Below are positions 1 through 64,000 of a stretch of DNA of 64,000 bases, one piece after another. The stretch comes from Vibrio ponticus. GTDB lineage: Bacteria; Pseudomonadota; Gammaproteobacteria; Enterobacterales; Vibrionaceae. The notes beneath the pieces are model-generated. The model searched no databases and was not told where the DNA came from. It saw only the letters and a program-made list of their open reading frames with translations. Both the position numbers and the translations under genes were made by a program. Positions within the stretch are counted from its first letter, which is position 1, and each line of letters starts with the position of its first letter. Location of the stretch: the NCBI RefSeq assembly GCF_009938225.1, contig NZ_AP019658.1:744001-808000 (forward strand). The letters run 5' to 3'.

Positions 1-75
1 AGTCGGTGCGATAATTAGTTGACCGAAGCATTGGAAAGAAAATACCACTAAGCATAGAGAGAAAATGTGCCTCAT
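1..75 (-). CDS. Start of a pilus-type periplasmic chaperone (partial)
   Basis: Only the first 25 codons are inside the window; the gene runs off the left edge. They encode a signal peptide (MRHIFSLCLVVFSFQCFG) followed by QLIIAPT. A mature N-terminus of that form, with PTR expected next, is typical of PapD-like chaperones of chaperone-usher systems. The ATG overlaps the TGA of the upstream DUF4402-like gene (ATGA, positions 75-72), so the two are probably translationally coupled. The chaperone call is inferred from this short stretch plus the two secreted DUF4402-like proteins upstream; the immunoglobulin-like domains are not visible. Confidence 0.5.
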   Translation of the reverse strand, partial: MRHIFSLCLVVFSFQCFGQLIIAPT

Positions 76-494
76 AAATAGGTAACCTTTATATAAATGT
101 GATTATTATAGTTGCCGGGACTGAGTCGAGACTTGGTCGTTATCTTTGCCCCAATGCAGAGTTCTTTGCTGTATCCGTTCGGTTGTATGGTAGATATTCC
201 AAGGTTTGATAGGGCACAACCAAATGTAAAATTTAAGAAATGGAGGTTATTTTCATTTAAGTTTGAATGTTGCTTGTTTGGCAGTGATACTTGAAAAGTT
301 TTACCTGGTTCCCCTTTAACTTTAAAAATAAAAGACTCGTGTTTTGTTAGCTGTCGCTTTATTGCATTAACATTGTTGTGATTTGTGATGATATTATTGA
401 AATGTATTCCGTTAGTATTTTTTATTATCTCGAGTGGACTCGAAAAAGTGAGTCCACTCCATAATATCGCTACAACGGTACTAACTAACTTCAT
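72..494 (-). CDS. Small secreted DUF4402-like protein (second copy)
   Basis: A 140-residue exported protein with a signal peptide ending near residues 18-20. The mature part mirrors the larger neighbour upstream: LEIIKNTNGIHF here against LEIAKTQDLTF there, and a C-terminal YIKVTYL against NVKVTYQ. It is therefore a divergent member of the same DUF4402-like beta-sandwich family, which occurs with chaperone-usher genes. Two cysteines (FGCALS and KELCIGA) could form a disulfide. It starts 30 bases after the upstream gene, with only a weak ribosome site, and overlaps the chaperone start by 4 bases. A role as minor subunit or tip of a surface fibre is inference. Confidence 0.6.
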   Translation of the reverse strand: MKLVSTVVAILWSGLTFSSPLEIIKNTNGIHFNNIITNHNNVNAIKRQLTKHESFIFKVKGEPGKTFQVSLPNKQHSNLNENNLHFLNFTFGCALSNLGISTIQPNGYSKELCIGAKITTKSRLSPGNYNNHIYIKVTYL

Positions 495-524
495 AGCCCA
501 ATAAGCAAAACATTCACAGATGAT

Positions 525-971
525 TTACTGATATGTGACTTTTACGTTGATTGCGTTTGCGGTGTATGTCCCTGAAGGGATAGGTCCGTTGTTGAGGAAG
601 TCAACTTCACCACCGATTCTTAACTCAGTATCGCCACTTATCGTCAGCGTTGGATCTGTGAGAAAGCTCAATGCATATGAGTCTGAGCCATTCGTTACGT
701 TGGTGTTTGCAACTTCAACGTCAACTATATTGTTTTCTTCACCTGTCACCGTGAAAACAGCTGCAGTGGCATCAGCAGCATTGACCGTTACTTTGCCTGT
801 TTGAGTGCTGTATACTTTTGGAAATGTGAGATCCTGAGTTTTTGCAATTTCAAGAGCTTGAACAACTTGAATACTGGCATTGAAAGTTGTGCTTGCCGTA
901 TTTGAAGCGATAACATTTGATGTAGATAGAGCGATTGCAGAAGCTGCCACTACTTTAACTAGATTTTTCAT
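525..971 (-). CDS. DUF4402 domain protein, probable major fibre subunit
   Basis: A 148-residue secreted protein with a clear signal peptide (about residues 1-22) and a DUF4402-type body rich in Thr, Val and Asn. Repeated short beta strands end in INVKVTYQ, as in pilin-like subunits whose last strand is handled by a chaperone. It is first in a leftward run of DUF4402 protein, second DUF4402-like protein and chaperone. The start is supported by AAGGGA eight bases or so before the ATG. Being first in the operon and most regular in sequence, it is the likely main structural subunit, but the function is inferred from context only. Confidence 0.65.
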   Translation of the reverse strand: MKNLVKVVAASAIALSTSNVIASNTASTTFNASIQVVQALEIAKTQDLTFPKVYSTQTGKVTVNAADATAAVFTVTGEENNIVDVEVANTNVTNGSDSYALSFLTDPTLTISGDTELRIGGEVDFLNNGPIPSGTYTANAINVKVTYQ

Positions 972-1426
972 AGTAAATCCCTTTGTTTAGACCAATAGAA
1001 AGGGTTGTTTCTAGGTCATGTTATTGAGCTATGTATGTGCGCCAATATGATGATTAAAAAGTTTAATTTTGCGCTTTTTTTTAGTGATTAAGTTTACTAA
1101 TCGACTTGAACGTTACGGTAAGTTTAAATTTGTATCAATTTCTACAATATTGCAGCGTGTCGTTGTGCGACCAATAACAAATAAATTTGTGCTTATTTGA
1201 TGAAAATAGGTGCTGTTTTTAATATTTTTCTCATTAGTAAGACGAATAATTACTTTTAAGATTTTATAAGTCTCTAGATTATTGATTTGAATTACGAAAT
1301 TCAGAAAATGTCCGCGTTACTTATAAGGTTTATATTAGAGGGAGGTTGGTTGACTTTCGGTTTCTAAGTGGCTTGAAGAGTATATAAAGTATGATGCCCA
1401 TGTGAATGGGCAATCATCAATTATCA
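972..1426. other. AT-rich intergenic region upstream of the DUF4402 operon
   Basis: About 450 bases without a convincing gene. It must hold the promoter of the leftward DUF4402 operon at its left side and the 3' end of the porin operon at its right side. I see no confident promoter hexamers and no named operator. The only clear structure is a hairpin near 1392-1416. Confidence 0.5.
1392..1416 (-). terminator. Weak hairpin after the porin gene
   Basis: TGATGCCCAT and ATGGGCAATCA pair around a GTGA loop, with one bulged base. It lies just beyond the stop of the leftward porin gene but lacks a good U-tract on that strand, so termination is only tentative. Confidence 0.35.
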
Positions 1427-2482
1427 TTAAAATACGAAATTAATCATGATAGTAAATAACTGAGCGTGATTTTTTGAATTCGGTGTGTCAATGAATGAGC
1501 CATTTTGATCTTCTTCTGCATTGAAGTACTGCCACTCGGCATTTAAAGATACATTGTAAAGTAGATCGTATCTGGTTCCGAGTAGAACACTATCACCGTC
1601 TAATTTGTGGTCATCATTGTATTGCTGCGCATAGGACAGATAGGGTTTGAATGAATTAAGTTGTATAGCACTCATCAGATACCATGAGTAAGTTCGGTCA
1701 TTTTTTTGCGCTTCTGCGGTAAGGGTAACATTATCAAATTCGTATTCAGCACCCAGTGAGAAAAGCTCAATTGTATTGTCTTTTTCTTCCGGTAATGAAA
1801 AGTTAAACAAAGTGACTTTTTGGTCATACTTTGATTTTAAATAAGATAAATTCCATCTTGAATTGTCATTCGACAGCGTGAAATTTAAACCCAGCATATT
1901 GTGAGTGTTCAATTCCAATAACGTTACGTCATTTAGCTGAATCTTTTTGTTGTCTTCTAACCCAAAAAAGGGCGTGATAGCTAAAGAATATTCTTCCGCA
2001 AAATCATAGGTGTAAGTAAGACTGCCCCCTTCATAGAAAGTGATACCAAGTATACTGTTGTAGACTTCACCAGGCGGTCTTGCTGGCGTGTAAGCTTGCC
2101 CGACGTAATAGTATTCTGAGTAAAGGAACAGCGGATTGCGTAGACGCCCAAGCTGCACTGTCCACGGTCCATTGTTGTAGCCTACATATGCCCATTCTAG
2201 TTCGGGGTTACTCCAATCGTCTTGTGGTCGCTTAACGAGTTGTGCAGAGGCTTTAAACGCTTCGTAGTAGATATCTAACTGCAATCCAAGCGTTGTATCA
2301 CAGTCAAAGCAACTTGAATCAGAGATATCGCGATTGATTAACAATGGCATCTCATTGTTGCTCTTTGCCCATGACGTAGAGCCGAACCCACTTAATGCCA
2401 CGTTATCGGTGATGTCATAGTTGGCACCCGCATAAGGAGCGATAAGCAAAGAACCGATCAGAACGGGAAGAGATCGTGACAT
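1427..2482 (-). CDS. Outer-membrane beta-barrel (porin-like) protein
   Basis: A 351-residue protein with a signal peptide ending near AGA-NYDI. It has many alternating amphipathic strands and a C-terminal phenylalanine (TIMINFVF), the mark of BAM-assembled outer-membrane barrels. The N-terminal mature part (ALSGFGSTSWAKS, then LQLDIYYEAFKASAQLVKR) resembles general porin-like proteins; the substrate is not evident. The ATG at 2482 is preferred over a GTG five codons upstream because GAGGA lies eight bases before it. It begins one base after the TAA of the periplasmic binding protein gene, so it is the third gene of the kinase-binding protein-porin operon. Confidence 0.75.
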   Translation of the reverse strand: MSRSLPVLIGSLLIAPYAGANYDITDNVALSGFGSTSWAKSNNEMPLLINRDISDSSCFDCDTTLGLQLDIYYEAFKASAQLVKRPQDDWSNPELEWAYVGYNNGPWTVQLGRLRNPLFLYSEYYYVGQAYTPARPPGEVYNSILGITFYEGGSLTYTYDFAEEYSLAITPFFGLEDNKKIQLNDVTLLELNTHNMLGLNFTLSNDNSRWNLSYLKSKYDQKVTLFNFSLPEEKDNTIELFSLGAEYEFDNVTLTAEAQKNDRTYSWYLMSAIQLNSFKPYLSYAQQYNDDHKLDGDSVLLGTRYDLLYNVSLNAEWQYFNAEEDQNGSFIDTPNSKNHAQLFTIMINFVF

Positions 2483-2483
2483 A

Positions 2484-2963
2484 TTAATTTTCCTCACTTA
2501 CAACGAAAAGGACATTGGCATTAATTGGAATTGCATCAACAGGCGCATAGCCGATACGGTTAGGTTTCTCTTCCATCCACTGAATTAAACTTTCTATTTC
2601 TGAATCTGAAATCTCCTTTGGTGGTCGTGCTTTACCTGAAAAAGAGAGCGCCGCCCAGTGTGCATTCATCTGTGCTGTGTTTTTTCCGAGTAAGTAGCGG
2701 TAGAACTCCTCTCGTTCCGTGCTATTGGCAGGCCAGTCAGCAAGTTCAAAGCGTTGCCCATTGATTGACTTTGCTTTGCCTCGATAGAGCTTGCGAGCTT
2801 TTAATACCGACATTTGCCCAATGGAGTCATTCAAGGTGAAAATCGCGTATTGCTCTGCAGCCAAAGCGTGGCAGGGGAGCGAAACACCTAAAGTGACTAG
2901 GTATAGAATGGCGCTACCGACATACGCAGAAATATTTCTGTGGCTTTTTGTTAAAAGTTCCAT
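2484..2963 (-). CDS. Periplasmic phosphate-binding-protein-like protein
   Basis: About 159 residues with a signal peptide (cleavage near ALA-AEQ). The rest resembles the short PstS-like periplasmic proteins annotated as phosphate ABC transporter substrate-binding. It contains the recognisable pattern LKARKLYRGKAK, then FYRYLLGKNTAQMNAHWAAL, then IGYAPVDA. It lacks the second lobe of a full PstS, and no ABC transporter genes are nearby, so import is unlikely to be its role. The ATG at 2963 with AGGA eight bases upstream is chosen over a TTG at 2996 that would overlap the kinase gene. Lying between a sensor kinase and a porin, it may be a sensory or ligand-delivery partner; that is inference. 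Confidence 0.65.
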   Translation of the reverse strand: MELLTKSHRNISAYVGSAILYLVTLGVSLPCHALAAEQYAIFTLNDSIGQMSVLKARKLYRGKAKSINGQRFELADWPANSTEREEFYRYLLGKNTAQMNAHWAALSFSGKARPPKEISDSEIESLIQWMEEKPNRIGYAPVDAIPINANVLFVVSEEN

Positions 2964-2979
2964 TTCACATGTCCTAGCT

Positions 2980-5900
2980 CTAAACGAGACTCTCAATTTT
3001 ATCGATAAGGTTTTTCTTACGCACAGGCTTGGCTAAATACGCATCCATACCGGAGTCAAAACAGCGCTGAATATCATCATCAATAACGCTTGCGGTTAAT
3101 GCAATAATGGGCGTTTTATCCAGTCCCTGCTTTTGTTCCAACCTGCGGATTTCTCTCGTGGCTTCAAACCCATCTTTTACTGGCATCATACAATCCATAA
3201 GGATGAGGTGATAACCATTTTCTTTGCGATACATATCGACGGCGATCTGACCATTCTCGGCGATATCGTACTGATAGCCAGCTTTTTCGAGAATGAGGGA
3301 TGCAACTTTCTGATTAACAGAATTATCTTCAACCAGCAGAATTTTGCTGCTGTCTTGTGATATCGATTCTTTGGTTGTTTCTGCTTCAACTGGGTAGTTT
3401 TCGATATCAGCACTAGGAAGCGCAGGTTCTACTTGTGTGTATTGACAAACTTTGATGATTAATGCGTCCCCTTTGAAGGGTTTTGCCAAATAATCATTCA
3501 TACCCACGCTATAACATTGTTCTATGTCCTCATCGAGAATACTTGCCGTTAGCGCAATAATAGGGACTTGTTTAACCGCGCTACTTTCAAACTGACGAAT
3601 TTGCTTTGTGGCTTCGAATCCGTCCATGATCGGCATCATGCAATCCATCAGGATCAACGAGTATTTCTCTGGATGAGAGGTATACATTTGTACCGCTTCC
3701 GCGCCGTCATGCGCGACTTCATAATTGATACCAGCATTGGATAAGTGCAACCCGGTAATTTTCCTATTCACCGCGTTATCCTCAACCACGAGCACGGATT
3801 TTTCTGCACTGTTTTCAGCGAGTAGTTCGCCTTCAACTTGAACTACATCAATGGTTCGAGAAGTAACGGCATTGAAGAGACGCTGACCATATAAAGGCTG
3901 AGTAACGACTGAGTGGATCTCGGAAGAAAATTCAAACGGCACACTATTGAACAAGCGAGCAATACACACATGCTTTTGTTGCGCGATGGCTTTGAGGTCT
4001 TGCTGACAAGACATTAAATTGATGGTCTCGGACTCAACGAATATAACCACGTGATCAGCTCGTGGTGACTTCTCGTTATATTCATCCAGTGAAGAATAGT
4101 TACCGATGATTGTTTGACGATAGAACTCTAGCTCATGAATTAAATCGGATTTAGATTCAACTGCTGTGCCGATCAGGCAAATATTATTTTGTTTGCTCGT
4201 GTCCTGATAGTTTTGCTGTTCAACAGCGACTTGTAGCGTGAACGAGAAGCGACTGCCAATGCCTTTTTCAGACTTTAGTTGGATTGCTCCTCCCATCATT
4301 TCAACCAGTTGAGTGCTGATTGCTAGACCCAGACCTGTACCGCCAAACTTTCTTGTGGTTGATTCATCTTCCTGAGCGAATGGCTTAAATATTTGCTCTT
4401 GCTTTTCCGCATCGATACCGACACCTGAATCAGTGACGGCAAACTCTAAATTAACTTGTTCACTCGTCGTTCCCTTAACCGCTACCGAGATTTCCACATA
4501 TCCATTGCTGGTGAACTTGACTGCATTGGACATAAAGTTCATTAGCGTTTGGCGAAGGCGATGATCGTCTACCAATACTTTATGTGGGATATTTGATTCG
4601 ATGGATACACGCAGTTGCAGACCTTTCTCTTTAATCTTAGGCGCAACAATTGCTGCGACGTCATACACTACCTCACGAATGGATGTAGAGTGCTGGTTAA
4701 TCAGTAACATGCCAGACTCAATTTTGGAGAAGTCGAGAATGTCATTGATTAAGCTAAGTAAGAGTTGGGATGAAGTTTCGATAGTATCGACATAGTCTCG
4801 TTGTGAAGCCGTGAGTTGTGTTTCAGACAACACTTCAGAAATACCGATCACACCATTTAACGGAGTGCGAATTTCATGTGACATATTGGCGAGAAAGCTG
4901 CTTTTGGCGCGATTTGCCCGAACCGCGGCATCTTTGGCATTCTCCGCATCGACTTTGGCTTGGGTTAAGCGCTCATTAGCGAGTTTACGTTCTATCGTAA
5001 TGCGCTCGACTTCACGCGCGAAGCGACCTAATTCGTCTTTGCCGTGAATTGATTTACTCAGTTGAATAAGATTCTTGTCGTCATCACACTTCAAATACTC
5101 GACGACCATATTGAGGTTTTGAGTAATGTGTCTTGTCAGTTTAAAGGCAACAAAGATGACCAGTGCGGTCAATAGAGAGACCAGACCAATATAGAGATTT
5201 CGCTCAAAATGAGCTTGTTGGATAGATTGCTCAATGCTGCTGGTAATCTGAAATTCAATCGTATCACCAACGTTGTTCAATAGGTCTAAGCGAGTATTCA
5301 TCGCTTCAATACCCAGTTGGGTCATTTGGCTATTGAGTGAGGCGAGGTTACTCAAGCTCGCTAAGTTTTGTCGAAATTTTTGGCTGTGCGAAAAAGCGGA
5401 ATTACTAAACGCCTGCATCATCAATTTGACTTGCTCAGGGTTAGCATTCAGATTAACAAATCGTTCTATGAAAAGTTGTTGTCTTTCGATAAGGGTGTTT
5501 ATTTGGTCACGTATATCTTGGTCGTACTCGCCATAGTTTTGGAAAGCGCTGATCAGAATATTACTTAATTGATTTTCTTCATTAGCCCAAAATACCATCC
5601 ATTCAAGTTGGATTAGTGCTTGAATGTTACTACGAACATCCTCAGGTAAGTTGGCAAACTCTTTCTTTTCGAGACTAAGCAATAATTGATGGTAGAGCTC
5701 AGCCTGCCACTCGAAGTTATCGAGCCTATCCTCGATACTCAGATCTTGTAAGAGCTGTTGTTTGGTCGAAATAAGGTTTTGCACTATATCTCTGACATCA
5801 TCTGCTGACTGTGAAGGATATACTTTGGGTATCAGAAGATTAAGAGACGAAGCAGAAAGCGATGTGTCAGATGGCGAGTAGACGCTAGATACCCCGCGAA

Positions 5901-6063
5901 GAAAGCTGGTAGTGTCTGTCGCCTCTATGAGTGATTTTGTACTGTTGTTGATAGTTTTAATCTGTAACATTGCAAGATAAATCAGCAATGCAATAGGCAA
6001 CAACACCAAGCCATAAAGCTTGTATTTAAGCGATATGTTCTGCCAAGAACTCCAATTTATCAT
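2980..6063 (-). CDS. Hybrid sensor histidine kinase with two receiver domains
   Basis: About 1027 residues. A membrane segment near residues 15-35 is followed by a long, mostly helical periplasmic sensor region (about 40-285), possibly NIT-like. A second membrane segment lies around 290-310, then a HAMP-like linker. The HisKA domain has [10 protein letters not shown] with phospho-accepting His396. An HATPase domain follows ([15 protein letters not shown]). Two receiver domains near the C-terminus each contain LMDCMMP with the acceptor aspartate. There is no Hpt domain, so the phosphate must pass to a separate Hpt protein or the receivers act as sinks. The start is the ATG at 6063; the upstream TTG at 6084 is less likely. 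It is first in an operon with a binding protein (16 bases on) and a porin. Confidence 0.85.
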
Positions 6064-6365
6064 TATTAAATATATCCAAACCAAGCCAACTAATATGAAA
6101 AGTGTAGAACAGCCATTGGTTTAGTCTAGTGTAACAAAGTGATCTAAATATGATTTTTTGACAATGTGAGATCTGGCTCCTAATGAGTAAAGGCGATGTT
6201 GCACATTGGAAAAAGAGCGAAATGTGTGACCAAAAATATTTACACATTCTAGAAAGGCTGAATCTGAGGCTCATCAGCAGTGATGAATAATGCCAACTAC
6301 ACTTAGAGGTAATGCTCGATAGAGCAGGTTGTGTATGTAACTAGGCTTAGATTCAAGGAGTTGTT

Positions 6366-6605
6366 ATGTTAGGAGAAGATCATTCCCTTTTAAATGAGTT
6401 TCCAGAGCATGGAGAAGTTATTCATAAATTAAGTCAAAGTGACTTATCTTTTGCTAATGATGTAAAAGAATACAATTCGCTAGATAAAGAGATACGGGTT
6501 CTCGAGTTGCGAGGCGCGCCGATTGATGATGCAGAAATGAATAAACTGAAACACAGTAGGGCAGTTCTGAAAGACTCACTCTACCAGCGAATAACTCCTA
6601 AATAG
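6366..6605 (+). CDS. YdcH-family small coiled-coil protein (DUF465)
   Basis: 79 residues, highly charged and helical, with the DUF465/YdcH pattern: MLGEDHSLLNEFPEH near the start, then FANDVKEYNSLDKEI and LKDSLYQRI at the end. Members of this family are small cytoplasmic proteins of unknown function. It is a single gene with AGGAG close before the ATG, and it converges on transketolase with a shared terminator. A short hairpin (TGCTCGATAGAGCA, near 6312-6325) lies in its leader. Confidence 0.85.
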   Translation: MLGEDHSLLNEFPEHGEVIHKLSQSDLSFANDVKEYNSLDKEIRVLELRGAPIDDAEMNKLKHSRAVLKDSLYQRITPK

Positions 6606-6628
6606 TAACTAGGTTTCCATCAATACAA

Positions 6629-6656
6629 AAACACCCGCGAGATGCGGGTGTTTTAT
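6629..6656. terminator. Bidirectional terminator between ydcH and tkt
   Basis: A ten-base perfect stem AAACACCCGC / GCGGGTGTTT around a five-base loop, with A-rich and T-rich flanks on both sides. It suits termination of both converging genes. Confidence 0.9.
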
Positions 6657-6670
6657 TTATATGAGACTAA

Positions 6671-8662
6671 TTACGCGAGTAATTCTTCGGCGGTGTTGAT
6701 AACGTTTTCTACTGTGAAGCCAAACATTTCAAACAGCTGGTCAGCTGGTGCTGACTCACCAAAGGTAGTCATACCGATGATGCGACCATCAAAGCCAACG
6801 TACTTGTACCAGAAGTCAGCAATACCGGCTTCAATTGCGATACGTGCAGTCACATCTGATGGCAGTACTGACTCACGGTAAGCGGCGTCTTGCTTATCAA
6901 ATGCATCAGTAGCAGGCATAGATACAACGCGTACTGCTTTACCCGCTGCTGTTAGCTCTTCTGCCGCTTTCACTGCAAGTTCAACTTCAGAACCTGTTGC
7001 GATTAGGATTAGCTCAGGTTTGCCTGCGCAATCTTTAAGGATGTAACCACCCTTAGCGATGTCAGCCACTTGCTCAGCAGAGCGTGGTTGCTGCGCTAGG
7101 TTTTGACGTGAGAAGATCAGTGCTGATGGACCATCTTTACGCTCAATCGCCAGTTTCCAAGCTACTGCTGACTCAACTTGGTCACATGGACGCCATGTGC
7201 TCATGTTTGGTGTTAGACGTAGAGACGCGATTTGCTCAACCGGTTGGTGAGTTGGACCGTCTTCGCCAAGACCGATAGAGTCGTGCGTGTAAACTTGGAT
7301 GTTCTGAATTTTCATCAGAGCAGCCATGCGCATTGCGTTACGTGCGTATTCCATGAACATTAGGAAGGTTGCACCGTAAGGAACAAAACCGCCGTGTAGC
7401 GCGATACCGTTCATGATCGCGGTCATACCGAATTCACGTACGCCGTAGTGAATGTAGTTACCAGAGAAGTCGTTTGCTTCTAGAGACTTAGAACCCGACC
7501 ACATGGTTAGGTTAGAAGGCGCTAGGTCAGCAGAGCCGCCCATAAATTCTGGTAGCATTTGACCAAATGCTTCTAGTGCATTTTGCGATGCTTTACGTGA
7601 TGCGATATTCGCAGGGTTTGCTTGAAGGTCAGCAATGATTTGGCTTGCTTTCTCTTCCCACTCAGCAGGCAGTTCGCCGTTGATACGACGCTTAAGCTCT
7701 GCCGCTTCTGCAGGGTATGCCGCTGCGTACGCGTCAAATTTTGCGTTCCAAGCCGCTTCTTTGTCAGCGCCTGCTGCTTTTGCATCCCATTGCGAGTATA
7801 CGTCAGCTGGGATTTCAAATGCTGGGTGTTCCCAACCTAGGAATTCGCGCGCTGCTGCGATTTCTTCTGCGCCTAGTGGTGCACCGTGGCAGTCGTGTGA
7901 ACCTGATTTGTTTGGCGAGCCAAAACCGATGATGGTTTTAGTACAGATTAACGTTGGGCGTGGGTCTGCTTTCGCAGCGATGATTGCAGCATTGATCGCT
8001 TCTGCATCGTGACCATCAACCGCTGGGATTACGTGCCAGCCGTACGCTTCAAAGCGTTTCGGTGTATCATCTGAGAACCAACCTTCTACGTGACCATCGA
8101 TAGAGATACCGTTGTCATCCCAGAATGCGATTAGCTTACCAAGACCAAGTGTACCTGCTAGAGAACATGCCTCATGCGAGATACCTTCCATTAGACAGCC
8201 GTCACCCATGAACACGTAAGTATGGTGGTCAACAATGTCGTGACCTTCTTTATTGAACTGAGCAGCCAGTGCTTTTTCAGCCATTGCCATACCAACTGCG
8301 TTGGTGATGCCTTGACCTAGAGGACCCGTGGTTGTTTCGATACCTGGTGCGTAACCATACTCAGGGTGACCTGGCGTCTTAGAGTGCAATTGACGGAAGT
8401 TTTTCAGATCGTCAATAGATAGCTCGTAACCACTTAGGTGTAGTAGTGAGTAAATTAGCATTGAGCCGTGACCGTTAGACAGCACGAAACGGTCGCGATC
8501 AGCCCATTCTGGGTTTGCTGGGTTATGGTTTAGGTGAGAGCGCCAAAGAACTTCAGCGATGTCCGCCATACCCATAGGTGCGCCTGGGTGACCAGAGTTT
8601 GCTTGTTGTACACCGTCCATGCTTAGCGCACGGATTGCATTAGCTAAATGTTTACGATCCAT
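6671..8662 (-). CDS. tkt: Transketolase
   Basis: 663 residues, full length for bacterial transketolase, a thiamine-diphosphate enzyme moving two-carbon units between pentose phosphate and glycolytic sugars in the cytosol. Visible signatures are GHPGAPMG near residue 24 (with the active-site His25), the TPP/metal motif [13 protein letters not shown] around 155, and the transketolase motif GEDGPTHQP near 470. It lies 80 bases downstream of transaldolase on the same strand, matching the tal-tkt order on V. cholerae chromosome II. A hairpin in the gap may lower its expression relative to tal. Vibrios usually carry a second transketolase elsewhere; which paralogue this is cannot be judged here. 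Confidence 0.97.
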
Positions 8663-8705
8663 AATAAATACCAGATAGGGTTAATTTCTAAATAGGGAAA
8701 AGAAG

Positions 8706-8727
8706 AGGGGAACGCAAACGTTCCCCT
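8706..8727 (-). terminator. Hairpin between tal and tkt
   Basis: AGGGGAACG and CGTTCCCCT pair perfectly around CAAA. On the minus strand the stem is followed by CTTCTTTTCCC, a poor U-tract, so it looks like a partial terminator or an mRNA-stabilising stem inside the tal-tkt operon. Confidence 0.55.
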
Positions 8728-8743
8728 TATTTTATTCGTTGGA

Positions 8744-9694
8744 TTACAGCTTAGCTGCGATCATCTCTTCAAGTTTGCCTTGGTCTACCGCGAAGTTGCG
8801 GATGCCTTCTGCCAGTTTCTCAACTGCCATTGCATCTTGGTTGTGGTCCCATAGGAATTCAGCGTGAGTCATTGCCGCTGGACGCTCTGATGCGCCTTTA
8901 GAGTCAATCAGTTTCTCAACCACTTCGCCTTCAGCCGCTTCTAGTTCAGCAAGAAGCGCAGGGGCAATAGTTAGACGGTCACAGCCAGCAAGTTCAAGAA
9001 TTTCGCCGATGTTACGGAAGCTTGCACCCATTACAACCGTGTTGTAGCCGTATTCTTTGTAGTAGTTGTAGATAGTGGTTACAGATAGTACGCCTGGATC
9101 TTCTTGTGCTTCGAAATCACGACCTTCTTTCGCTTTGTACCAGTCCATGATGCGACCGACGAAAGGAGAAATTAGGAATACGCCGGCTTCAGCACAAGCA
9201 CGCGCTTGAGCAAATGAGAATAGTAGTGTCAGGTTACAGTTGATGCCTTCTTTCTCTAGGATTTCTGCCGCGCGGATACCTTCCCAAGTTGACGCTAGTT
9301 TGATCAGAATGCGATCGTTAGTGATACCCGCATCGTTGTACATCTTAATAAGTTGGCGAGCTTTCGCAACGCTCGCTTCGGTGTCGTAAGAAAGACGCGC
9401 ATCTACTTCTGTAGAGATGCGACCTGGAATAGTCGTCAGGATTTCTTTACCGATATTTACTGCAAGCATGTCACAAGCATCTTGTACTTGTTGCGCTTTG
9501 TCAGAACTTTGAGTTTTCGCGTATGCGATAGCTTGGTCGATAAGTGGTGCGTACTCAGCAATTTGAGCCGCTTTTAGAATTAGAGATGGGTTGGTTGTCG
9601 CATCTTCTGGCTGGTACTTTTTAATTGCGTCAATTTCGCCAGTATCTGCAACAACTGTGGTTAGCTTACGAAGTTGCTCTAATTTATTGCTCAT
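8744..9694 (-). CDS. tal: Transaldolase
   Basis: 316 residues, the same length class as E. coli TalB and very similar throughout. It transfers a dihydroxyacetone unit between sedoheptulose-7-phosphate and glyceraldehyde-3-phosphate. The Schiff-base lysine is Lys132 in [13 protein letters not shown], and the N-terminal DATTNPSL motif is at 31-38. It is the first gene of a leftward tal-tkt operon. A divergent SorC-type sugar regulator lies 470 bases upstream and could control it. The product is assigned with high confidence; the regulation is inference. Confidence 0.97.
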
Positions 9695-10168
9695 AATCGA
9701 TCATCCTATTTCTTTGTCAGTGCTCAATCTTGAGTTAGCCCTGACATTTGCAAGCGAGTTAACGAATAGTTCATGGTTAAAAATAGACCGTCTCTAATCG
9801 TTAGCAGAAATCTTTCTATCGGAAGAGCATTTGCTTTGAGCATTTGTTCTTGCGATGAGTAAATGATGGATTCATATTTATCTTAATGAGCGATAAAGTC
9901 AATCAGGTAGTGCTAAATTAGGTGACGTAAATCAAGATTAATTTCGCCAATTTGTTTTGCTAAATGAATTAAACGTTTGCCTTTGCACAGCAACGCCTAG
10001 CGGGAAGCTAAAGTAGAAAACAAAAACTGTGAGCAGGTGTCATTGTGTTGAGCAAAAGTTCGGGTAAAATGCGAGTGTTACATATGCTAAGTCAATGAGC
10101 GGTTGCTCATGTTTGCGTACAATCAATATCAGCAAACTGCTTATCTTTTTTAAGAGTATTTAAAGTTT
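9695..10168. other. Divergent intergenic region between tal and the SorC-type regulator
   Basis: About 470 bases without a gene. TTAAACGTTTGC at 9969-9980 resembles the core of a Cra/FruR site (TGAAACGTTTCA) at nine of twelve positions, which would suit carbon control of tal-tkt, but a chance match is possible. I see no other confident operator. Confidence 0.4.
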
Positions 10169-11164
10169 ATGGCGAACATTAACCAAGACAGTTCCTTAGA
10201 TAGCACTGACTTGCTTACCGAAATCTCGGTGGCTTACTACCAAGATGGTGCAACGCAAGAAGAGATCTCAAAGAAGTTTTCAATTTCTCGAGCCAAAGTA
10301 GGGCGACTGCTCAAACAAGCTCGCGATGAAGGTATTGTCGAAATTACTGTGAAATATCACCCGGTATTTAGCGCTAAGATTGAACAGCGCTTGATTGATC
10401 GCTTTGGTGTTAAGCGTGCATTGGTGGCTTTAGATCAGCCAAGCGAAGAGCAACAACGACTTCAAGTGGCAGGTTTAGTATCAAAATACCTTGCGAGTAC
10501 ACTACAAAATGGCACGGTAATGACGGTTGGGCAGGGAAGAAACGTGTCGGCAGTGGCGCACCATGTTGGTGTTATCCCGCAGAAAGATGTCAAATTTGTT
10601 TGTGGTATCGGTGGTATTCACCCGCGAGGCGGCATGTTTAATGCTGACCATATTTGTCGCCAATTTGCGAAGAGTTATGGCGGCAGTTCTGAAACACTTT
10701 ATGCTCCCGCTTATGCGGAAAACCGCGAACAGAAACTCGCATTTATGCAAAATGCGACGGTTAAGCAAACATTAGACTTAGCACGTAAAGCCGATGTTGC
10801 TTTGGTTGGTATTGGCGACATGAGCGAGAATAGCTACATGGTGGATTTAGGATGGTTTACCGCAGACGAAGTTGTTCAGTCGCGTATGTTACAAGGCGTA
10901 GTGGGTGATTTTGCCGGTTATGACTTCTTTGATATTCACGGCGTAGCGGCATCAACGGTGATGAGTGATCGTGTGATTGGCTTGGGCATTGATGAGTTTA
11001 AATCGATTTCCGAAGTGATCGCGATAGCGGCTGAAAATAGTAAACCGCTGGCATTGCTTGGAGCACTGCGAACCGGAGCGATTGACGTGATTGCAACCAG
11101 CGTAAGTAATGCATTGACAGTGCTAAACCTAGATGAACAAATCGCAGACAGTAAGCTGTCATAA
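10169..11164 (+). CDS. SorC/DeoR-type sugar-binding transcriptional regulator
   Basis: 331 residues. An N-terminal helix-turn-helix (about residues 18-50: YYQDGATQEEISKKFSISRAKVGRLL) is followed by a SorC-family sugar-phosphate-binding domain from about 65 to the end, with GQGRNVSAVA and GIGGIHPRGGMF. Members sense phosphorylated sugars and act on adjacent operons. It is divergent from tal-tkt, so control of pentose-phosphate genes is a reasonable guess. There is no strong ribosome site before the ATG. A clear terminator follows. Confidence 0.85.
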   Translation: MANINQDSSLDSTDLLTEISVAYYQDGATQEEISKKFSISRAKVGRLLKQARDEGIVEITVKYHPVFSAKIEQRLIDRFGVKRALVALDQPSEEQQRLQVAGLVSKYLASTLQNGTVMTVGQGRNVSAVAHHVGVIPQKDVKFVCGIGGIHPRGGMFNADHICRQFAKSYGGSSETLYAPAYAENREQKLAFMQNATVKQTLDLARKADVALVGIGDMSENSYMVDLGWFTADEVVQSRMLQGVVGDFAGYDFFDIHGVAASTVMSDRVIGLGIDEFKSISEVIAIAAENSKPLALLGALRTGAIDVIATSVSNALTVLNLDEQIADSKLS

Positions 11165-11186
11165 TTGCTGCTGCTTTGAACTAAAG

Positions 11187-11213
11187 AACCCCAAGCTTAT
11201 GTTGGGGTTTTTG
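11187..11213 (+). terminator. Terminator after the SorC-type regulator
   Basis: AACCCCAA and TTGGGGTT pair around a seven-base loop, followed by a run of T. Confidence 0.85.
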
Positions 11214-11246
11214 TTATATGCGGACCACGCAATGCAGCGATGAACC

Positions 11247-12077
11247 TTATTCGATAGGGAGATCGACGCGTTGTCCCCATTCAGTCCAAGAGCCATCATA
11301 AACGGATAATTTCTGATAGCCGCAAATATACGCCGCAAGTAATAAGATAGCGGCAGTCACGCCTGAACCACAGCTAAAAATAAACTGCTTATCTTTATCC
11401 CCAAGCGCAGACTCAATAATAGGTTGTAGCTGTTCAACGCTCTTAACTCGAGTGTCTTGAATGAGCTCGGCAAAGGGTAGACAAACGGAATTAGGAATAT
11501 GACCGCTGCGCACACCTTGGCGCGGCTCAGGGACTTCTTTGTTAAAGCGCGCTTTTGAGCGAGCATCGACCGTTAAGCTTTGGCTGTTATCAATCTCTGC
11601 GAGTACTTGCTCTGCGGACAAAAAGCCGCTTGGGTTGAGCTGACCGTCAAAATTTCCGATTGCGCTCGGCGCTGCGTATTCCGTTGTAGTGGCAAAGCCT
11701 GCCTGTTTCCACGCTGGTAGCCCACCATCAAGAATAACCACTTGGTTATGTCCCATTGTTTTGAGCATCCACCATGCGCGCGGCGCGGCTAGTGTACCGC
11801 TGTTATCGTAAACCACGATCGTTGACTCATTGTTTAAACCCAATGCGCGAGCTTGTTGATTAAAATGCGTTTGTGTCGGCATCATATGAGGCAGTGGTGA
11901 GTTTTGGTCGCAGAACACTTTGTCATAGTCAAAGCGCAGTGCGCCAGGAATTTTGTTTATTTTATCTTTCTCACCTTCTGCTGGGATTTGGAATTCAATA
12001 CTTGCATCAAGGATGACAACTTGCGCATTTTGCTCTTTCAGCTGAGCTAATTGTTCGGCGGTGATGAGTGGAAACAT
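11247..12077 (-). CDS. sseA: 3-mercaptopyruvate sulfurtransferase
   Basis: 276 residues with two rhodanese domains: an inactive N-terminal one (about 1-130) and a catalytic C-terminal one. The active-site loop is CGSGVT at 236-241, the mercaptopyruvate type rather than the thiosulfate type (CRxGxR). The enzyme moves sulfur from 3-mercaptopyruvate to thiol acceptors and feeds sulfide and persulfide pools. AAAGGAC precedes the ATG. It lies near moeB/moeA, whose cofactor also needs sulfur, but the gap and the intervening small gene leave co-transcription uncertain. Confidence 0.93.
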   Translation of the reverse strand: MFPLITAEQLAQLKEQNAQVVILDASIEFQIPAEGEKDKINKIPGALRFDYDKVFCDQNSPLPHMMPTQTHFNQQARALGLNNESTIVVYDNSGTLAAPRAWWMLKTMGHNQVVILDGGLPAWKQAGFATTTEYAAPSAIGNFDGQLNPSGFLSAEQVLAEIDNSQSLTVDARSKARFNKEVPEPRQGVRSGHIPNSVCLPFAELIQDTRVKSVEQLQPIIESALGDKDKQFIFSCGSGVTAAILLLAAYICGYQKLSVYDGSWTEWGQRVDLPIE

Positions 12078-12134
12078 AACAGTCCTTTATCGTGTGTTTA
12101 TCGTTAAGATAAAAATGTGGTGACAATGTCACGT

Positions 12135-12455
12135 TTATTGGTTTGGCTGTTTGGGATAACACGCTTTAAAGCGGTAGCTTTTATCACGTTGCAATAATGT
12201 ACTTTCGACATCGAGTTCCACAGTGGAACCTAGCGGACAATCGATTTGAGCTGGAGAGGTGACCAGTAGTGAGCGTTGCTCAGACGTAATGACGTTAAGA
12301 TAACGTCGATGACCATCGAGCGACTGAGTTAATGTCTGCGAGGTTACAGTGGCTTGGATCGTTTGTGTCGTCTGCTTGGTTTTTAGTAGCAATAAACTGG
12401 CTAGCAGTAGGCAAGCAAACAAAAAAGCGATAAGAAAAATTTTCGGGTTATTCAT
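12135..12455 (-). CDS. Small membrane-anchored protein of unknown function
   Basis: 106 residues. A single hydrophobic segment (residues 5-24) looks like an uncleaved anchor or a signal peptide. A small exported domain follows with two cysteines (IDCPLGS and FKACYP) that could pair. I do not recognise the family. It lies between moeB and sseA on the same strand, with ribosome-site sequence GGAGAAAGG before the ATG. Confidence 0.6.
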   Translation of the reverse strand: MNNPKIFLIAFLFACLLLASLLLLKTKQTTQTIQATVTSQTLTQSLDGHRRYLNVITSEQRSLLVTSPAQIDCPLGSTVELDVESTLLQRDKSYRFKACYPKQPNQ

Positions 12456-12506
12456 TCCTTGCCTTTCTCCTTATCGCTTTTGCTTGAATCTAATCCAACG
12501 GATTAT

Positions 12507-13256
12507 TTAGCGACATACTGAGCAGTTCGGCATCTTCATTAATCCCATGTCACGCCATGACATTGTCATCGCATCGAGGATCAAAATTTTGCCTTGTTTA
12601 GGTGTGCCGTAGTTGGCAATCACCTTAATTGCTTCCATCGCCTGCATTGCGCCGATGATGCCAACGACAGGTGCCATTACACCCGCTTCAACGCAACTTA
12701 AAGCGCCGCCACCAAATAGGCTACTCAAACATTGGTAGCAAGGGGCGTTTTCATCTTGGTAGGTAAATACGCTAATTTGACCTTCCATACGAATCGCCGC
12801 ACCGGAAACCAATGGTGTTTTACTTTGGTAACATAAGCGGTTGAGTTGATTGCGGGTATCAACGTTATCTGAAGCATCGAGCACCAAAGTGTGCGCTTCA
12901 ATCAGTACACGTAGTTCATCATCATTTAAGCGTCTACCAATGGTATCCACTTGAATAAATGGATTAAGCAGTTTTAATGACTCTGCAGCTGATTGAACTT
13001 TCTTTTTGCCAATATCCGCATCATGATGAAGTACCTGACGCTGCAAGTTTGATAACTCTACGATATCATCATCAATAAGCGTCAATTTACCAATACCAGC
13101 AGTCGCGAGATACTGGCTCGATGCACATCCGAGACCGCCAGCGCCAAGAATCAAAATAGAGGCTTGCTTTAACGCTTCTTGTCCTTCGAAATCAAACTGC
13201 TTGAGTACAATCTGACGGTTGTACCTTAGCATTTCTTGATCAGATAAGATCTCCAC
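12507..13256 (-). CDS. moeB: Molybdopterin-synthase adenylyltransferase MoeB
   Basis: 249 residues, an E1-like enzyme that adenylates the C-terminus of MoaD for molybdopterin synthesis. Visible features are the nucleotide-binding GAGGLGC (about residues 38-44), the Asp of LIDDD, and two zinc CxxC pairs: CYQC in mid-protein and CSVC at the C-terminus. The start is GTG. AGGAG, which overlaps the TAG of moeA, is five to six bases before it, so moeA and moeB are translationally coupled in one operon. Confidence 0.95.
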   Translation of the reverse strand: MEILSDQEMLRYNRQIVLKQFDFEGQEALKQASILILGAGGLGCASSQYLATAGIGKLTLIDDDIVELSNLQRQVLHHDADIGKKKVQSAAESLKLLNPFIQVDTIGRRLNDDELRVLIEAHTLVLDASDNVDTRNQLNRLCYQSKTPLVSGAAIRMEGQISVFTYQDENAPCYQCLSSLFGGGALSCVEAGVMAPVVGIIGAMQAMEAIKVIANYGTPKQGKILILDAMTMSWRDMGLMKMPNCSVCR

Positions 13257-13264
13257 CAGCGCTC

Positions 13265-14500
13265 CTAGTACAACGTCGAATTAAACAGTTGAATTTGGAC
13301 AGTTTCGCCAACTTCTACACGACCACGTTCACGCTCTAGAACCACGAAACAGTTAGCTAGGCTCATAGAACGGAAGGCGCCAGAGCTTTGGTTACCTGTG
13401 GTTTCAACCACAAATTTGCCATCTTCTAACGAGTAGATACCACGTTGGTAATCGGTACGTCCCGGCGCTTTTTTGAACGCGGTTTTGGTTGTGGCTGGAA
13501 TCGATTCTGGCGCTTTCCATTCAGTGTGACCCGCAAGTTTGGCAAGCATTGGCTGCACTAAAACATACATGGTCAGTACCGCAGAAACCGGGTTGCCTGG
13601 CAGTCCACAGAACCAAGCGGTAGAGAGCTTACCAAATGCAAAAGGTTTACCCGGTTTAATCGCCAGTTTCCAAAAGCCGATTTCACCAAGTTCTTCAAGA
13701 ATATCTTTGGTGTAGTCAGCTTCGCCAACACTTACGCCACCAGATGTCACTACCACATCGGCAAGCATTTGCGCTTGTTCAAATGTCTCTTTCAGTGTTT
13801 GTGGGCAATCAGGAATAATGCCTAAGTCAATTGGCTCACAACCGAAGTTCTCGATCAATGGCTTAATGCCATAGCGGTTGCTGTCGTAAATTTGACCATC
13901 AGCCAGCGGTTCACCAAGAGGCTTAAGCTCGTCACCAGTCGAGAAGAAGGCAACTTTTGGTTTACGTACCACCACAACATGGCTTACGCCAAGTGACGCA
14001 ATCATCGGGATATCGCGTGGAGACAGGCGAGCGCCTTTAGGCAATACGATATCGCCTTGCTTAATGTCATCACCGGTTGGGCGAATATTGCTCTGAGGTT
14101 TGACTTCTTCTTGCAGAAATAGAATACCTTGCTCGGTGACCTGGGTATTTTCTTGCATGATAACCGCATCACAACCTTCAGGGATTTTTGCTCCCGTCAT
14201 GATACGCACGCACGTACCTTGCGCCCATTCACCTTCAAACGGTTGTCCGGCAAAAGATTTACCAGCAAGAGGCAGGGTGTTTGACTCTGCAAGATCGTTG
14301 ATGCGAACAGCGTAGCCATCCATTGCAGAGTTATCAAAAGGTGGCACGAAAATAGGAGAGAGAATATCTTCGGCTAAAACATAACCTAACGCCTCAGCAA
14401 GCGGCAATTGTAGGGTAGTTTGAATCGGTTTAATGCGCGATAGCATTTTATCCATCGCTTCTTCGATTGGCATCAAGCCCGGAGCGTCACAGCAACCCAT
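13265..14500 (-). CDS. moeA: Molybdopterin molybdenumtransferase MoeA
   Basis: 411 residues, full length. It inserts molybdate into adenylylated molybdopterin. Family features include PPFDNSAMDGYA, the middle-domain TGDEL, VVTSGGVSVGEADY and the late GLPGNPVSAVLT. It is first in the moeA-moeB operon, with AGGA eight bases before the ATG. It is divergent from folE, so moeA and folE, both working on pterin pathways, share a short promoter region. Confidence 0.96.
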   Translation of the reverse strand: MGCCDAPGLMPIEEAMDKMLSRIKPIQTTLQLPLAEALGYVLAEDILSPIFVPPFDNSAMDGYAVRINDLAESNTLPLAGKSFAGQPFEGEWAQGTCVRIMTGAKIPEGCDAVIMQENTQVTEQGILFLQEEVKPQSNIRPTGDDIKQGDIVLPKGARLSPRDIPMIASLGVSHVVVVRKPKVAFFSTGDELKPLGEPLADGQIYDSNRYGIKPLIENFGCEPIDLGIIPDCPQTLKETFEQAQMLADVVVTSGGVSVGEADYTKDILEELGEIGFWKLAIKPGKPFAFGKLSTAWFCGLPGNPVSAVLTMYVLVQPMLAKLAGHTEWKAPESIPATTKTAFKKAPGRTDYQRGIYSLEDGKFVVETTGNQSSGAFRSMSLANCFVVLERERGRVEVGETVQIQLFNSTLY

Positions 14501-14681
14501 GTATGAATCCTAATGTCTTTCTAGTTTTGGCTAACTTTACCATACTTTCGACGCGACAATAAGAAGGCTGTAACGTTGGATCGCCCGCAAACCAATGCCC
14601 ACGCTTAAAATAGGGGTGTAATTGCCCTCAAATCCGAGTATCCTTGTCAGCCATCCGCGAGGAGTAATAAGAGGAAGTGGA

Positions 14682-15335
14682 ATGTCAGGTCTTAGCGAAT
14701 CAGCGAAGTTAGTAAAAGATGCGCTTGAAAGCCGTGGACTCGAGACACCTATGGTGCCGAGCGAGTTCAGTCGAGAAGAAAAAAAGGAAAAAATTCAATA
14801 TCATATGAGAGAGATTTTATCTCTACTCGATCTTGACCTTACTGACGACAGTTTAGAAGAAACGCCGCATCGTATTGCGAAGATGTATGTCGATGAAATC
14901 TTCTCTGGTTTGGACTATCAAAACTTCCCGAAAATCACGGTCATTGAGAACAAAATGAATGTGAGTGAGATGGTGAGAGTTAAAGATATTACGTTGACCA
15001 GTACTTGTGAACATCACCTTGTTACTATTGATGGTAAGGCGGCAGTAGCGTATATTCCGCGCGGAAAGATTATTGGTTTGTCAAAAATTAACCGCATCGT
15101 ACGCTTTTTCTCTCAACGCCCACAGGTACAAGAGCGTTTGACTCAGCAGATCTTAGTTGCTCTACAGACATTATTAGAGTCAGATGACGTAGCGGTGACT
15201 ATCGATGCGACGCATTACTGCGTGAAATCTCGTGGTGTGATGGATGCAACCAGTGAAACGACAACCACTGCGCTAGGTGGGATCTTTAAATCCAACCCAG
15301 CAACACGAGCAGAATTTTTGCACGGTTTACGATAA
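14682..15335 (+). CDS. folE: GTP cyclohydrolase I
   Basis: 217 residues, homohexamer-building zinc enzyme that turns GTP into dihydroneopterin triphosphate, the first folate step. Zinc ligands are Cys109 and His112 in TSTCEHH and Cys180 in THYCVKSRG. The protein aligns closely with E. coli FolE ([19 protein letters not shown]). The start at 14682 ([10 protein letters not shown]) is chosen because GAGGA lies six bases before it and family members begin there; an open frame 20 codons longer exists. A terminator follows. Confidence 0.96.
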
Positions 15336-15346
15336 CCTAGGTTATC
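15331..15346. repeat. Perfect 16-base palindrome at the folE stop
   Basis: GATAACCTAGGTTATC is a perfect palindrome spanning the folE stop codon. It lies a few bases before the true terminator. A role is not known; it could be a protein-binding site or a small mRNA stem. Confidence 0.5.
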
Positions 15347-15358
15347 CCCAGATTACGG

Positions 15359-15387
15359 AAAACCGCTTCGTATGAGGCGGTTTTTTT
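15359..15387 (+). terminator. Terminator after folE
   Basis: AAAACCGC and GCGGTTTT pair around a ten-base loop, followed by seven T. Confidence 0.85.
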
Positions 15388-15474
15388 ATTTAGCCATTTT
15401 TAGCTTGCTGCATAATGCTTGGCACATACGAATAGCGATAGTTATGCAGATAGCAATTTCGACGAGAAGAGATT

Positions 15475-16851
15475 GTGACAGATTCATTTAAAACCCTGCC
15501 ACTGAGAAACGAACTGCTGACCACACTAGACACATTGGGCTACACCACAATGACGCCAATTCAAGCTCAGAGCTTGCCTGCGTTATTGGAAGGTAAAGAT
15601 GTGATTGGTCAGGGTAAAACGGGCTCAGGTAAAACCGCAACGTTTTCACTTGCACTGCTAAGCAACCTAAACGTTAAGCGTTTTCGTGTACAGTCATTGG
15701 TGCTTTGTCCAACCCGTGAACTTGCTGACCAAGTAGCGAAAGAGATCCGTACGCTTGCACGCGGTATTCATAACATCAAAGTACTGACTTTGTGTGGCGG
15801 TATGCCGATGGGACCACAAATTGGTTCACTTGAACATGGCGCGCATATTTTAGTTGGTACGCCTGGTCGTATTCTTGATCACCTAAGCAAAGGTCGCATC
15901 AATCTAGATGAGCTAAACACGCTGGTACTAGACGAAGCGGACCGCATGCTTGAAATGGGCTTCCAAGAAGCATTAGATGCGGTTATCGAGCAGGCACCGA
16001 AGCAACGCCAAACGCTGCTGTTTAGTGCAACTTTCCCTAAACAAATTGAAGCGATTGCTAGCCGCATTACCAAAACACCACTGATGGTGAAAGTAGAGTC
16101 GACCCACCAAACGTCAACCATTGAGCAGTCATTCTATAAGCTAGATACCACGCAAGAGCGTGATGACGCGTTAGAAGCTTTGCTATTAACTCACCGCCCA
16201 CAATCGTCTGTAGTGTTCTGTAACACTAAGAAAGAAGTGATGAATGTAACGGATGAGCTAACTCACCGTGGCTTTAGTGTGGTTGAGCTGCATGGTGACA
16301 TGGAGCAACGCGAGCGCGATCAAGCGTTAACCATGTTTGCTAACAAGAGTATCTCGATTCTAGTTGCGACTGACGTAGCAGCACGTGGTCTAGACGTTGA
16401 GAACCTAGATGCAGTATTTAACTTTGAGCTTTCTCGCGATCCAGAAGTACACGTACATCGCATTGGTCGTACTGGTCGTGCGGGTGCGAAAGGTCAAGCA
16501 TTTAGCTTCTATGGCGAAAAAGACGGTTACCGTGTTGCGCTGATTGAAGAGTACATGGATATCGAAGTTAGCCCGGTAGTCGCGCCTAGCAAACCAAACA
16601 GTGAACCTTTCTACGCAGAGATGACGACGATTCAAATTCTTGGCGGTAAGAAAATGAAGGTACGTGCTGGTGATATTATGGGTGCACTGACTAAGCAAGC
16701 AGGCATTGATGGTAAGCGCATCGGTAAGATTAACATTATGGCAATGGTCTCTTACGTGGCGGTTGAAAACAGTGTAGCGAAAATTGCACTTAAACAACTG
16801 CAAAACGGTAAGATGAAAGGCAAAGCGTTTAAAGCGCGCATTATGAAATAA
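15475..16851 (+). CDS. dbpA: DEAD-box RNA helicase DbpA
   Basis: 458 residues. Motifs are GKTGSGKT near 47-54, PTREL at 79-83, DEAD at 153-156, SAT at about 179 and HRIGRTGR near 325. The C-terminal 75 or so residues (EMTTIQILGGKKMKVRAGDIMGAL) form the DbpA RNA-binding domain, which targets 23S rRNA hairpin 92 during 50S assembly. This domain separates it from the RhlE-like helicase in the same window. The start is GTG at 15475, after GAGAAGAG. Confidence 0.94.
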   Translation: MTDSFKTLPLRNELLTTLDTLGYTTMTPIQAQSLPALLEGKDVIGQGKTGSGKTATFSLALLSNLNVKRFRVQSLVLCPTRELADQVAKEIRTLARGIHNIKVLTLCGGMPMGPQIGSLEHGAHILVGTPGRILDHLSKGRINLDELNTLVLDEADRMLEMGFQEALDAVIEQAPKQRQTLLFSATFPKQIEAIASRITKTPLMVKVESTHQTSTIEQSFYKLDTTQERDDALEALLLTHRPQSSVVFCNTKKEVMNVTDELTHRGFSVVELHGDMEQRERDQALTMFANKSISILVATDVAARGLDVENLDAVFNFELSRDPEVHVHRIGRTGRAGAKGQAFSFYGEKDGYRVALIEEYMDIEVSPVVAPSKPNSEPFYAEMTTIQILGGKKMKVRAGDIMGALTKQAGIDGKRIGKINIMAMVSYVAVENSVAKIALKQLQNGKMKGKAFKARIMK

Positions 16852-16876
16852 TGCTTAACTAGCGACCTTATATTAG

Positions 16877-16907
16877 AGCCCGAGCAATAAAATGCTCGGG
16901 CTTTTTC
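16877..16907 (+). terminator. Terminator after dbpA
   Basis: AGCCCGAGCA and TGCTCGGGCT pair perfectly around a six-base AT loop, followed by a T run. Confidence 0.92.
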
Positions 16908-16963
16908 TATCGCCTATTTATCAACTAAAGTTGTATCGCTGGTAGAGTTTTTATTAAAGCTGG

Positions 16964-18670
16964 TTAACCACAGCAACTACAGTTGCGCTTATACTTGCTC
17001 ATCTTGCCGATACCAGGGTTAAAGGTATTGGTTGGATCAAGAGAATGGTAGAAGGCTTGCAGTTGCTTTTCTGCTTCATAAAGGTGCCCAACATTATGCT
17101 CAGCTGGGTATTTTGCGCCTTTCTCTGTGAGCAGTTTTAGCATCAATGATTTGATTTTCTTGGTATCGGCGCCTTTTTTGAAAATATAGTCTTGGTGGAA
17201 CACGTGACACATAAAGTGACCGTAATACAAACCCATCACCATATCTTTAGTAATTTCGTCAGGTAGCTTTTCAACCCAGTCGATATCATTGCGGCGCAGG
17301 GCAATATCAAGTGCCAAAATATCTTCCACTTCTTTGGCGTGTACCGCTTCATAACGTATCGCGGCACCCGCGGCGGCAAAGCGATGTAGCAGGGCTTTTT
17401 TACCTTCCTCGGCACTGCATTCAAAGTACTCACACTCTTGTTGCTTTGACCAAATCTCAGCAAGATACTGCTTAGCCTCATCAATACCGTCATCACTCAT
17501 CTTTAAGATCAAGTGGTGCTCGTATTTGTCGCGATATTCGAGCATTCGCTTAGGTAAGTGTTGCGGGAAGAGTTTACTTAACCAGTAGAGGGTAATGTCT
17601 GGTAAATCTTTTGAGACAAAAGGAATTCGCTTAAGTATGGTTTCGACTTTTGCTTTAAGCGCAAAAAACTTGGGCAGGTTATCTGTGCCGAGGTGATTGA
17701 TCGAAAGGAAGACGTCTTTACCGTACTTTTCTGCCAAGTTAAAAATGTCGCGGTGCATGTATTCGCCCATTTCCGGCAAATTTTTAAACTGACTTAACAT
17801 GTCACGGCGCAGCATAGTGAGCTTAGCTGGATCGTTACAGCCGATGTAGAACAGCTGTTCTTTGTCGGGAACAGGATACGTATCGACGCGAACAGCAAAT
17901 ACGGCTAATTTTCCGGCACAACCACTTGCTTCAAACAGTCGACGTGAATCAGCATTAAAACGAGAAGGCGTTTCAGCGTCGACATCTCGTACTCGTTGAT
18001 CGTATTCGCGATCAGAAGCCATCGCTTGTGTGTGCTGAATTTGATCAGGGCTAAAGTTGCCTTTCTCAACGTTGGCGAGGATTTCTTCTGGCGTGTCACC
18101 AAGTCCATCAATGCCAAGGTGATTCACCAGTTCGAGTTTGCCTTCTTTGGTGACTTGCCCAAATAAGGCGAGCTCTGTATAAGCTGGACCACGTTTGACC
18201 AATGCGCCACCCGAGTTGTTGGCAATACCGCCGACCACGGTTGCGCCAATTGAAGAAGAGCCAATCACCGAATGAGGCGCGCGTTTAACTTGATCGAGCT
18301 GTTTACTTAGTTGGTGCAAACTCACCCCAGGTAGACTGACGATTTGTTTACCACCATCAATAAGGTGGAGTGTTTTAATTCGGGTAATGTTGATGATCAC
18401 CACTTCGCGGTCGTAGTCTTCACCACTTGGTGCTGAACCCTCGGTTAAACCGGTTTTGGCAGCCTGCATGATGATAATACAATTGGCATCAACAGCAGCT
18501 TGCAGCAAGCGCCATTGTTCGACTAGCGTGGACGGGAAGAGCACGGCGAGCGCTTTGCCTTTACCAGAGCGAAAACCAGAGCGATAGTATTCCGTCTTGT
18601 TCTCTTGGGTTAAGACATTGTCTTTACCGACAATTTGTTCGAATTGGTTAATCAATGCTTGGTTATTCAT
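16964..18670 (-). CDS. dld: Quinone-dependent D-lactate dehydrogenase
   Basis: 568 residues, a peripheral-membrane FAD enzyme oxidising D-lactate to pyruvate and passing electrons to quinone. The FAD-binding PCMH domain occupies roughly residues 35-210 (GLTEGSAPSG, IGSSSIGATVVGGIANNSGG). The rest matches the E. coli Dld membrane-binding and cap domains. The end is CSCCG, a cysteine cluster of unclear use. AGGA precedes the ATG. It is transcribed alone and converges on dbpA. Confidence 0.95.
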   Translation of the reverse strand: MNNQALINQFEQIVGKDNVLTQENKTEYYRSGFRSGKGKALAVLFPSTLVEQWRLLQAAVDANCIIIMQAAKTGLTEGSAPSGEDYDREVVIINITRIKTLHLIDGGKQIVSLPGVSLHQLSKQLDQVKRAPHSVIGSSSIGATVVGGIANNSGGALVKRGPAYTELALFGQVTKEGKLELVNHLGIDGLGDTPEEILANVEKGNFSPDQIQHTQAMASDREYDQRVRDVDAETPSRFNADSRRLFEASGCAGKLAVFAVRVDTYPVPDKEQLFYIGCNDPAKLTMLRRDMLSQFKNLPEMGEYMHRDIFNLAEKYGKDVFLSINHLGTDNLPKFFALKAKVETILKRIPFVSKDLPDITLYWLSKLFPQHLPKRMLEYRDKYEHHLILKMSDDGIDEAKQYLAEIWSKQQECEYFECSAEEGKKALLHRFAAAGAAIRYEAVHAKEVEDILALDIALRRNDIDWVEKLPDEITKDMVMGLYYGHFMCHVFHQDYIFKKGADTKKIKSLMLKLLTEKGAKYPAEHNVGHLYEAEKQLQAFYHSLDPTNTFNPGIGKMSKYKRNCSCCG

Positions 18671-18974
18671 GGGCTTCCTGCGTTTACGTTTCTTGGCGCT
18701 AAGAGGTGAGGCTAACTAACAGATCTTTGTCTGAAATAATTGCTTTACAGTCTAATAACATTCAATGGTCGAGACTAGAGAGGGTGATCATGGTTTGGTT
18801 AGAAATGAGTGGTTTGATTTGCGCAAAATCGAACGAATTATAATTATTTCAGTGATATAGCGAGATTGGATTTGTCTATTAATTCTAAAAATAAACAGCA
18901 CTAATTCCAAAAATGATATAAAACATTTGGCGGTAGACTGATGGGCTCGGGAATTAAGTGTGATTTCGTTCAAG
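18671..18974. other. Intergenic region upstream of dld
   Basis: About 300 bases between the dld start and the desaturase terminator. It should contain the dld promoter. I see no confident operator. A 61-codon frame here has no ribosome site and no recognisable product. Confidence 0.45.
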
Positions 18975-19001
18975 AAAAAGGGAGCGACAATGCGCTCCCA
19001 A
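18975..19001 (-). terminator. Terminator after the desaturase gene
   Basis: GGGAGCG and CGCTCCC pair around a short loop. On the minus strand the stem is followed by TTTTTCTTG. Confidence 0.88.
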
Positions 19002-19025
19002 ATAGGTTTAAACGATAAAACAGCA

Positions 19026-20150
19026 CTAGCAATGCGTCAGGATGGCGTTCCAGCTCTTTTGCTGAGACTTAAATTCTGCTTTCATTTCTTGATAGCGCAT
19101 AAGTAGCAATGAGCGCTCATATTTTTCCACTAAGCTACTTTTCTTTTGCTCAACCAGCTGTTTTTTCAACGAGTAAAAATCGTTGAGCTTTTTCATCATC
19201 AAATCAAATTCATGCTGTAAGCTTTGTTTTAACATCAGCTTTTCAGGATTGTGTTCAATTCGTGCCATCGCTTGTTTTAGCGCTTGTTTAGCTTTGGCTT
19301 GTTCAATTTTTAAGTATGGTGTTTCTCTCAGTTTTTCCGCTAAGCCTAGCCATTGAAATGACTTGATCATCCATTTCGTTGGGTCGTATTGCCACCAATA
19401 AATGCCATTGCGGTAGTCATTCTCGAATATATGGTGGTAATTATGGTATCCCTCACCAAAGGTAAAAAACGCCAATACACCATTATCACGTGCGGTATTT
19501 TTGTCGGTATAAGGTTGGCTTCCCCAAATGTGCGCCAGAGAGTTAATAAAGAAGGTGGTGTGATGGCTCAGTACCAGACGCAGTGCGCCGACAACTAGCA
19601 GCATGCCCCAGATATCCCCGTATATTACGCCTAGTAACAGAGGGAAACCTAGGTTAGTTAGGAACGCCAGTAATAAGTAATGTTTGTGTTGCCACATCAC
19701 CACAGAATCTTTTTGTAAATCGCGGCAATTGGTGTAGTCGCTGTACGTATCTTGGTTGTAGTTACGCAGCATCCAACCGATGTGAGAAAACCAGAATCCA
19801 CGTTTTGCCGAATAAGGATCTTTGTCATTGTTGTCGACATGCTTGTGATGCACGCGATGATCGGAACTCCAGTGCAACGCACTATTTTGTAGCGCAAAAG
19901 CCCCGCCGATAGCAAAAACGTAACGAAGGAAGGGATGAGCTTGGTACGCTTTATGTGACCATAAGCGGTGATAGCCTGCGGTAATAGAGAGGTTACAAAA
20001 CGAGAATGCAACAATCAGCCATACCCAATGCTCAATACTGTATCCATAGTGATATCCGTACCAAGGTGTGACGATAACAGCAAAAACAAAACTGATCAGA
20101 AATAATGAAACATTTAGCCAAATCAGGGGTGGCTTTTCGGCAGAACGCAT
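19026..20150 (-). CDS. Acyl-CoA delta-9 type fatty acid desaturase
   Basis: 374 residues, a membrane di-iron desaturase. All three histidine boxes are present: HRLWSH at 61-66, HRVHH at 98-102 and HNYHH at 236-240. Hydrophobic segments lie at about 8-30, 42-60, 155-175 and 180-195. A charged, coiled-coil-like C-terminal extension of some 100 residues follows the catalytic core. The family puts a cis double bond into acyl chains and works alongside the FabA/FabB route. AAGGA precedes the ATG. The promoter is overlapped by two FabR-like palindromes, which fits control by unsaturated acyl supply. The exact substrate (acyl-CoA or lipid) is not shown by sequence. Confidence 0.88.
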   Translation of the reverse strand: MRSAEKPPLIWLNVSLFLISFVFAVIVTPWYGYHYGYSIEHWVWLIVAFSFCNLSITAGYHRLWSHKAYQAHPFLRYVFAIGGAFALQNSALHWSSDHRVHHKHVDNNDKDPYSAKRGFWFSHIGWMLRNYNQDTYSDYTNCRDLQKDSVVMWQHKHYLLLAFLTNLGFPLLLGVIYGDIWGMLLVVGALRLVLSHHTTFFINSLAHIWGSQPYTDKNTARDNGVLAFFTFGEGYHNYHHIFENDYRNGIYWWQYDPTKWMIKSFQWLGLAEKLRETPYLKIEQAKAKQALKQAMARIEHNPEKLMLKQSLQHEFDLMMKKLNDFYSLKKQLVEQKKSSLVEKYERSLLLMRYQEMKAEFKSQQKSWNAILTHC

Positions 20151-20164
20151 TGATTTATCCTTTA

Positions 20165-20182
20165 AGCGAACAAGTGTGCGCT
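20165..20182. promoter_or_regulatory. FabR-type operator 1 before the desaturase
   Basis: AGCGAACAAGTGTGCGCT has half-sites AGCGAACA and TGTGCGCT around AG, agreeing with the palindrome known for FabR in gamma-proteobacteria (half-site AGCGTACA). It lies just downstream of the predicted -10 of the desaturase promoter, where binding would block transcription. Confidence 0.65.
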
Positions 20183-20210
20183 AGAATATCAGCGTACACT
20201 TGTAAGTCAA
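20183..20210 (-). promoter_or_regulatory. Predicted desaturase promoter with FabR-like site 2 in the spacer
   Basis: On the minus strand TTGACT (20210-20205) and TATTCT (20188-20183) are 16 bases apart. A second FabR-like half-site, AGCGTACACTTGT (20191-20203), fills the spacer. Its right half is weaker than in operator 1. Confidence 0.6.
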
Positions 20211-20328
20211 ACTGCTAGTGTTGCAATTTGTGAACGAGAATTTCTTTTGGATTTTTTTGCTTTTTTTTTGTTAATGAATAGTATGGATAATGGATTGAAT
20301 CCTTACAGGAAGTAAAAAGGAAAGGGCA

Positions 20329-20877
20329 ATGGAAATAAGAATAGCCGAATATAATGACTACGAAAGAATTGCGAGCCTGCATGCTCAAAGTTGGCAGACT
20401 TTTTATCAAGGCATACTTGGTGATGAGTATCTTCGCAATGAAGTGGTCGATGACCGCTTGCTGATCTGGCAAACTCGACTTATCAACCCACCATATAACC
20501 AACATGTACTTATTGCTGAAAATAATGGCGAACTGTGCGGTTTTATTTGTGCGTTTGGTAACCATGATTTTGAAAAAGGCACCATGATTGATGCGCTTCA
20601 TGTTGACGCTCGTTATAGAAGTAAGGGCGTTGGGCGTGCTTTGGTCGCTGAGACGGCGAAATGGATTGAACAGCACTTTTCAGACGGTGGTGTCTATCTA
20701 GAAGTTCTCAAAGGAAACCAACAAGGTATCGATTTTTACCAAAACCTTGGTGGAACGAATTCACTCGAACGTATTTGGAATTCACCATGCGGGAATAAGT
20801 TGACTGAATTGGTTTATACGTGGAATTCGCCAGGTGAATTATTAAATAGTGCGAGTACTAGGCAATTAGCTTATTAA
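20329..20877 (+). CDS. GNAT-family N-acetyltransferase
   Basis: 182 residues with the Gcn5-related fold. The beta4 segment reads MIDALHVDARYR, followed by the acetyl-CoA pyrophosphate loop RSKGVGRALV and the later YLEVLKGNQQGIDFYQNLG. The N-terminal IRIAEYNDYERIASLHAQSW is typical of single-domain GNAT enzymes acting on small molecules or protein N-termini; the substrate cannot be told. AAAGGAAAGGG precedes the ATG. It is divergent from the desaturase and may share its regulatory region. Confidence 0.85.
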   Translation: MEIRIAEYNDYERIASLHAQSWQTFYQGILGDEYLRNEVVDDRLLIWQTRLINPPYNQHVLIAENNGELCGFICAFGNHDFEKGTMIDALHVDARYRSKGVGRALVAETAKWIEQHFSDGGVYLEVLKGNQQGIDFYQNLGGTNSLERIWNSPCGNKLTELVYTWNSPGELLNSASTRQLAY

Positions 20878-20994
20878 ACCTAAATCATTAGAGCTCGAAA
20901 CAGATTGATACAATTTGTGAGTGAGTTCTGATAGTTTTCGGACATAGAACACAATACCGTTGGTTAAGTTTCTGTTATTAAATTAGCTAACGGT

Positions 20995-22140
20995 ATGTTT
21001 ATGAAAAAAACTTTGCTAGCCACCCTCATGACGGGCAGCCTTTTATTGGTGGGGTGCGGTGAATCCACTCCGAGTAATCTTCAAGGACAAGCACCTCTTG
21101 TTGTTGCTCAACCCGCCCAGGTAACGACTCACCAACAAAGCAAATCTTACATTGGTCGTGTCGAAGCGGTTGAAGATACCAATATTACCGCTCAAGTATC
21201 GGGCTATCTGCAGCAACGCCATTTTGAAGAAGGGCAAATGGTTGAAGCGGGTCAGTTGTTGTACACGATTGAACCGTCGTCATTTGAGGCTCAACTATCA
21301 GCCGCGAAAGCAAGTCTTGCGCAAGCTAATGCAACGCTTAAAAAATCCCAACTTGATTTTAATCGTGGTAAGAATTTGTTACCCAAGGGCAGTATTTCAC
21401 AGTCTGAATTCGATCATTTGACAGCGGCGCTACTGGGCGCAGAAGCTCAAGTCGAGTCAGCTAAAGCGCAACTAAACCTTGCACAAGTAAACCTCTCTTA
21501 CACCGAAATTCGTGCACCATTCTCTGGACGAATCAGTGCTAGTCAAGTCAGCACGGGCGATCTGGTATCACCACAGTCTGGAATTTTAACCACTTTAGTC
21601 AGTCTTGACCCTGTTCATACGGGTTTCAGTGTCAGTGAGCGAGAACGCTTGGATTTAGGGCTGGATAAATATCAAGGTGATGGCGCCGATGATACCGAAG
21701 CTGCGGAAGTACAGTTAATACTTGAGAATGGTCAGCCGTTTGAACATCTGGGTGCGTTAGATTATTTAGGTAACCGAATTGATTTGGATACGGGCACCAT
21801 CGCGATGCGCGCGGTCGTACCAAACCCAGATTATCGTCTATTACCAGGGCAACATATTCGAGTTGAACTGCGTGAGAAGGCATCGACCGAAGTCGTTGTG
21901 GTTCCTCGTCGCGCAGTACAAACAGACCTGGAAGGTCATTTTGTGATGCTGGTGGCGGAAGGCAATGTTGCAGAAAGACGCAATGTTGAACTTGGTCGTC
22001 AGCTTGAGCAAGGCATTATTATCCAATCGGGTATCTCAGCAGGGGATAGTGTCATCACCCAAGGGTTGCAACGCATTCGTAATGGCGTGCCGGTGCGCAT
22101 TGATTCAGACAGTGCCGATACAACTGTGACGTCGGAATAA
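20995..22140 (+). CDS. RND efflux periplasmic adaptor lipoprotein
   Basis: 381 residues. A lipoprotein signal ends at LLVGC (Cys21). It then shows the membrane-fusion-protein order: barrel-sandwich half ([21 protein letters not shown]), coiled-coil hairpin (about 95-160), second half-motif [20 protein letters not shown], and beta-barrel and membrane-proximal domains. It resembles AcrA/VmeA. It lies 10 bases before the RND pump gene. An alternative ATG six bases downstream (MKKTLL) is equally possible. No outer-membrane factor gene is next to it, so TolC is the likely partner. Confidence 0.92.
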
Positions 22141-22150
22141 AGGGGGCGTA

Positions 22151-25100
22151 ATGCTTAGTCGTTTCTTTATCCAACGTCCTAAATTTGCGTTGGTAATCTC
22201 AATTATTCTGACTTTGGCGGGGGCGATCTCTTTAGCCATTCTGCCTGTGGCAGAGTACCCAAAAATTAGCCCGCCTTCGGTGAGTGTGAACGCTTATTAC
22301 ACAGGTGCGAGCGCAGAAGTTGTTGAGCAAGCCATTGCCGACCCGTTAGAGGCGGCGGTCAATGGTGTTGAAGATATGATCTATATGTCTTCAAAGAGTG
22401 CCAATGATGGCTCTTACAGCCTTAATGTGACTTTTGATGTTGGTACTGACCCAGATATGGCTCAGGTTAACGTTCAAAACCGCGTCTCACAGATCGAATC
22501 AAAGCTTCCCCAAGAAGTGCGCATGGTCGGTATTACGGTGAAAAAGCGTTCGCCGGACTTGCTGATGGTGCTCAATTTCTATTCACCTGACGGCAAGTAC
22601 GATGATCAGTTTCTTATTAACTACATCAACCTTAACGTCAAAGATCAACTTGCCCGAGTTAAAGGGATCAGTGAAGTTAACGTGATTGGTGGCGGTGAAT
22701 ACGCGATGCGTGTTTGGCTTGATCCTGAGAAGATGGCGAATTTAAAACTCACCACCAGTGATGTTTACTCGGCTTTGGCTGAGCAGAACGTACAGGTCGC
22801 TGCAGGTCGTGTGGGCGCCGCGCCTTACAATAACGCTCAGGAAGTGCAGTTTAACTTAGTGACCAAGGGGCGACTGGAATCTGTTGGTGAGTTTGAGAAC
22901 GTTGTTTTGCGGGCGAATAGCGACGGCTCCACAGTTTACCTCAAAGATGTAGCGCGAGTAGAATTGGGTAAAAAGTTCTACGACGGTAGTGGTCTGTTTA
23001 GAGGTCAAGACGCTTCAATTGTTGCGCTTTCATTGCAATCTGACGCTAATGCGCTGGAAAGCGGTCAAGCGGTCATGGACTTGCTGGAGAAGCTAAGCGT
23101 CAACTTCCCTGAAGGCATGAGTTATGAAACCAGTTATGACACCACGGTTTTTGTCGCTGAATCAATTAAAGGGGTAGTAAAAACGCTGATTGAAGCGATC
23201 TTGCTGGTTATTGCAGTAACCTATCTATTCCTAGGTAGTGCACGTGCAACCCTGATTCCAGTCGTAGCTATTCCTGTTTCTTTGATAGGCACCTTTGCAG
23301 TGATGCAAATGACCGGTTTTACCATCAATACCGTCACGCTGTTTGGCTTGATTCTAGCAATTGGTATCGTTGTAGACGATGCGATTCTAGTGATTGAAAA
23401 CGTCGATACTACTATGGCGAAAGATCCGAGTATTTCGCCGCGTAAAGCGACATTAATTGCGATGAAAGAGGTAACAGGACCGATCATTACCTCGACTTTA
23501 GTACTGCTAGCCGTGTTCTTACCTGTTGCCATGCTACCGGGCATTACCGGTATCATGTATCGACAGTTTGCGCTGACTATCTGTATTTCGGTTGTTATCT
23601 CATCTATTAACGCGCTAACGCTTTCACCGGCACTTTGTTCACTGGTGCTTAAGCAAGGTGGAGGCAATACGGCTCGTTGGTTCCAAGCTTTCAACCGAGG
23701 TCTCGATGCCGTCACGGCTCGCTATGGTCAAATAGCAGGCTTCTTAGTGAAGAAAACTGTGCTATTGGTTGGTTTTTTCATTGTCGCGGTGGCGGCAGTA
23801 AGTCTGTTTGCTAAAACGACGTCTACTGCGTTTGTACCACAAGAAGACAAAGGTATCTTGCTGGTTAACGTTCAATTGCCGGACTCTGCTTCTTTATCAC
23901 GTACTGAGGAAGTGACAGAAGAACTGGTAAAAATGGTGGAACAAGAACCTGGGGTTGATGGCGTTACGGTTGCCAACGGTTTTGCGTTTATGACGGGTGC
24001 TGCGGCATCGAATGGCGCATCGCTGTTTATCAAACTGCACGATTGGGATGAGCGCAATGCTTTAAGTGGTGAACACTCGGCAGCTGCGATTGCGCAGAGA
24101 ATTAATGGACGCGCGGCAATGCAGTTACCACAAGCTGTTGTGTTTGCGATGGGACCACCTGCGGTACCTGGTATGGGCGCCGCATCGGGTTTTGAATTTG
24201 TCTTAGAGGATGCCTTAGGTCGTAGTCGTACCGATCTAGCGATGGTGATGAATCAGTTGATAGAAGAGGCGAAGAAGCAACCTGAAATTGGTTTTGCGTT
24301 TTCGACCTTCCGAGCCAATGTTCCTCACTATTATGTGGATATTGATAGAGAGAAAGCGCAGCAATTAGGCATTCCTTTATCCAGTATCTTCCAAACGTTA
24401 CAAGGTAACCTGGGCTCGCTCTACGTCAATGACTTTACCATGTTTGGTAAAAATTTCCGTGTGACTATGCAGGCAGATGCGGAGCATCGTAGCAGCATGG
24501 ATGACTTAGAGCGTTTCCACTTACGTTCATCAAGTGGCAAGATGGTTCCACTGAGTACGTTGGTCACTTACGAGCAGATTTTCGAACCGGATGTTGCATG
24601 GCGATATAACATGTATCGTAGTGCGGTGATTCAAGGTCAACCAGCTCCGGGTTACTCTAGTGGTGACGCAATTGCTGCGATGGAGCGGGTTGCGGCAGAT
24701 ATTCTACCTCAGGGCTATCAATACGAATGGACAGGGATGGCATACCAAGAGGTGCTAGCGGGTAATCAAGCGATCTATGCGTTTGCGCTTGCTTTGATCT
24801 TTATCTACTTGTTTATGGTGGCTCAATATGAGAGTTGGAGTATTCCTCTGGCTATCATACTGGTGGTTCCGATTGCCACACTGGGTTCCTTCTTAGCGCT
24901 TAATCTAACCGGGACACCATTGAATCTTTACGCACAAATAGGTCTGGTGTTGCTGATAGCACTAGCTGCCAAGAACGCGATACTGATTGTTGAATTCGCC
25001 AAAGTGGAACGTGAGGAAAAAGATATCGCCATTGATGAAGCGGCGGTTCATGGTGGTAAGTTACGTTTTCGTGCGGTGAATATGACTTCATGGTCATTTA

Positions 25101-25303
25101 TCTTAGGCATTTTCCCACTAATATTTGCATCTGGAGCAGGGCACATAAGTCAAAACTCATTGGGTATTTCACTCATTGGTGGCTTATTGTGTGTACTACT
25201 TGCGGGTACCTTCTTGATTCCAGGCTTTTATGCCATGGTGCAGCGCCAGCGCGAAAAGGCGCATGGTGGTAATACCAAACTCGTGAATATCGATGATGAG
25301 TAA
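22151..25303 (+). CDS. RND multidrug efflux pump, HAE1/AcrB family
   Basis: 1050 residues, the usual AcrB length, with twelve expected membrane segments and two large periplasmic loops. The N-terminus [18 protein letters not shown] and [11 protein letters not shown] are family hallmarks. Transmembrane segment 4 contains [14 protein letters not shown] with the paired aspartates needed for proton coupling, and [13 protein letters not shown] provides the TM10 lysine. AGGGGGCG precedes the ATG. It probably exports hydrophobic drugs, bile salts or detergents with its adaptor and TolC. No local regulator is beside this pair. Confidence 0.94.
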
Positions 25304-25317
25304 GTTGTAGAATTAAG

Positions 25318-25345
25318 CGCCGGAGATAACCTCCGGCGTTTTTGT
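25318..25345 (+). terminator. Terminator after the first RND operon
   Basis: CGCCGGAG and CTCCGGCG pair around ATAAC, followed by five T. Confidence 0.92.
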
Positions 25346-25494
25346 ATACGTTGGTCACATCGCCTGATTCGATTAAAAAACAAGAAATTAATCAGTGTAT
25401 TGGGACAAAGTCAGGCTGAAATTATGTTTCTTAGGTCGAAAAAGAGAGTCAAAAGCAACTGGAGCAATGCTTCTATGTTCAGTAAACTGTGTTT

Positions 25495-25514
25495 TTAATT
25501 AATTAATTAATTAA
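25495..25514. repeat. Five tandem TTAA units
   Basis: TTAA is repeated five times just upstream of the HopJ-like gene. Short AT tetranucleotide runs can vary in copy number, but this one lies about 20 bases before the start codon, where it could only alter promoter or leader spacing. Confidence 0.7.
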
Positions 25515-25532
25515 CTTAAGTGACTTGTTCAT

Positions 25533-25898
25533 ATGGAATTGAAATCTTTTCTAACTCAACTTGAATCGTCTCCTACAACGATCGAGTTTAGTGAATCCAT
25601 CGCTGTGATTGATGCGAACTACACCTTTACCCCTGCGGCATTTAGCAATGGTACGATGCGAAATCCTGCGGGTGAGAATAATGGTTCATGCAAAATACTT
25701 GCGTTTGGGCAGGTTCATAAACTTAGTGAAGAGCACACCCTAGCAATGTTTGGCGATTTTTATCGTAAAGACGTGCTTGGCAATCCTGATGGCAATGATC
25801 ATCAAAATATCCGCAACTTTATCGCACATGGCTGGAATGGCATCAAGTTTGAAGGTCAAGCATTAGAAGCAATAGTAACGGAAGCTCAAGCGTCGTAA
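25533..25898 (+). CDS. HopJ type III effector-like family protein
   Basis: 121 residues, similar over its full length to the small HopJ family (KSFLTQLESSPTTIEFSESIAVID, FTPAAFSNG, LAMFGDFYRKDVL, NIRNFIAHGW). The family name comes from a Pseudomonas effector candidate, but homologues are common in free-living marine gamma-proteobacteria without type III context. No secretion genes are near, so an effector role is unlikely here. The function is unknown. It is a single gene with its own terminator. Confidence 0.8.
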   Translation: MELKSFLTQLESSPTTIEFSESIAVIDANYTFTPAAFSNGTMRNPAGENNGSCKILAFGQVHKLSEEHTLAMFGDFYRKDVLGNPDGNDHQNIRNFIAHGWNGIKFEGQALEAIVTEAQAS

Positions 25899-25920
25899 AC
25901 ACATCGCCGATTGAAATAAG

Positions 25921-25946
25921 AAAAGGAGCCAACAGGCTCCTTTTTT
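25921..25946. terminator. Bidirectional terminator between hopJ-like gene and emrD
   Basis: AAAAGGAGCC and GGCTCCTTTT pair around AACA, with T-rich and A-rich flanks that suit both converging genes. Confidence 0.92.
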
Positions 25947-25947
25947 G

Positions 25948-27153
25948 CTAAATGGTCAATGGTAAGTCATTAGTCTCGTCTGGACATCGATTTACACGGA
26001 CCAAACCATAGGCTGCAACTAGTGCCATCACTAACATGAATATCCCTAGAGGTAATTGGTTAGGCGCAGGAACAAGAGAGGCAAGCAGTGTCGCCAAACC
26101 CGCAACTAAGTTCTGCATACCACCAAGTACAGCGCCGCCTGTCCCTGCATGGTGAGGGATTGGGGTAATCGCCCCTGTGGTGGCGGAAGGATAGACGATG
26201 CCAGTTCCTAAGAAATACATCGCGGCACCACCAACCAAAGCAATTGCCGACGTTTCGCCCATTAAGCCAGGGATCAAGATGAACACTGCGCCCAAAGTGA
26301 TTGCCGCAAGCCCAAAGTTCAAAATACCATTGGTTGTATAGCGGTTTGATAGTGCGCCAGAAATTGCAGAACCCACTAAATAGCCAGGGATCGGCAGAAT
26401 GAATAGAATACTGACGGTTGTTGCTGGCAGTTTAAGTACACCACCGAGTAGCACACCTGCTGCGGCTTCAAATATTGCCAAGCCAGAAAATGTCGCGACC
26501 AGACAAATTAAATAGCCTTGAAAGCGTTTATTTGAAAGGACGAATTTGTAGCTTTGGCTCACTTTTTCACAGCGGCGGTTTTCTTTTGGTAATGTCTCAG
26601 TGAAGCTGGTCATCATTGTGATAACAACAGCTAGACCAAACAACGCTAAAAATAGGTAACTTGAACGCCAACCAAAGTTTTCTGCCAACACACCACCTAA
26701 AACAGGGGCAAGCAGTGGAGAGAAAACAATGCTCATGCTGATGTAGCTATTTACTTTGTGTAGTTCAGGACCAGAGTAGCAGTCTCGACCTAAGGTGCGA
26801 GACATAGCGCCACCACAGCCAATACCTAAGCCTTGCACAAAGCTGCCGATTAAAAATAGCGCATAGCTTGGCGCGAATAGGGCAACTAGCGTCCCAAGTA
26901 CATAGAGTACAAGACCAAAAACGATAATTGGCTTACGACCGAGACGATCGGATATCGGACCATAGACAAACTGTGATAACCCATAAGGAATTAGGTAGCA
27001 CGCCATAACCGCTTGTAAGCTACCTGGTGAAACAGCAAATTCTTGAGCCATTTGCCCAATTGATGGTACATACATTGTTTGCGTCATTTGACCCACTGCT
27101 GCCAAGATCGCAATAGTAAATGTAAGTTTAATCAGCTTTGAGTAAGCAGACAT
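25948..27153 (-). CDS. emrD: EmrD/Bcr-type MFS multidrug transporter
   Basis: 401 residues with about twelve hydrophobic segments. The MFS motif between segments 2 and 3 is GPISDRLGRKP, and the DHA1 antiporter motif C lies in SPLLAPVLGGVLAENFGWR. Similarity is strongest to the EmrD/Bcr-CflA group of proton-driven drug exporters (MTQTMYVPSI near the start). It is a single gene on the minus strand converging on the HopJ-like gene. The drug range cannot be predicted. Confidence 0.88.
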   Translation of the reverse strand: MSAYSKLIKLTFTIAILAAVGQMTQTMYVPSIGQMAQEFAVSPGSLQAVMACYLIPYGLSQFVYGPISDRLGRKPIIVFGLVLYVLGTLVALFAPSYALFLIGSFVQGLGIGCGGAMSRTLGRDCYSGPELHKVNSYISMSIVFSPLLAPVLGGVLAENFGWRSSYLFLALFGLAVVITMMTSFTETLPKENRRCEKVSQSYKFVLSNKRFQGYLICLVATFSGLAIFEAAAGVLLGGVLKLPATTVSILFILPIPGYLVGSAISGALSNRYTTNGILNFGLAAITLGAVFILIPGLMGETSAIALVGGAAMYFLGTGIVYPSATTGAITPIPHHAGTGGAVLGGMQNLVAGLATLLASLVPAPNQLPLGIFMLVMALVAAYGLVRVNRCPDETNDLPLTI

Positions 27154-27339
27154 ATATCAATACCTGAAAAAAGGACGAACAACCCCCGCCGAGCCATAGC
27201 TCAGCTAATTAAAAAATATAATGGGGATACAATACTGTTTATTATATTAGTGAGTTCGTATCTTGCAGGCAATCAAAACCATCTCGATCAATCAAGATTA
27301 ATTTCTATAATTCGGATTAGTTTTTCTAAGGCTAATTTT

Positions 27340-27648
27340 TTATTCAATAGGCAGTGAAGATAAGCAGCGTCGGCACATACATAGATTGGCTTTAGGCGAG
27401 TTGGTTAGGTCACGTTTTTCAATGTCAAAACACCAGCAGTGGTCTTTACCTGCACTAATGTCACAAAAGCTTGCTTCACCACAGCTTGGACAGTGGTGGG
27501 TAGAGTGTTGACCACGAATTTGGCTGATTTTGTTTATCTGCACTTTTTCGTCTAGGTGACGCCATTGGGTGATCTCGTTGATTGTTCTTAGGCAACCTGA
27601 GCAGATGCCGCCATTGTTTTTGCAAACCGCAATACAAGGTGTTTTCAA
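27340..27648 (-). CDS. DUF1289 plus cysteine-rich CWC protein
   Basis: 102 residues carrying two small cysteine modules. Residues 1-32 match DUF1289 (PCIAVC, ICSGCLRTINEI, WRHL), with Cys5, Cys9, Cys16 and Cys19. Residues 50-98 match the cysteine-rich CWC family (HCPSCG, DHCWCFDI, CMCRRCL). In many gamma-proteobacteria these are separate small proteins or are joined like this. A metal or iron-sulfur site is likely but unproven. GGAG lies eight bases before the ATG. Confidence 0.8.
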   Translation of the reverse strand: MKTPCIAVCKNNGGICSGCLRTINEITQWRHLDEKVQINKISQIRGQHSTHHCPSCGEASFCDISAGKDHCWCFDIEKRDLTNSPKANLCMCRRCLSSLPIE

Positions 27649-27770
27649 TTGGATCTCCGTATATTAAGCAAGGATTGTGATTACGCGATGAGGCTCGGTG
27701 GGAGTATATCACTGATGAGCGCAAAAATAGCCGAAGTTGATTGTCCGAGAGGAGAGGCTTGCTAAGCCAC

Positions 27771-27804
27771 ACAAATAAAAAGGCTCTCATTGGAATGAGA
27801 GCCT
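27771..27804 (-). terminator. Terminator after cosR
   Basis: AGGCTCTCATT and AATGAGAGCCT pair perfectly around GG. On the minus strand the stem is followed by TTTTTATTT, so it ends cosR transcription. Confidence 0.92.
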
Positions 27805-27810
27805 AAGTGT

Positions 27811-28287
27811 CTAGTCTGCTTTTGTGATGCTGCCGAGTTCTAGAACGGGTGCTACATCGATGTCTTCTGCATTCATCATTGCAGAGAGGCGCTGTACAGA
27901 AGAAAGCAATAGTGTTTGTTCCCAGTCATCTAAACGTTGGAACTTGTTGATAAAGCTCTGTTGCAGCGGCAGAGGAGCTTGCTCTAAGCGTTCACGTCCT
28001 TGCTCGGTCAGAACCGCATGAACTTTTCGTTTGTCAGTCTCACTGCGTTTACGCTCGATCAAGCCATTTTTCTGTAGTCTATCGAGAATGATAGTAGCGG
28101 TTGCTTGGCTCATGTTGGTGTGATTAGAAAGCTGTTTAATCGTGACTTCACCAAGTTCTCTTATCGATCTCATTAAGATAAGTTGAGGGGCAGTTAGCCC
28201 TGACTCTTTACTCAGTTTCTTTGAGTGTAAGTCGATTGCGCGGATTATTTGTCTTAACGACACTAGTACTTCTTCGTGCTTTTCCAA
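27811..28287 (-). CDS. cosR: CosR, MarR-type repressor of compatible-solute genes
   Basis: 158 residues with the MarR winged helix (about residues 30-115: LTAPQLILMRSI, TIKQLSNHTNMSQATATIILDRLQKNGLIERKRSETDKR). The N-terminus MEKHEEVLVSLRQIIRAIDLHSKKLSK is what I recognise in Vibrio CosR, the salinity-linked repressor of ectoine and glycine-betaine genes. In vibrios cosR is divergent from a BCCT betaine transporter gene. The same pair is present here but split by an IS. The start is TTG, with AAGGG seven bases upstream and no better start nearby. A strong terminator follows. Confidence 0.88.
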   Translation of the reverse strand: MEKHEEVLVSLRQIIRAIDLHSKKLSKESGLTAPQLILMRSIRELGEVTIKQLSNHTNMSQATATIILDRLQKNGLIERKRSETDKRKVHAVLTEQGRERLEQAPLPLQQSFINKFQRLDDWEQTLLLSSVQRLSAMMNAEDIDVAPVLELGSITKAD

Positions 28288-28617
28288 GATAAACCCTTAA
28301 AACGTCGCTACTTTTTGAAGAACATAACCTAAATTCATCATGAATAGAAGTGTAAACAGACAAAATTTACAGCCAATAATATCATTAGACTACAAAATAT
28401 AACCATCCCTTTTTATATAAGGGATTTGGCTAGGTAAAACCGTTTTTACACTAATATTATTGAGTTAACAGGTAAATGTGATGAATAAGTTTGCATAAAT
28501 TGGCATTTTTTACTGCAAAGCGTACAATATTAACTAATTGCTTAATAGGTAATTGTATCTCAAATCGTTTATAGCTCTAAGCGATAGGTCAAAGAGAAGT
28601 AAAACTAGAGAGATTCT
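28288..28617. other. cosR-opuD divergent regulatory region, cut off from opuD by an IS
   Basis: About 330 AT-rich bases that originally separated cosR from the BCCT gene and should hold both promoters and CosR sites. A seven-base hairpin, ATCCCTT / AAGGGAT, lies at 28405-28425; it lacks a U-tract and may be an operator or a remnant. Because of the IS, the promoter for the transporter now reads into the insertion. Confidence 0.5.
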
Positions 28618-28623
28618 ATGACT
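28618..28623 (+). pseudogene. opuD: Original start codon and codon 2 of the BCCT transporter gene
   Basis: ATG ACT sits directly left of the IS. Joined to the sequence right of the IS it restores MTKGIDKYSID, the expected start of Vibrio OpuD-type transporters. This fixes the insertion point at codon 2. Confidence 0.85.
28620..28623. repeat. Left copy of IS target duplication (GACT)
   Basis: GACT borders the left end of the IS and recurs at 30257-30260. The duplication may be 3 bases (ACT) with the IS ending in G, or 4 bases; both are within the range for IS3-family elements. Confidence 0.8.
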
Positions 28624-28662
28624 CGGCGTTTTTCAAGGTTGTTGTCATCATTCGCTTAGTTA

Positions 28663-29670
28663 TTAAGCGGCTTCTCTTTCTGGATTTAGATGAACCTCAC
28701 CAACGGGTTCACAGTTCCTAATTTTGCCTGACCAACGCGCAGGGTGTCGTTTTCTTGCTATCGACAATACATCAGAACGACGCCTTAAAATCTCGCTATC
28801 TTTACCACTGTGACGCTCTGATGGCGTAACGTAATTTAACTTACTGTGCTTGTGCTCGGTGTTGTACCAACGCACGAACGCCTCAACCCAACTACGACTT
28901 GCATCGAGTTGTTCAAAGCCTTTGTTTACCATGGGCATGTACTTCACTGTGCGGAACAGCGACTCAACATACGGGTTATCATCACTGACTCTCGGGCGAC
29001 TGTATGATGAAGTAATACCAAGCTCATCCATTTTCGCTCTGAACGTCAGTGACTTCATTGGCGCACCATTGTCCGAGTGAAGTACCAGTGACTGATTAAA
29101 GCACTGCTCGCGCATCAGCGTCCGCTGTAATAACTGTGATGCTAACTCACCGCATTCACATTCATAAACATCGTAACCAACGATTTTTCGGCTATAAATA
29201 TCTTCAATCACGTAGAGATAATAGTGCTGACCGCGAACCCTAGATGGCAAGTAAGTAATGTCCCATGTGTACACTTGATTGGGACCTGTTGCCGTATAAC
29301 TTGTTGGCTTAGCCTGCCTTTGTCGACTTCGCTGACGACCTCGGGGATGAAGTTGACCTTCCGCTTTCAAAACCCGATAGTAGCTCGACTCCGAAGCGAT
29401 ATACTCACCATTATCAAGCAACGTCGGAACAATTTGAGTTGGTGGTAAACTCGCGTATTCAGGGCGGTTGCACACCTCGATAATCGCATCACGTTCTTGC
29501 TGTGAGAGTTTGTTAGCAGGCGCAGGTCTGGTGCATGTCGGTCTTTTGTCTGCCCTTATTTCACCTTGCTGATACCAGCGTCGATACGTCCTCAAGTCGA
29601 TTTGAACCTCATGGCAAGCGTACTCCAATCGGCAACCACTTTGCTGAGCGTCGTGGATAAGAGTGACCAA
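28663..29670 (-). CDS. IS3-family transposase OrfB (DDE integrase)
   Basis: 335 residues as an open frame from a TTG; the same frame stays open upstream to about the end of orfA. It has an HTH_21-like segment (residues 50-105) and a retroviral-type integrase core. Catalytic residues visible are Asp in TWDITYL, Asp in LHSDNGAP and Glu in NPYVESLFRT. The catalytic domain is intact. In this family OrfB is made alone or as an OrfAB fusion by a -1 ribosomal frameshift. Here the fusion is blocked by the damage in orfA, so this copy may depend on transposase from another copy. Confidence 0.92.
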   Translation of the reverse strand: MVTLIHDAQQSGCRLEYACHEVQIDLRTYRRWYQQGEIRADKRPTCTRPAPANKLSQQERDAIIEVCNRPEYASLPPTQIVPTLLDNGEYIASESSYYRVLKAEGQLHPRGRQRSRQRQAKPTSYTATGPNQVYTWDITYLPSRVRGQHYYLYVIEDIYSRKIVGYDVYECECGELASQLLQRTLMREQCFNQSLVLHSDNGAPMKSLTFRAKMDELGITSSYSRPRVSDDNPYVESLFRTVKYMPMVNKGFEQLDASRSWVEAFVRWYNTEHKHSKLNYVTPSERHSGKDSEILRRRSDVLSIARKRHPARWSGKIRNCEPVGEVHLNPEREAA

Positions 29671-29693
29671 GTAGTGCCTTTCATCGGTTGAGG

Positions 29694-30192
29694 TTAATCT
29701 TCCTCTGGCTCTTCCCCGTAAAAGGCTCTCAGCTTTTTCGCAGAACCAAGAGTGCTGCGGTTTCAGCTAACGCTTTTTCTTTAAAGCGTAACTCTTTTTC
29801 AGCTCTTTAATTTCAAGCTTGTCAGCTTTAGCTTGTTTCTTGGCTTCAGCCTCACGCTCTTTAACAGACATAAACCCTTGCATACACTCACTTCGCCAAT
29901 CTTGCACTTGTTCAGGGAACAAGCCTTTCTCGCGACAATACTGACTGAGTTCATTCTCCGTCATCGAGTAGGTTTCAGCGACAATGGCGAGTTTAGTTTG
30001 AGCAGACCACTGCTCTGATGAAGTATTACTATTTGGCACAGCGGCTCCTGAACGTCTAAGTTGCTGCCGCCAATGATACAGGGTTGCTGGGCTAATACCT
30101 TCCTCTTTTGCTACTTGGCTTACAGACATTGAATAAGGAGGTAGTAGCTTCTTCAATATGGCTTCTTTTCTTTCTGTTGGAATGCGATTCAA
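29694..30192 (-). pseudogene. IS3-family OrfA, frameshifted
   Basis: The open frame runs 141 codons from a TTG at 30192 to a TAG at 29767. It contains a helix-turn-helix (SVSQVAKEEGISPATLYHWR) and a second one around residues 60-100. It ends LKKSYALKKKR, whereas family members continue like KELRRKEKALAETAALLVLRKK. Adding one A in the run at 29795-29799 restores ELRFKEKALAETAALLVLRK. One more A at 29734-29738 restores KKLRAFYGEEPEED and an A6G slippery site. Two separate single-base losses in A-runs therefore inactivate OrfA. The family comparison is from memory. Confidence 0.75.
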
Positions 30193-30256
30193 AACTCACT
30201 CATTACCACCCAAACTGGTTAAATTTTAACAGTGACAACAATCCTGCCAGAGGGGG

Positions 30257-30260
30257 GACT
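30257..30260. repeat. Right copy of IS target duplication (GACT)
   Basis: Matches the left copy at 28620-28623. It is preceded by the G-rich IS end and followed by AAAGGAATTGAT of the transporter gene. Confidence 0.8.
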
Positions 30261-31832
30261 AAAGGAATTGATAAATACAGTATAGACAGTACTGACTATA
30301 CAATCGGTCAAGACAATGTACAGAAGTGGGGTTTTGACGTTCATAATCCGGTTTTCGGTATCAGTGCTGGCTTTATTGCGTTGTTTTTAATTGGCGCTCT
30401 TGTGCTTGATGCTCATACAGCTAAATCTGTGTTGGATGGTATTAAGTGGAGCATTATTGGTAGCTTCGACTGGCTGTTTATTTGGTCTGGCAACCTATTT
30501 GTGGTTTTCTGCTTGGGTCTGATTGTGAGCCCGATGGGTAAAATTCGATTAGGGGGCGAAGGCGCTACAGCAGATTATTCATTCATTTCATGGCTATCGA
30601 TGCTGTTTGCAGCTGGTATGGGTATTGGCTTGATGTTTTGGAGTGTAGCTGAACCGGTTGCTTACTATACCGGTTGGTATGAAACACCGCTTGGTGTGGA
30701 AGCTAACACTCCAGAAGCGGCAAGGCTTGCCATGGGTGCAACTATGTATCACTGGGGGCTTCACCCATGGGCAATCTATGGCGTGGTCGCACTTTCATTA
30801 GCATTCTTTGCCTACAATAAAGGTTTACCGCTTTCTATTCGCTCTATTTTCTACCCGTTGCTGGGGGATCGTGCTTGGGGTTGGGCTGGTCATATTGTGG
30901 ATATTTTGGCGGTACTAGCCACACTGTTTGGTTTGGCGACCTCTTTGGGATTGGGTGCGCAACAAGCGGCAAGTGGTATTCATCACGTATTTGGTGTTGA
31001 AGCAGGGCTTGGTCTGCAGATCGTGGTTATCACCGTAGTGACATTACTCGCTGTTGTGTCGGTTATTCGGGGCATCGACGGTGGTGTGAAGGTCATTAGT
31101 AACATCAATATGATTGTTGCGTTCCTTCTGCTGATTTTGGTTGCTTTGATTGGTTGGGCGGTTGCGCTTGGTAATATTCCAACCACATTCATGGCTTATA
31201 TCGAAAACCTTATCCCTTTAAGTAACCCACATGGTCGAACTGATGAGGCGTGGTTCCAAGGTTGGACAGTGTTCTATTGGGCTTGGTGGATCTCATGGTC
31301 ACCATTCGTGGGCATGTTTATTGCGCGAGTTTCCAGAGGTAGAACGGTACGCGAATTTATTACGGCAGTACTGATTGTCCCAACCTCGGTGACTTTGATT
31401 TGGATGTCGGTGTTCGGTGGACTGGCGATTGATCAAGTGGTTAATAATGTCGGTCAGTTGGGCAGTAAAGGGTTAACCGATGTATCACTGGCAATGTTCG
31501 AGATGTTTGATGTGTTACCTATGGGGAATATCTTGTCGATTATTGCCGTTGTGCTTGTGCTGGTGTTTTTTATCACCTCATCGGACTCTGGCTCACTTGT
31601 TATCGATAGTATTACTGCTGGTGGTAAAGTCGATGCCCCTGTGCTTCAACGTGTCTTCTGGGCATTTATGGAAGGTGCAATTGCAGTCGCGTTGTTATGG
31701 ATTGGTGGTACGGAGGCGATTCAGGCGCTACAAGCTGGGGCGATATCAACTGCGCTACCTTTCACCATTGTTCTACTGCTTATGTGCGTCAGCTTAATTA
31801 TGGGTATGCGCACCGAGAAATACAGCAAGTAG
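30258..31832 (+). pseudogene. opuD: BCCT-family betaine/choline transporter, start removed by IS
   Basis: The remaining 524 codons encode a nearly complete BCCT transporter with about twelve membrane segments. They include the aromatic-rich betaine-site segment FYWAWWISWSPFVGMFIARVSRGRT, the glycine-rich stretch SMLFAAGMGIGLMFWSVAEP, and ITSSDSGSLVIDS. BCCT carriers import betaine, choline or carnitine under osmotic stress. The native ATG is 1.6 kb away across an IS3 element. The frame is open leftward into IS sequence for 50 codons, to a TTG at 30108, but no start there has a proper ribosome site. It is divergent from cosR, as in other vibrios. Loss of function or very low expression is the likely outcome. 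Confidence 0.85.
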
Positions 31833-31864
31833 TCGTTGCACGAAATATTACTGTTTATTGAACC

Positions 31865-31891
31865 AAGGGATGCGATATCGCATCCCTTTTT
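31865..31891 (+). terminator. Terminator after the BCCT gene
   Basis: AAGGGATGCGATATCGCATCCCTT is a perfect palindrome followed by T. As a stem it is strong, with a very tight loop. Confidence 0.88.
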
Positions 31892-31938
31892 ACATTGGAT
31901 TCTTTTTAATTTAAACAGCAGAAATTCATTCTGAAGGA

Positions 31939-33825
31939 TTAAAGCCCACTATTGGCATGGTAACGGAACTTCAAAAAGTTTTGTGAATTACTCAATACTA
32001 AAAATGCGTCTTTCAGATTACGCCGTTCAAATTCGGATAAGTTTTCCGGTTCGATGTTGTTGTCTGGTTCAATTTCATTTTCAACGTCGTAAGCTTGGTG
32101 GCGAATTCGCACCATAGAGATAAATTCGAGCGCATCACGTAGCGCATGCGCCTTACCTTTGGGTAGTATTCCCGCTTCGTAAATGTCATCTAAACGCTCA
32201 AATGAATTTTGAGCGCGTGAACCCACAGCTAGGGCATGGACACGGACCAAATCCGCCAGTGGTGCCGTACCACGGCGTTTAAGGTTGATCGAGTTCTTGT
32301 GTTGACCATCTTTCTCTACCACGAAGTCTTTAAAGAAGCCAAGTGGTGGGGTTCGGTTGAGGGCATTTCTCGCTAGGCAGGCTAAAAAGCGATTATTTTT
32401 TCGGGCACGACGGACTATAAAACCATTGAGCTGCTCTGCCCATTTTAAACGACCATAGACGCCATCAAGATCAAAGAATATGGAGGCGTTGAGTAAGGCT
32501 TTCGGGTTAGGGTCATCAATCCAATCGGCAAAGCACTCTTCCCACTCCGTGCGAGTCATGCGCCAATCAGGATTGGTTGCCATGATATCGCCAGTGCAAT
32601 AGCTATATCCGCAGCGAGCTAGTCCATCACAAACAAATGTGGCGAGTTGCGCGAAATAATCTCCATGCAACTCAGCTTGGTAACCGTTATCAAGAATAAT
32701 TGCATTGTCTTGATCGGTGACCAGCAGTTGTTCATCTCGTCCCATGGAGCCAAGAGCAAGAAAGCAGTATGGAATAGGAGGTGATCCCAATTTCTCTTCC
32801 GCTAACTCAATGATACGTTGCTTGAAACTTCTACCGATTACCGACATAGCGCTACCCACCATATGGGAGTTCGCGTCCTCATTAACTAGGCGAACGAAAC
32901 AATCTTTAACCTGCTCGGAAAGTAGCGCGAGATCGTCAATGGTTTGTTGCTGGAAAATGCTGCTAACTAATAACAAGGAATTTTGTGATTCATAGCGAAC
33001 GATTTCAGTAGTTTCAATGACGCCAATCGGATAGCCGTCTTTCAGTACTGGTAAGTGGTGTACGTTGTAACGCAGCATAGTCAGCATTGCTTCGTATACA
33101 TAGGCATTATGGTCAAGTGAAATAACTTCGTGGGTCATGACCTCTGTGACTGGGTTGCTTGGATCCAGTCCCGTTGCTAAAACTCGGGTACAAAGATCTC
33201 GGTCAGTAATGATGCCGACGAGATTTGAGTTCTCTTCCGATTCATCAGTTTCAATTTCTGTATCGATAACCAGCAATGAGGAAACATTATCGTTTGCCAT
33301 CTTCATTGCGGCATTTTGTATTGTGTCATGGGCGTTGATGAATGGCGCTTCGCCGCTGAGTAGGGTTCTGACTTTAGAGGTTGTAAGATCGTTTTCTTCA
33401 TGAGTTGCTGAAACTGCTTGTCTTAAGCGAGTGTTATGCTCCACTTCAACAAAGTCAGCGAATGGTTCCTGACTTTCATACAACTCAACAAATATCGCTT
33501 CCGGGATGCAGTAGATGAGCGTGTCTCTAACCGCTTTGGCTGGAAAGCGTACTTTGTTGTTGGTGAGTAAACCCATTTGACCAAACAGACCACCACTATC
33601 AAGGCGATTATAGAGCTCGCCATTGCGACGATAAATTTCTACAACGCCACTTCTCACTAGATAGAGGTCGTGGATCTGATCGCCGAAATTAATAATCGAG
33701 GAGCCTTCCCGGTAGTATGCGACTTCGACACTCTGCGCGATGCGGTCGAGCACGTCTTCATCTAGCTCATCAAACGGAGGGTGTTGAACAATGAATGATT
33801 TGACTTCGAGTTGTTCAGCTTCCAT
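31939..33825 (-). CDS. cNMP-binding, CBS-pair, nucleotidyltransferase-like signalling protein
   Basis: 628 residues, cytoplasmic. A cyclic-nucleotide-binding domain (about 18-130) is followed by two CBS motifs (about 155-285: GIITDRDLCTRV, PIGVIETTEIV). Next comes the DUF294 nucleotidyltransferase-like domain with ALGSMGRDEQ at 357-366 and DQDN at 371-374, and then its DUF294 C-terminal helical domain. The GSxGR plus D-x-D pattern matches the GlnD-like transferase fold, so a catalytic role is possible. Such proteins often lie next to acetate or other carboxylate transport genes; here the neighbours are a BCCT gene and tyrP. The target is unknown. Confidence 0.88.
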   Translation of the reverse strand: MEAEQLEVKSFIVQHPPFDELDEDVLDRIAQSVEVAYYREGSSIINFGDQIHDLYLVRSGVVEIYRRNGELYNRLDSGGLFGQMGLLTNNKVRFPAKAVRDTLIYCIPEAIFVELYESQEPFADFVEVEHNTRLRQAVSATHEENDLTTSKVRTLLSGEAPFINAHDTIQNAAMKMANDNVSSLLVIDTEIETDESEENSNLVGIITDRDLCTRVLATGLDPSNPVTEVMTHEVISLDHNAYVYEAMLTMLRYNVHHLPVLKDGYPIGVIETTEIVRYESQNSLLLVSSIFQQQTIDDLALLSEQVKDCFVRLVNEDANSHMVGSAMSVIGRSFKQRIIELAEEKLGSPPIPYCFLALGSMGRDEQLLVTDQDNAIILDNGYQAELHGDYFAQLATFVCDGLARCGYSYCTGDIMATNPDWRMTRTEWEECFADWIDDPNPKALLNASIFFDLDGVYGRLKWAEQLNGFIVRRARKNNRFLACLARNALNRTPPLGFFKDFVVEKDGQHKNSINLKRRGTAPLADLVRVHALAVGSRAQNSFERLDDIYEAGILPKGKAHALRDALEFISMVRIRHQAYDVENEIEPDNNIEPENLSEFERRNLKDAFLVLSNSQNFLKFRYHANSGL

Positions 33826-33884
33826 GACGCTACCTTAATCATTGATTGGTCTTTAAAGCGTATAACAACTTGGCGTGTAAAACG

Positions 33885-33914
33885 AAAAAGGCTTGGAATT
33901 AACCAAGCCTTTTT
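33885..33914 (-). terminator. Terminator after tyrP
   Basis: AAAAAGGCTTGG and CCAAGCCTTTTT pair perfectly around six bases, ending the leftward tyrP transcript. Confidence 0.92.
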
Positions 33915-33931
33915 GATGCCATAAAGCGAAT

Positions 33932-35128
33932 TTAACCAAGGGCAGGTAAGACGCCTGCGGTAATCAGCAACTGTGCACTAACGATGATGACACCAGCAAA
34001 GGCACACGCCATGACGCCAGCTTTGCCACCCGCTACCTGGTAGTTAGCGTCAGTGTATGCAGTGCGAGCTTTCAAAACCATGACCACTGGCAGAAAGATA
34101 GCCAAAATTGCTAGGGCAATTGCAGCGTAGCCGAGTGCCGTGATGAAACCTTGCGGGTAGAAAAGTGCAAAGCCCATTGGCGGCAGAAAGGTCACTAAGC
34201 CAGTTACGATACGTGATGAGTGCTTCTTGCTCATAGAGTCACCCAAAAACTCGAACAAACCTAAGCTTACGCCTAAGAAAGAGGTTAAAAGAGCGAGATC
34301 CGCAAAGATACCGATAGCTTGAGCAATGCTTGATTGCTGAACTGTGGTTGAAAGTTGTCCAATAAGTGCTGACAACCCTTGATTCTCAAGCAGTTCTGAC
34401 TGACTAACCACGCCCAACGTAACCAACTGCCAGAAAACATAAATAACCAGTGGGATTGCAGAGCCAATAACAATCGCTTTACGCAGCGAGATAGTATCGC
34501 CATCTAAGTAGCGAACAATTGCTGGGATACTGCCGTGAAAACCAAACGAGGTAAAAATGACAGGAATAGCCGCGACAACTAAGCCTTGTTCGATAGGCAT
34601 GCTTAGCAAGTATGACTGAGTCACGTTAGGGGCTAAGAAAAGTAACACGCTCGCCATAGCAATTAACTTAAGGGTGAAGAGAACGCGGTTTACTTTATCT
34701 ACCGTAGCAGTACCAATGACCACCACCGCAGCAACAATGGCAGTGAATAACACTGTGCCAGAAGCGCCGGTCATTTCAATCCCAGTCCACTGGGCAACAC
34801 GTTGACCAAACTGCGCGCCGCCACCTGCAATGTAAGCAGCGCAAAGTGAGTAGAACAAAAACAACATTGCGAAACTAGCCAGCCATTTGCCGCGTTTTCC
34901 TAAGATCTGCATTGCAAGCGTATGTAACGTCGCTTGGCTATCTGCGTGTTGATGAAGTTCGACCATCATAAGCGCGGTATACGCCATTAGTGCCCATAAA
35001 AACACCATAATGACTAATGATGTTGAAAAGCCAATCCCTGCTGATGCTAGCGGCAATGCCAGCATACCTGCACCAATCGTAGTACCTGCAATAATCAAAG
35101 TACTACCCATTACCTTTGATTTACTCAT
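33932..35128 (-). CDS. tyrP: Aromatic amino acid (tyrosine-type) permease
   Basis: 398 residues with about eleven hydrophobic segments. It belongs to the Mtr/TnaB/TyrP proton symporter family: STLIIAGTTIGAGMLALPLA at the start, FTSFGFHGSIPAIVRYL in the middle. The family imports Tyr, Trp or Phe. The TyrP call is favoured by tandem TyrR-box-like sites upstream, the arrangement known for tyrP in E. coli. Tryptophan specificity (Mtr) is the main alternative. It is transcribed alone. Confidence 0.88.
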   Translation of the reverse strand: MSKSKVMGSTLIIAGTTIGAGMLALPLASAGIGFSTSLVIMVFLWALMAYTALMMVELHQHADSQATLHTLAMQILGKRGKWLASFAMLFLFYSLCAAYIAGGGAQFGQRVAQWTGIEMTGASGTVLFTAIVAAVVVIGTATVDKVNRVLFTLKLIAMASVLLFLAPNVTQSYLLSMPIEQGLVVAAIPVIFTSFGFHGSIPAIVRYLDGDTISLRKAIVIGSAIPLVIYVFWQLVTLGVVSQSELLENQGLSALIGQLSTTVQQSSIAQAIGIFADLALLTSFLGVSLGLFEFLGDSMSKKHSSRIVTGLVTFLPPMGFALFYPQGFITALGYAAIALAILAIFLPVVMVLKARTAYTDANYQVAGGKAGVMACAFAGVIIVSAQLLITAGVLPALG

Positions 35129-35254
35129 GTGTATATTTTTCTTTACGCTATGTTGTTGTGGTTGCGAATAAAGTGTCTATTAATCGCTCAAATCTAGTCC
35201 TATAGGCTAGCTGATGCTCAGTTTGTAATATTGAAAACTAAATATCAAGCTAAA

Positions 35255-35272
35255 TGTACAATTTAATTTGCA
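35255..35272. promoter_or_regulatory. Weak TyrR box
   Basis: TGTACA-N6-TTTGCA matches the TyrR consensus TGTAAA-N6-TTTACA at ten of twelve positions. It lies 3 bases from the strong box, with centres 21 bases apart, two helical turns. Confidence 0.55.
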
Positions 35273-35275
35273 TGG

Positions 35276-35293
35276 TGTAATTAATTGTTTACA
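35276..35293. promoter_or_regulatory. Strong TyrR box
   Basis: TGTAAT-N6-TTTACA matches the TyrR consensus at eleven of twelve positions and is extended by GG and CC on its two sides. It lies about 150 bases before the tyrP start. Confidence 0.7.
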
Positions 35294-35393
35294 CCTAATG
35301 GGCTGGAGTCGCCTGCAAACGTTTGCTGGTGCTCTGGTTCATAAATGGTGACGCTGTCGCTTTTGCCTTTCAAAAAAATGTCATATAAAGTCG

Positions 35394-35504
35394 TATACCC
35401 AAGTGACTTCAAGATGCAGGATTCAGAGCGTTGTTATCGATTTGAGTTCAAGGAAAACGCCGCAGCGAAATAGTGAACTATTTCCAAGGTTACTTGGTTT
35501 TATA
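35394..35504. repeat. MITE-like intergenic repeat
   Basis: About 111 bases with related inverted ends: TATACCCAAGTGACTT at the left and, read from the right end inward, TATAAAACCAAGTAACCT. An internal hairpin AAATAGTGAACTATTT lies at 35468-35483. The end motif CCCAAGTNACTTCAAGATGC is one I associate with small dispersed elements in Vibrio genomes. It has no coding capacity. Confidence 0.55.
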
Positions 35505-35559
35505 AGGAATAACCCCAATGCAAAAGCAGAAGGGTAGATACATGAAGTAAGGAGGTCTT

Positions 35560-35673
35560 ATGTGTGACCAGTCTTTAAATGACGAAAGCTTAGAGCTACT
35601 TGATGCGTTAGAAATCGGCATTAATTTAGCCGAGTACCCAACCAATGCTGAAGAGAGCATTGAAGAAGCGTAA
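35560..35673 (+). CDS. Small acidic 37-residue protein
   Basis: ATG at 35560 is preceded by a near-perfect AAGGAGG four to five bases upstream. The frame encodes MCDQSLNDESLELLDALEIG and continues through INLAEYPTNAEESIEEA to a TAA. It is very acidic, probably helical in the first half, with no membrane segment. The strong ribosome site right after the repeat element supports translation. The function is unknown. It lies 95 bases before acpH. Confidence 0.5.
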   Translation: MCDQSLNDESLELLDALEIGINLAEYPTNAEESIEEA

Positions 35674-35767
35674 GCGTATAAATTAATACCCTTCAACTCG
35701 ATAGCCAGTGCAATAGCGCTGGCTTTGTGCTTTTATAAGAGAAGCATTCGTTACTGATACTACTGTT

Positions 35768-36376
35768 ATGAACTTTCTCGCCCACCTTCACATCGCCCAC
35801 GTGTCGAACTCTAGTCTTATGGGAAATTTACTGGGTGATTTCGTTAAAGGTGATCCTGATAAGCAATATTCGCATATTGTTAGTCAAGGCATTCGCTTGC
35901 ACCGCTTTGTCGATAGCTATACAGACTCGCACTCTGTAATGCGAGAAGCAAAGTCCTATTTTTCACCTGAGACAAGGCGTTTCGCCGGTATCGCGTTAGA
36001 TGTGATGTGGGACCATTATTTAGCTACCAATTGGAAGTTGTATCACGATCGCCCCTTAAACGATTTTTGCCGTTTCGCTGAACGAGAAGTGAAATTAGAG
36101 CAGCATCAATCGGCGACAATTTCTGAATTGCCAAATCGATACTTACAAATGACGACGAGAATGTGGCAAGGGCAATGGTTGCAATCTTATCAAACGCTAG
36201 AAAACATCGAGTTTGCTTTACAAAGGATGTCACTCCGCTCACCAAGAATGGCACCGTTAGCCGAGTGTTTTGCGCCTTTATCTGCGCATTATGCTGAACT
36301 CGAGTCTTTATTCGTTGATTTTTACCCTGAGTTGCTTCAAGTCAGTAGAGATTTTACCTTTAGTTCTGGTAAGTAA
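35768..36376 (+). CDS. acpH: Acyl carrier protein phosphodiesterase
   Basis: 202 residues of the AcpH (DUF479) family, metal-dependent HD-like hydrolases that remove phosphopantetheine from acyl carrier protein. Characteristic segments are MNFLAHLHIAH at the start, GNLLGDFVKG, GIRLHRFVDSYTD and DVMWDHYLATNW. The length is normal. It lies 51 bases before the RhlE-like helicase on the same strand and could be co-transcribed. Confidence 0.9.
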   Translation: MNFLAHLHIAHVSNSSLMGNLLGDFVKGDPDKQYSHIVSQGIRLHRFVDSYTDSHSVMREAKSYFSPETRRFAGIALDVMWDHYLATNWKLYHDRPLNDFCRFAEREVKLEQHQSATISELPNRYLQMTTRMWQGQWLQSYQTLENIEFALQRMSLRSPRMAPLAECFAPLSAHYAELESLFVDFYPELLQVSRDFTFSSGK

Positions 36377-36427
36377 CGGGCGCTTGAGTATAGAATCGCA
36401 GCCGTTGAAATAATAGGTAACGAAACT

Positions 36428-37687
36428 ATGTCAAAAGCATTTGCAAACCTTGGCTTGGCTACATCATTAGTCGAGACGTTAGTTAAGCTCGGATTTGAAA
36501 CACCGACAGACGTCCAACAGCAGGCAATTCCTTACGTTCTAGAAGGGCGCGATGTGCTAGCTGGCGCGCAAACTGGTACCGGCAAGACGGCAGCTTTTGG
36601 TTTACCTATTATTCACCGTCTTCTTGAGCAAGGTATCGAGCGCGATTCTCAACGCAATGATGCATTGGCACTGGTGTTGGTACCGACACGCGAGTTGGCG
36701 CAACAAGTATTTGATAACCTGAGTGCTTATGCGCAAAACACTGAGCTTAAAATAGTGACGGCTTATGGCGGCACTAGCATGGGTGTGCAAGTCAAGAATC
36801 TACAAGGTGGTTGCGATATTCTGATCGCGACACCGGGTCGATTGCTTGACCATATGTTCTGTAAAAATGTCTCTTTGCAGAAAACACACACCTTAGTGCT
36901 TGATGAAGCCGACCGCATGCTAGATATGGGCTTTTGGCCTGATCTAAAGCGCATTCTGGCGAAAATGAGCAGTGAGCGCCAAACGTTGTTTTTCTCAGCG
37001 ACGTTCGATAAAAAAATCAAAGATATCGCCTATCGTATGATGAATGAACCGCAAGAGGTTCAAGTTGCCGCTGAAAACAGTACCGCAGAAACGGTAGAGC
37101 AGATGGTCTATCCAGTAGACAAGAAGCGCAAAGCGGAACTACTCGCGTATTTGATTGGCTCTCGTAACTGGCAGCAAGTTCTAGTTTTTACTAAGACCAA
37201 ACAAGGTAGTGATGCATTAGCCGCTGAGCTTAAGTTAGATGGGATTAAAGCGGTTTCAATTAACGGGGATAAAAGCCAAGGTGCTCGCCAGAAAGCGCTC
37301 GATGATTTTAAAGCAGGCAAAGTACGCGCTTTAATTGCGACAGATGTAGCGGCTCGCGGTTTAGACATCAACCAACTTGAGCAAGTGGTTAACTTTGATA
37401 TGCCATTTAAAGCCGAAGATTATGTTCATCGTATTGGGCGTACAGGACGTGCAGGTAAAAGTGGTCTTGCTGTGTCTCTAATGAGCCGTGACGAAGAGTA
37501 TCTATTAGAGGCGATTGAGCGATTACTGGATACTCGTTTACCACAGCAATGGCTGGAAGGCTATGAGCCGAGTTTAATTGAAGAAATTGTTGATGACAGA
37601 ACGCCAGCGAAAAAAAGTCGCTCTTCTGAAAAACGCCGAATGAAAGCAAAAATGAAAATTCATGCGAATCGCGGTAAACGTCGTTAA
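36428..37687 (+). CDS. DEAD-box RNA helicase, RhlE-like
   Basis: 419 residues with Walker A AQTGTGKT at 47-54, PTREL at 86-90, DEAD at 159-162, SAT near 187 and HRIGRTGRAGK late. The C-terminal tail (about 375-419) is very basic, ending in HANRGKRR, as in RhlE/SrmB-type helicases. It lacks the DbpA-specific domain. Likely roles are ribosome assembly or mRNA turnover at low temperature. A terminator follows. Confidence 0.88.
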   Translation: MSKAFANLGLATSLVETLVKLGFETPTDVQQQAIPYVLEGRDVLAGAQTGTGKTAAFGLPIIHRLLEQGIERDSQRNDALALVLVPTRELAQQVFDNLSAYAQNTELKIVTAYGGTSMGVQVKNLQGGCDILIATPGRLLDHMFCKNVSLQKTHTLVLDEADRMLDMGFWPDLKRILAKMSSERQTLFFSATFDKKIKDIAYRMMNEPQEVQVAAENSTAETVEQMVYPVDKKRKAELLAYLIGSRNWQQVLVFTKTKQGSDALAAELKLDGIKAVSINGDKSQGARQKALDDFKAGKVRALIATDVAARGLDINQLEQVVNFDMPFKAEDYVHRIGRTGRAGKSGLAVSLMSRDEEYLLEAIERLLDTRLPQQWLEGYEPSLIEEIVDDRTPAKKSRSSEKRRMKAKMKIHANRGKRR

Positions 37688-37696
37688 ACGGATAAA

Positions 37697-37724
37697 GAAA
37701 AGCCAGCAACTGCTGGCTTTATTG
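37697..37724. terminator. Terminator between the helicase and TetR genes
   Basis: AAAGCCAGCA and TGCTGGCTTT pair around AC, with A-rich and T-rich flanks; it can serve both converging genes. Confidence 0.88.
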
Positions 37725-37744
37725 TCAAATTAGCTGGCATGTGA

Positions 37745-38455
37745 CTAGATATCACACTGAGTAGGGTAAACCAGTTCTGCGATAGATTTTTCTGGATTTA
37801 ATACCTTACTTGCGTCTACTTGAAGACGGGCCGCCATGATTTTATTGAACATCTGCCAATGATTGAGTAGGCACTGTTCTTTGTCTGTTGTTTCATCAGA
37901 CCAAGTTTGCTGCAAAAATGGCGATAAACTAGCGGCGCCGTGCGCATACATTAGCATTTGCCACTTGATCTCCCACACTTTAATCGGTGTATCAGGGTGC
38001 TCTCGGTTGTATTCATCAGCGATACTGTCGACGATGGTTTGGATTTTACCCGACTGGTCTACAAAATAGTCAAAAAGGGCATCTTCTTGGCGAACGGCAT
38101 CAGCAATAAGCTGGATAGGCTGCTTGTTTAGCAGCATATGCGCAAGTAGACGAACAGCAAAGATGTACAATTTTTCATTTGCTGGAAGCTTTTCAGGCAT
38201 ATTTTCAATGATGGTATGAATATATCCAACCATATATTCCTGTAAACCATCACTGATTGCATACCAAATCTTCTCTTTGCTACCAAAGTGATGACGAATC
38301 AAACTGTGCGATACACCTGCGCGTTCACTGATCTGTCGAAGAGATACTCTTTCATAACCGAGTTCGCAAAACATGTCTGCGGCGACTCTCAATATCTCAC
38401 CTTTCGTTTTTACGGCATCCTGTGCGCTTCTACGCCCTTGTTTTCTTTCGATCAT
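37745..38455 (-). CDS. TetR-family regulator of the adjacent RND pump
   Basis: About 236 residues. The N-terminal TetR helix-turn-helix (about residues 18-62) reads ILRVAADMFCELGYERVSLR, then QISERAGVSHSLIRHHFGSK. The remaining helical part is the ligand-binding and dimer domain. It is divergent from the two-adaptor RND operon, the usual position for its repressor. The ATG at 38455 (MIERKQGRRS) is preferred over a TTG four codons upstream. Confidence 0.85.
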   Translation of the reverse strand: MIERKQGRRSAQDAVKTKGEILRVAADMFCELGYERVSLRQISERAGVSHSLIRHHFGSKEKIWYAISDGLQEYMVGYIHTIIENMPEKLPANEKLYIFAVRLLAHMLLNKQPIQLIADAVRQEDALFDYFVDQSGKIQTIVDSIADEYNREHPDTPIKVWEIKWQMLMYAHGAASLSPFLQQTWSDETTDKEQCLLNHWQMFNKIMAARLQVDASKVLNPEKSIAELVYPTQCDI

Positions 38456-38521
38456 TTGAAATACCAACCCTTAATTACCCGGTCTTTTTACCAGAAACGC
38501 TGAAAACTTTCATCTATATTG

Positions 38522-38593
38522 TTTATTGCACGCTTGGAAAATAAACGTTGATCTCAATTCTAGTTTATTTATACTGCACATGCGTGTAATAAA
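38522..38593. promoter_or_regulatory. RND operon promoter bracketed by inverted repeat arms
   Basis: On the plus strand TTGATC (38548-38553) and TATACT (38570-38575) are 16 bases apart. TTTATTGCACGC (38522-38533) and GCGTGTAATAAA (38582-38593) are near-perfect inverted copies either side of the promoter. They are candidate sites for the divergent TetR protein. Confidence 0.45.
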
Positions 38594-38611
38594 ACCGAAT
38601 GAGTTACAGAG

Positions 38612-39688
38612 ATGAATAACAGGAAGTTATACAATAGAGGTTGGGTGAGTTCACTTGCGATCAGTAGCATCAGTTTGTTCCTTGTTGGATGTAATCAAGC
38701 CAATTCGGAAGAGACGAATGTGGTAATAAAACCGGTAAAACTTTTTGAGGTACCCGATTTCGCATCTAACAAAGCCGATTGGTTTATCGCCGAAATTGAT
38801 GCCACAGAGCGTGCCGCTTTGTCGTTTCAAGTGTCTGGTGAAATTAGGCGAGTTTTAGTCAAAATGGGGCAACAAGTAGAGAAAGGTCAAATCCTGGCGG
38901 AACTCGATCCTACGGATTACCAACTTGCAGTCGATGCCAGAAGTGCAGAGTATGAATTAGCGAAAACAGCCTATGATCGCGCGAGTGCGCTTTATGAAAA
39001 GCAGTTGATCAGTACCGATACCTACGACCAACACGAGAGTCAATTTAAAGTATCAAAGGCGGCGTTAGAACAAGCAAAAACGGATTTGGCTTACACAAAG
39101 ATTAAAGCACCTTTTGAAGGCGTTATTTCACTTTCTCATGTCAAAGAACACCAAGTGATTGCGGCTAGTCAACCGGTTGTTAATTTAATCAACAACGATG
39201 TGATGGACGTGGTATTTAGCCTTCCAGTGAGTTACGTCGATAGATATGGCTTAGCGCATATCTCAGACGCAAAACTCTCGGTAGCAATGGATATCAATAA
39301 AGCGTTCTCAATCCCCGCTAAGTTTAAAGAGATTTCGACCCGACCAGATAGTGAAATCAACAGTTACCGCGCTCGAGTAACGATTGAGCGACCTGAGTTT
39401 ATGAACTTATTTTCCGGTATGACAGGTCATGTCCAGTTACCAAATAATCAATCTCATCAAGGAGTTACTTTGGTAGAGACCGCCTGGATATCTAAAGAGA
39501 ATGGTCAAGGAGAGCTTTTCAAGTTTATTCCTGAGACACAATTGATTGAAAGTGTTCAAGTGTCGCTTAATGACCAAGGTGAGGTGATCAGTGGTATCGA
39601 GAGCGGTGATTTTATTGTTGAAACAGGCGTATCTCAGTTAACAGAAGGTCAGCAGGTTAAAGCGTGGGTTAAAGAGGCAGGGATCTAG
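38612..39688 (+). CDS. RND efflux adaptor lipoprotein 1
   Basis: 358 residues. The lipoprotein signal ends at LFLVGC (Cys27). The membrane-fusion order is visible: ALSFQVSGEIRRVLVKMGQQVEKGQIL, a coiled-coil hairpin at about 105-155, and IKAPFEGVISLSHV. It is the first of two adaptors encoded before one RND pump, an arrangement like VexIJK of V. cholerae. Two adaptors may form mixed assemblies. One base separates its TAG from the next ATG. Confidence 0.9.
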   Translation: MNNRKLYNRGWVSSLAISSISLFLVGCNQANSEETNVVIKPVKLFEVPDFASNKADWFIAEIDATERAALSFQVSGEIRRVLVKMGQQVEKGQILAELDPTDYQLAVDARSAEYELAKTAYDRASALYEKQLISTDTYDQHESQFKVSKAALEQAKTDLAYTKIKAPFEGVISLSHVKEHQVIAASQPVVNLINNDVMDVVFSLPVSYVDRYGLAHISDAKLSVAMDINKAFSIPAKFKEISTRPDSEINSYRARVTIERPEFMNLFSGMTGHVQLPNNQSHQGVTLVETAWISKENGQGELFKFIPETQLIESVQVSLNDQGEVISGIESGDFIVETGVSQLTEGQQVKAWVKEAGI

Positions 39689-39689
39689 C

Positions 39690-40745
39690 ATGATATTACG
39701 CAAATATTCATCACTTTTTCTTACCGTAGCAGCCTTATCGGGATGTGGAATAGAAACCGAACACCGTCCAAAGCCAAGTTTGACCGTTGATGTGTTGACG
39801 TTAGATGCTCCTATTTCGGAACAACATCGAGTGTTTAACGGGGTGGTAGAGGCTGCGGATTTAACCCCACTTGCGTTTCGCATTGAAGGGGAGTTAACCC
39901 AGATTTTAGTTAAAGAAGGTGATGCGATTGCATCAGGACAGCCTATTGCACTGTTGAATAATCAAAAGTATCAACAAAATTTGAATAATGCTCAAGCTCG
40001 CTTCGATCTTGCCTCTAAGCAACTAGAGCGGGCAAAAGATCTCTATCGCCAAGCGATGATTTCTAAAGCGCAGTTTGATGAGTTGTCAGCGACATTCAAG
40101 TTGGCGAAAGCGCAACGTGATACCGCTAAAACAATGCTCTCTTATACGCGGCTTAATGCCCCGTTTGATGGTGTTATTTCCTCTGTAGAAAAACAAAGTC
40201 ATGAGAGTGTGACTCCGGGAGAGGTGGTGGTGACTTTGTACCGACCGGATCAGTTGCACGTTAAGATCAATATTTCTGACACTATCCTCGCCTTAATGGA
40301 CCCGACAGGGAAAAATAGAACCTACCAACCATATGTCGCATTTGCTGGCAGTCAAAAACGTCATCCGATGCAGTACTTAGAACATACCACCGAACTTCAT
40401 CCTCAAAGTCGCTCTTATGAGTTTTGGCTATCAAGAGAGCAGCTTGCAACCCCCGTATTACCTGGGTCAAGTGCGATTGTTTATGTGGATATGACAGCTG
40501 CAGGTATGGGAACTCATCAAGGTTATCTCATTCCAATGACTGCCTTGGATGCTGGTCAGAAGCAAGGGCAGTTCTATATTTGGAAGCTGCAAGATGAGCG
40601 AGCATATCGATATCCGATTACCGTGGATGAAATTTTAGGTAATGGAGCGATTGTCTCTTTGGGTGTTGATCAAGGTGATGTGATTATTAGTTCGAATATT
40701 CGCAAGCTAAGAGAAGGTATGGAAATCAAAGGAGTTCAGCTGTGA
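39690..40745 (+). CDS. RND efflux adaptor lipoprotein 2
   Basis: 351 residues. The lipobox is AALSGC (Cys19). Barrel-sandwich segments are LAFRIEGELTQILVKEGDAI and LNAPFDGVISSVEKQS, with a coiled coil between. It is related to adaptor 1 but clearly divergent, so this is not a recent duplication. Its TGA overlaps the GTG start of the pump gene (GTGA at 40742-40745), indicating coupled translation. Confidence 0.9.
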   Translation: MILRKYSSLFLTVAALSGCGIETEHRPKPSLTVDVLTLDAPISEQHRVFNGVVEAADLTPLAFRIEGELTQILVKEGDAIASGQPIALLNNQKYQQNLNNAQARFDLASKQLERAKDLYRQAMISKAQFDELSATFKLAKAQRDTAKTMLSYTRLNAPFDGVISSVEKQSHESVTPGEVVVTLYRPDQLHVKINISDTILALMDPTGKNRTYQPYVAFAGSQKRHPMQYLEHTTELHPQSRSYEFWLSREQLATPVLPGSSAIVYVDMTAAGMGTHQGYLIPMTALDAGQKQGQFYIWKLQDERAYRYPITVDEILGNGAIVSLGVDQGDVIISSNIRKLREGMEIKGVQL

Positions 40746-43700
40746 ATATTGCAGAGTATTCGATTAAAAATAAAGTGATCAGTTGGCTGTTCTTAGTCAT
40801 CTTAACCGTTGGTGGCGTCACCTCTTTTCTGGATTTGGGGCGACTAGAAGATCCTGCATTCACGATTAAAGAAGCGATGATTATTTCGAGCTACCCCGGA
40901 GCGACCTCACAAGAGGTAGAGGAGGAGCTGACTTACCCACTCGAACAAGAAATCCGCAAATTACCCTATATCGATAAGATTGTGTCAACGTCGTCCAATG
41001 GATTGTCGCAAATCATGGTTACCATGGAAATGACCTACGGTCCTGACGAGTTACCACAGATTTGGGATGAGATGCGCCGTAAGATTAATGACTTGCAACC
41101 TAAGCTACCAAGCGGTGTCAATTCAATCCAAATCATGGATGATTTCGGTGACGTATACGGCATTATGCTGATGCTCACTGGTGACGGTTATGATTACGTT
41201 GAACTAAAACGTTATGCTGATTATTTACGTCGTGATCTTGAACTCGTCGATGGCGTTGGCAAAGTATCCATTGCTGGTGAGCAACAAGAACAGTTGTTTG
41301 TCGAGGTCTCTCTAGAGCAGATGGCTGCGTTTAACCTCGATATGTCAACAGTTGTCGGTTTGTTAAGTCGACAAAATAGTATCCAATCATCGGGTGAGGT
41401 AATGGTTAATGGCGAGAACTTAGTTATTCGCCCGAGTGGGACCATGACCAGTGAACAACAACTGGAAGACCTAATTATCCATGGTCGTGATACTGGTAAT
41501 TTAATCCGCTTAAAAGATGTGGCAACGGTCTCTCGTGGCATACAAGAAAAGCCTGGCAACATTATTACTTACAATGGCGAACCGGCGATTAATTTAGCGA
41601 TTTCTTTTGCGTCGAGCGTCAACGTGGTCGAAGTGGGTAAGGCCTTAGAGGCGAAAATAGACGAGCTAGAGTCAATCAAACCCGCAGGTATTAATCTGCA
41701 CTATTTCTATAATCAGTCGGCTGAAGTTGATAAGTCAGTGTTTGATTTTGTGATTAGCTTGGTTGAAGCCGTTGCAATAGTCATTGTTGTCTTGCTATTT
41801 ACGATGGGAGTTCGTAGTGGGCTGATTATCGGTATCGTATTGCTGTTAACAGTATTTGGTACCTTCATTTTGATGAACCAGTTTGCGATAGAGCTACATC
41901 GAATATCTCTAGGTGCTTTGATTATCGCCTTGGGTATGCTGGTGGACAACGCGATTGTTGTGGTTGAAGGCATTTTGGTCGGGATGAAAAAAGGTCAAAC
42001 CAAATTGCAAGCTTCAAAGGATATCGTAAAACAAACGCAATGGCCGTTACTCGGCGCGACAATCATTGCTATCACTGCTTTTGCTCCAATTGGCTTGTCA
42101 GAAGACGCGACGGGCGAGTTTATGGGGTCGCTATTTTGGGTTCTTTGCTTCTCGTTATTTTTAAGTTGGATTACCGCGATAACCTTGACGCCTTTTCTTG
42201 CTGACTTGTTATTTAAAGATGAAAAACTTGATGATGGTGAGGAAGTTGCGGATCCATATAAAGGCGTATTATTCACGGTCTTTGGTGGAGTACTTACGTT
42301 TGCGCTGAGATTTAGATGGTTAACCATTGCCACTATGGTTGCGTTACTTGTTGCGGCAGTGGCTGGGTTTGGTATGGTGAAACAATCCTTCTTCCCGCCT
42401 TCAAATACGCCAATGTTTTATGTCGATCTCTGGATGCCTGAAGGTACGGATATCCGCCAAACGGTAAAACAAGTGAAACAAGTTGAACGCTTCATTCGTT
42501 CGAAAGACAATGTTGAGTTTGTGACATCTTCTACTGGTCAAGGTTTACAACGTTTTGCTCTAACTTATCAACCAGAAAAAAGCTACGAAGCGTACGCGCA
42601 ATTACAGATTCGGACGGTTGATCGTGAGTCAATGTTTGACGTGTTATATCAACTTGATCAAGAGCTTCCAAGTCAGTTCAATCAGGCGACATTTCAGATC
42701 AAGTTAATGGAGTTTGGACCTTCACCAGCATCGAAAATTGAGGCGCGAATCACGGGCTCAGATCCTCAAATATTGCGAGAGATCGCCACACAAGTTGAGG
42801 ACATACTGTTAACTGACCCTGGTGCACGTAACGTCCGTCATGATTGGCGTGAAAGAACCAAAGAAATTGTGCCGGTGTTTAATGAATCCAAGGCGCGCAG
42901 ATTAGGTATTTCTAAACAGGATCTGTCTGAAACATTGCAGATGGCATTTGGGGGGACACCCATTGGTCTGCTTCGTGATGGTACGCATATGTTACCGATA
43001 GTCGCCCGTCTTCCGGAACAAGAGCGCGTGGATTATGAATCACTTGCTAACGCTAAATTATGGAGCCCGACATTACAAATATACGTGCCATTAGAGCAAG
43101 TTATTGATGGTGTTGAATTGGCATGGCAAGAGCCTTTAATTCAACGCAGAGACAGAAAGCGCACGCTAACAGTACTGGCGGACCATGACGTGTTAGGTGA
43201 TGAAACGGCAGATGCACTATTCAAACGTGTGAAACCGCAGGTAGAACAGCTCGAATTACCTGAAGGTTACCGTATCTCTTGGGGAGGAGAATATGAATCC
43301 TCTAAAGAGGCACAAGAGGCGCTCTTTGGCTCTTTGCCTATGGGTTATTTACTGATGTTCATTATTACCATGCTCTTATTTAACTCATTCCGTAAGCCTT
43401 TCGTGATATGGATGACTGTGCCACTTTCTATCATTGGTGTAGCAATTGGTTTGCTGGCAACCAACATGCCGTTTAGCTTTACAGCATTCTTGGGGCTATT
43501 GAGCTTGAGTGGAATGATTTTGAAAAATGGCATTGTTCTGCTCGACCAAATTAACATTGAGTTGAGCTCAGGAAAACCTAAATACCAAGCGGTTTATGAC
43601 AGTGCTATATCAAGGGTAAGACCTGTGAGTATGGCAGCGATTACCACCATCCTGGGTATGTTACCTTTGGTATTTGATGCATTTTTTGGCTCAATGGCGA

Positions 43701-43801
43701 TTACCATCATGGCGGGTCTCGGTTTTGCAACGATACTGACACTGATCGTCGTCCCCGTTTTGTTCGCTATCGTCTATCGAATAGACCCTGTCACTGCATA
43801 A
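40742..43801 (+). CDS. RND efflux pump, two-adaptor type
   Basis: 1019 residues, slightly shorter than AcrB-type pumps. The start MNIAEYSIKNKVISWLFLVI and GRLEDPAFTIKEAMI are typical of the VexK/TriC-like branch. TM4 has LGMLVDNAIVVVEGILVGM, with one Asp and an Asn where AcrB has paired Asp. LSLSGMILKNGIVLLDQI supplies the TM10 lysine. The start is GTG, overlapping the upstream stop. Exported compounds may include detergents, bile acids or biocides; this is inferred from the branch. Confidence 0.92.
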   Translation: MNIAEYSIKNKVISWLFLVILTVGGVTSFLDLGRLEDPAFTIKEAMIISSYPGATSQEVEEELTYPLEQEIRKLPYIDKIVSTSSNGLSQIMVTMEMTYGPDELPQIWDEMRRKINDLQPKLPSGVNSIQIMDDFGDVYGIMLMLTGDGYDYVELKRYADYLRRDLELVDGVGKVSIAGEQQEQLFVEVSLEQMAAFNLDMSTVVGLLSRQNSIQSSGEVMVNGENLVIRPSGTMTSEQQLEDLIIHGRDTGNLIRLKDVATVSRGIQEKPGNIITYNGEPAINLAISFASSVNVVEVGKALEAKIDELESIKPAGINLHYFYNQSAEVDKSVFDFVISLVEAVAIVIVVLLFTMGVRSGLIIGIVLLLTVFGTFILMNQFAIELHRISLGALIIALGMLVDNAIVVVEGILVGMKKGQTKLQASKDIVKQTQWPLLGATIIAITAFAPIGLSEDATGEFMGSLFWVLCFSLFLSWITAITLTPFLADLLFKDEKLDDGEEVADPYKGVLFTVFGGVLTFALRFRWLTIATMVALLVAAVAGFGMVKQSFFPPSNTPMFYVDLWMPEGTDIRQTVKQVKQVERFIRSKDNVEFVTSSTGQGLQRFALTYQPEKSYEAYAQLQIRTVDRESMFDVLYQLDQELPSQFNQATFQIKLMEFGPSPASKIEARITGSDPQILREIATQVEDILLTDPGARNVRHDWRERTKEIVPVFNESKARRLGISKQDLSETLQMAFGGTPIGLLRDGTHMLPIVARLPEQERVDYESLANAKLWSPTLQIYVPLEQVIDGVELAWQEPLIQRRDRKRTLTVLADHDVLGDETADALFKRVKPQVEQLELPEGYRISWGGEYESSKEAQEALFGSLPMGYLLMFIITMLLFNSFRKPFVIWMTVPLSIIGVAIGLLATNMPFSFTAFLGLLSLSGMILKNGIVLLDQINIELSSGKPKYQAVYDSAISRVRPVSMAAITTILGMLPLVFDAFFGSMAITIMAGLGFATILTLIVVPVLFAIVYRIDPVTA

Positions 43802-43821
43802 AAGGGATATTCGACTTTGCC

Positions 43822-43849
43822 AAACCCAGCCTACCTGCTGGGTTTTTTT
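43822..43849 (+). terminator. Terminator after the two-adaptor RND operon
   Basis: AAACCCAGC and GCTGGGTTT pair around CTACCT, followed by a T run. Confidence 0.92.
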
Positions 43850-44404
43850 ATCTATTATTTTTCTTTTCCCATATTTTCTCAGCACAGCAATGTCAAAACG
43901 AACAAATAGTGAAATCAGCAAATAAACCAGGTATTTATCTAATGCTATAAATATGATGAATTTGTCATTAAGCGCTGTTATTTACGCTGCACCAAAACTG
44001 ATAGCAATATCAGTAGTTGCATTGTATTGGTGCAATAGCAGTGAATTAATCTATGTATTGATGAAATAAAATAGTTTCAGATTAATCTTATTTAAAACAA
44101 TCACTTACAATTCTGGTCTTAGCAGTGATTGGCTTGGTTGTTCTTTGAAATCAATAAGTTGCATAAATTTAACCTTTGAGTAACATTTCATGTTAATGAG
44201 ACTTGGCGCAAATTTGCACACATTGATTGTAATTAATATTTGAAGTGTAACAATTGCCTATTAGTTTTAAATATAAAGAAGTTGATAAAAATATATCGAC
44301 ATAAAAAGTTTTTAAAGATTACGTGTAAGTATATTTCACAGACCTAATATGGTTTTGGAAAATATATGCGTTTTTTTAACTTGCTGTACGACATGGAGTC
44401 ATAA
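43850..44404. other. Long AT-rich region upstream of the pha operon
   Basis: About 550 bases without a credible gene. It must contain the phaB operon promoter. A sigma-54-like string near 44204 has the wrong GG-GC spacing. I see no clear operator or hairpin. GGAG lies just before the phaB ATG. Confidence 0.5.
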
Positions 44405-45145
44405 ATGGAAAAAATCGCTTTGATCACTGGATCAAAAGGCGGGATTGGTTCTGCAATTACCTCTCAATTAGTGGAAGATGGTTACAGAGTTATCGCCACT
44501 CATTCACCGGGCAAACGAGAATGCGCGCAAAAATGGTTTGAGGAGAATAATTACTCAACGGATAAGGTACGTCTATTTGAGCTTGATGTTACTGATACCG
44601 AGCAATGTGCGGAGCGTTTAACGCAACTTCTAGTCGAAGAAGGTACGGTAGATGTAGTTATCAATAACGCAGGTATCACCAAAGACGGAGTATTCAAGAA
44701 GATGACCGCGCAAGCATGGAAAGATGTCATCGATACCAATTTGAATAGTGTGTTCAATGTAACCCAACCGCTCTTCGCTGCAATGTGCGAAAAAGGTGGT
44801 GGTCGAGTCATCAATATCTCTTCGGTAAATGGAATTAAAGGTCAGTTTGGTCAAACAAATTACAGTGCAGCGAAGGCGGGTATGATTGGCTTTACGAAAG
44901 CACTTGCGGCAGAAGGTGCGCGCAGTGGTGTGACCGTTAACGCTGTTGCACCAGGCTACACCATGACACCAATGGTGGAGCTAATGAAGCCAGAAACACT
45001 TGATTTCATCAAAGGTCAAATTCCAATGGGGCGTTTGGCTGAGTCTGTCGAAATCGCTAAATCGGTCAGCTTTTTAGTCAGTGATGCAGGGGCTTACATT
45101 ACAGGTGAAACATTATCTGTAAATGGCGGCTTGCACATGCAATAA
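44405..45145 (+). CDS. phaB: Acetoacetyl-CoA reductase PhaB
   Basis: 246 residues, an NADPH-dependent short-chain dehydrogenase making (R)-3-hydroxybutyryl-CoA for PHB. The cofactor loop is TGSKGGIG at 8-15. The catalytic residues are Ser140, Tyr153 and Lys157 in TNYSAAKAG. VNGIKGQFGQTNYSAAKAG is characteristic of PhaB rather than FabG. It is first in the order phaB-phaA-phasin-phaC, the same as in V. cholerae. Confidence 0.95.
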   Translation: MEKIALITGSKGGIGSAITSQLVEDGYRVIATHSPGKRECAQKWFEENNYSTDKVRLFELDVTDTEQCAERLTQLLVEEGTVDVVINNAGITKDGVFKKMTAQAWKDVIDTNLNSVFNVTQPLFAAMCEKGGGRVINISSVNGIKGQFGQTNYSAAKAGMIGFTKALAAEGARSGVTVNAVAPGYTMTPMVELMKPETLDFIKGQIPMGRLAESVEIAKSVSFLVSDAGAYITGETLSVNGGLHMQ

Positions 45146-45155
45146 GGAGATGGCT

Positions 45156-46370
45156 GTGGAAAAAGTTTATATCGTTTCTGCTAAACGCACGCCTATCGGA
45201 GCGTTTGGTGGAACACTAAAAAACGTCAGTGCGGGTGATTTAGCTGCAGTTGCAATTAAATCCGCTTTGCAAGAGGGTAGCGTGGCTCCAGGGCTTGTTG
45301 ATGAGGTAATCGTCGGTAACGTTATTGGTGCAGGTCAAGGCATGAGCGTTGGTCGACAAGCGGCTATCTACGCAGGCATTCCTGAAACTACACCGGCATA
45401 TTCGCTGAATATGGTTTGTGGCAGTGGCATGAAAACGGTTATGGATGCTGTTAGCCATATTCGATCTGGGGATGGTGAAATCATCGTTGCGGCGGGTGTT
45501 GAAGTCATGTCTCAGATCCCATTTACGGTTCCAGCGCAAGTGCGTGATGGGCATAAAATGGGCAACTTGGCACTCACTGACCTACTAATTAATGACGGGT
45601 TAACCGATGTTTTTAATCAGTACCACATGGGTGTGACTGCTGAAAACGTGGTTAAAGAAGTCGGTTTAACTAGAGAGCAGCAAGACCACTATGCACTAGA
45701 GAGCCAGAAGAAGGCTGTGGCGGCAATTGAGGCGGGTAAGTTTGCAGCAGAGATTGCGCCTGTTGAAGTTAAGCAGCGACGAGAAATCGTGCTGTTTGAT
45801 ACCGATGAATATCCGAAAGATAACGCAACGCTTGAAGGGCTGCAAAAACTACGCCCGGCTTTCGATAAAGAAGGTAGCGTAACGGCGGGTAATGCTTCGG
45901 GCATCAATGATGGTGCCAGTGCGATTATTCTTGCCAGCGAGTCAGCAGTACAAAAACACAATTTGCGTCCTATTGCTGAAGTTGTGAGTTACGCTCAGGC
46001 TGGTATTGATCCAAAGATTATGGGGTTGGGACCTGTCCCAGCGGTAACCAAAGCACTTACCAAAGCAGAGATCAGCGCTAAAGACATCGACGTCTACGAA
46101 CTTAATGAAGCGTTCGCTGGACAAGCGCTTGGTGTCATTCACCAACTCGCTGACGAGCATGGGCTTGCGGTGACAGAAATTTTAGATAAAGCCAATAAGA
46201 ATGGTGGCGCGATTGCATTGGGTCATCCACTTGGGGCTTCTGGTAACCGCATTTTGGTTACTCTAATTCATGAACTAAATCGAAGTAGCGGCCAGTACGG
46301 CGTTGCCTCGCTATGTGTTGGCGGGGGTATGGGCACCGCTGTAATCGTTAAATCAATCGAATGGAATTAA
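45156..46370 (+). CDS. phaA: Acetyl-CoA acetyltransferase (beta-ketothiolase) PhaA
   Basis: 404 residues, condensing two acetyl-CoA to acetoacetyl-CoA for PHB. Nucleophile Cys88 is in NMVCGSG, with GHPLGASG and the late CVGGGMG. The start is taken as GTG at 45156: the AAGGAG at 45144-45149 would abut an ATG at 45150 with no spacing, but is six bases from this GTG. A longer frame back to 45123 overlaps phaB and has no ribosome site. Ten bases separate it from the phaB stop. Confidence 0.93.
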   Translation: MEKVYIVSAKRTPIGAFGGTLKNVSAGDLAAVAIKSALQEGSVAPGLVDEVIVGNVIGAGQGMSVGRQAAIYAGIPETTPAYSLNMVCGSGMKTVMDAVSHIRSGDGEIIVAAGVEVMSQIPFTVPAQVRDGHKMGNLALTDLLINDGLTDVFNQYHMGVTAENVVKEVGLTREQQDHYALESQKKAVAAIEAGKFAAEIAPVEVKQRREIVLFDTDEYPKDNATLEGLQKLRPAFDKEGSVTAGNASGINDGASAIILASESAVQKHNLRPIAEVVSYAQAGIDPKIMGLGPVPAVTKALTKAEISAKDIDVYELNEAFAGQALGVIHQLADEHGLAVTEILDKANKNGGAIALGHPLGASGNRILVTLIHELNRSSGQYGVASLCVGGGMGTAVIVKSIEWN

Positions 46371-46394
46371 TTTAAATAACTAGGAGTTATCGTC

Positions 46395-46742
46395 ATGTAC
46401 ACTGATTTTTTTAAGAATTTTAACGACCAAACTGAGAAGCAACTTGAACCGTACATCAAATTTAATAAGTTAGTGACGAAAAATGTTGAAGTCGTTACTG
46501 AACTACAACTAAATGCAATGAAGACCTACAGTGAAATGGGTCTAACTCAAATGAAAGCAGCGAGTGAGATTAAAGACGCGACTTCGCTGGCAACCTTCAA
46601 CTCGCAGCAGTTGACAGTATTATCTAAACTATCTCAGCAAATGGTTGACGATAGCAACAAGCTACAAAGCATTGCCAAAGAATTTAAGGATGATGTTGAA
46701 AAACTTACCTCGGAAAATCTAAAGACAGTCAATCCAGCGTAA
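46395..46742 (+). CDS. Phasin-family granule protein
   Basis: 115 residues, almost wholly helical and amphipathic (KNVEVVTELQLNAMKTYSEMGLTQMKA), as in phasin_2 proteins coating PHB granules. It lies between phaA and phaC, the usual place in vibrios. A hairpin terminator follows inside the operon, which should make phasin mRNA more abundant than phaC mRNA and fits its structural role. Confidence 0.88.
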   Translation: MYTDFFKNFNDQTEKQLEPYIKFNKLVTKNVEVVTELQLNAMKTYSEMGLTQMKAASEIKDATSLATFNSQQLTVLSKLSQQMVDDSNKLQSIAKEFKDDVEKLTSENLKTVNPA

Positions 46743-46758
46743 CCACTGACTAAACATG

Positions 46759-46784
46759 CCGCCTATTCCTAGGCGGCTTTTTTC
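46759..46784 (+). terminator. Terminator between the phasin and phaC genes
   Basis: GCCGCCTA and TAGGCGGC pair around TTCC, followed by six T. It is a canonical terminator inside the pha operon, so phaC transcription depends on readthrough or its own promoter. Confidence 0.88.
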
Positions 46785-46802
46785 CGATCTAAGGAGTAAC
46801 CT

Positions 46803-48602
46803 ATGTTTCAACACTTCTTTTCGGATTACCTTGTTAAGCTCCAAGAAACCAATCAAAAGTGGTGGGAAGATCTAGAACTCAACAGGGCGTCCGTCAACAC
46901 TCCATTGAACAAAGCGATGCAAGAGGTTAATTTTGAAGACACTGCATTGCTATTTGAAAAAGCAGCTAACCAACCCGCCGCACTGATGGAAGTACAAGCT
47001 CAGTGGTGGAAGCAACAATTGGAGATCTGGCAAAACGTTGTTTTAGCGGGCAATACCGATTGTATTGTTAGTGCAGAAAGCGGTGACAAACGTTTTAGCA
47101 ACGAGAGCTGGCGTAATGAACTGGTGTTCAATTTCATTAAGCAGTCGTATTTACTATTTGGCAAAACTTATCTCGATACTATTAATAGTATTGAAGGTGT
47201 GGATGAAAAGACTAAAGAACGCTTAGCATTCTTTTCTCGCCAAGCAATTAATGCTTTGTCACCCAGCAATTTTATTGCCACAAATCCGGAGTTGCTCAAA
47301 TTAACCATTGAACGCAATGGTGAAAACTTACTCGCTGGTCTCGACCAGCTTAAGCAAGATCTGGATGCCAGTTCAGATATTCTCAAAGTTCGTATGACGA
47401 ACAACAACGCATTTCGCGTTGGGGAAGATGTGGCAAATACAGCGGGTGATGTTGTTTTTGAAAACGAGCTATTTGAGTTGATTCAATATCGACCTTTAAC
47501 TGAAAAAGTTCATCAAACTCCACTACTCATCGTTCCTCCTTTTGTTAATAAGTACTATATCCTTGATCTTCGTGAGAAGAACTCAATGGTACGCTGGTTA
47601 CTAGAGCAAGGTCATAGTGTATTTATGATCTCTTGGCGTAATCCTGGCGCAGAACAGCGTCAAGTAGAGTTCGGTGATTACGTTACAGAAGGTGTCGTCA
47701 AGGCGGTCTCTGCGATAGAAGACATTACAGGGCAGCCACAGATCAATGCGGCTGGTTATTGCATTGGCGGTACAGTATTGGCGTCAACGGTTGCTTATTA
47801 CGCTGCAAAGCGTATGAAGAAGCGCATTAAGAGTGCGACATTCTTTACAACCTTGTTAGATTTCTCTCAACCTGGTGAAGTTGGCGCATACATCAATGAG
47901 CCGATAATAAATGCTATTGAGATGCAAAACAATGCAAAAGGTTATATGGATGGACGCTCACTAAGCGTGACGTTCAGTTTGCTAAGAGAAAACAGTCTCT
48001 ACTGGAATTACTACGTTGATAATTATCTAAAAGGGCAGAGCCCGGTTGATTTCGATCTTTTGTATTGGAACAGTGACAGTACCAACGTATCTGCTCCAAC
48101 TCATAATTTTATGCTGCGTGAGCTCTACTTGGAAAATAAGTTAGTAGAGGAAAAAGGAGTGAAGATTGGTGGTGTCTGGATTGACCTAGATAAGATCAAG
48201 ATTCCGAGTTATTTCATCTCAACCAAAGAAGATCACATTGCCCTTTGGCAAGGTACTTATCGAGGTGCATTGAAAGTAGGGGGCAATAAGACTTTTGTCC
48301 TCGGTGAATCCGGTCACATTGCGGGTATCGTTAACCATCCGAGTAAAAATAAATATGGTTACTGGGTGAATGATAACTTAGAGGATTCAGCTGAAGATTG
48401 GATGAGTTCTGCAAACCATCAAGAAGGCTCTTGGTGGGGACACTGGAATCAGTGGTTGATCGGTGCTAATCCTGCAGAGCAAGTTGATCCTCTCAGTCAA
48501 GGAAATGAAAACTATCCAGTGCTAAGAACTGCGCCAGGTAGATATGTAAAGCAAGTACTTCCGGTAGAAGTAGAAAGTGAAGCGACTGAGGCAACAACCT
48601 AG
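46803..48602 (+). CDS. phaC: Class I polyhydroxyalkanoate synthase PhaC
   Basis: 599 residues, the size of class I synthases, polymerising (R)-3-hydroxybutyryl-CoA on the granule surface. The lipase-like box is GYCIGG with nucleophile Cys320. The catalytic Asp is in STKEDHIALW and the His in GESGHIAGIVNHP. The N-terminal 200 residues form the variable PhaC_N region. TAAGGAG precedes the ATG, and the gene has its own good ribosome site after the internal terminator. Confidence 0.96.
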   Translation: MFQHFFSDYLVKLQETNQKWWEDLELNRASVNTPLNKAMQEVNFEDTALLFEKAANQPAALMEVQAQWWKQQLEIWQNVVLAGNTDCIVSAESGDKRFSNESWRNELVFNFIKQSYLLFGKTYLDTINSIEGVDEKTKERLAFFSRQAINALSPSNFIATNPELLKLTIERNGENLLAGLDQLKQDLDASSDILKVRMTNNNAFRVGEDVANTAGDVVFENELFELIQYRPLTEKVHQTPLLIVPPFVNKYYILDLREKNSMVRWLLEQGHSVFMISWRNPGAEQRQVEFGDYVTEGVVKAVSAIEDITGQPQINAAGYCIGGTVLASTVAYYAAKRMKKRIKSATFFTTLLDFSQPGEVGAYINEPIINAIEMQNNAKGYMDGRSLSVTFSLLRENSLYWNYYVDNYLKGQSPVDFDLLYWNSDSTNVSAPTHNFMLRELYLENKLVEEKGVKIGGVWIDLDKIKIPSYFISTKEDHIALWQGTYRGALKVGGNKTFVLGESGHIAGIVNHPSKNKYGYWVNDNLEDSAEDWMSSANHQEGSWWGHWNQWLIGANPAEQVDPLSQGNENYPVLRTAPGRYVKQVLPVEVESEATEATT

Positions 48603-48628
48603 TCATAAGTTGATTAAGCAATCTATAT

Positions 48629-48658
48629 AGAGGAACCTAACTAGGTTCCTCTTATTTT
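48629..48658 (+). terminator. Terminator after phaC
   Basis: AGAGGAACCTA and TAGGTTCCTCT pair around two bases, followed by TATTTT. Confidence 0.88.
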
Positions 48659-48861
48659 AGAAGGGAGAGTGCCTTTTGCTCTTGAGTGATACTTAGATCT
48701 CAAATACATATCAAAAACCAGAAATAATACCCACCAACAAACACCTTAACGTATAAAGTAATTTGATTAGATTGTGCTGTCTTGCCTTGTTTTGTCTTTC
48801 TGAACAGCAGATTTGAGTCAGTGATAACATTAGAACGCTGCGAGGTGTTTGGGAGTAGTTT

Positions 48862-49377
48862 ATGAAATGGATTTTAGTTTTATGTTCACTACTGTGGTTA
48901 ACGGGATGTCTAGGAATGCCAGAAACCGTGAAGCCGGTAGATAAATTTGAATTGGAACGCTACACCGGAAAGTGGTACGAGATTGCGCGGCTGAACCATT
49001 CTTTTGAAGAGGGGCTAGAGCAAGTGACAGCTGAATATATTGCAACAGAGAATGAAGGAATTGTCGTCATAAACCGAGGCTTTGATCCGATAGAAAGTGA
49101 GTGGCAACAAGCAGAAGGTAAAGCTTTTATGGTTAGCCATAGTGACATCGGACATTTGCAAGTGTCATTTTTCGGACCTTTTTATAGTTCTTACGTTATC
49201 TTCGGTCTGGACAAAGAAAACTATCAGTATGCTTATGTCTCTGGCCCTACGGAAGATTATTTGTGGTTGCTCGCAAGAACACCCAAAGTTGAAACAAAAA
49301 TCATTGAGCGATTTGTTAAAAGCGCACAATCTAGGGGGTTTGATACGCAGCAACTTATTTACGTAGCACATGATTGA
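48862..49377 (+). CDS. blc: Outer-membrane lipoprotein, lipocalin family
   Basis: 171 residues. The lipoprotein signal ends at LWLTGC (Cys16). The lipocalin first conserved region is YTGKWYEIARL, and the third is LWLLARTPK. It is similar to E. coli Blc and Vibrio VlpA, which bind lysophospholipids or related lipids at the outer membrane. It is a single gene, with GGGAG before the ATG. Confidence 0.92.
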   Translation: MKWILVLCSLLWLTGCLGMPETVKPVDKFELERYTGKWYEIARLNHSFEEGLEQVTAEYIATENEGIVVINRGFDPIESEWQQAEGKAFMVSHSDIGHLQVSFFGPFYSSYVIFGLDKENYQYAYVSGPTEDYLWLLARTPKVETKIIERFVKSAQSRGFDTQQLIYVAHD

Positions 49378-49537
49378 CGTAAGAGATGAAAAAATAATTC
49401 ATCGAGAAAAAAACATTAACTAAGTGTAAATAAATGTCAATATAAGCGATATCAATAATATCTCTGTGCAAACCAGATGTTATAGTAGTTGCATATTAAG
49501 GGTTATAGAACGTATGTCGTGAGTTGATGGGGAGAGA

Positions 49538-50605
49538 ATGTTTAAAGCTTCTGGATTGTTTTGTTTTTGTCTATTGATTTATTCATCTAAAGCGTCAGCT
49601 GACCATGTTCAATGTGAACATGTGTTGGAAGTACTTGCTAATAAAGTCGAAGATAACTATGCCGGTTATGCGGACAACAATCGAGAAAACCTAAATGTGG
49701 TGAGAAGCCAACTTAGTGAGCGTATGAGCGGTCAACCTCACAGTAATTGCTTAGACTTTTTGTCTCAGTGGTTGAGCTCATTTTCTGACCCAAGTTTGAA
49801 TATATCTTTTATGCCTGCTCATGCTGATGAATTCGCCATACCAGATCATGCAAGCCATAACGATGAGCCACAACTAACTTGGTTATCATCAACTGTTGCT
49901 TTGTTGGAACTACCATCCTTCGAAACTGAGTTAGCGACGTCGATCAAGCAATTGATTAGCGACAACTATACGGCACTGGAATCAGCACAAGGATTAATTG
50001 TGGATTTACGAGGTAATAACGATGGTAGCTTTTCTCCAATGTATTCAGTACTTGAACTCATCGGAGCTAACGGTTTCCAATCTATGTGGCATGTCCTCGC
50101 GTCTGCTGACAATACTCAATATTATCGCCGACAATTAACCGATGATCTGAGAATCCAGAGTCCATCGGTGTTTGACTCAGTCACAGAATTAGTCGCATCT
50201 ATGAGTGCTTATCCAAATACGTGGGTGGAATACTCGTGGCCAAAGGTTGGTGGGGAAAAAAATTTAGCGGCCCTTAAAGAGATCTTTATTATTCAAAATC
50301 ATTCTGTGGGCTTTAGTGGCGAGGAGTTTATCCTGGCAGCTAAGCGCAATCATAAAGTCAAAACATTTGGCAGCAAAACGTTGGGGCAACTTGACTACGC
50401 AGAGCCCGTCCCGCACACGATCCTTGATAGCTATATCGTATATATTCCATCCCAAAAACGGGTATGGTTACAGCAGTCACCGATTAACAATATAGGTTTA
50501 GTGCCAGATGTTAAGCTTCATGTCGCTGAGGAGGAGGTTGTTGAATACCTTCATGATTTAATGCGGCTTAAATTGAAGGTTCCATCGATGAGTTCAAGCA
50601 TTTAG
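49538..50605 (+). CDS. S41-family peptidase-like secreted protein
   Basis: 355 residues with a signal peptide (about 1-21). The C-terminal half has the tail-specific-protease core: VDLRGNNDG at 155-163, the candidate nucleophile Ser260 in FSGEEF at 259-264, and TFGSKTLGQ at 276-284 in place of the usual GxxTxG. No PDZ domain is visible between the N-terminal helical part and the core, which is common in the S41 hydrolases of unknown role. Activity is plausible but unproven. GGGGAGAG precedes the ATG. Confidence 0.75.
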   Translation: MFKASGLFCFCLLIYSSKASADHVQCEHVLEVLANKVEDNYAGYADNNRENLNVVRSQLSERMSGQPHSNCLDFLSQWLSSFSDPSLNISFMPAHADEFAIPDHASHNDEPQLTWLSSTVALLELPSFETELATSIKQLISDNYTALESAQGLIVDLRGNNDGSFSPMYSVLELIGANGFQSMWHVLASADNTQYYRRQLTDDLRIQSPSVFDSVTELVASMSAYPNTWVEYSWPKVGGEKNLAALKEIFIIQNHSVGFSGEEFILAAKRNHKVKTFGSKTLGQLDYAEPVPHTILDSYIVYIPSQKRVWLQQSPINNIGLVPDVKLHVAEEEVVEYLHDLMRLKLKVPSMSSSI

Positions 50606-50924
50606 TCTTTGCTTCAGTATACTAATGTTTGTACCAAGGTGATTCTCGTTCGTTGCGCCAAGTATATATATTGGCACTGTATGCGACTCTAGTTTAGAAA
50701 CAATACTTAGATTTCGTTAAGTTGTTGTTGATTAGAGTAGAGAATTCCCCCCGATAATGGTGAGTTAATCGTTATCAATGTTATTAAATTCCACTTTTTT
50801 ATTCCAATATGCGATATATGATCTGTCAGGATTATGATGTTTGACGCACATTTTTCTGCTTTCTCGCTCAATTCCATCGAGAATTGATTTCGCTCAACTT
50901 TTTATCCTTTCTCTTATTGGACAA
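50606..50924. other. Intergenic region upstream of the feo promoter
   Basis: No gene seen. TTAATCGTTATCA at 50765-50777 resembles part of a Fur box (about ten of twelve core positions) and may be a second, weaker site. Confidence 0.4.
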
Positions 50925-50951
50925 TATACTGTAATAACAATGATTCTCATT
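50925..50951 (+). promoter_or_regulatory. feoA promoter -10 and Fur box
   Basis: TATACT (50925-50930) is a good -10. AATAACAATGATTCTCATT (50933-50951) matches the 19-base Fur consensus at about 16 positions when read on the minus strand (AATGAGAATCATTGTTATT). Fur bound here would cover the transcription start, so the operon should be iron-repressed. Confidence 0.7.
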
Positions 50952-51129
50952 TGTATGGTGGGTTCTGAGAGTTATTTACATGCATGTCTGAGGGCATCAA
51001 GTAAGCAATAACGATGAAATTATACTCTCATGTCCTACGAGTCTCAGTACAACTGGGAATGATTATAATTTGAGCTTTTATTATCAAGCGTAAGTTACAA
51101 AAAAGCCTCGTTTAATTTAGGAAGAATGT

Positions 51130-51390
51130 ATGTTTTGGTTTAGTAAAAAAAATAAAACTCAAAAATCGACTAGTAATACCTTAGCAGGCGCTGAGGTAAA
51201 TAAAGAATATACGATAAAAAGTATTGTTCAAGATGATAAAGAGATGGCGCATTTTTTAAGCACGTTAGGTTGTTTTGCTGGAGAAAGCATTACCGTCATC
51301 TCCGTACTTTCAGATACTTATGTTATTTCGGTAAAGGATGCTCGTTATAGCATCGATTCTGATTTAGCAAACACGGTGATTTTAAATTAA
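51130..51390 (+). CDS. feoA: FeoA, ferrous iron transport accessory protein
   Basis: 86 residues with a FeoA SH3-like domain from about residue 22 on (EYTIKSIVQDDKEMAHFLSTLGCFAGESITVISV). A basic N-terminal tail (KKNKTQKS) precedes it. It works with FeoB in Fe(II) uptake at the inner membrane. It follows a Fur box and lies 160 bases before feoB. AGGAAG precedes the ATG. Confidence 0.9.
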   Translation: MFWFSKKNKTQKSTSNTLAGAEVNKEYTIKSIVQDDKEMAHFLSTLGCFAGESITVISVLSDTYVISVKDARYSIDSDLANTVILN

Positions 51391-51551
51391 CAAGCGTTCT
51401 AAACGGTTAATTTTTCGTAAGCCCTCAACTTGAGATTTGGATTATATCGCGAAAGAACGATTGTCTTAGATGCGTAGAAAGACCGCGTGAGGCTTTTTGG
51501 GCTTAGCTAATCAATTTTTTGTTGTAGGGAACATGTCATGGAGATAGAGCA

Positions 51552-53555
51552 TTGAAAATTTCATTAGCAGGTAACCCAAATAGTGGCAAAACCACACTAT
51601 TTAATGCGTTAACTGGAAGGTTGGAAAAAGTGGGTAACTGGGCTGGTGTGACAATCAGCAAAAAAGAAGCTCCTTTACGTAAGGAATTAGCGATTGCGAA
51701 TGGTGAGGCGACAATTGTTGATCTTCCAGGAGCATATTCAATGTCTCCATTTACGTTAGAAGAGAGTATTACTCGCGATTTTATTAAGCGTGAGAATCCA
51801 GATGTGATTCTTAATGTTGTCGACGCCACAAACCTAAACCGAAGCCTATTTTTCACTACACAACTTTTAGAGTTAGGTATTCCAGTTGTTGTTGCGCTTA
51901 ACAAGAGTGATTTAAACAAAAGTAGAAAGCTTACTATTGATGTAACTCAACTTAGTCAACAACTTGGCTGTCCAGTCGTTGAAACGGTTGCAGCAGATAA
52001 CTCGGTGGCGGGCCTAACTGAACTGGTGAGTAAAGTTGTTGCAAGTAAAGATCAGCAACAAGTCGCTCCGTTTACTCAAGAATATTCAGAGATCAAACAA
52101 GCAGAAGAAGTGCAAGCGTTTGACGCTGAGCGTTTTAGTTTTGTTAAACAACTTGTCGCAAAAGTAGAAACTCGTCAGGTCAGCAGTTCAGAACAAACGA
52201 TTCACGATAAAGTGGATAAAGTTTTGGCGCATAAGTGGTTTGGCTTACCAATATTTGCCGTGATCATGTGGTGCGTGTTCTCCATTTCTCAAACGCACGT
52301 TGGTCCGCTTTTCGCTGATACTTTAGTCGGTTGGATTGATAGCTTCTACGGAATGGTAGAAGGAATGATGGGAGATGACGTATCTCCGTTGCTTAGTGCG
52401 CTACTGCTTGATGGTATTATCGGTGGTGTGGGTGCGGTTGTCGGTTTCCTACCTTTGATTATGGTTTTGTTCTTCATGTTGGCGTTACTTGAAGATAGCG
52501 GTTACATGGCACGTGTCGCGATCATTATGGATAGATTCTTCAAGAAAGTGGGTCTTTCTGGTAAGTCGATTATCCCGATGATTATTGGTACCGGTTGTGC
52601 GATACCAGGTATCATGGCAACGCGTACCATTCAAAATGAAAGACAGCGCCGCACAACTGCAATGCTGACTCCATTTATGCCTTGTGGCGCCAAGTTGCCG
52701 GTTATTGCTTTGTTTGCTGGTGTGTTCTTCCAAGATTCTGCATGGGTAGGCACGAGCATGTACTTTGCAGGTATCGGTCTTATCATTCTTGGTGCAATGC
52801 TGATTGTTCGAATTACAGGTGAGAAAAGTACACGTTCATTCTTTATCTTAGAAATGCCTGAATATCGCGTACCAAGCTTGAAACTAGCGATGAACTCGAC
52901 GTTGTCTCGCGCAAAAGCGTTCATCATCAAAGCGGGTACTATCATTCTATTGTGTAATGCTGCGGTCCAAATTATGCAGACATTCACATGGGGATTTGAG
53001 ATTGTTCCAGAAGGTGCTGAGAGCACGAGTATTCTTGCTGGTCTAGCTTCACCATTTGCTTTCTTGCTTATCCCTCTAGGTTTTGGTGTATGGCAATTGG
53101 CAGCTGCTGCAATTACCGGCTTTATCGCTAAAGAAAACGTGGTTGGTACGTTAGCGGTTGTATACGGCATCACTAACTTTATTGATACCGAAGAACTGGC
53201 GCTTGTATCGGGCAGTGCTGATGTTGCAACAGTGATGGGCTTGTCCTCAGTCGCTGCACTGGCTTACTTGATGTTTAACCTGTTTACACCGCCATGTTTT
53301 GCTGCCATTGGTGCGATGAATGCCGAATTAGAAAACAAAAAATGGTTAATGGGTGGCATTGGTCTACAACTTGGTATCGCTTACGTTACCGCATTTGTTA
53401 TCTATCAAGTGGGTACATTCGCGACCACTGGTGCGCTAGGTGAAGGTTTTGTTTTTGGTCTTATCGTGTGCGCTGCGTTGATTGGTTATTTATTTACACT
53501 ACTCAAAAAAGGATCACTTAAAGAGCAAGAGAAACTGGGTCTTAGCCTACAGTAA
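51552..53555 (+). CDS. feoB: FeoB, ferrous iron transport GTPase
   Basis: 667 residues. The G-domain is complete: G1 GNPNSGKT at 7-14, G3 DLPG at 57-60, G4 NKSD at 117-120. The membrane part shows the Gate motifs GCAIPGI and FMPCGAKLP with conserved cysteines. It is about 90-100 residues shorter than the FeoB of V. cholerae or E. coli, which I recall as 750-775, mainly in the linker and C-terminus. The start is TTG with GGAG eight bases upstream; an in-frame stop at 51525 rules out a longer form. No feoC follows; a small Cys-rich gene does. This may be a second, distinct Feo system. Confidence 0.92.
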   Translation: MKISLAGNPNSGKTTLFNALTGRLEKVGNWAGVTISKKEAPLRKELAIANGEATIVDLPGAYSMSPFTLEESITRDFIKRENPDVILNVVDATNLNRSLFFTTQLLELGIPVVVALNKSDLNKSRKLTIDVTQLSQQLGCPVVETVAADNSVAGLTELVSKVVASKDQQQVAPFTQEYSEIKQAEEVQAFDAERFSFVKQLVAKVETRQVSSSEQTIHDKVDKVLAHKWFGLPIFAVIMWCVFSISQTHVGPLFADTLVGWIDSFYGMVEGMMGDDVSPLLSALLLDGIIGGVGAVVGFLPLIMVLFFMLALLEDSGYMARVAIIMDRFFKKVGLSGKSIIPMIIGTGCAIPGIMATRTIQNERQRRTTAMLTPFMPCGAKLPVIALFAGVFFQDSAWVGTSMYFAGIGLIILGAMLIVRITGEKSTRSFFILEMPEYRVPSLKLAMNSTLSRAKAFIIKAGTIILLCNAAVQIMQTFTWGFEIVPEGAESTSILAGLASPFAFLLIPLGFGVWQLAAAAITGFIAKENVVGTLAVVYGITNFIDTEELALVSGSADVATVMGLSSVAALAYLMFNLFTPPCFAAIGAMNAELENKKWLMGGIGLQLGIAYVTAFVIYQVGTFATTGALGEGFVFGLIVCAALIGYLFTLLKKGSLKEQEKLGLSLQ

Positions 53556-53564
53556 GGAGATGAC

Positions 53565-53708
53565 ATGACGAATCTAATTGTTTCGCTGTGTATCGTTGCT
53601 ATCGTTGGTGGCGCAATCTATAAAATAGTAGCAATGAAACGAAAAGGTGGGGCATGTGCGGGTTGCTCACAGAGTAGCGGATGTACGACTAAGAAAAATG
53701 GGTGTTAG
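53565..53708 (+). CDS. FeoB-associated Cys-rich membrane protein
   Basis: 47 residues, too short for usual gene finding. One membrane segment (LIVSLCIVAIVGGAIYKIV, residues 4-22) is followed by a basic turn and the cysteine cluster CAGCSQSSGC (31-40), with a last Cys47. This is the pattern of the small FeoB-associated proteins found in place of FeoC in other phyla. AAGGAG lies nine bases or so before the ATG, and the gene begins nine bases after feoB, so it is the third operon member. An iron-binding or redox role in Feo function is inferred. Confidence 0.82.
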   Translation: MTNLIVSLCIVAIVGGAIYKIVAMKRKGGACAGCSQSSGCTTKKNGC

Positions 53709-53731
53709 TTATCCCTTCTAAAAGGAAACGA

Positions 53732-53762
53732 TAAAGTGAGCATAGTGCTCACTTTATCTTTT
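53732..53762 (+). terminator. Terminator after the feo operon
   Basis: AAAGTGAGCA and TGCTCACTTT pair perfectly around TAG, followed by ATCTTTTT. Confidence 0.9.
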
Positions 53763-53850
53763 TAATCAAAGAGAACTAAAATCATTAGCAATTGAGTCGT
53801 AATAAAAATAGACTCAAGTTTCTTGTTTAATTGACTACAGAAACGATTGT

Positions 53851-54279
53851 ATGTTTCAAACATCATGGCTTAGTTGGGCCCTTCTATCTGCAATTTTTGC
53901 CGCTTTAACCGCAGTTTTCACGAAATTGGGCGTGAATACCATTAACTCCGATTTTGCAACATTTATCCGTACTTGCGTGATATTGATTTTGGTTGGTGGT
54001 ATCGCTTTTTTCACTCAAAAATTTCAACCAATAAGTGAGGTTTCTAGTAAAGGTTTATTATTTATCGTCTTATCAGGTCTTGCTACGGGCGCATCGTGGC
54101 TTTGCTACTTTCGCGCTATGAGCTTAGGTCAAGCTTCTCAAGTTGCCCCCATCGATAAATTAAGTGTCGTGTTCGTTGCGGTATTCGGGGTGTTAGTGCT
54201 TGGAGAGAATTTGAGTTTGACCAATTGGCTTGGTGTTGTTCTGATCACTTTGGGCATCATTCTAGTAGCGTGGCAGTGA
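53851..54279 (+). CDS. Single-domain EamA-family membrane protein
   Basis: 142 residues with four to five hydrophobic segments, one EamA repeat instead of the usual two. Key parts are LSAIFAALTAVFTKLGV at the start and SQVAPIDKLSVVFVAVFGVLVLGENL near the end. Such half-size members act as dimers, like small multidrug resistance proteins. The substrate is unknown. No clear ribosome site precedes the ATG. Confidence 0.8.
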   Translation: MFQTSWLSWALLSAIFAALTAVFTKLGVNTINSDFATFIRTCVILILVGGIAFFTQKFQPISEVSSKGLLFIVLSGLATGASWLCYFRAMSLGQASQVAPIDKLSVVFVAVFGVLVLGENLSLTNWLGVVLITLGIILVAWQ

Positions 54280-54775
54280 TTCGGTGCGATTGTGTGAATG
54301 TCCGTTATTTTTCTAAGTTTCAAATTATTTTATAAAAAAGCACAATCTATTGCTTATCCTCGATGTTTTTATCCTGCTAACTCACAGTATCGTTTGTTAT
54401 TTATTCTTGGGTATCAGAGCGATTTGTCGCCACCAATAGGGTAAAAAGATGACCTACTTATCTAATTTTCAAAATAAACTTTGTAATTGAATTGTTATCG
54501 ATATTAACATACTAAAGTGCTACTTATGTGTTGTGAGTGAGTTATCATTCAGAAGAACATAAAGTAGACATAGATAAGAATAACAAAGATGAGTGCGGAT
54601 GAACGCACCTGTAATACCTGAGTAATTTTGTAATGTTGTCGGAAATATAAGTTATCAACGAACCTTTGGCATCAATGGTTTGACTTCGCTCAGCCAGTTA
54701 AGTTCATGGATGGTTAAAACACGGTTATGTGTTGTTTTGTCGATAACTATATGAATCAGAAGGATTGGATTTTTA
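54280..54775. other. Intergenic region upstream of the c-di-GMP protein
   Basis: About 495 AT-rich bases with no gene, no strong hairpin and no operator I can name. The promoter of the following gene should lie here. Confidence 0.5.
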
Positions 54776-57268
54776 ATGGACGTATTGGTTAATGAGGTCA
54801 TTCGGGCTAAAGACGAAGATGATCTTTATTGGCGTTGCCTGAGAGAAATCTACACTCAATACCAACCTACGCACGGTTTTATCGCGGAGTTTAACTCTGC
54901 ACGCAGTGAGGCAAGTACATTAGCCTACTTATACGATGGTAAGCCTTTAGATAACTTTACCTATGACCTTGCCGGTACGCCTTGTGCTAATGTGTTGCAT
55001 GACAAAGAAATTTGCCGCTATGCAGATAACGTGCAACAACACTTTCCTCATGATATAGCTTTAGTAGAGTTAGGCGCGGAGAGTTATATTGGCGTTCCTT
55101 TACAGAATCAAGATGGCGATATTGTTGGGGTTTTGGCTCTGCTCTATTCTAAACCTTTGGCTGAACGCTCCTTTGATGACGCCTGGTTATTGGCTGCGGG
55201 TTTTTTAATTGGTAAGACCATAGTGCAACAACGCCTAACGCGCGAAAAAAACCAGTTATTGGCGCAATTTGAGCGTTCTGAGCAAATCACGGAATCCTGT
55301 TCATGGCACTGGGACGTGGCGACTGATCGCTTTAGCTATTCCAAGAATTTGAAATCGATGTTTGACATATCAGACTCGGTAGACTTGAGCTTTGATGATT
55401 TCTTTTCAAATCATATCTTTTGCTCACCACAGCGTTACGCACAGTTCCTCTCCGGGGCATTTTCTCCTTGCTCGATAAGTAAAGTTGTCATTGATAAGGA
55501 GCAGACGAAATGCGGTCTCGCACTTGAGTTAACTTTCTTTAAGCACTACAGCGCACAAGGAGCACTGCGCCGCATTGAAGGTAACTTAAAAAATATCACC
55601 GATTACTCACTGTTAGAAAATAACCATCTAATCGCAACGAAAGTTATCGAGCTATCTAATAACGGCGTTCTTGTCACTGATGAAGAAAACCGAATTCGAC
55701 ATATGAATGCTAAAGCTGAGCAGATCACAGGCTTTACGTTTGAAGAAGCCCAGGGGCACACACCGGGCATATTTCGCTCTGATATTCATGATAATAAGTT
55801 CTATGGTTCGATGTGGCATCAAATTAATCGAACCGGTCATTGGTCTGGCGAAGTGTGGAATAAGACCAAATCGGGCGCTGTTTATCCTGAAGTTCTGTCT
55901 ATTTCTGCGGTGAAAGATAGAAATGGCATCGTTAAGAATTACATTGGTATTTTCGATGACATTAGCGATCGGAAGTTGATGGAAAGCGAGTTACTTAAGT
56001 ATAAGAACAAGCAAGACTTTACGGGGTTACAAACTCGAACCAAGTTTATGCAGTATTTTGAGCAGCATAAAGACTTGATAGTGGTGTTGTTAGACATTCA
56101 TCGTTTCTCGACGATCAACAATTTGTATGGCGAAAGCTTTGGTAACAAAGTGCTCCGTTACGTTGGGTTATTGCTTTATCGTAATTTTAGAGGCGGTACG
56201 GTTAGCGTTTGTCGCTACGCAGCGGATCAATTTGCGTTATCTTGGCATGTCGATGATTTAGATGATATTGATACCTTAATTGATGAGATTCGCAGTCGAG
56301 TTGAAAAAGAGTTCTACATTGATGGACGACTCGTTAAGCTCAGCATTAATATGGGTTATGCACTTCCTGGTAAGTCGCCAAATAGTACTCATTTGATGGC
56401 TAAGGCATATTACGCGTTAGATTCAGCAAAATCTCAGTCCCATCCAAGCACCGTCCGTTACTCGGCATATTTAGAAAAAAACATTGGTAGGAGAGAGCAG
56501 TTAGGCATAAAGCTTAAACGGGCAATTGATGAATCCTTACTGCACGTTGAGTACCAGCCAATCTATGATTTGAATCTAGGTAAAGTGGTTAAGTTTGAAG
56601 CGCTAGCGAGATGGATAGATGATGGCAACAGTATCTCGCCTTTTGAGTTTATTCCGATTGCCGAAGAGCTTGGCTATATTAGCCAACTTGGTAATCTTAT
56701 CCTGACTAAAGTTTGCCAAGACTTAAATCAATTAAAGCGCCTAGGGCACAATGACATAAAAGTGTCTGTTAACCGTTCGATTGATGAGTTAACTGATGAG
56801 AATATTGATAACTGCTCGATCTTAAAAACGTTAGCTATGTATGGGCTGAGCACCTCAGATATTATTATCGAAATTACCGAATCGGTTCCGTTGGAAGATA
56901 AGCCAGAAGTACAAGAGCTGTTACATCAATTGCGCGGTAAAGGGCTTAAGTTGGCACTTGACGACTTTGGAACTGGATTTGCCTCCTTTTCTAACTTAAT
57001 GAAAAATACCGTTGATATCCTCAAGATTGACCGTTCCTTTATTCGGAATATCGAAACAGACAAAAACAATGCGGTGTTGGCACAGTCGGTTACTTTACTA
57101 GCCACCCAATTAGGGCTCGACGTTATCGCTGAAGGGGTTGAGACAAAAGAACAGTTAACAATATTGAGAGATATGGGGTGTCGATATATCCAAGGTTATT
57201 ACATTAGTAAGCCAGTTCCGTTCTCACAAGCGATAGGTTTTCTTCAGCCTGAGCACTGTTTAGCTTGA
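54776..57268 (+). CDS. GAF-PAS-GGDEF-EAL protein, probable c-di-GMP phosphodiesterase
   Basis: 830 residues without membrane segments. The order is GAF (about 5-150), a first PAS-like domain (about 170-275), PAS (about 285-400: SNNGVLVTDEENRIRHMN), GGDEF-like (about 410-565) and EAL (about 575-825). The cyclase motif reads AADQF at 482-486 instead of GGDEF, so synthesis is very unlikely. The EAL domain keeps EAL at 608-610, Asn666, Glu699, Asp729-Asp730 (DDFGTG), Lys750 and Glu786, so hydrolysis of c-di-GMP is likely. The degenerate GGDEF may bind GTP as a regulator. It is transcribed alone and ends at a strong terminator. Confidence 0.9.
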   Translation: MDVLVNEVIRAKDEDDLYWRCLREIYTQYQPTHGFIAEFNSARSEASTLAYLYDGKPLDNFTYDLAGTPCANVLHDKEICRYADNVQQHFPHDIALVELGAESYIGVPLQNQDGDIVGVLALLYSKPLAERSFDDAWLLAAGFLIGKTIVQQRLTREKNQLLAQFERSEQITESCSWHWDVATDRFSYSKNLKSMFDISDSVDLSFDDFFSNHIFCSPQRYAQFLSGAFSPCSISKVVIDKEQTKCGLALELTFFKHYSAQGALRRIEGNLKNITDYSLLENNHLIATKVIELSNNGVLVTDEENRIRHMNAKAEQITGFTFEEAQGHTPGIFRSDIHDNKFYGSMWHQINRTGHWSGEVWNKTKSGAVYPEVLSISAVKDRNGIVKNYIGIFDDISDRKLMESELLKYKNKQDFTGLQTRTKFMQYFEQHKDLIVVLLDIHRFSTINNLYGESFGNKVLRYVGLLLYRNFRGGTVSVCRYAADQFALSWHVDDLDDIDTLIDEIRSRVEKEFYIDGRLVKLSINMGYALPGKSPNSTHLMAKAYYALDSAKSQSHPSTVRYSAYLEKNIGRREQLGIKLKRAIDESLLHVEYQPIYDLNLGKVVKFEALARWIDDGNSISPFEFIPIAEELGYISQLGNLILTKVCQDLNQLKRLGHNDIKVSVNRSIDELTDENIDNCSILKTLAMYGLSTSDIIIEITESVPLEDKPEVQELLHQLRGKGLKLALDDFGTGFASFSNLMKNTVDILKIDRSFIRNIETDKNNAVLAQSVTLLATQLGLDVIAEGVETKEQLTILRDMGCRYIQGYYISKPVPFSQAIGFLQPEHCLA

Positions 57269-57273
57269 TAGCA

Positions 57274-57302
57274 AAAGAGGAGCAACTAAAGCTCCTCTTT
57301 GT
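57274..57302. terminator. Bidirectional terminator between the EAL protein and persulfide reductase genes
   Basis: AAAGAGGAGC and GCTCCTCTTT pair around seven bases. Both strands show a T run after the stem. Confidence 0.88.
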
Positions 57303-57340
57303 AATTCAACCCTTAGTAATTAAGCCAAGCAAACGTGCGG

Positions 57341-59044
57341 TTATGCTTTGGCAAACTTATATGTTCTATAACCACCGATTAGGTTACGCGCTTTGAAGCC
57401 ATTGTTGACCAGTTGTCGGTAGGCGACATTCCCACGCAGACCAACTTGACAGTAGAGCACAATCTCTTTGTCTTTTGGTAGTTCGCCCATACGTTGACGT
57501 AGTTGATCGACCGGAATATTGATATCACCGCTTAAGTGATTGTCGTTTTCTCGTTCACCCGGATTACGCACATCAAGCAGTATCTGTTCATCTGACAGAT
57601 TGTCAATCTGATCAAAATGAATTGGAGTTGCGTCGCCTTGAATGATGTTATTAGCAACAAATGCAGCTTGGTTGATAACGTCTTTTGCCGAGCCATACGG
57701 TGGTGCATAAGTTAACTCTAGGTGTTGTAGTTGTTCAACCGTCATGCCCGCACGTTGGGCAACTGCCATGACATCAATACGTTTATCGACACCATCTTTA
57801 CCTACTGCTTGAGCGCCTAAGATTTTGCCTGTATTAGGGTCAAACAGCATCTTGAACGACACAATTTCAGCGCCAGGGTAGTAACTCGCATGGCTTGCTG
57901 TGTGCACGTAGACTTTTTCATAAGTGATGTTGTCACGTTTTAATTGTTTCTCATTTTTACCTGTAGATGCTACGGCTAAATCAAAGATCTTACAGATCGC
58001 GGTGCCTTGTGTACCCTGATAAGTCTCTTTACGACCAAGCATGTTGTCTGCAGCCATACGACCTTGGCGGTTGGCAGGTCCAGCGAGTGGAACAAGGGTT
58101 TGTTCGCCTGTTACAAAGTCTTTTTCCTCAACGGCATCACCTACCGCGTAAATAGCTGGATCGCTGGTTTGCATATATTCATTGGTGTAAATACCACCCA
58201 GTGCACCAAGTTGTAATCCTGCTTGTTGAGCAAGCGCTGTTTCAGGACGAACACCAATCGCCATGATCAATAGATCGGTTTTTAGCTGCTCTTCATTGCT
58301 GAGTGTTAATACTAGGTGTCCGTTTAAATGCTGGTGGTGATTGCTTTCGCCGGCATCCTGATTGGCGACATGCGTTTCAGGAATGTATTCCACACTGCTA
58401 AGCGCGGTACTTAGGCGTAGGTCAATGCCATGATTACGGATTTCGTCGTGGGCAAACCCCGCCATTTCGCGATCAACAGGAGTCATCACTTGGTCTGATA
58501 ACTCAAGTAGCGTGGTTTTGATGCCAAGTTGATGGAACGCTTCCATCATTTCTAAGCCAATAAAACCGCCACCGACAACCGTAGCATGCTCAACATTATT
58601 CATCTTGATGGTCTGGATGATTTTATCCATATCTGGAATATTGCGCAGCGAATGGGTGAGTGGGTTGTCTACCCCTGGGATGGGTGGGACAACAGGTGCT
58701 GCGCCCGGGCTTAATAGCAAGAAATCATATTCTTGTTGGTATTCACTGCCATCAAGTAAATTCTTTACTGTCACGGTTTTATCGTGGCGATTGATGGCGG
58801 TAACTTCGTTCATCACGCGCACGTCGACATTAAAACGGGCTAAGAAACTTTCAGGTGTTTGTAGGAGTAACTTACTGCGTTCTTGAATATCGCCACCAAT
58901 ATGATAAGGCAATCCGCAGTTAGCAAATGAGACAAATGGTCCGCGCTCAAACATAATGATCTGTGCATCTTCGCTTAAACGTCGTGCTCTCGCCGCCGCA
59001 GAAGCGCCGCCCGCGACACCACCGATAATTACAATCTTCGTCAT
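57341..59044 (-). CDS. FAD-dependent persulfide/CoA-disulfide reductase with rhodanese domain
   Basis: 567 residues. An FAD/NAD(P)H disulfide oxidoreductase (1-450) has GGVAGGASAAARARR at 8-22 and the single redox Cys43 in FANCGLPY. A second dinucleotide fold (VVGGGFIGLEMMEAF) and a dimer domain follow. A C-terminal rhodanese domain (about 470-567) has active Cys532 in YCQVGLRG. This fusion is the CoADR-RHD type, known in Shewanella as NADH-dependent persulfide reductase (Npsr). It probably reduces CoA or glutathione persulfides or polysulfides. AGGAG precedes the ATG. It is divergent from a BigR-type sensor and its transporter genes, with paired operators between. Confidence 0.92.
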   Translation of the reverse strand: MTKIVIIGGVAGGASAAARARRLSEDAQIIMFERGPFVSFANCGLPYHIGGDIQERSKLLLQTPESFLARFNVDVRVMNEVTAINRHDKTVTVKNLLDGSEYQQEYDFLLLSPGAAPVVPPIPGVDNPLTHSLRNIPDMDKIIQTIKMNNVEHATVVGGGFIGLEMMEAFHQLGIKTTLLELSDQVMTPVDREMAGFAHDEIRNHGIDLRLSTALSSVEYIPETHVANQDAGESNHHQHLNGHLVLTLSNEEQLKTDLLIMAIGVRPETALAQQAGLQLGALGGIYTNEYMQTSDPAIYAVGDAVEEKDFVTGEQTLVPLAGPANRQGRMAADNMLGRKETYQGTQGTAICKIFDLAVASTGKNEKQLKRDNITYEKVYVHTASHASYYPGAEIVSFKMLFDPNTGKILGAQAVGKDGVDKRIDVMAVAQRAGMTVEQLQHLELTYAPPYGSAKDVINQAAFVANNIIQGDATPIHFDQIDNLSDEQILLDVRNPGERENDNHLSGDINIPVDQLRQRMGELPKDKEIVLYCQVGLRGNVAYRQLVNNGFKARNLIGGYRTYKFAKA

Positions 59045-59130
59045 AGTTACTCCTAGATTTCCTTGTATTTGCGTTTATTGCAATCGCTGATAGTGCAGTC
59101 GATCTGCAAGCTTAACATTCAATAACTGCT

Positions 59131-59161
59131 ACTATAATGAACTATATTAGTTATGTCTAAT
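59131..59161 (-). promoter_or_regulatory. Persulfide reductase promoter with operator 1
   Basis: On the minus strand TTAGAC (59160-59155) and TATAGT (59136-59131) are 18 bases apart. Operator 1, ATTAG-TTATGT-CTAAT (59146-59161), covers the -35. The same ATTAG-N6-CTAAT form recurs at 59191-59206. Confidence 0.65.
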
Positions 59162-59190
59162 TTTAAATAATCTAAATGTGATTTCACTAA

Positions 59191-59225
59191 ATTAGAATTG
59201 ACTAATGTTAATTTATGGTTAGAAT
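59191..59225 (+). promoter_or_regulatory. BigR-type sensor promoter with operator 2
   Basis: On the plus strand TTGACT (59198-59203) and TAGAAT (59220-59225) are 16 bases apart. Operator 2, ATTAG-AATTGA-CTAAT (59191-59206), covers the -35. Centres of the two operators are 45 bases apart. Confidence 0.65.
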
Positions 59226-59253
59226 CTAAACAAAATGGTAGCGGGACGGAATA

Positions 59254-59577
59254 ATGAGTGAAACGCAATTTGACATGATGCAGATGCAAAAAAATGCAAC
59301 GCAAGCAGCGGAATTACTGAAAGTAATGGCGCATCCAGAGCGCCTGATGGTGATTTGCCAACTGACGCAAGGTGAAGTTGGCGTAGGCTCCTTACAAGAG
59401 AACTCAACACTTAGCCAATCCGCATTGTCGCAACATCTAAGCGTGTTGCGTAAACACAATATCATCAAAGCGCGCAAGGAGTCTCAGCAGGTATTTTACT
59501 CGCTCGCGGATTCGAGAGTGGAGGTAATGATGAAGTCACTACACTGCGTATTTTGCGCAAACAAGGAGGATTTATGA
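59254..59577 (+). CDS. ArsR-family persulfide sensor, BigR/SqrR type
   Basis: 107 residues with an ArsR winged helix (LSQSALSQHLSVLRKHNIIKARKE). Cys35 in LMVICQL and Cys101 in HCVFC are 66 residues apart. That is the spacing of the paired sensing cysteines in SqrR (41/107) and HlyU (38/104), which form a polysulfide bridge and release DNA. Cys98 is extra. The reductase and YeeE/YedE neighbours match the sulfide-detoxification context of BigR. It overlaps the next gene by ATGA. It is a paralogue of HlyU, not HlyU itself, judging by context and N-terminus. Confidence 0.9.
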   Translation: MSETQFDMMQMQKNATQAAELLKVMAHPERLMVICQLTQGEVGVGSLQENSTLSQSALSQHLSVLRKHNIIKARKESQQVFYSLADSRVEVMMKSLHCVFCANKEDL

Positions 59578-59993
59578 TTGATGCCATTCCATGGAATGCA
59601 CTCATAGGCGGGATGTTACTCGGCTGTTCTGCCACATTGCTTTTACTGTTTAACGGTAAAGTTGCGGGTATAAGTGGCATAGTGAATGGTCTCTTCGCTC
59701 GAGTGCGAGGTGACGTTGCTTGGCGATTGGTTTTCGTTATTGGCATGGTATTCGGTGGTGGCAGTGCTATCCGTTTATTCACTATCAATGTTCCCGATAC
59801 TCAGAACATTTCTTTAGTTGCGTTTGCGGTAGCTGGTTTACTGGTGGGCGTTGGTACAAGGCTTGGCAATGGTTGTACGAGTGGTCATGGTATTTGCGGT
59901 ATTGGGCGTTTATCTAAACGTTCTATAGTGGCAACAGTCACATTTATGCTGGTGGCGGGCATTACCGTGTTTATCCGTCTTCATGTGATTTAG
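59574..59993 (+). CDS. YeeE/YedE sulfur transporter half, N-terminal type
   Basis: 139 residues with about four membrane segments. The YeeE/YedE motif GTRLGNGCTSGHGICGIGRLS carries Cys101 and Cys108, used in TsuA-like proteins to pass thiosulfate or sulfur through the membrane. It starts at 59574 with AAGGAGGA upstream; the ATG overlaps the regulator stop. The protein is half of a full-length YeeE and pairs with the next gene. In BigR operons such pairs are called PmpA/PmpB-like. Confidence 0.9.
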   Translation: MIDAIPWNALIGGMLLGCSATLLLLFNGKVAGISGIVNGLFARVRGDVAWRLVFVIGMVFGGGSAIRLFTINVPDTQNISLVAFAVAGLLVGVGTRLGNGCTSGHGICGIGRLSKRSIVATVTFMLVAGITVFIRLHVI

Positions 59994-60003
59994 GAGTCAT
60001 GCT

Positions 60004-60447
60004 ATGAATCTATTTGTTGCAGCGTTAAGTGGTCTGTTATTTGGTTTAGGCATGGCAGTATCAGGCATGATTGATCCTGCCAAAGTGATTGGTTTTCTTG
60101 ATGTCGCCGGAAATTGGGACCCGAGTTTGGCGTTTGTGATGGGCGGAGCCCTAGCGGTATTTATGCCTGCGTATTTTGTGTTGATAAAACCACGTGCACA
60201 TTCGGTGTCGGGCGCTGAGTATTGCTTACCAACCAACAACACTATTGATAAGCGCTTGGTTATTGGTGCAGCGCTGTTTGGTGTCGGTTGGGGAGTAGCA
60301 GGTGTTTGTCCGGGTCCTGCGGTAGCCAGTCTCAGTTACGGTAATGTGGGGATTTGGATTTTTATTGCCACCATGTTGCTGGGCTCGCTGCTAACTCAAT
60401 CACTGAGTTCTTCTAAAACACACCTCAACAAGTTGTCTGCAAAATAA
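60004..60447 (+). CDS. YeeE/YedE sulfur transporter half, DUF6691 type
   Basis: 147 residues with four to five membrane segments. FGLGMAVSGMIDPAKVIGFLD and the late GVAGVCPGPAVASL, with Cys102, are the second-half signatures of YeeE/YedE proteins. It lies ten bases after the first half, with TAGGAG before the ATG. The two halves together should form the sulfur-compound channel of the persulfide locus. Import versus export is not settled by sequence. Confidence 0.9.
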   Translation: MNLFVAALSGLLFGLGMAVSGMIDPAKVIGFLDVAGNWDPSLAFVMGGALAVFMPAYFVLIKPRAHSVSGAEYCLPTNNTIDKRLVIGAALFGVGWGVAGVCPGPAVASLSYGNVGIWIFIATMLLGSLLTQSLSSSKTHLNKLSAK

Positions 60448-60466
60448 TTGTTCCAATTCAAGTGAA

Positions 60467-60496
60467 TATGCGCTGACTGACATTGTTCAGCGCATA
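60467..60496. terminator. Hairpin between the YeeE pair and the nuclease-fold gene
   Basis: TATGCGCTGA and TCAGCGCATA form a perfect ten-base stem around a ten-base loop. The T-tract is poor on both strands, so termination is probable but not certain. Confidence 0.6.
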
Positions 60497-60505
60497 ATGG
60501 TGGAC

Positions 60506-61417
60506 TTATTTGAACGTTGCCGTGATTGGGCAGTGGTCACTGAGTTGATAGTCCAGTACATCTTGCGATTGGTAAAGGTTCTGTCTTATCTCAATAATGT
60601 CTATATCACGGCTGGTTACAATATGGTCGATTAATGAACGGAACTGATGAGTTCGGTTTGGATTTTTACGGCTACGTACCTTACATTCTGCGTTGACATG
60701 ACGTGTCGCCAGCACAGCATCTGTCGACTTGCTCAATGATTGCCAAAACCAATCTCGATTGAAGGAGAGGTTATGATTGAAGTCACCCACTATCATATAG
60801 CGCTCAACATTGGCTTCACGTTCTTTAATCCAATGATTTAATGCTTCGCCCTGCAATTTAAGAGTTTGACACGCTTTATTGTTTTCATAGCGTCCGCTGC
60901 AACGCGCTTTTAAATGAACGTTGAGTAAATGAATGGGTGAGTCACTGTAAGGCTCAACAATGATGTAGCTTGCAAAACGCAGCTTGTCATGGCGTTGCGC
61001 GGGTAGGAGTGAGAAGTCATCGACATCTTGTACCGCGATACTGTTTCGTACTGCGAACCCCGTATACTGGTTGATGTCATCGTATTGGAGCTGGCTATTC
61101 ATCGCTAGCGCGCGATCGGACATATATAGGGTATATTTGTCGCCAATGAGCCGCCTTAATGCCGCTGCGTCCCCAACTTCTTGGAACGCGAGAATAGGGG
61201 TATCGAGTTTATTGAAATAGTGCGCCATTTTGTAAAAATCATCGTTATTGCGCAACGAAGGTGCAAAACGTTCATTTCCCTCAGAAACAAACCATTCCAT
61301 ATTCCATGTCGAAACTTTGAACGATTGTCCTGCTTGTGTCTGAAATGTAGTCAATACCACTATATATAGAAAAATGAGAGGTTTTGACCGTAAAATAAGC
61401 AGCGTATTTTTTACCAT
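60506..61417 (-). CDS. Secreted endonuclease/exonuclease/phosphatase-family protein
   Basis: About 303 residues with a signal peptide (SKPLIFLYIVVLTTFQTQA). The EEP fold signatures are in order: STWNMEW, AFQEVGD, LLNVHLKA, VGDFNH and SDHCPITATF. These are the metal and catalytic residues of DNase I-like enzymes. Two cysteines (ARCSGRYENNKACQ) may form the extracellular-loop disulfide. Likely roles are an extracellular or periplasmic nuclease or phosphodiesterase. The ATG at 61417 is preferred because it puts the signal peptide at the start; a frame 24 codons longer begins at 61489. Confidence 0.82.
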   Translation of the reverse strand: MVKNTLLILRSKPLIFLYIVVLTTFQTQAGQSFKVSTWNMEWFVSEGNERFAPSLRNNDDFYKMAHYFNKLDTPILAFQEVGDAAALRRLIGDKYTLYMSDRALAMNSQLQYDDINQYTGFAVRNSIAVQDVDDFSLLPAQRHDKLRFASYIIVEPYSDSPIHLLNVHLKARCSGRYENNKACQTLKLQGEALNHWIKEREANVERYMIVGDFNHNLSFNRDWFWQSLSKSTDAVLATRHVNAECKVRSRKNPNRTHQFRSLIDHIVTSRDIDIIEIRQNLYQSQDVLDYQLSDHCPITATFK

Positions 61418-61556
61418 TAGCGTTGAACCTTTGTCTCGTAAGCCTTCGCAAAAAATCAAGTTTAAAAGCTGAAATTTTGCAATTTTCATTGTTTTATTTG
61501 TATCTGGGAGCTATGCCAATAAGATCGTTTCGTTATTGTACTGTAACCTAGTTTTA

Positions 61557-61570
61557 TTGATCTAAATCAA
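61557..61570. promoter_or_regulatory. FNR site before nrdD
   Basis: TTGATCTAAATCAA is a perfect FNR palindrome (TTGAT-N4-ATCAA). A -10-like TCTAAT lies at 61594-61599, putting the site centre close to -41.5 of the expected start, the position for class II anaerobic activation. Confidence 0.85.
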
Positions 61571-61602
61571 TACTTTTGGGGTGCGCTTTGGAGTCTAATA
61601 CG

Positions 61603-61618
61603 CCACAACATCTAGTGT
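61603..61618. promoter_or_regulatory. NrdR box 1
   Basis: CCACAACATCTAGTGT matches the NrdR consensus (ACACWATATATWGTGT) at about 13 of 16 positions. It lies at the expected transcription start. Confidence 0.65.
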
Positions 61619-61633
61619 CAGTCAAAAAAATAA

Positions 61634-61649
61634 CAACCCTATATAGTGT
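61634..61649. promoter_or_regulatory. NrdR box 2
   Basis: CAACCCTATATAGTGT matches the NrdR consensus at about 12 of 16 positions and begins exactly 31 bases after box 1, three helical turns, the spacing seen for paired NrdR sites. Confidence 0.65.
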
Positions 61650-61692
61650 GTTTGTGGATAACTCTGTGAGTATGCTGGGGTAAGGAGAAAAG

Positions 61693-63813
61693 GTGAAACC
61701 AATCGTAATCAAGCGTGACGGCTCAAGAGCTCCGTTTAGCAGGGATCGTATTCAAGCAGCAGTGGAAGCAGCAGCAGAGCACGTGAACAACGAGATTGCT
61801 ATCTATGCCTTAAATGTGGCATTGGCAGTAGAGCTGCAGCTAAAAGATCACGATGAAGTACACATCAACGAAATCCAAACCCTAGTTGAAAATGAGCTAA
61901 TGCAAGGACCATATAAGTCACTAGCACGCTCATACATCGAATACCGTCATGATCGTGACATCGCTCGTGAGAAGCAAAGTGCGCTTACTCGTGAAATCGA
62001 AGGTCTGATCGAAGAGAGCAACGTTGACCTAATCAACGAAAACGCTAACAAAGACGGTAAAGTAATTCCGACACAACGTGACCTGCTTGCAGGTATCGTG
62101 GCTAAACACTATGCGAAAACTCACATTCTGCCACGTGACGTAGTACAAGCACACGATGAAGGTGACTTACACTACCACGACCTAGATTACGCACCATTCT
62201 TCCCGATGTTTAACTGTATGCTTATCGATCTTAAAGGCATGCTGACACACGGCTTTAAAATGGGTAATGCTGAAATTGACACTCCAAAGTCAATTTCGAC
62301 AGCAACAGCAGTAACTGCACAGATCATTGCGCAAGTAGCAAGCCATATCTACGGTGGTACAACCATCAACCGTATTGATGAAGTACTTGAACCGTATGTA
62401 CAGGCAAGCTACGAGAAACACCTTTCTATCGCAAAAGAGTGGGATATCCACAACCCAGAAGCTTTTGCTATCGCTCGCACAGAGAAAGAGTGTTACGACG
62501 CATTCCAATCTTTAGAGTATGAAGTAAACACGCTGCATACTGCAAATGGTCAAACACCATTTGTGACCTTTGGTTTTGGTTTAGGCACAAGTTGGGCATC
62601 ACGTCTAATTCAAGAGTCAATCTTGAAAAACCGTATTGCGGGTCTTGGTAAGAACCGTAAAACAGCGGTGTTCCCAAAACTTGTGTTTGCGATTAAAGAT
62701 GGCTTGAACCATAAAGAGCAAGATCCGAACTACGACATTAAGAAGCTTGCACTAGAATGTGCTTCTAAGCGTATGTACCCAGATATTCTTAACTACGACA
62801 AAGTGGTTGAAGTAACAGGTTCATTCAAAACCCCAATGGGCTGCCGTAGTTTCCTAAATACTTATGAAGAAAACGGTGAACTTATCCATGAAGGTCGTAA
62901 TAACCTTGGTGTAGTAAGTTTGAACCTGCCTCGTATCGCAATCCGAGCAAACGGCAGCGAAGAAGAGTTCTTCAAAATCCTAGATGAGAAACTAGTCGTG
63001 GCACGCCGTGCACTAGAAACGCGTATCTCTCGTCTAGAAAACGTTAAAGCTCGCGTTGCGCCAATTCTATACATGGAAGGTGCATGTGGTGTTCGTCTAA
63101 AAGCAGACGACTCAATTGCTGATATCTTTAAAAATGGTCGCGCGTCTATTTCTCTTGGTTACATTGGTATCCATGAGATGGTTAACGCACTATACGGTAC
63201 TTCAGAACACGTATACGACAATGACGAGCTGCGTGAGAAAGCACTGAATATCGTTAAGTACCTGAAGAAACACGTAGAGCAATGGACCGAAGAAACAGGT
63301 TATGGCTTCAGCCTATACGGCACGCCAAGTGAAAACCTATGTAGCCGTTTCTGCCGTATCGACACTAAAGAGTTTGGTGTGATTGAAGGCGTGACTGACA
63401 AAGGTTACTACACCAACAGCTTCCACTTAGATGTTGAGAAGAAGGTAAACCCATACGATAAGATTGACTTTGAGATGCCATACCCCCATATCTCAAGCGG
63501 TGGCTTTATCTGTTATGGTGAATTCCCGAACATGCAACGTAACGTTGAAGCTCTGGAAAACGTATGGGACTACAGCTACACCCGCGTACCTTACTACGGC
63601 ACCAATACACCAATCGATGAGTGTTATGAGTGTGGTTACACCGGTGAGTTTGACTGTACGAGCAAAGGCTTTACTTGCCCAAGCTGCGGCAACCACGATT
63701 CAAGCAAAGTATCAGTAACTCGACGTGTATGTGGTTACTTAGGTAGCCCAGACGCTCGTCCATTTAACTTCGGTAAGCAAGAAGAAGTTAAGCGTCGCGT
63801 TAAGCACCTATAA
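61693..63813 (+). CDS. nrdD: Anaerobic ribonucleoside-triphosphate reductase NrdD
   Basis: 706 residues, class III reductase making dNTPs without oxygen. An N-terminal ATP-cone (about 1-95) begins KPIVIKRDGSRAPFSRDRI. The ten-stranded barrel core follows. Zinc-type CxxC pairs are CYECGYTG and CPSCG, and the glycyl radical Gly681 is in RRVCGYLGS, the same position as in E. coli NrdD. The start is GTG with AAGGAG upstream. It is preceded by FNR and paired NrdR sites and followed by its activase nrdG. Confidence 0.97.
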   Translation: MKPIVIKRDGSRAPFSRDRIQAAVEAAAEHVNNEIAIYALNVALAVELQLKDHDEVHINEIQTLVENELMQGPYKSLARSYIEYRHDRDIAREKQSALTREIEGLIEESNVDLINENANKDGKVIPTQRDLLAGIVAKHYAKTHILPRDVVQAHDEGDLHYHDLDYAPFFPMFNCMLIDLKGMLTHGFKMGNAEIDTPKSISTATAVTAQIIAQVASHIYGGTTINRIDEVLEPYVQASYEKHLSIAKEWDIHNPEAFAIARTEKECYDAFQSLEYEVNTLHTANGQTPFVTFGFGLGTSWASRLIQESILKNRIAGLGKNRKTAVFPKLVFAIKDGLNHKEQDPNYDIKKLALECASKRMYPDILNYDKVVEVTGSFKTPMGCRSFLNTYEENGELIHEGRNNLGVVSLNLPRIAIRANGSEEEFFKILDEKLVVARRALETRISRLENVKARVAPILYMEGACGVRLKADDSIADIFKNGRASISLGYIGIHEMVNALYGTSEHVYDNDELREKALNIVKYLKKHVEQWTEETGYGFSLYGTPSENLCSRFCRIDTKEFGVIEGVTDKGYYTNSFHLDVEKKVNPYDKIDFEMPYPHISSGGFICYGEFPNMQRNVEALENVWDYSYTRVPYYGTNTPIDECYECGYTGEFDCTSKGFTCPSCGNHDSSKVSVTRRVCGYLGSPDARPFNFGKQEEVKRRVKHL

Positions 63814-63834
63814 TTGAACCTGTAAGTATCATTC

Positions 63835-63870
63835 ACCAGCTCGCTCTGCTTTAAGGCGGGCTGGTTTTTT
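63835..63870 (+). terminator. Hairpin between nrdD and nrdG
   Basis: ACCAGC and GCTGGT pair, with additional GC pairs inside, followed by TTTTTT. It may partly separate nrdG from nrdD transcription. Confidence 0.7.
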
Positions 63871-63882
63871 CGTTTTGGAACT

Positions 63883-64000
63883 ATGAACTACCATCAATAC
63901 TACCCAATCGACGTTGTAAATGGTCCCGGCACTCGCGTGACTTTGTTTGTTTCTGGCTGCGAACATAAGTGTCGCGGCTGCTATAACAAGACAACTTGGC
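63883..64000 (+). CDS. nrdG: Anaerobic ribonucleotide reductase activase NrdG (partial)
   Basis: The first 39 codons are in the window; the gene runs off the right edge. MNYHQYYPIDVVNGPGTRVT leads to SGCEHKCRGCYNKTTW. The CxxxCxxC cluster binds the 4Fe-4S centre of this radical-SAM enzyme, which makes the glycyl radical on NrdD. GGAA lies shortly before the ATG. Confidence 0.93.
   Translation, partial: MNYHQYYPIDVVNGPGTRVTLFVSGCEHKCRGCYNKTTW

Follow-up and report, generated by a model that had tools for sequence, protein, structure and literature searches.

An IS3-family insertion sequence appears to have jumped recently into the start of a cosR-linked BCCT transporter gene, removing the expression of one osmolyte transporter, and we put the probability of this reading at about 75%. 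The insertion was found in a 64,000-nucleotide stretch of DNA, the whole of which is referred to here as the window and which belongs to contig C2 (1.53 Mb); the genome comprises 4.8 Mb in three contigs. The insertion allele is real and well defined and most likely recent, and it represents an ordinary kind of event.

The insertion and the unoccupied site in relatives

Alignment of the four full copies of the element in this genome fixed the ends of the window copy at positions 28624 and 30256 (1,633 bp, transposase on the minus strand). The element is flanked by a 4-bp target-site duplication, GACT, the left copy of which (28620 to 28623) was assigned by reading the junction and by copy alignment, and the right copy (30257 to 30260) by the same two means and by comparison with G189, the nearest relative found. 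On the left side, the sequence leading up to the element is TCT ATG ACT, with the ATG at 28618 to 28620, and on the right side the transporter gene resumes from 30258 as ACT AAA GGA ATT. Since the duplicated GACT takes in the G of the native ATG, the placement of the insertion between codons 2 and 3, as proposed in the initial annotation, is exact. The interval given there, 28618 to 30260, corresponds to the element plus ATG ACT plus the second GACT, and the 1.6-kb separation that it described between the native start and the body of the BCCT gene is accounted for by the 1,633-bp element. The orphaned start, consisting of codons 1 and 2 (ATG ACT, 28618 to 28623, plus strand), now opens a frame of 13 residues that ends within the element.

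A comparison of the locus in sister strains had been suggested in the same annotation. Among the relatives compared here, G189, G119, and G065 do not have the IS at this site. G189 aligns without a gap over 2,384 bases across the insertion site; in this genome, window positions 28623 and 30257 meet with a 4-base overlap, and all 83 of the left-flank bases shown in the comparison are identical. The same 4-base overlap, meaning an unoccupied site, was found in G119 and G065. A search of 196 genus genomes detected matches to the element, often partial, in 57 (own genome included) and none in G189, G119, or G065.

The wider genus set contained 227 genomes, one per species, of which 224 had a DNA match to the BCCT gene and 193 had a match to the cosR stretch. 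Neighbor pairing could be followed in 123 genomes (own included) among the matches listed, which comprised 148 BCCT rows and 150 cosR rows, and in 84 of these (own included) the cosR-like and BCCT matches shared a contig and were no more than 3 kb apart. The gap between the two query matches was 1,633 bp in the window, compared to 499 bp or less in the other 83 neighbor-pair genomes.

Two side observations came from these comparisons. In 39 of the 123 paired Vibrio genomes, the cosR-like and BCCT matches were not neighbors, being on different contigs in 38 cases and 76 kb apart in 1; a relocated cosR and a different MarR paralogue are candidate readings of these unlinked matches. Elsewhere in the window, the segment from 38577 to 44092, which holds consecutive plus-strand open reading frames (ORFs) of 358, 351, and 1,019 amino acids, has no counterpart in the compared stretch of G189, where its flanks are ∼570 bases apart.

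The element and its copies

In IS3-family elements, orfA and orfB overlap in two frames at an A-rich slippery site, the terminal inverted repeats usually start with TG, and the target duplication is 3 to 5 bp long. Both transposase genes of the window copy are on the minus strand. The product of orfB (28663 to 29670, TTG start as listed), which contains the integrase core, scored 194.8 bits against the NCBIfam transpos_IS3 model (NF033516; cut-off of 160) and also matched rve and rve_3, consistent with the family originally assigned. The product of orfA (29767 to 30192) matched HTH_Tnp_1 with 61.1 bits and by itself stayed below the NF033516 cut-off (43.3 bits). A 4-bp duplication, within the IS3 range, was present at three of the four full copies, namely, the window copy, L002 (TAAT), and L003 (GGTC), and the copy comparison showed no target duplication at L004. 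The ends of the element are imperfectly inverted, and their outermost bases are CGGCG and GGGGG, not TG...CA.

The three other full copies (L002, L003, and L004) are identical to each other within the element, and the overlapping orfA and orfB of the IS3 type are seen in L003 and, equally, in L002 and L004. In the window copy this arrangement has been mutated away: orfA is shortened by a frameshift, the orfA-orfB overlap region, which we take to be the slippery site, is changed, and orfB contains a changed block. Two frame changes put orfA and orfB into one frame with a stop between them. None of these variant forms was found in the three other copies of this genome or in 21 aligned related copies. 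As judged from its sequence, the window copy is unlikely to specify a working transposase; intact copies are present elsewhere in the genome. The initial annotation was right about the family of the element but left out that this copy is broken and that the transporter frame opens into it.

Observations were also made at other sites of the element in this genome. A relic with an internal deletion, 96 to 97% identical, is present at L005/L006 (G000:C1:3097317-3097746). At L193 (G000:C1:780000-792000), a full copy at ∼5143 to 6780 truncates a DpdH-type gene (PADLOC, 1,064 bits, matched to 979 of 1,071) of a Dpd-type DNA-modification cluster, and a DpdJ-type gene then follows. At L192 (G000:C2:1040000-1053000), a short frame that weakly matches AAA_23 (22.9 bits, below the cut-off) terminates at a copy at ∼5857 to 7494, and PADLOC candidate PDC-M01A/B genes, a SMEK-domain gene, and a phage-type integrase are nearby. 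No target duplication is visible at this copy, which hints at a rearrangement.

The transporter gene and its regulator

From codon 2 on, the BCCT gene consists of 524 codons and a stop (30258 to 31832, plus strand), and 521 of the 524 residues are the same as in G189, in agreement with the earlier view that the rest of the gene is intact. The BCCT domain (PF02028) is nearly full length, with 580.6 bits over profile positions 1 to 484 of 485. The protein passed the cut-off of the BCCT subfamily TIGR00842 (456.2 bits versus 407.55) and scored below that of the NCBIfam betaine_BCCT equivalog NF047988 (508.7 bits versus 650). Because the betaine equivalog cut-off was missed and only the broader TIGR00842 was passed, the substrate name rests on position. 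As described in PMC12093977, the betaine-binding BCCT pocket is made up of W-W-Y in TM4 and W-W-W in TM8, and all six residues can be seen by eye in the translation (HWGLHPWAIY and AWWISW) at the reported spacing.

There was no sign of coding decay. Compared to G189, the 524 codons show 115 synonymous and 5 nonsynonymous steps, and the resulting dN/dS of 0.011 is lower than that of six neighboring genes (0.016 to 0.102). At each of the three positions that differ from G189, the residue of the window protein also occurs in homologues, and this protein shows no change of its own where at least 90% of the other rows agree (61 rows, five of which repeat a genome). An old insertion followed by decay of the gene was rejected, since only 3 residue differences were found, compared to ∼235 nonsynonymous changes expected if unconstrained; this expectation takes the dS of 0.394 to G189, gives half of it to the window branch, and leaves the whole branch unconstrained. 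The three differences bound any inactive time to ∼1 to 3% of the window branch. The absence of decay would fit a recent insertion and a gene still in use equally well.

The sequence MTKGIDKYSID, which had been predicted as the transporter start once the element and one GACT copy are removed, was found to open the gene at 8 loci from Vibrio or Vibrionales (L012 to L017, L034, and L036) and in G189, G065, G223, and G078, the four of five relatives that were listed by the motif search. This conservation rules out a native start elsewhere downstream. More distant homologues have other N termini.

The regulator has been left whole, as was first described. The cosR-type MarR gene (27811 to 28287, minus strand, TTG start as listed; Pfam MarR, 58.7 bits) is intact and agrees with that of G189 at 158 of 158 residues, with no nonsynonymous change. 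The genome was also searched for a second CosR; no close match was found, the next one being 29% identical. By its family, its position beside the BCCT gene, and the lack of a close second copy, it is a candidate CosR. This linkage is not universal. A CosR match was found in the surrounding stretch of only 7 of 80 BCCT loci: at L013 (79% identical), for example, CosR is divergent from the BCCT gene as in the window, and at L015, L016, and L036 it is on the same strand. The surrounding stretches of L012, L014, L017, and L034 (82 to 90% BCCT identity) contain no CosR match. The stretch from Vibrio sp. THAF191d has no features annotated and was left out of the comparison. Because the linkage is not universal and the betaine equivalog cut-off was missed, "bccT3" is used here as a name by position, and orthology is unproven.

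Expression across the junctions

The proposed course of events is as follows. The element transposed, recently on this reading, into the beginning of the BCCT gene next to cosR (of the bccT3 type by its position), duplicating GACT. A candidate native transporter promoter (TTGGCA, 17 nt, TACAAT; 28500 to 28528, plus strand; consensus match only) now reads into the element, and the native ribosome site is also on the cosR side. All that the native expression signals (promoter, ribosome site, and ATG) would then drive is a leader of 13 residues, terminated inside the element. The rest of the gene, 524 codons, would have neither a start of its own nor a convincing promoter, which argues that the transporter is absent or made only in traces. 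With cosR and its gap to the element whole, regulation of the other CosR targets should stay unchanged. Much of the loss is probably made up for by other osmolyte carriers and by synthesis pathways. Five BCCT genes are present in the genome, i.e., four besides the interrupted one, as well as three ProV-family matches above the cut-off, one ectoine synthase, and one BetA. Because these remain, uptake need not be strongly affected, and losing a single carrier may be compensated to a large extent and have little visible effect. The strain-specific change in betaine or choline uptake put forward in the initial annotation is thus a fair prediction, not a finding.

It is unlikely, in our view, that the transporter is still made in useful amounts, through read-through or a weak internal start and then initiation at an ATT or an in-element codon to give an altered N terminus. 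The transporter frame is indeed open from inside the element (30096 to 31832, plus strand, first TTG at 30108, 574 amino acids as listed among the ORFs), back to a stop at 30093, leaving 54 in-frame codons before the junction. Among these 54, usual start codons are represented only by three TTGs, whose ribosome sites (−1.5 kcal/mol each) are at background level (217 sampled TTGs and TTGs only, mean of −1.6, standard deviation [SD] of 2.4; native ATG, −3.5), and the first usual in-frame start past the junction, a TTG at residue 43, looks to be within the first membrane segment. The G-rich end of the element, AGAGGGGGG, scored −11.6 kcal/mol when paired with the anti-Shine-Dalgarno sequence and is followed, at a distance of 9 nt, by an in-frame ATT at 30267 (native residue 5). 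A score of −6.9 kcal/mol was obtained for an ATA that lies in frame within the element, and both values are to be read against a baseline of TTGs only. However, ATT is a rare start codon, and an overlapping TTG in a different frame soon reaches a stop. Continued production would also agree with the undecayed coding sequence (dN/dS of 0.011) and with the variation of several homologues in the N terminus before the DKYSI motif. As to transcription, two plus-strand promoter-like matches are present within the element (29353 to 29381 and 29861 to 29888), but the promoter scan found no plus-strand site between 29889 and 30500 and no outward promoter at the element end facing the transporter, and a terminator-like site on the plus strand is located just inside the left end. 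The 8 promoter-like matches in 28280 to 30500 compare with a shuffled mean of 3.9 (SD, 2.3) and the 4 terminator-like matches with 2.0 (SD, 1.7), so that no single site of either kind is strong evidence. The RNA structure at the right junction was also considered and is ordinary (z of −0.51). We regard as very improbable the more specific proposal that the G-rich terminus is a portable ribosome-binding site, with initiation at the ATT (residue 5) and the transporter used under read-through control; if true, this would account for the absent decay.

There is also little likelihood that the main effect is on cosR, with the transposase promoter reading toward it and raising or disturbing its expression. 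The transposase is on the same strand as cosR and is directed toward it, away from the transporter gene, and a promoter-like site of the transposase with an extended −10, in the right end adjoining the transporter, likewise points away from that gene. By transposase direction, IRL faces the transporter and IRR faces cosR, and an outward −35 in IRR is described for IS911, another IS3-family element, in PMC9330008. Nevertheless, the 336-bp stretch (by coordinates) between cosR and the element is kept whole and contains a minus-strand terminator-like site (28425 to 28405), and no minus-strand promoter-like site was found at the left end in the promoter scan. Still less probable is an artifact of repeat misassembly or laboratory passage as the source of the junction or of the odd copy differences. 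Private differences, partly in T-runs, are confined to the window copy whereas the three other copies agree, and repeats are difficult to polish; the flanks, however, are unique, the duplication is exact on both sides, and the cosR-BCCT region is gap-free against G189. In addition, a manual count placed 51 of the 57 indels that distinguish the aligned window segments from G189 in sequence not covered by the main ORFs (two of these hit a shorter overlapping ORF), which means that the differences of the element copy are probably real, a repeat-specific assembly error being possible.

Loss or near-loss of transporter expression caused by the insertion is therefore the reading we prefer. The allele would be a clean natural candidate knockout of a single osmolyte transporter with its own regulator adjoining and intact, and it could be used to test the share of the CosR-linked BCCT when other carriers remain. 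It also serves as a warning that automatic annotation may call the 574-amino-acid fused frame an intact gene. Apart from these two points, it is an everyday insertion mutation.

Several known systems can be compared with this locus. CosR is a MarR-family repressor of ect, bet, and bccT3 genes. As given in PMC7876524, the Vibrio parahaemolyticus CosR represses bccT3, betaine, choline, dimethylglycine, and proline are transported by BccT3, and the pair has consecutive locus tags, VP1906 and VP1905. The present locus resembles that pair in having a MarR regulator beside a BCCT gene, matches to which are neighbors in 83 other genus genomes as well; it differs in that the element separates the transporter gene from its start and in that the locus is on the 1.53-Mb contig C2. 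Among the matches listed, the titles and opening lines of abstracts on CosR, BCCT, or bccT3 in Vibrio and on IS-disrupted betaine transporters do not report this insertion. Within the plasmid collection, the element comes closest to a sequence in NC_009702.1, a plasmid of Vibrio vulnificus (94.2% across its full length). The window copy is like its Vibrio IS3-family relatives in full length, transposase family, and ends, and unlike them in its shortened orfA, changed slippery region, and private orfB block. Gene inactivation by an insertion sequence involves a target duplication and the displacement of promoter and start, and only two features of the right junction, an open frame and a G-rich element end, distinguish the present case from this general pattern.
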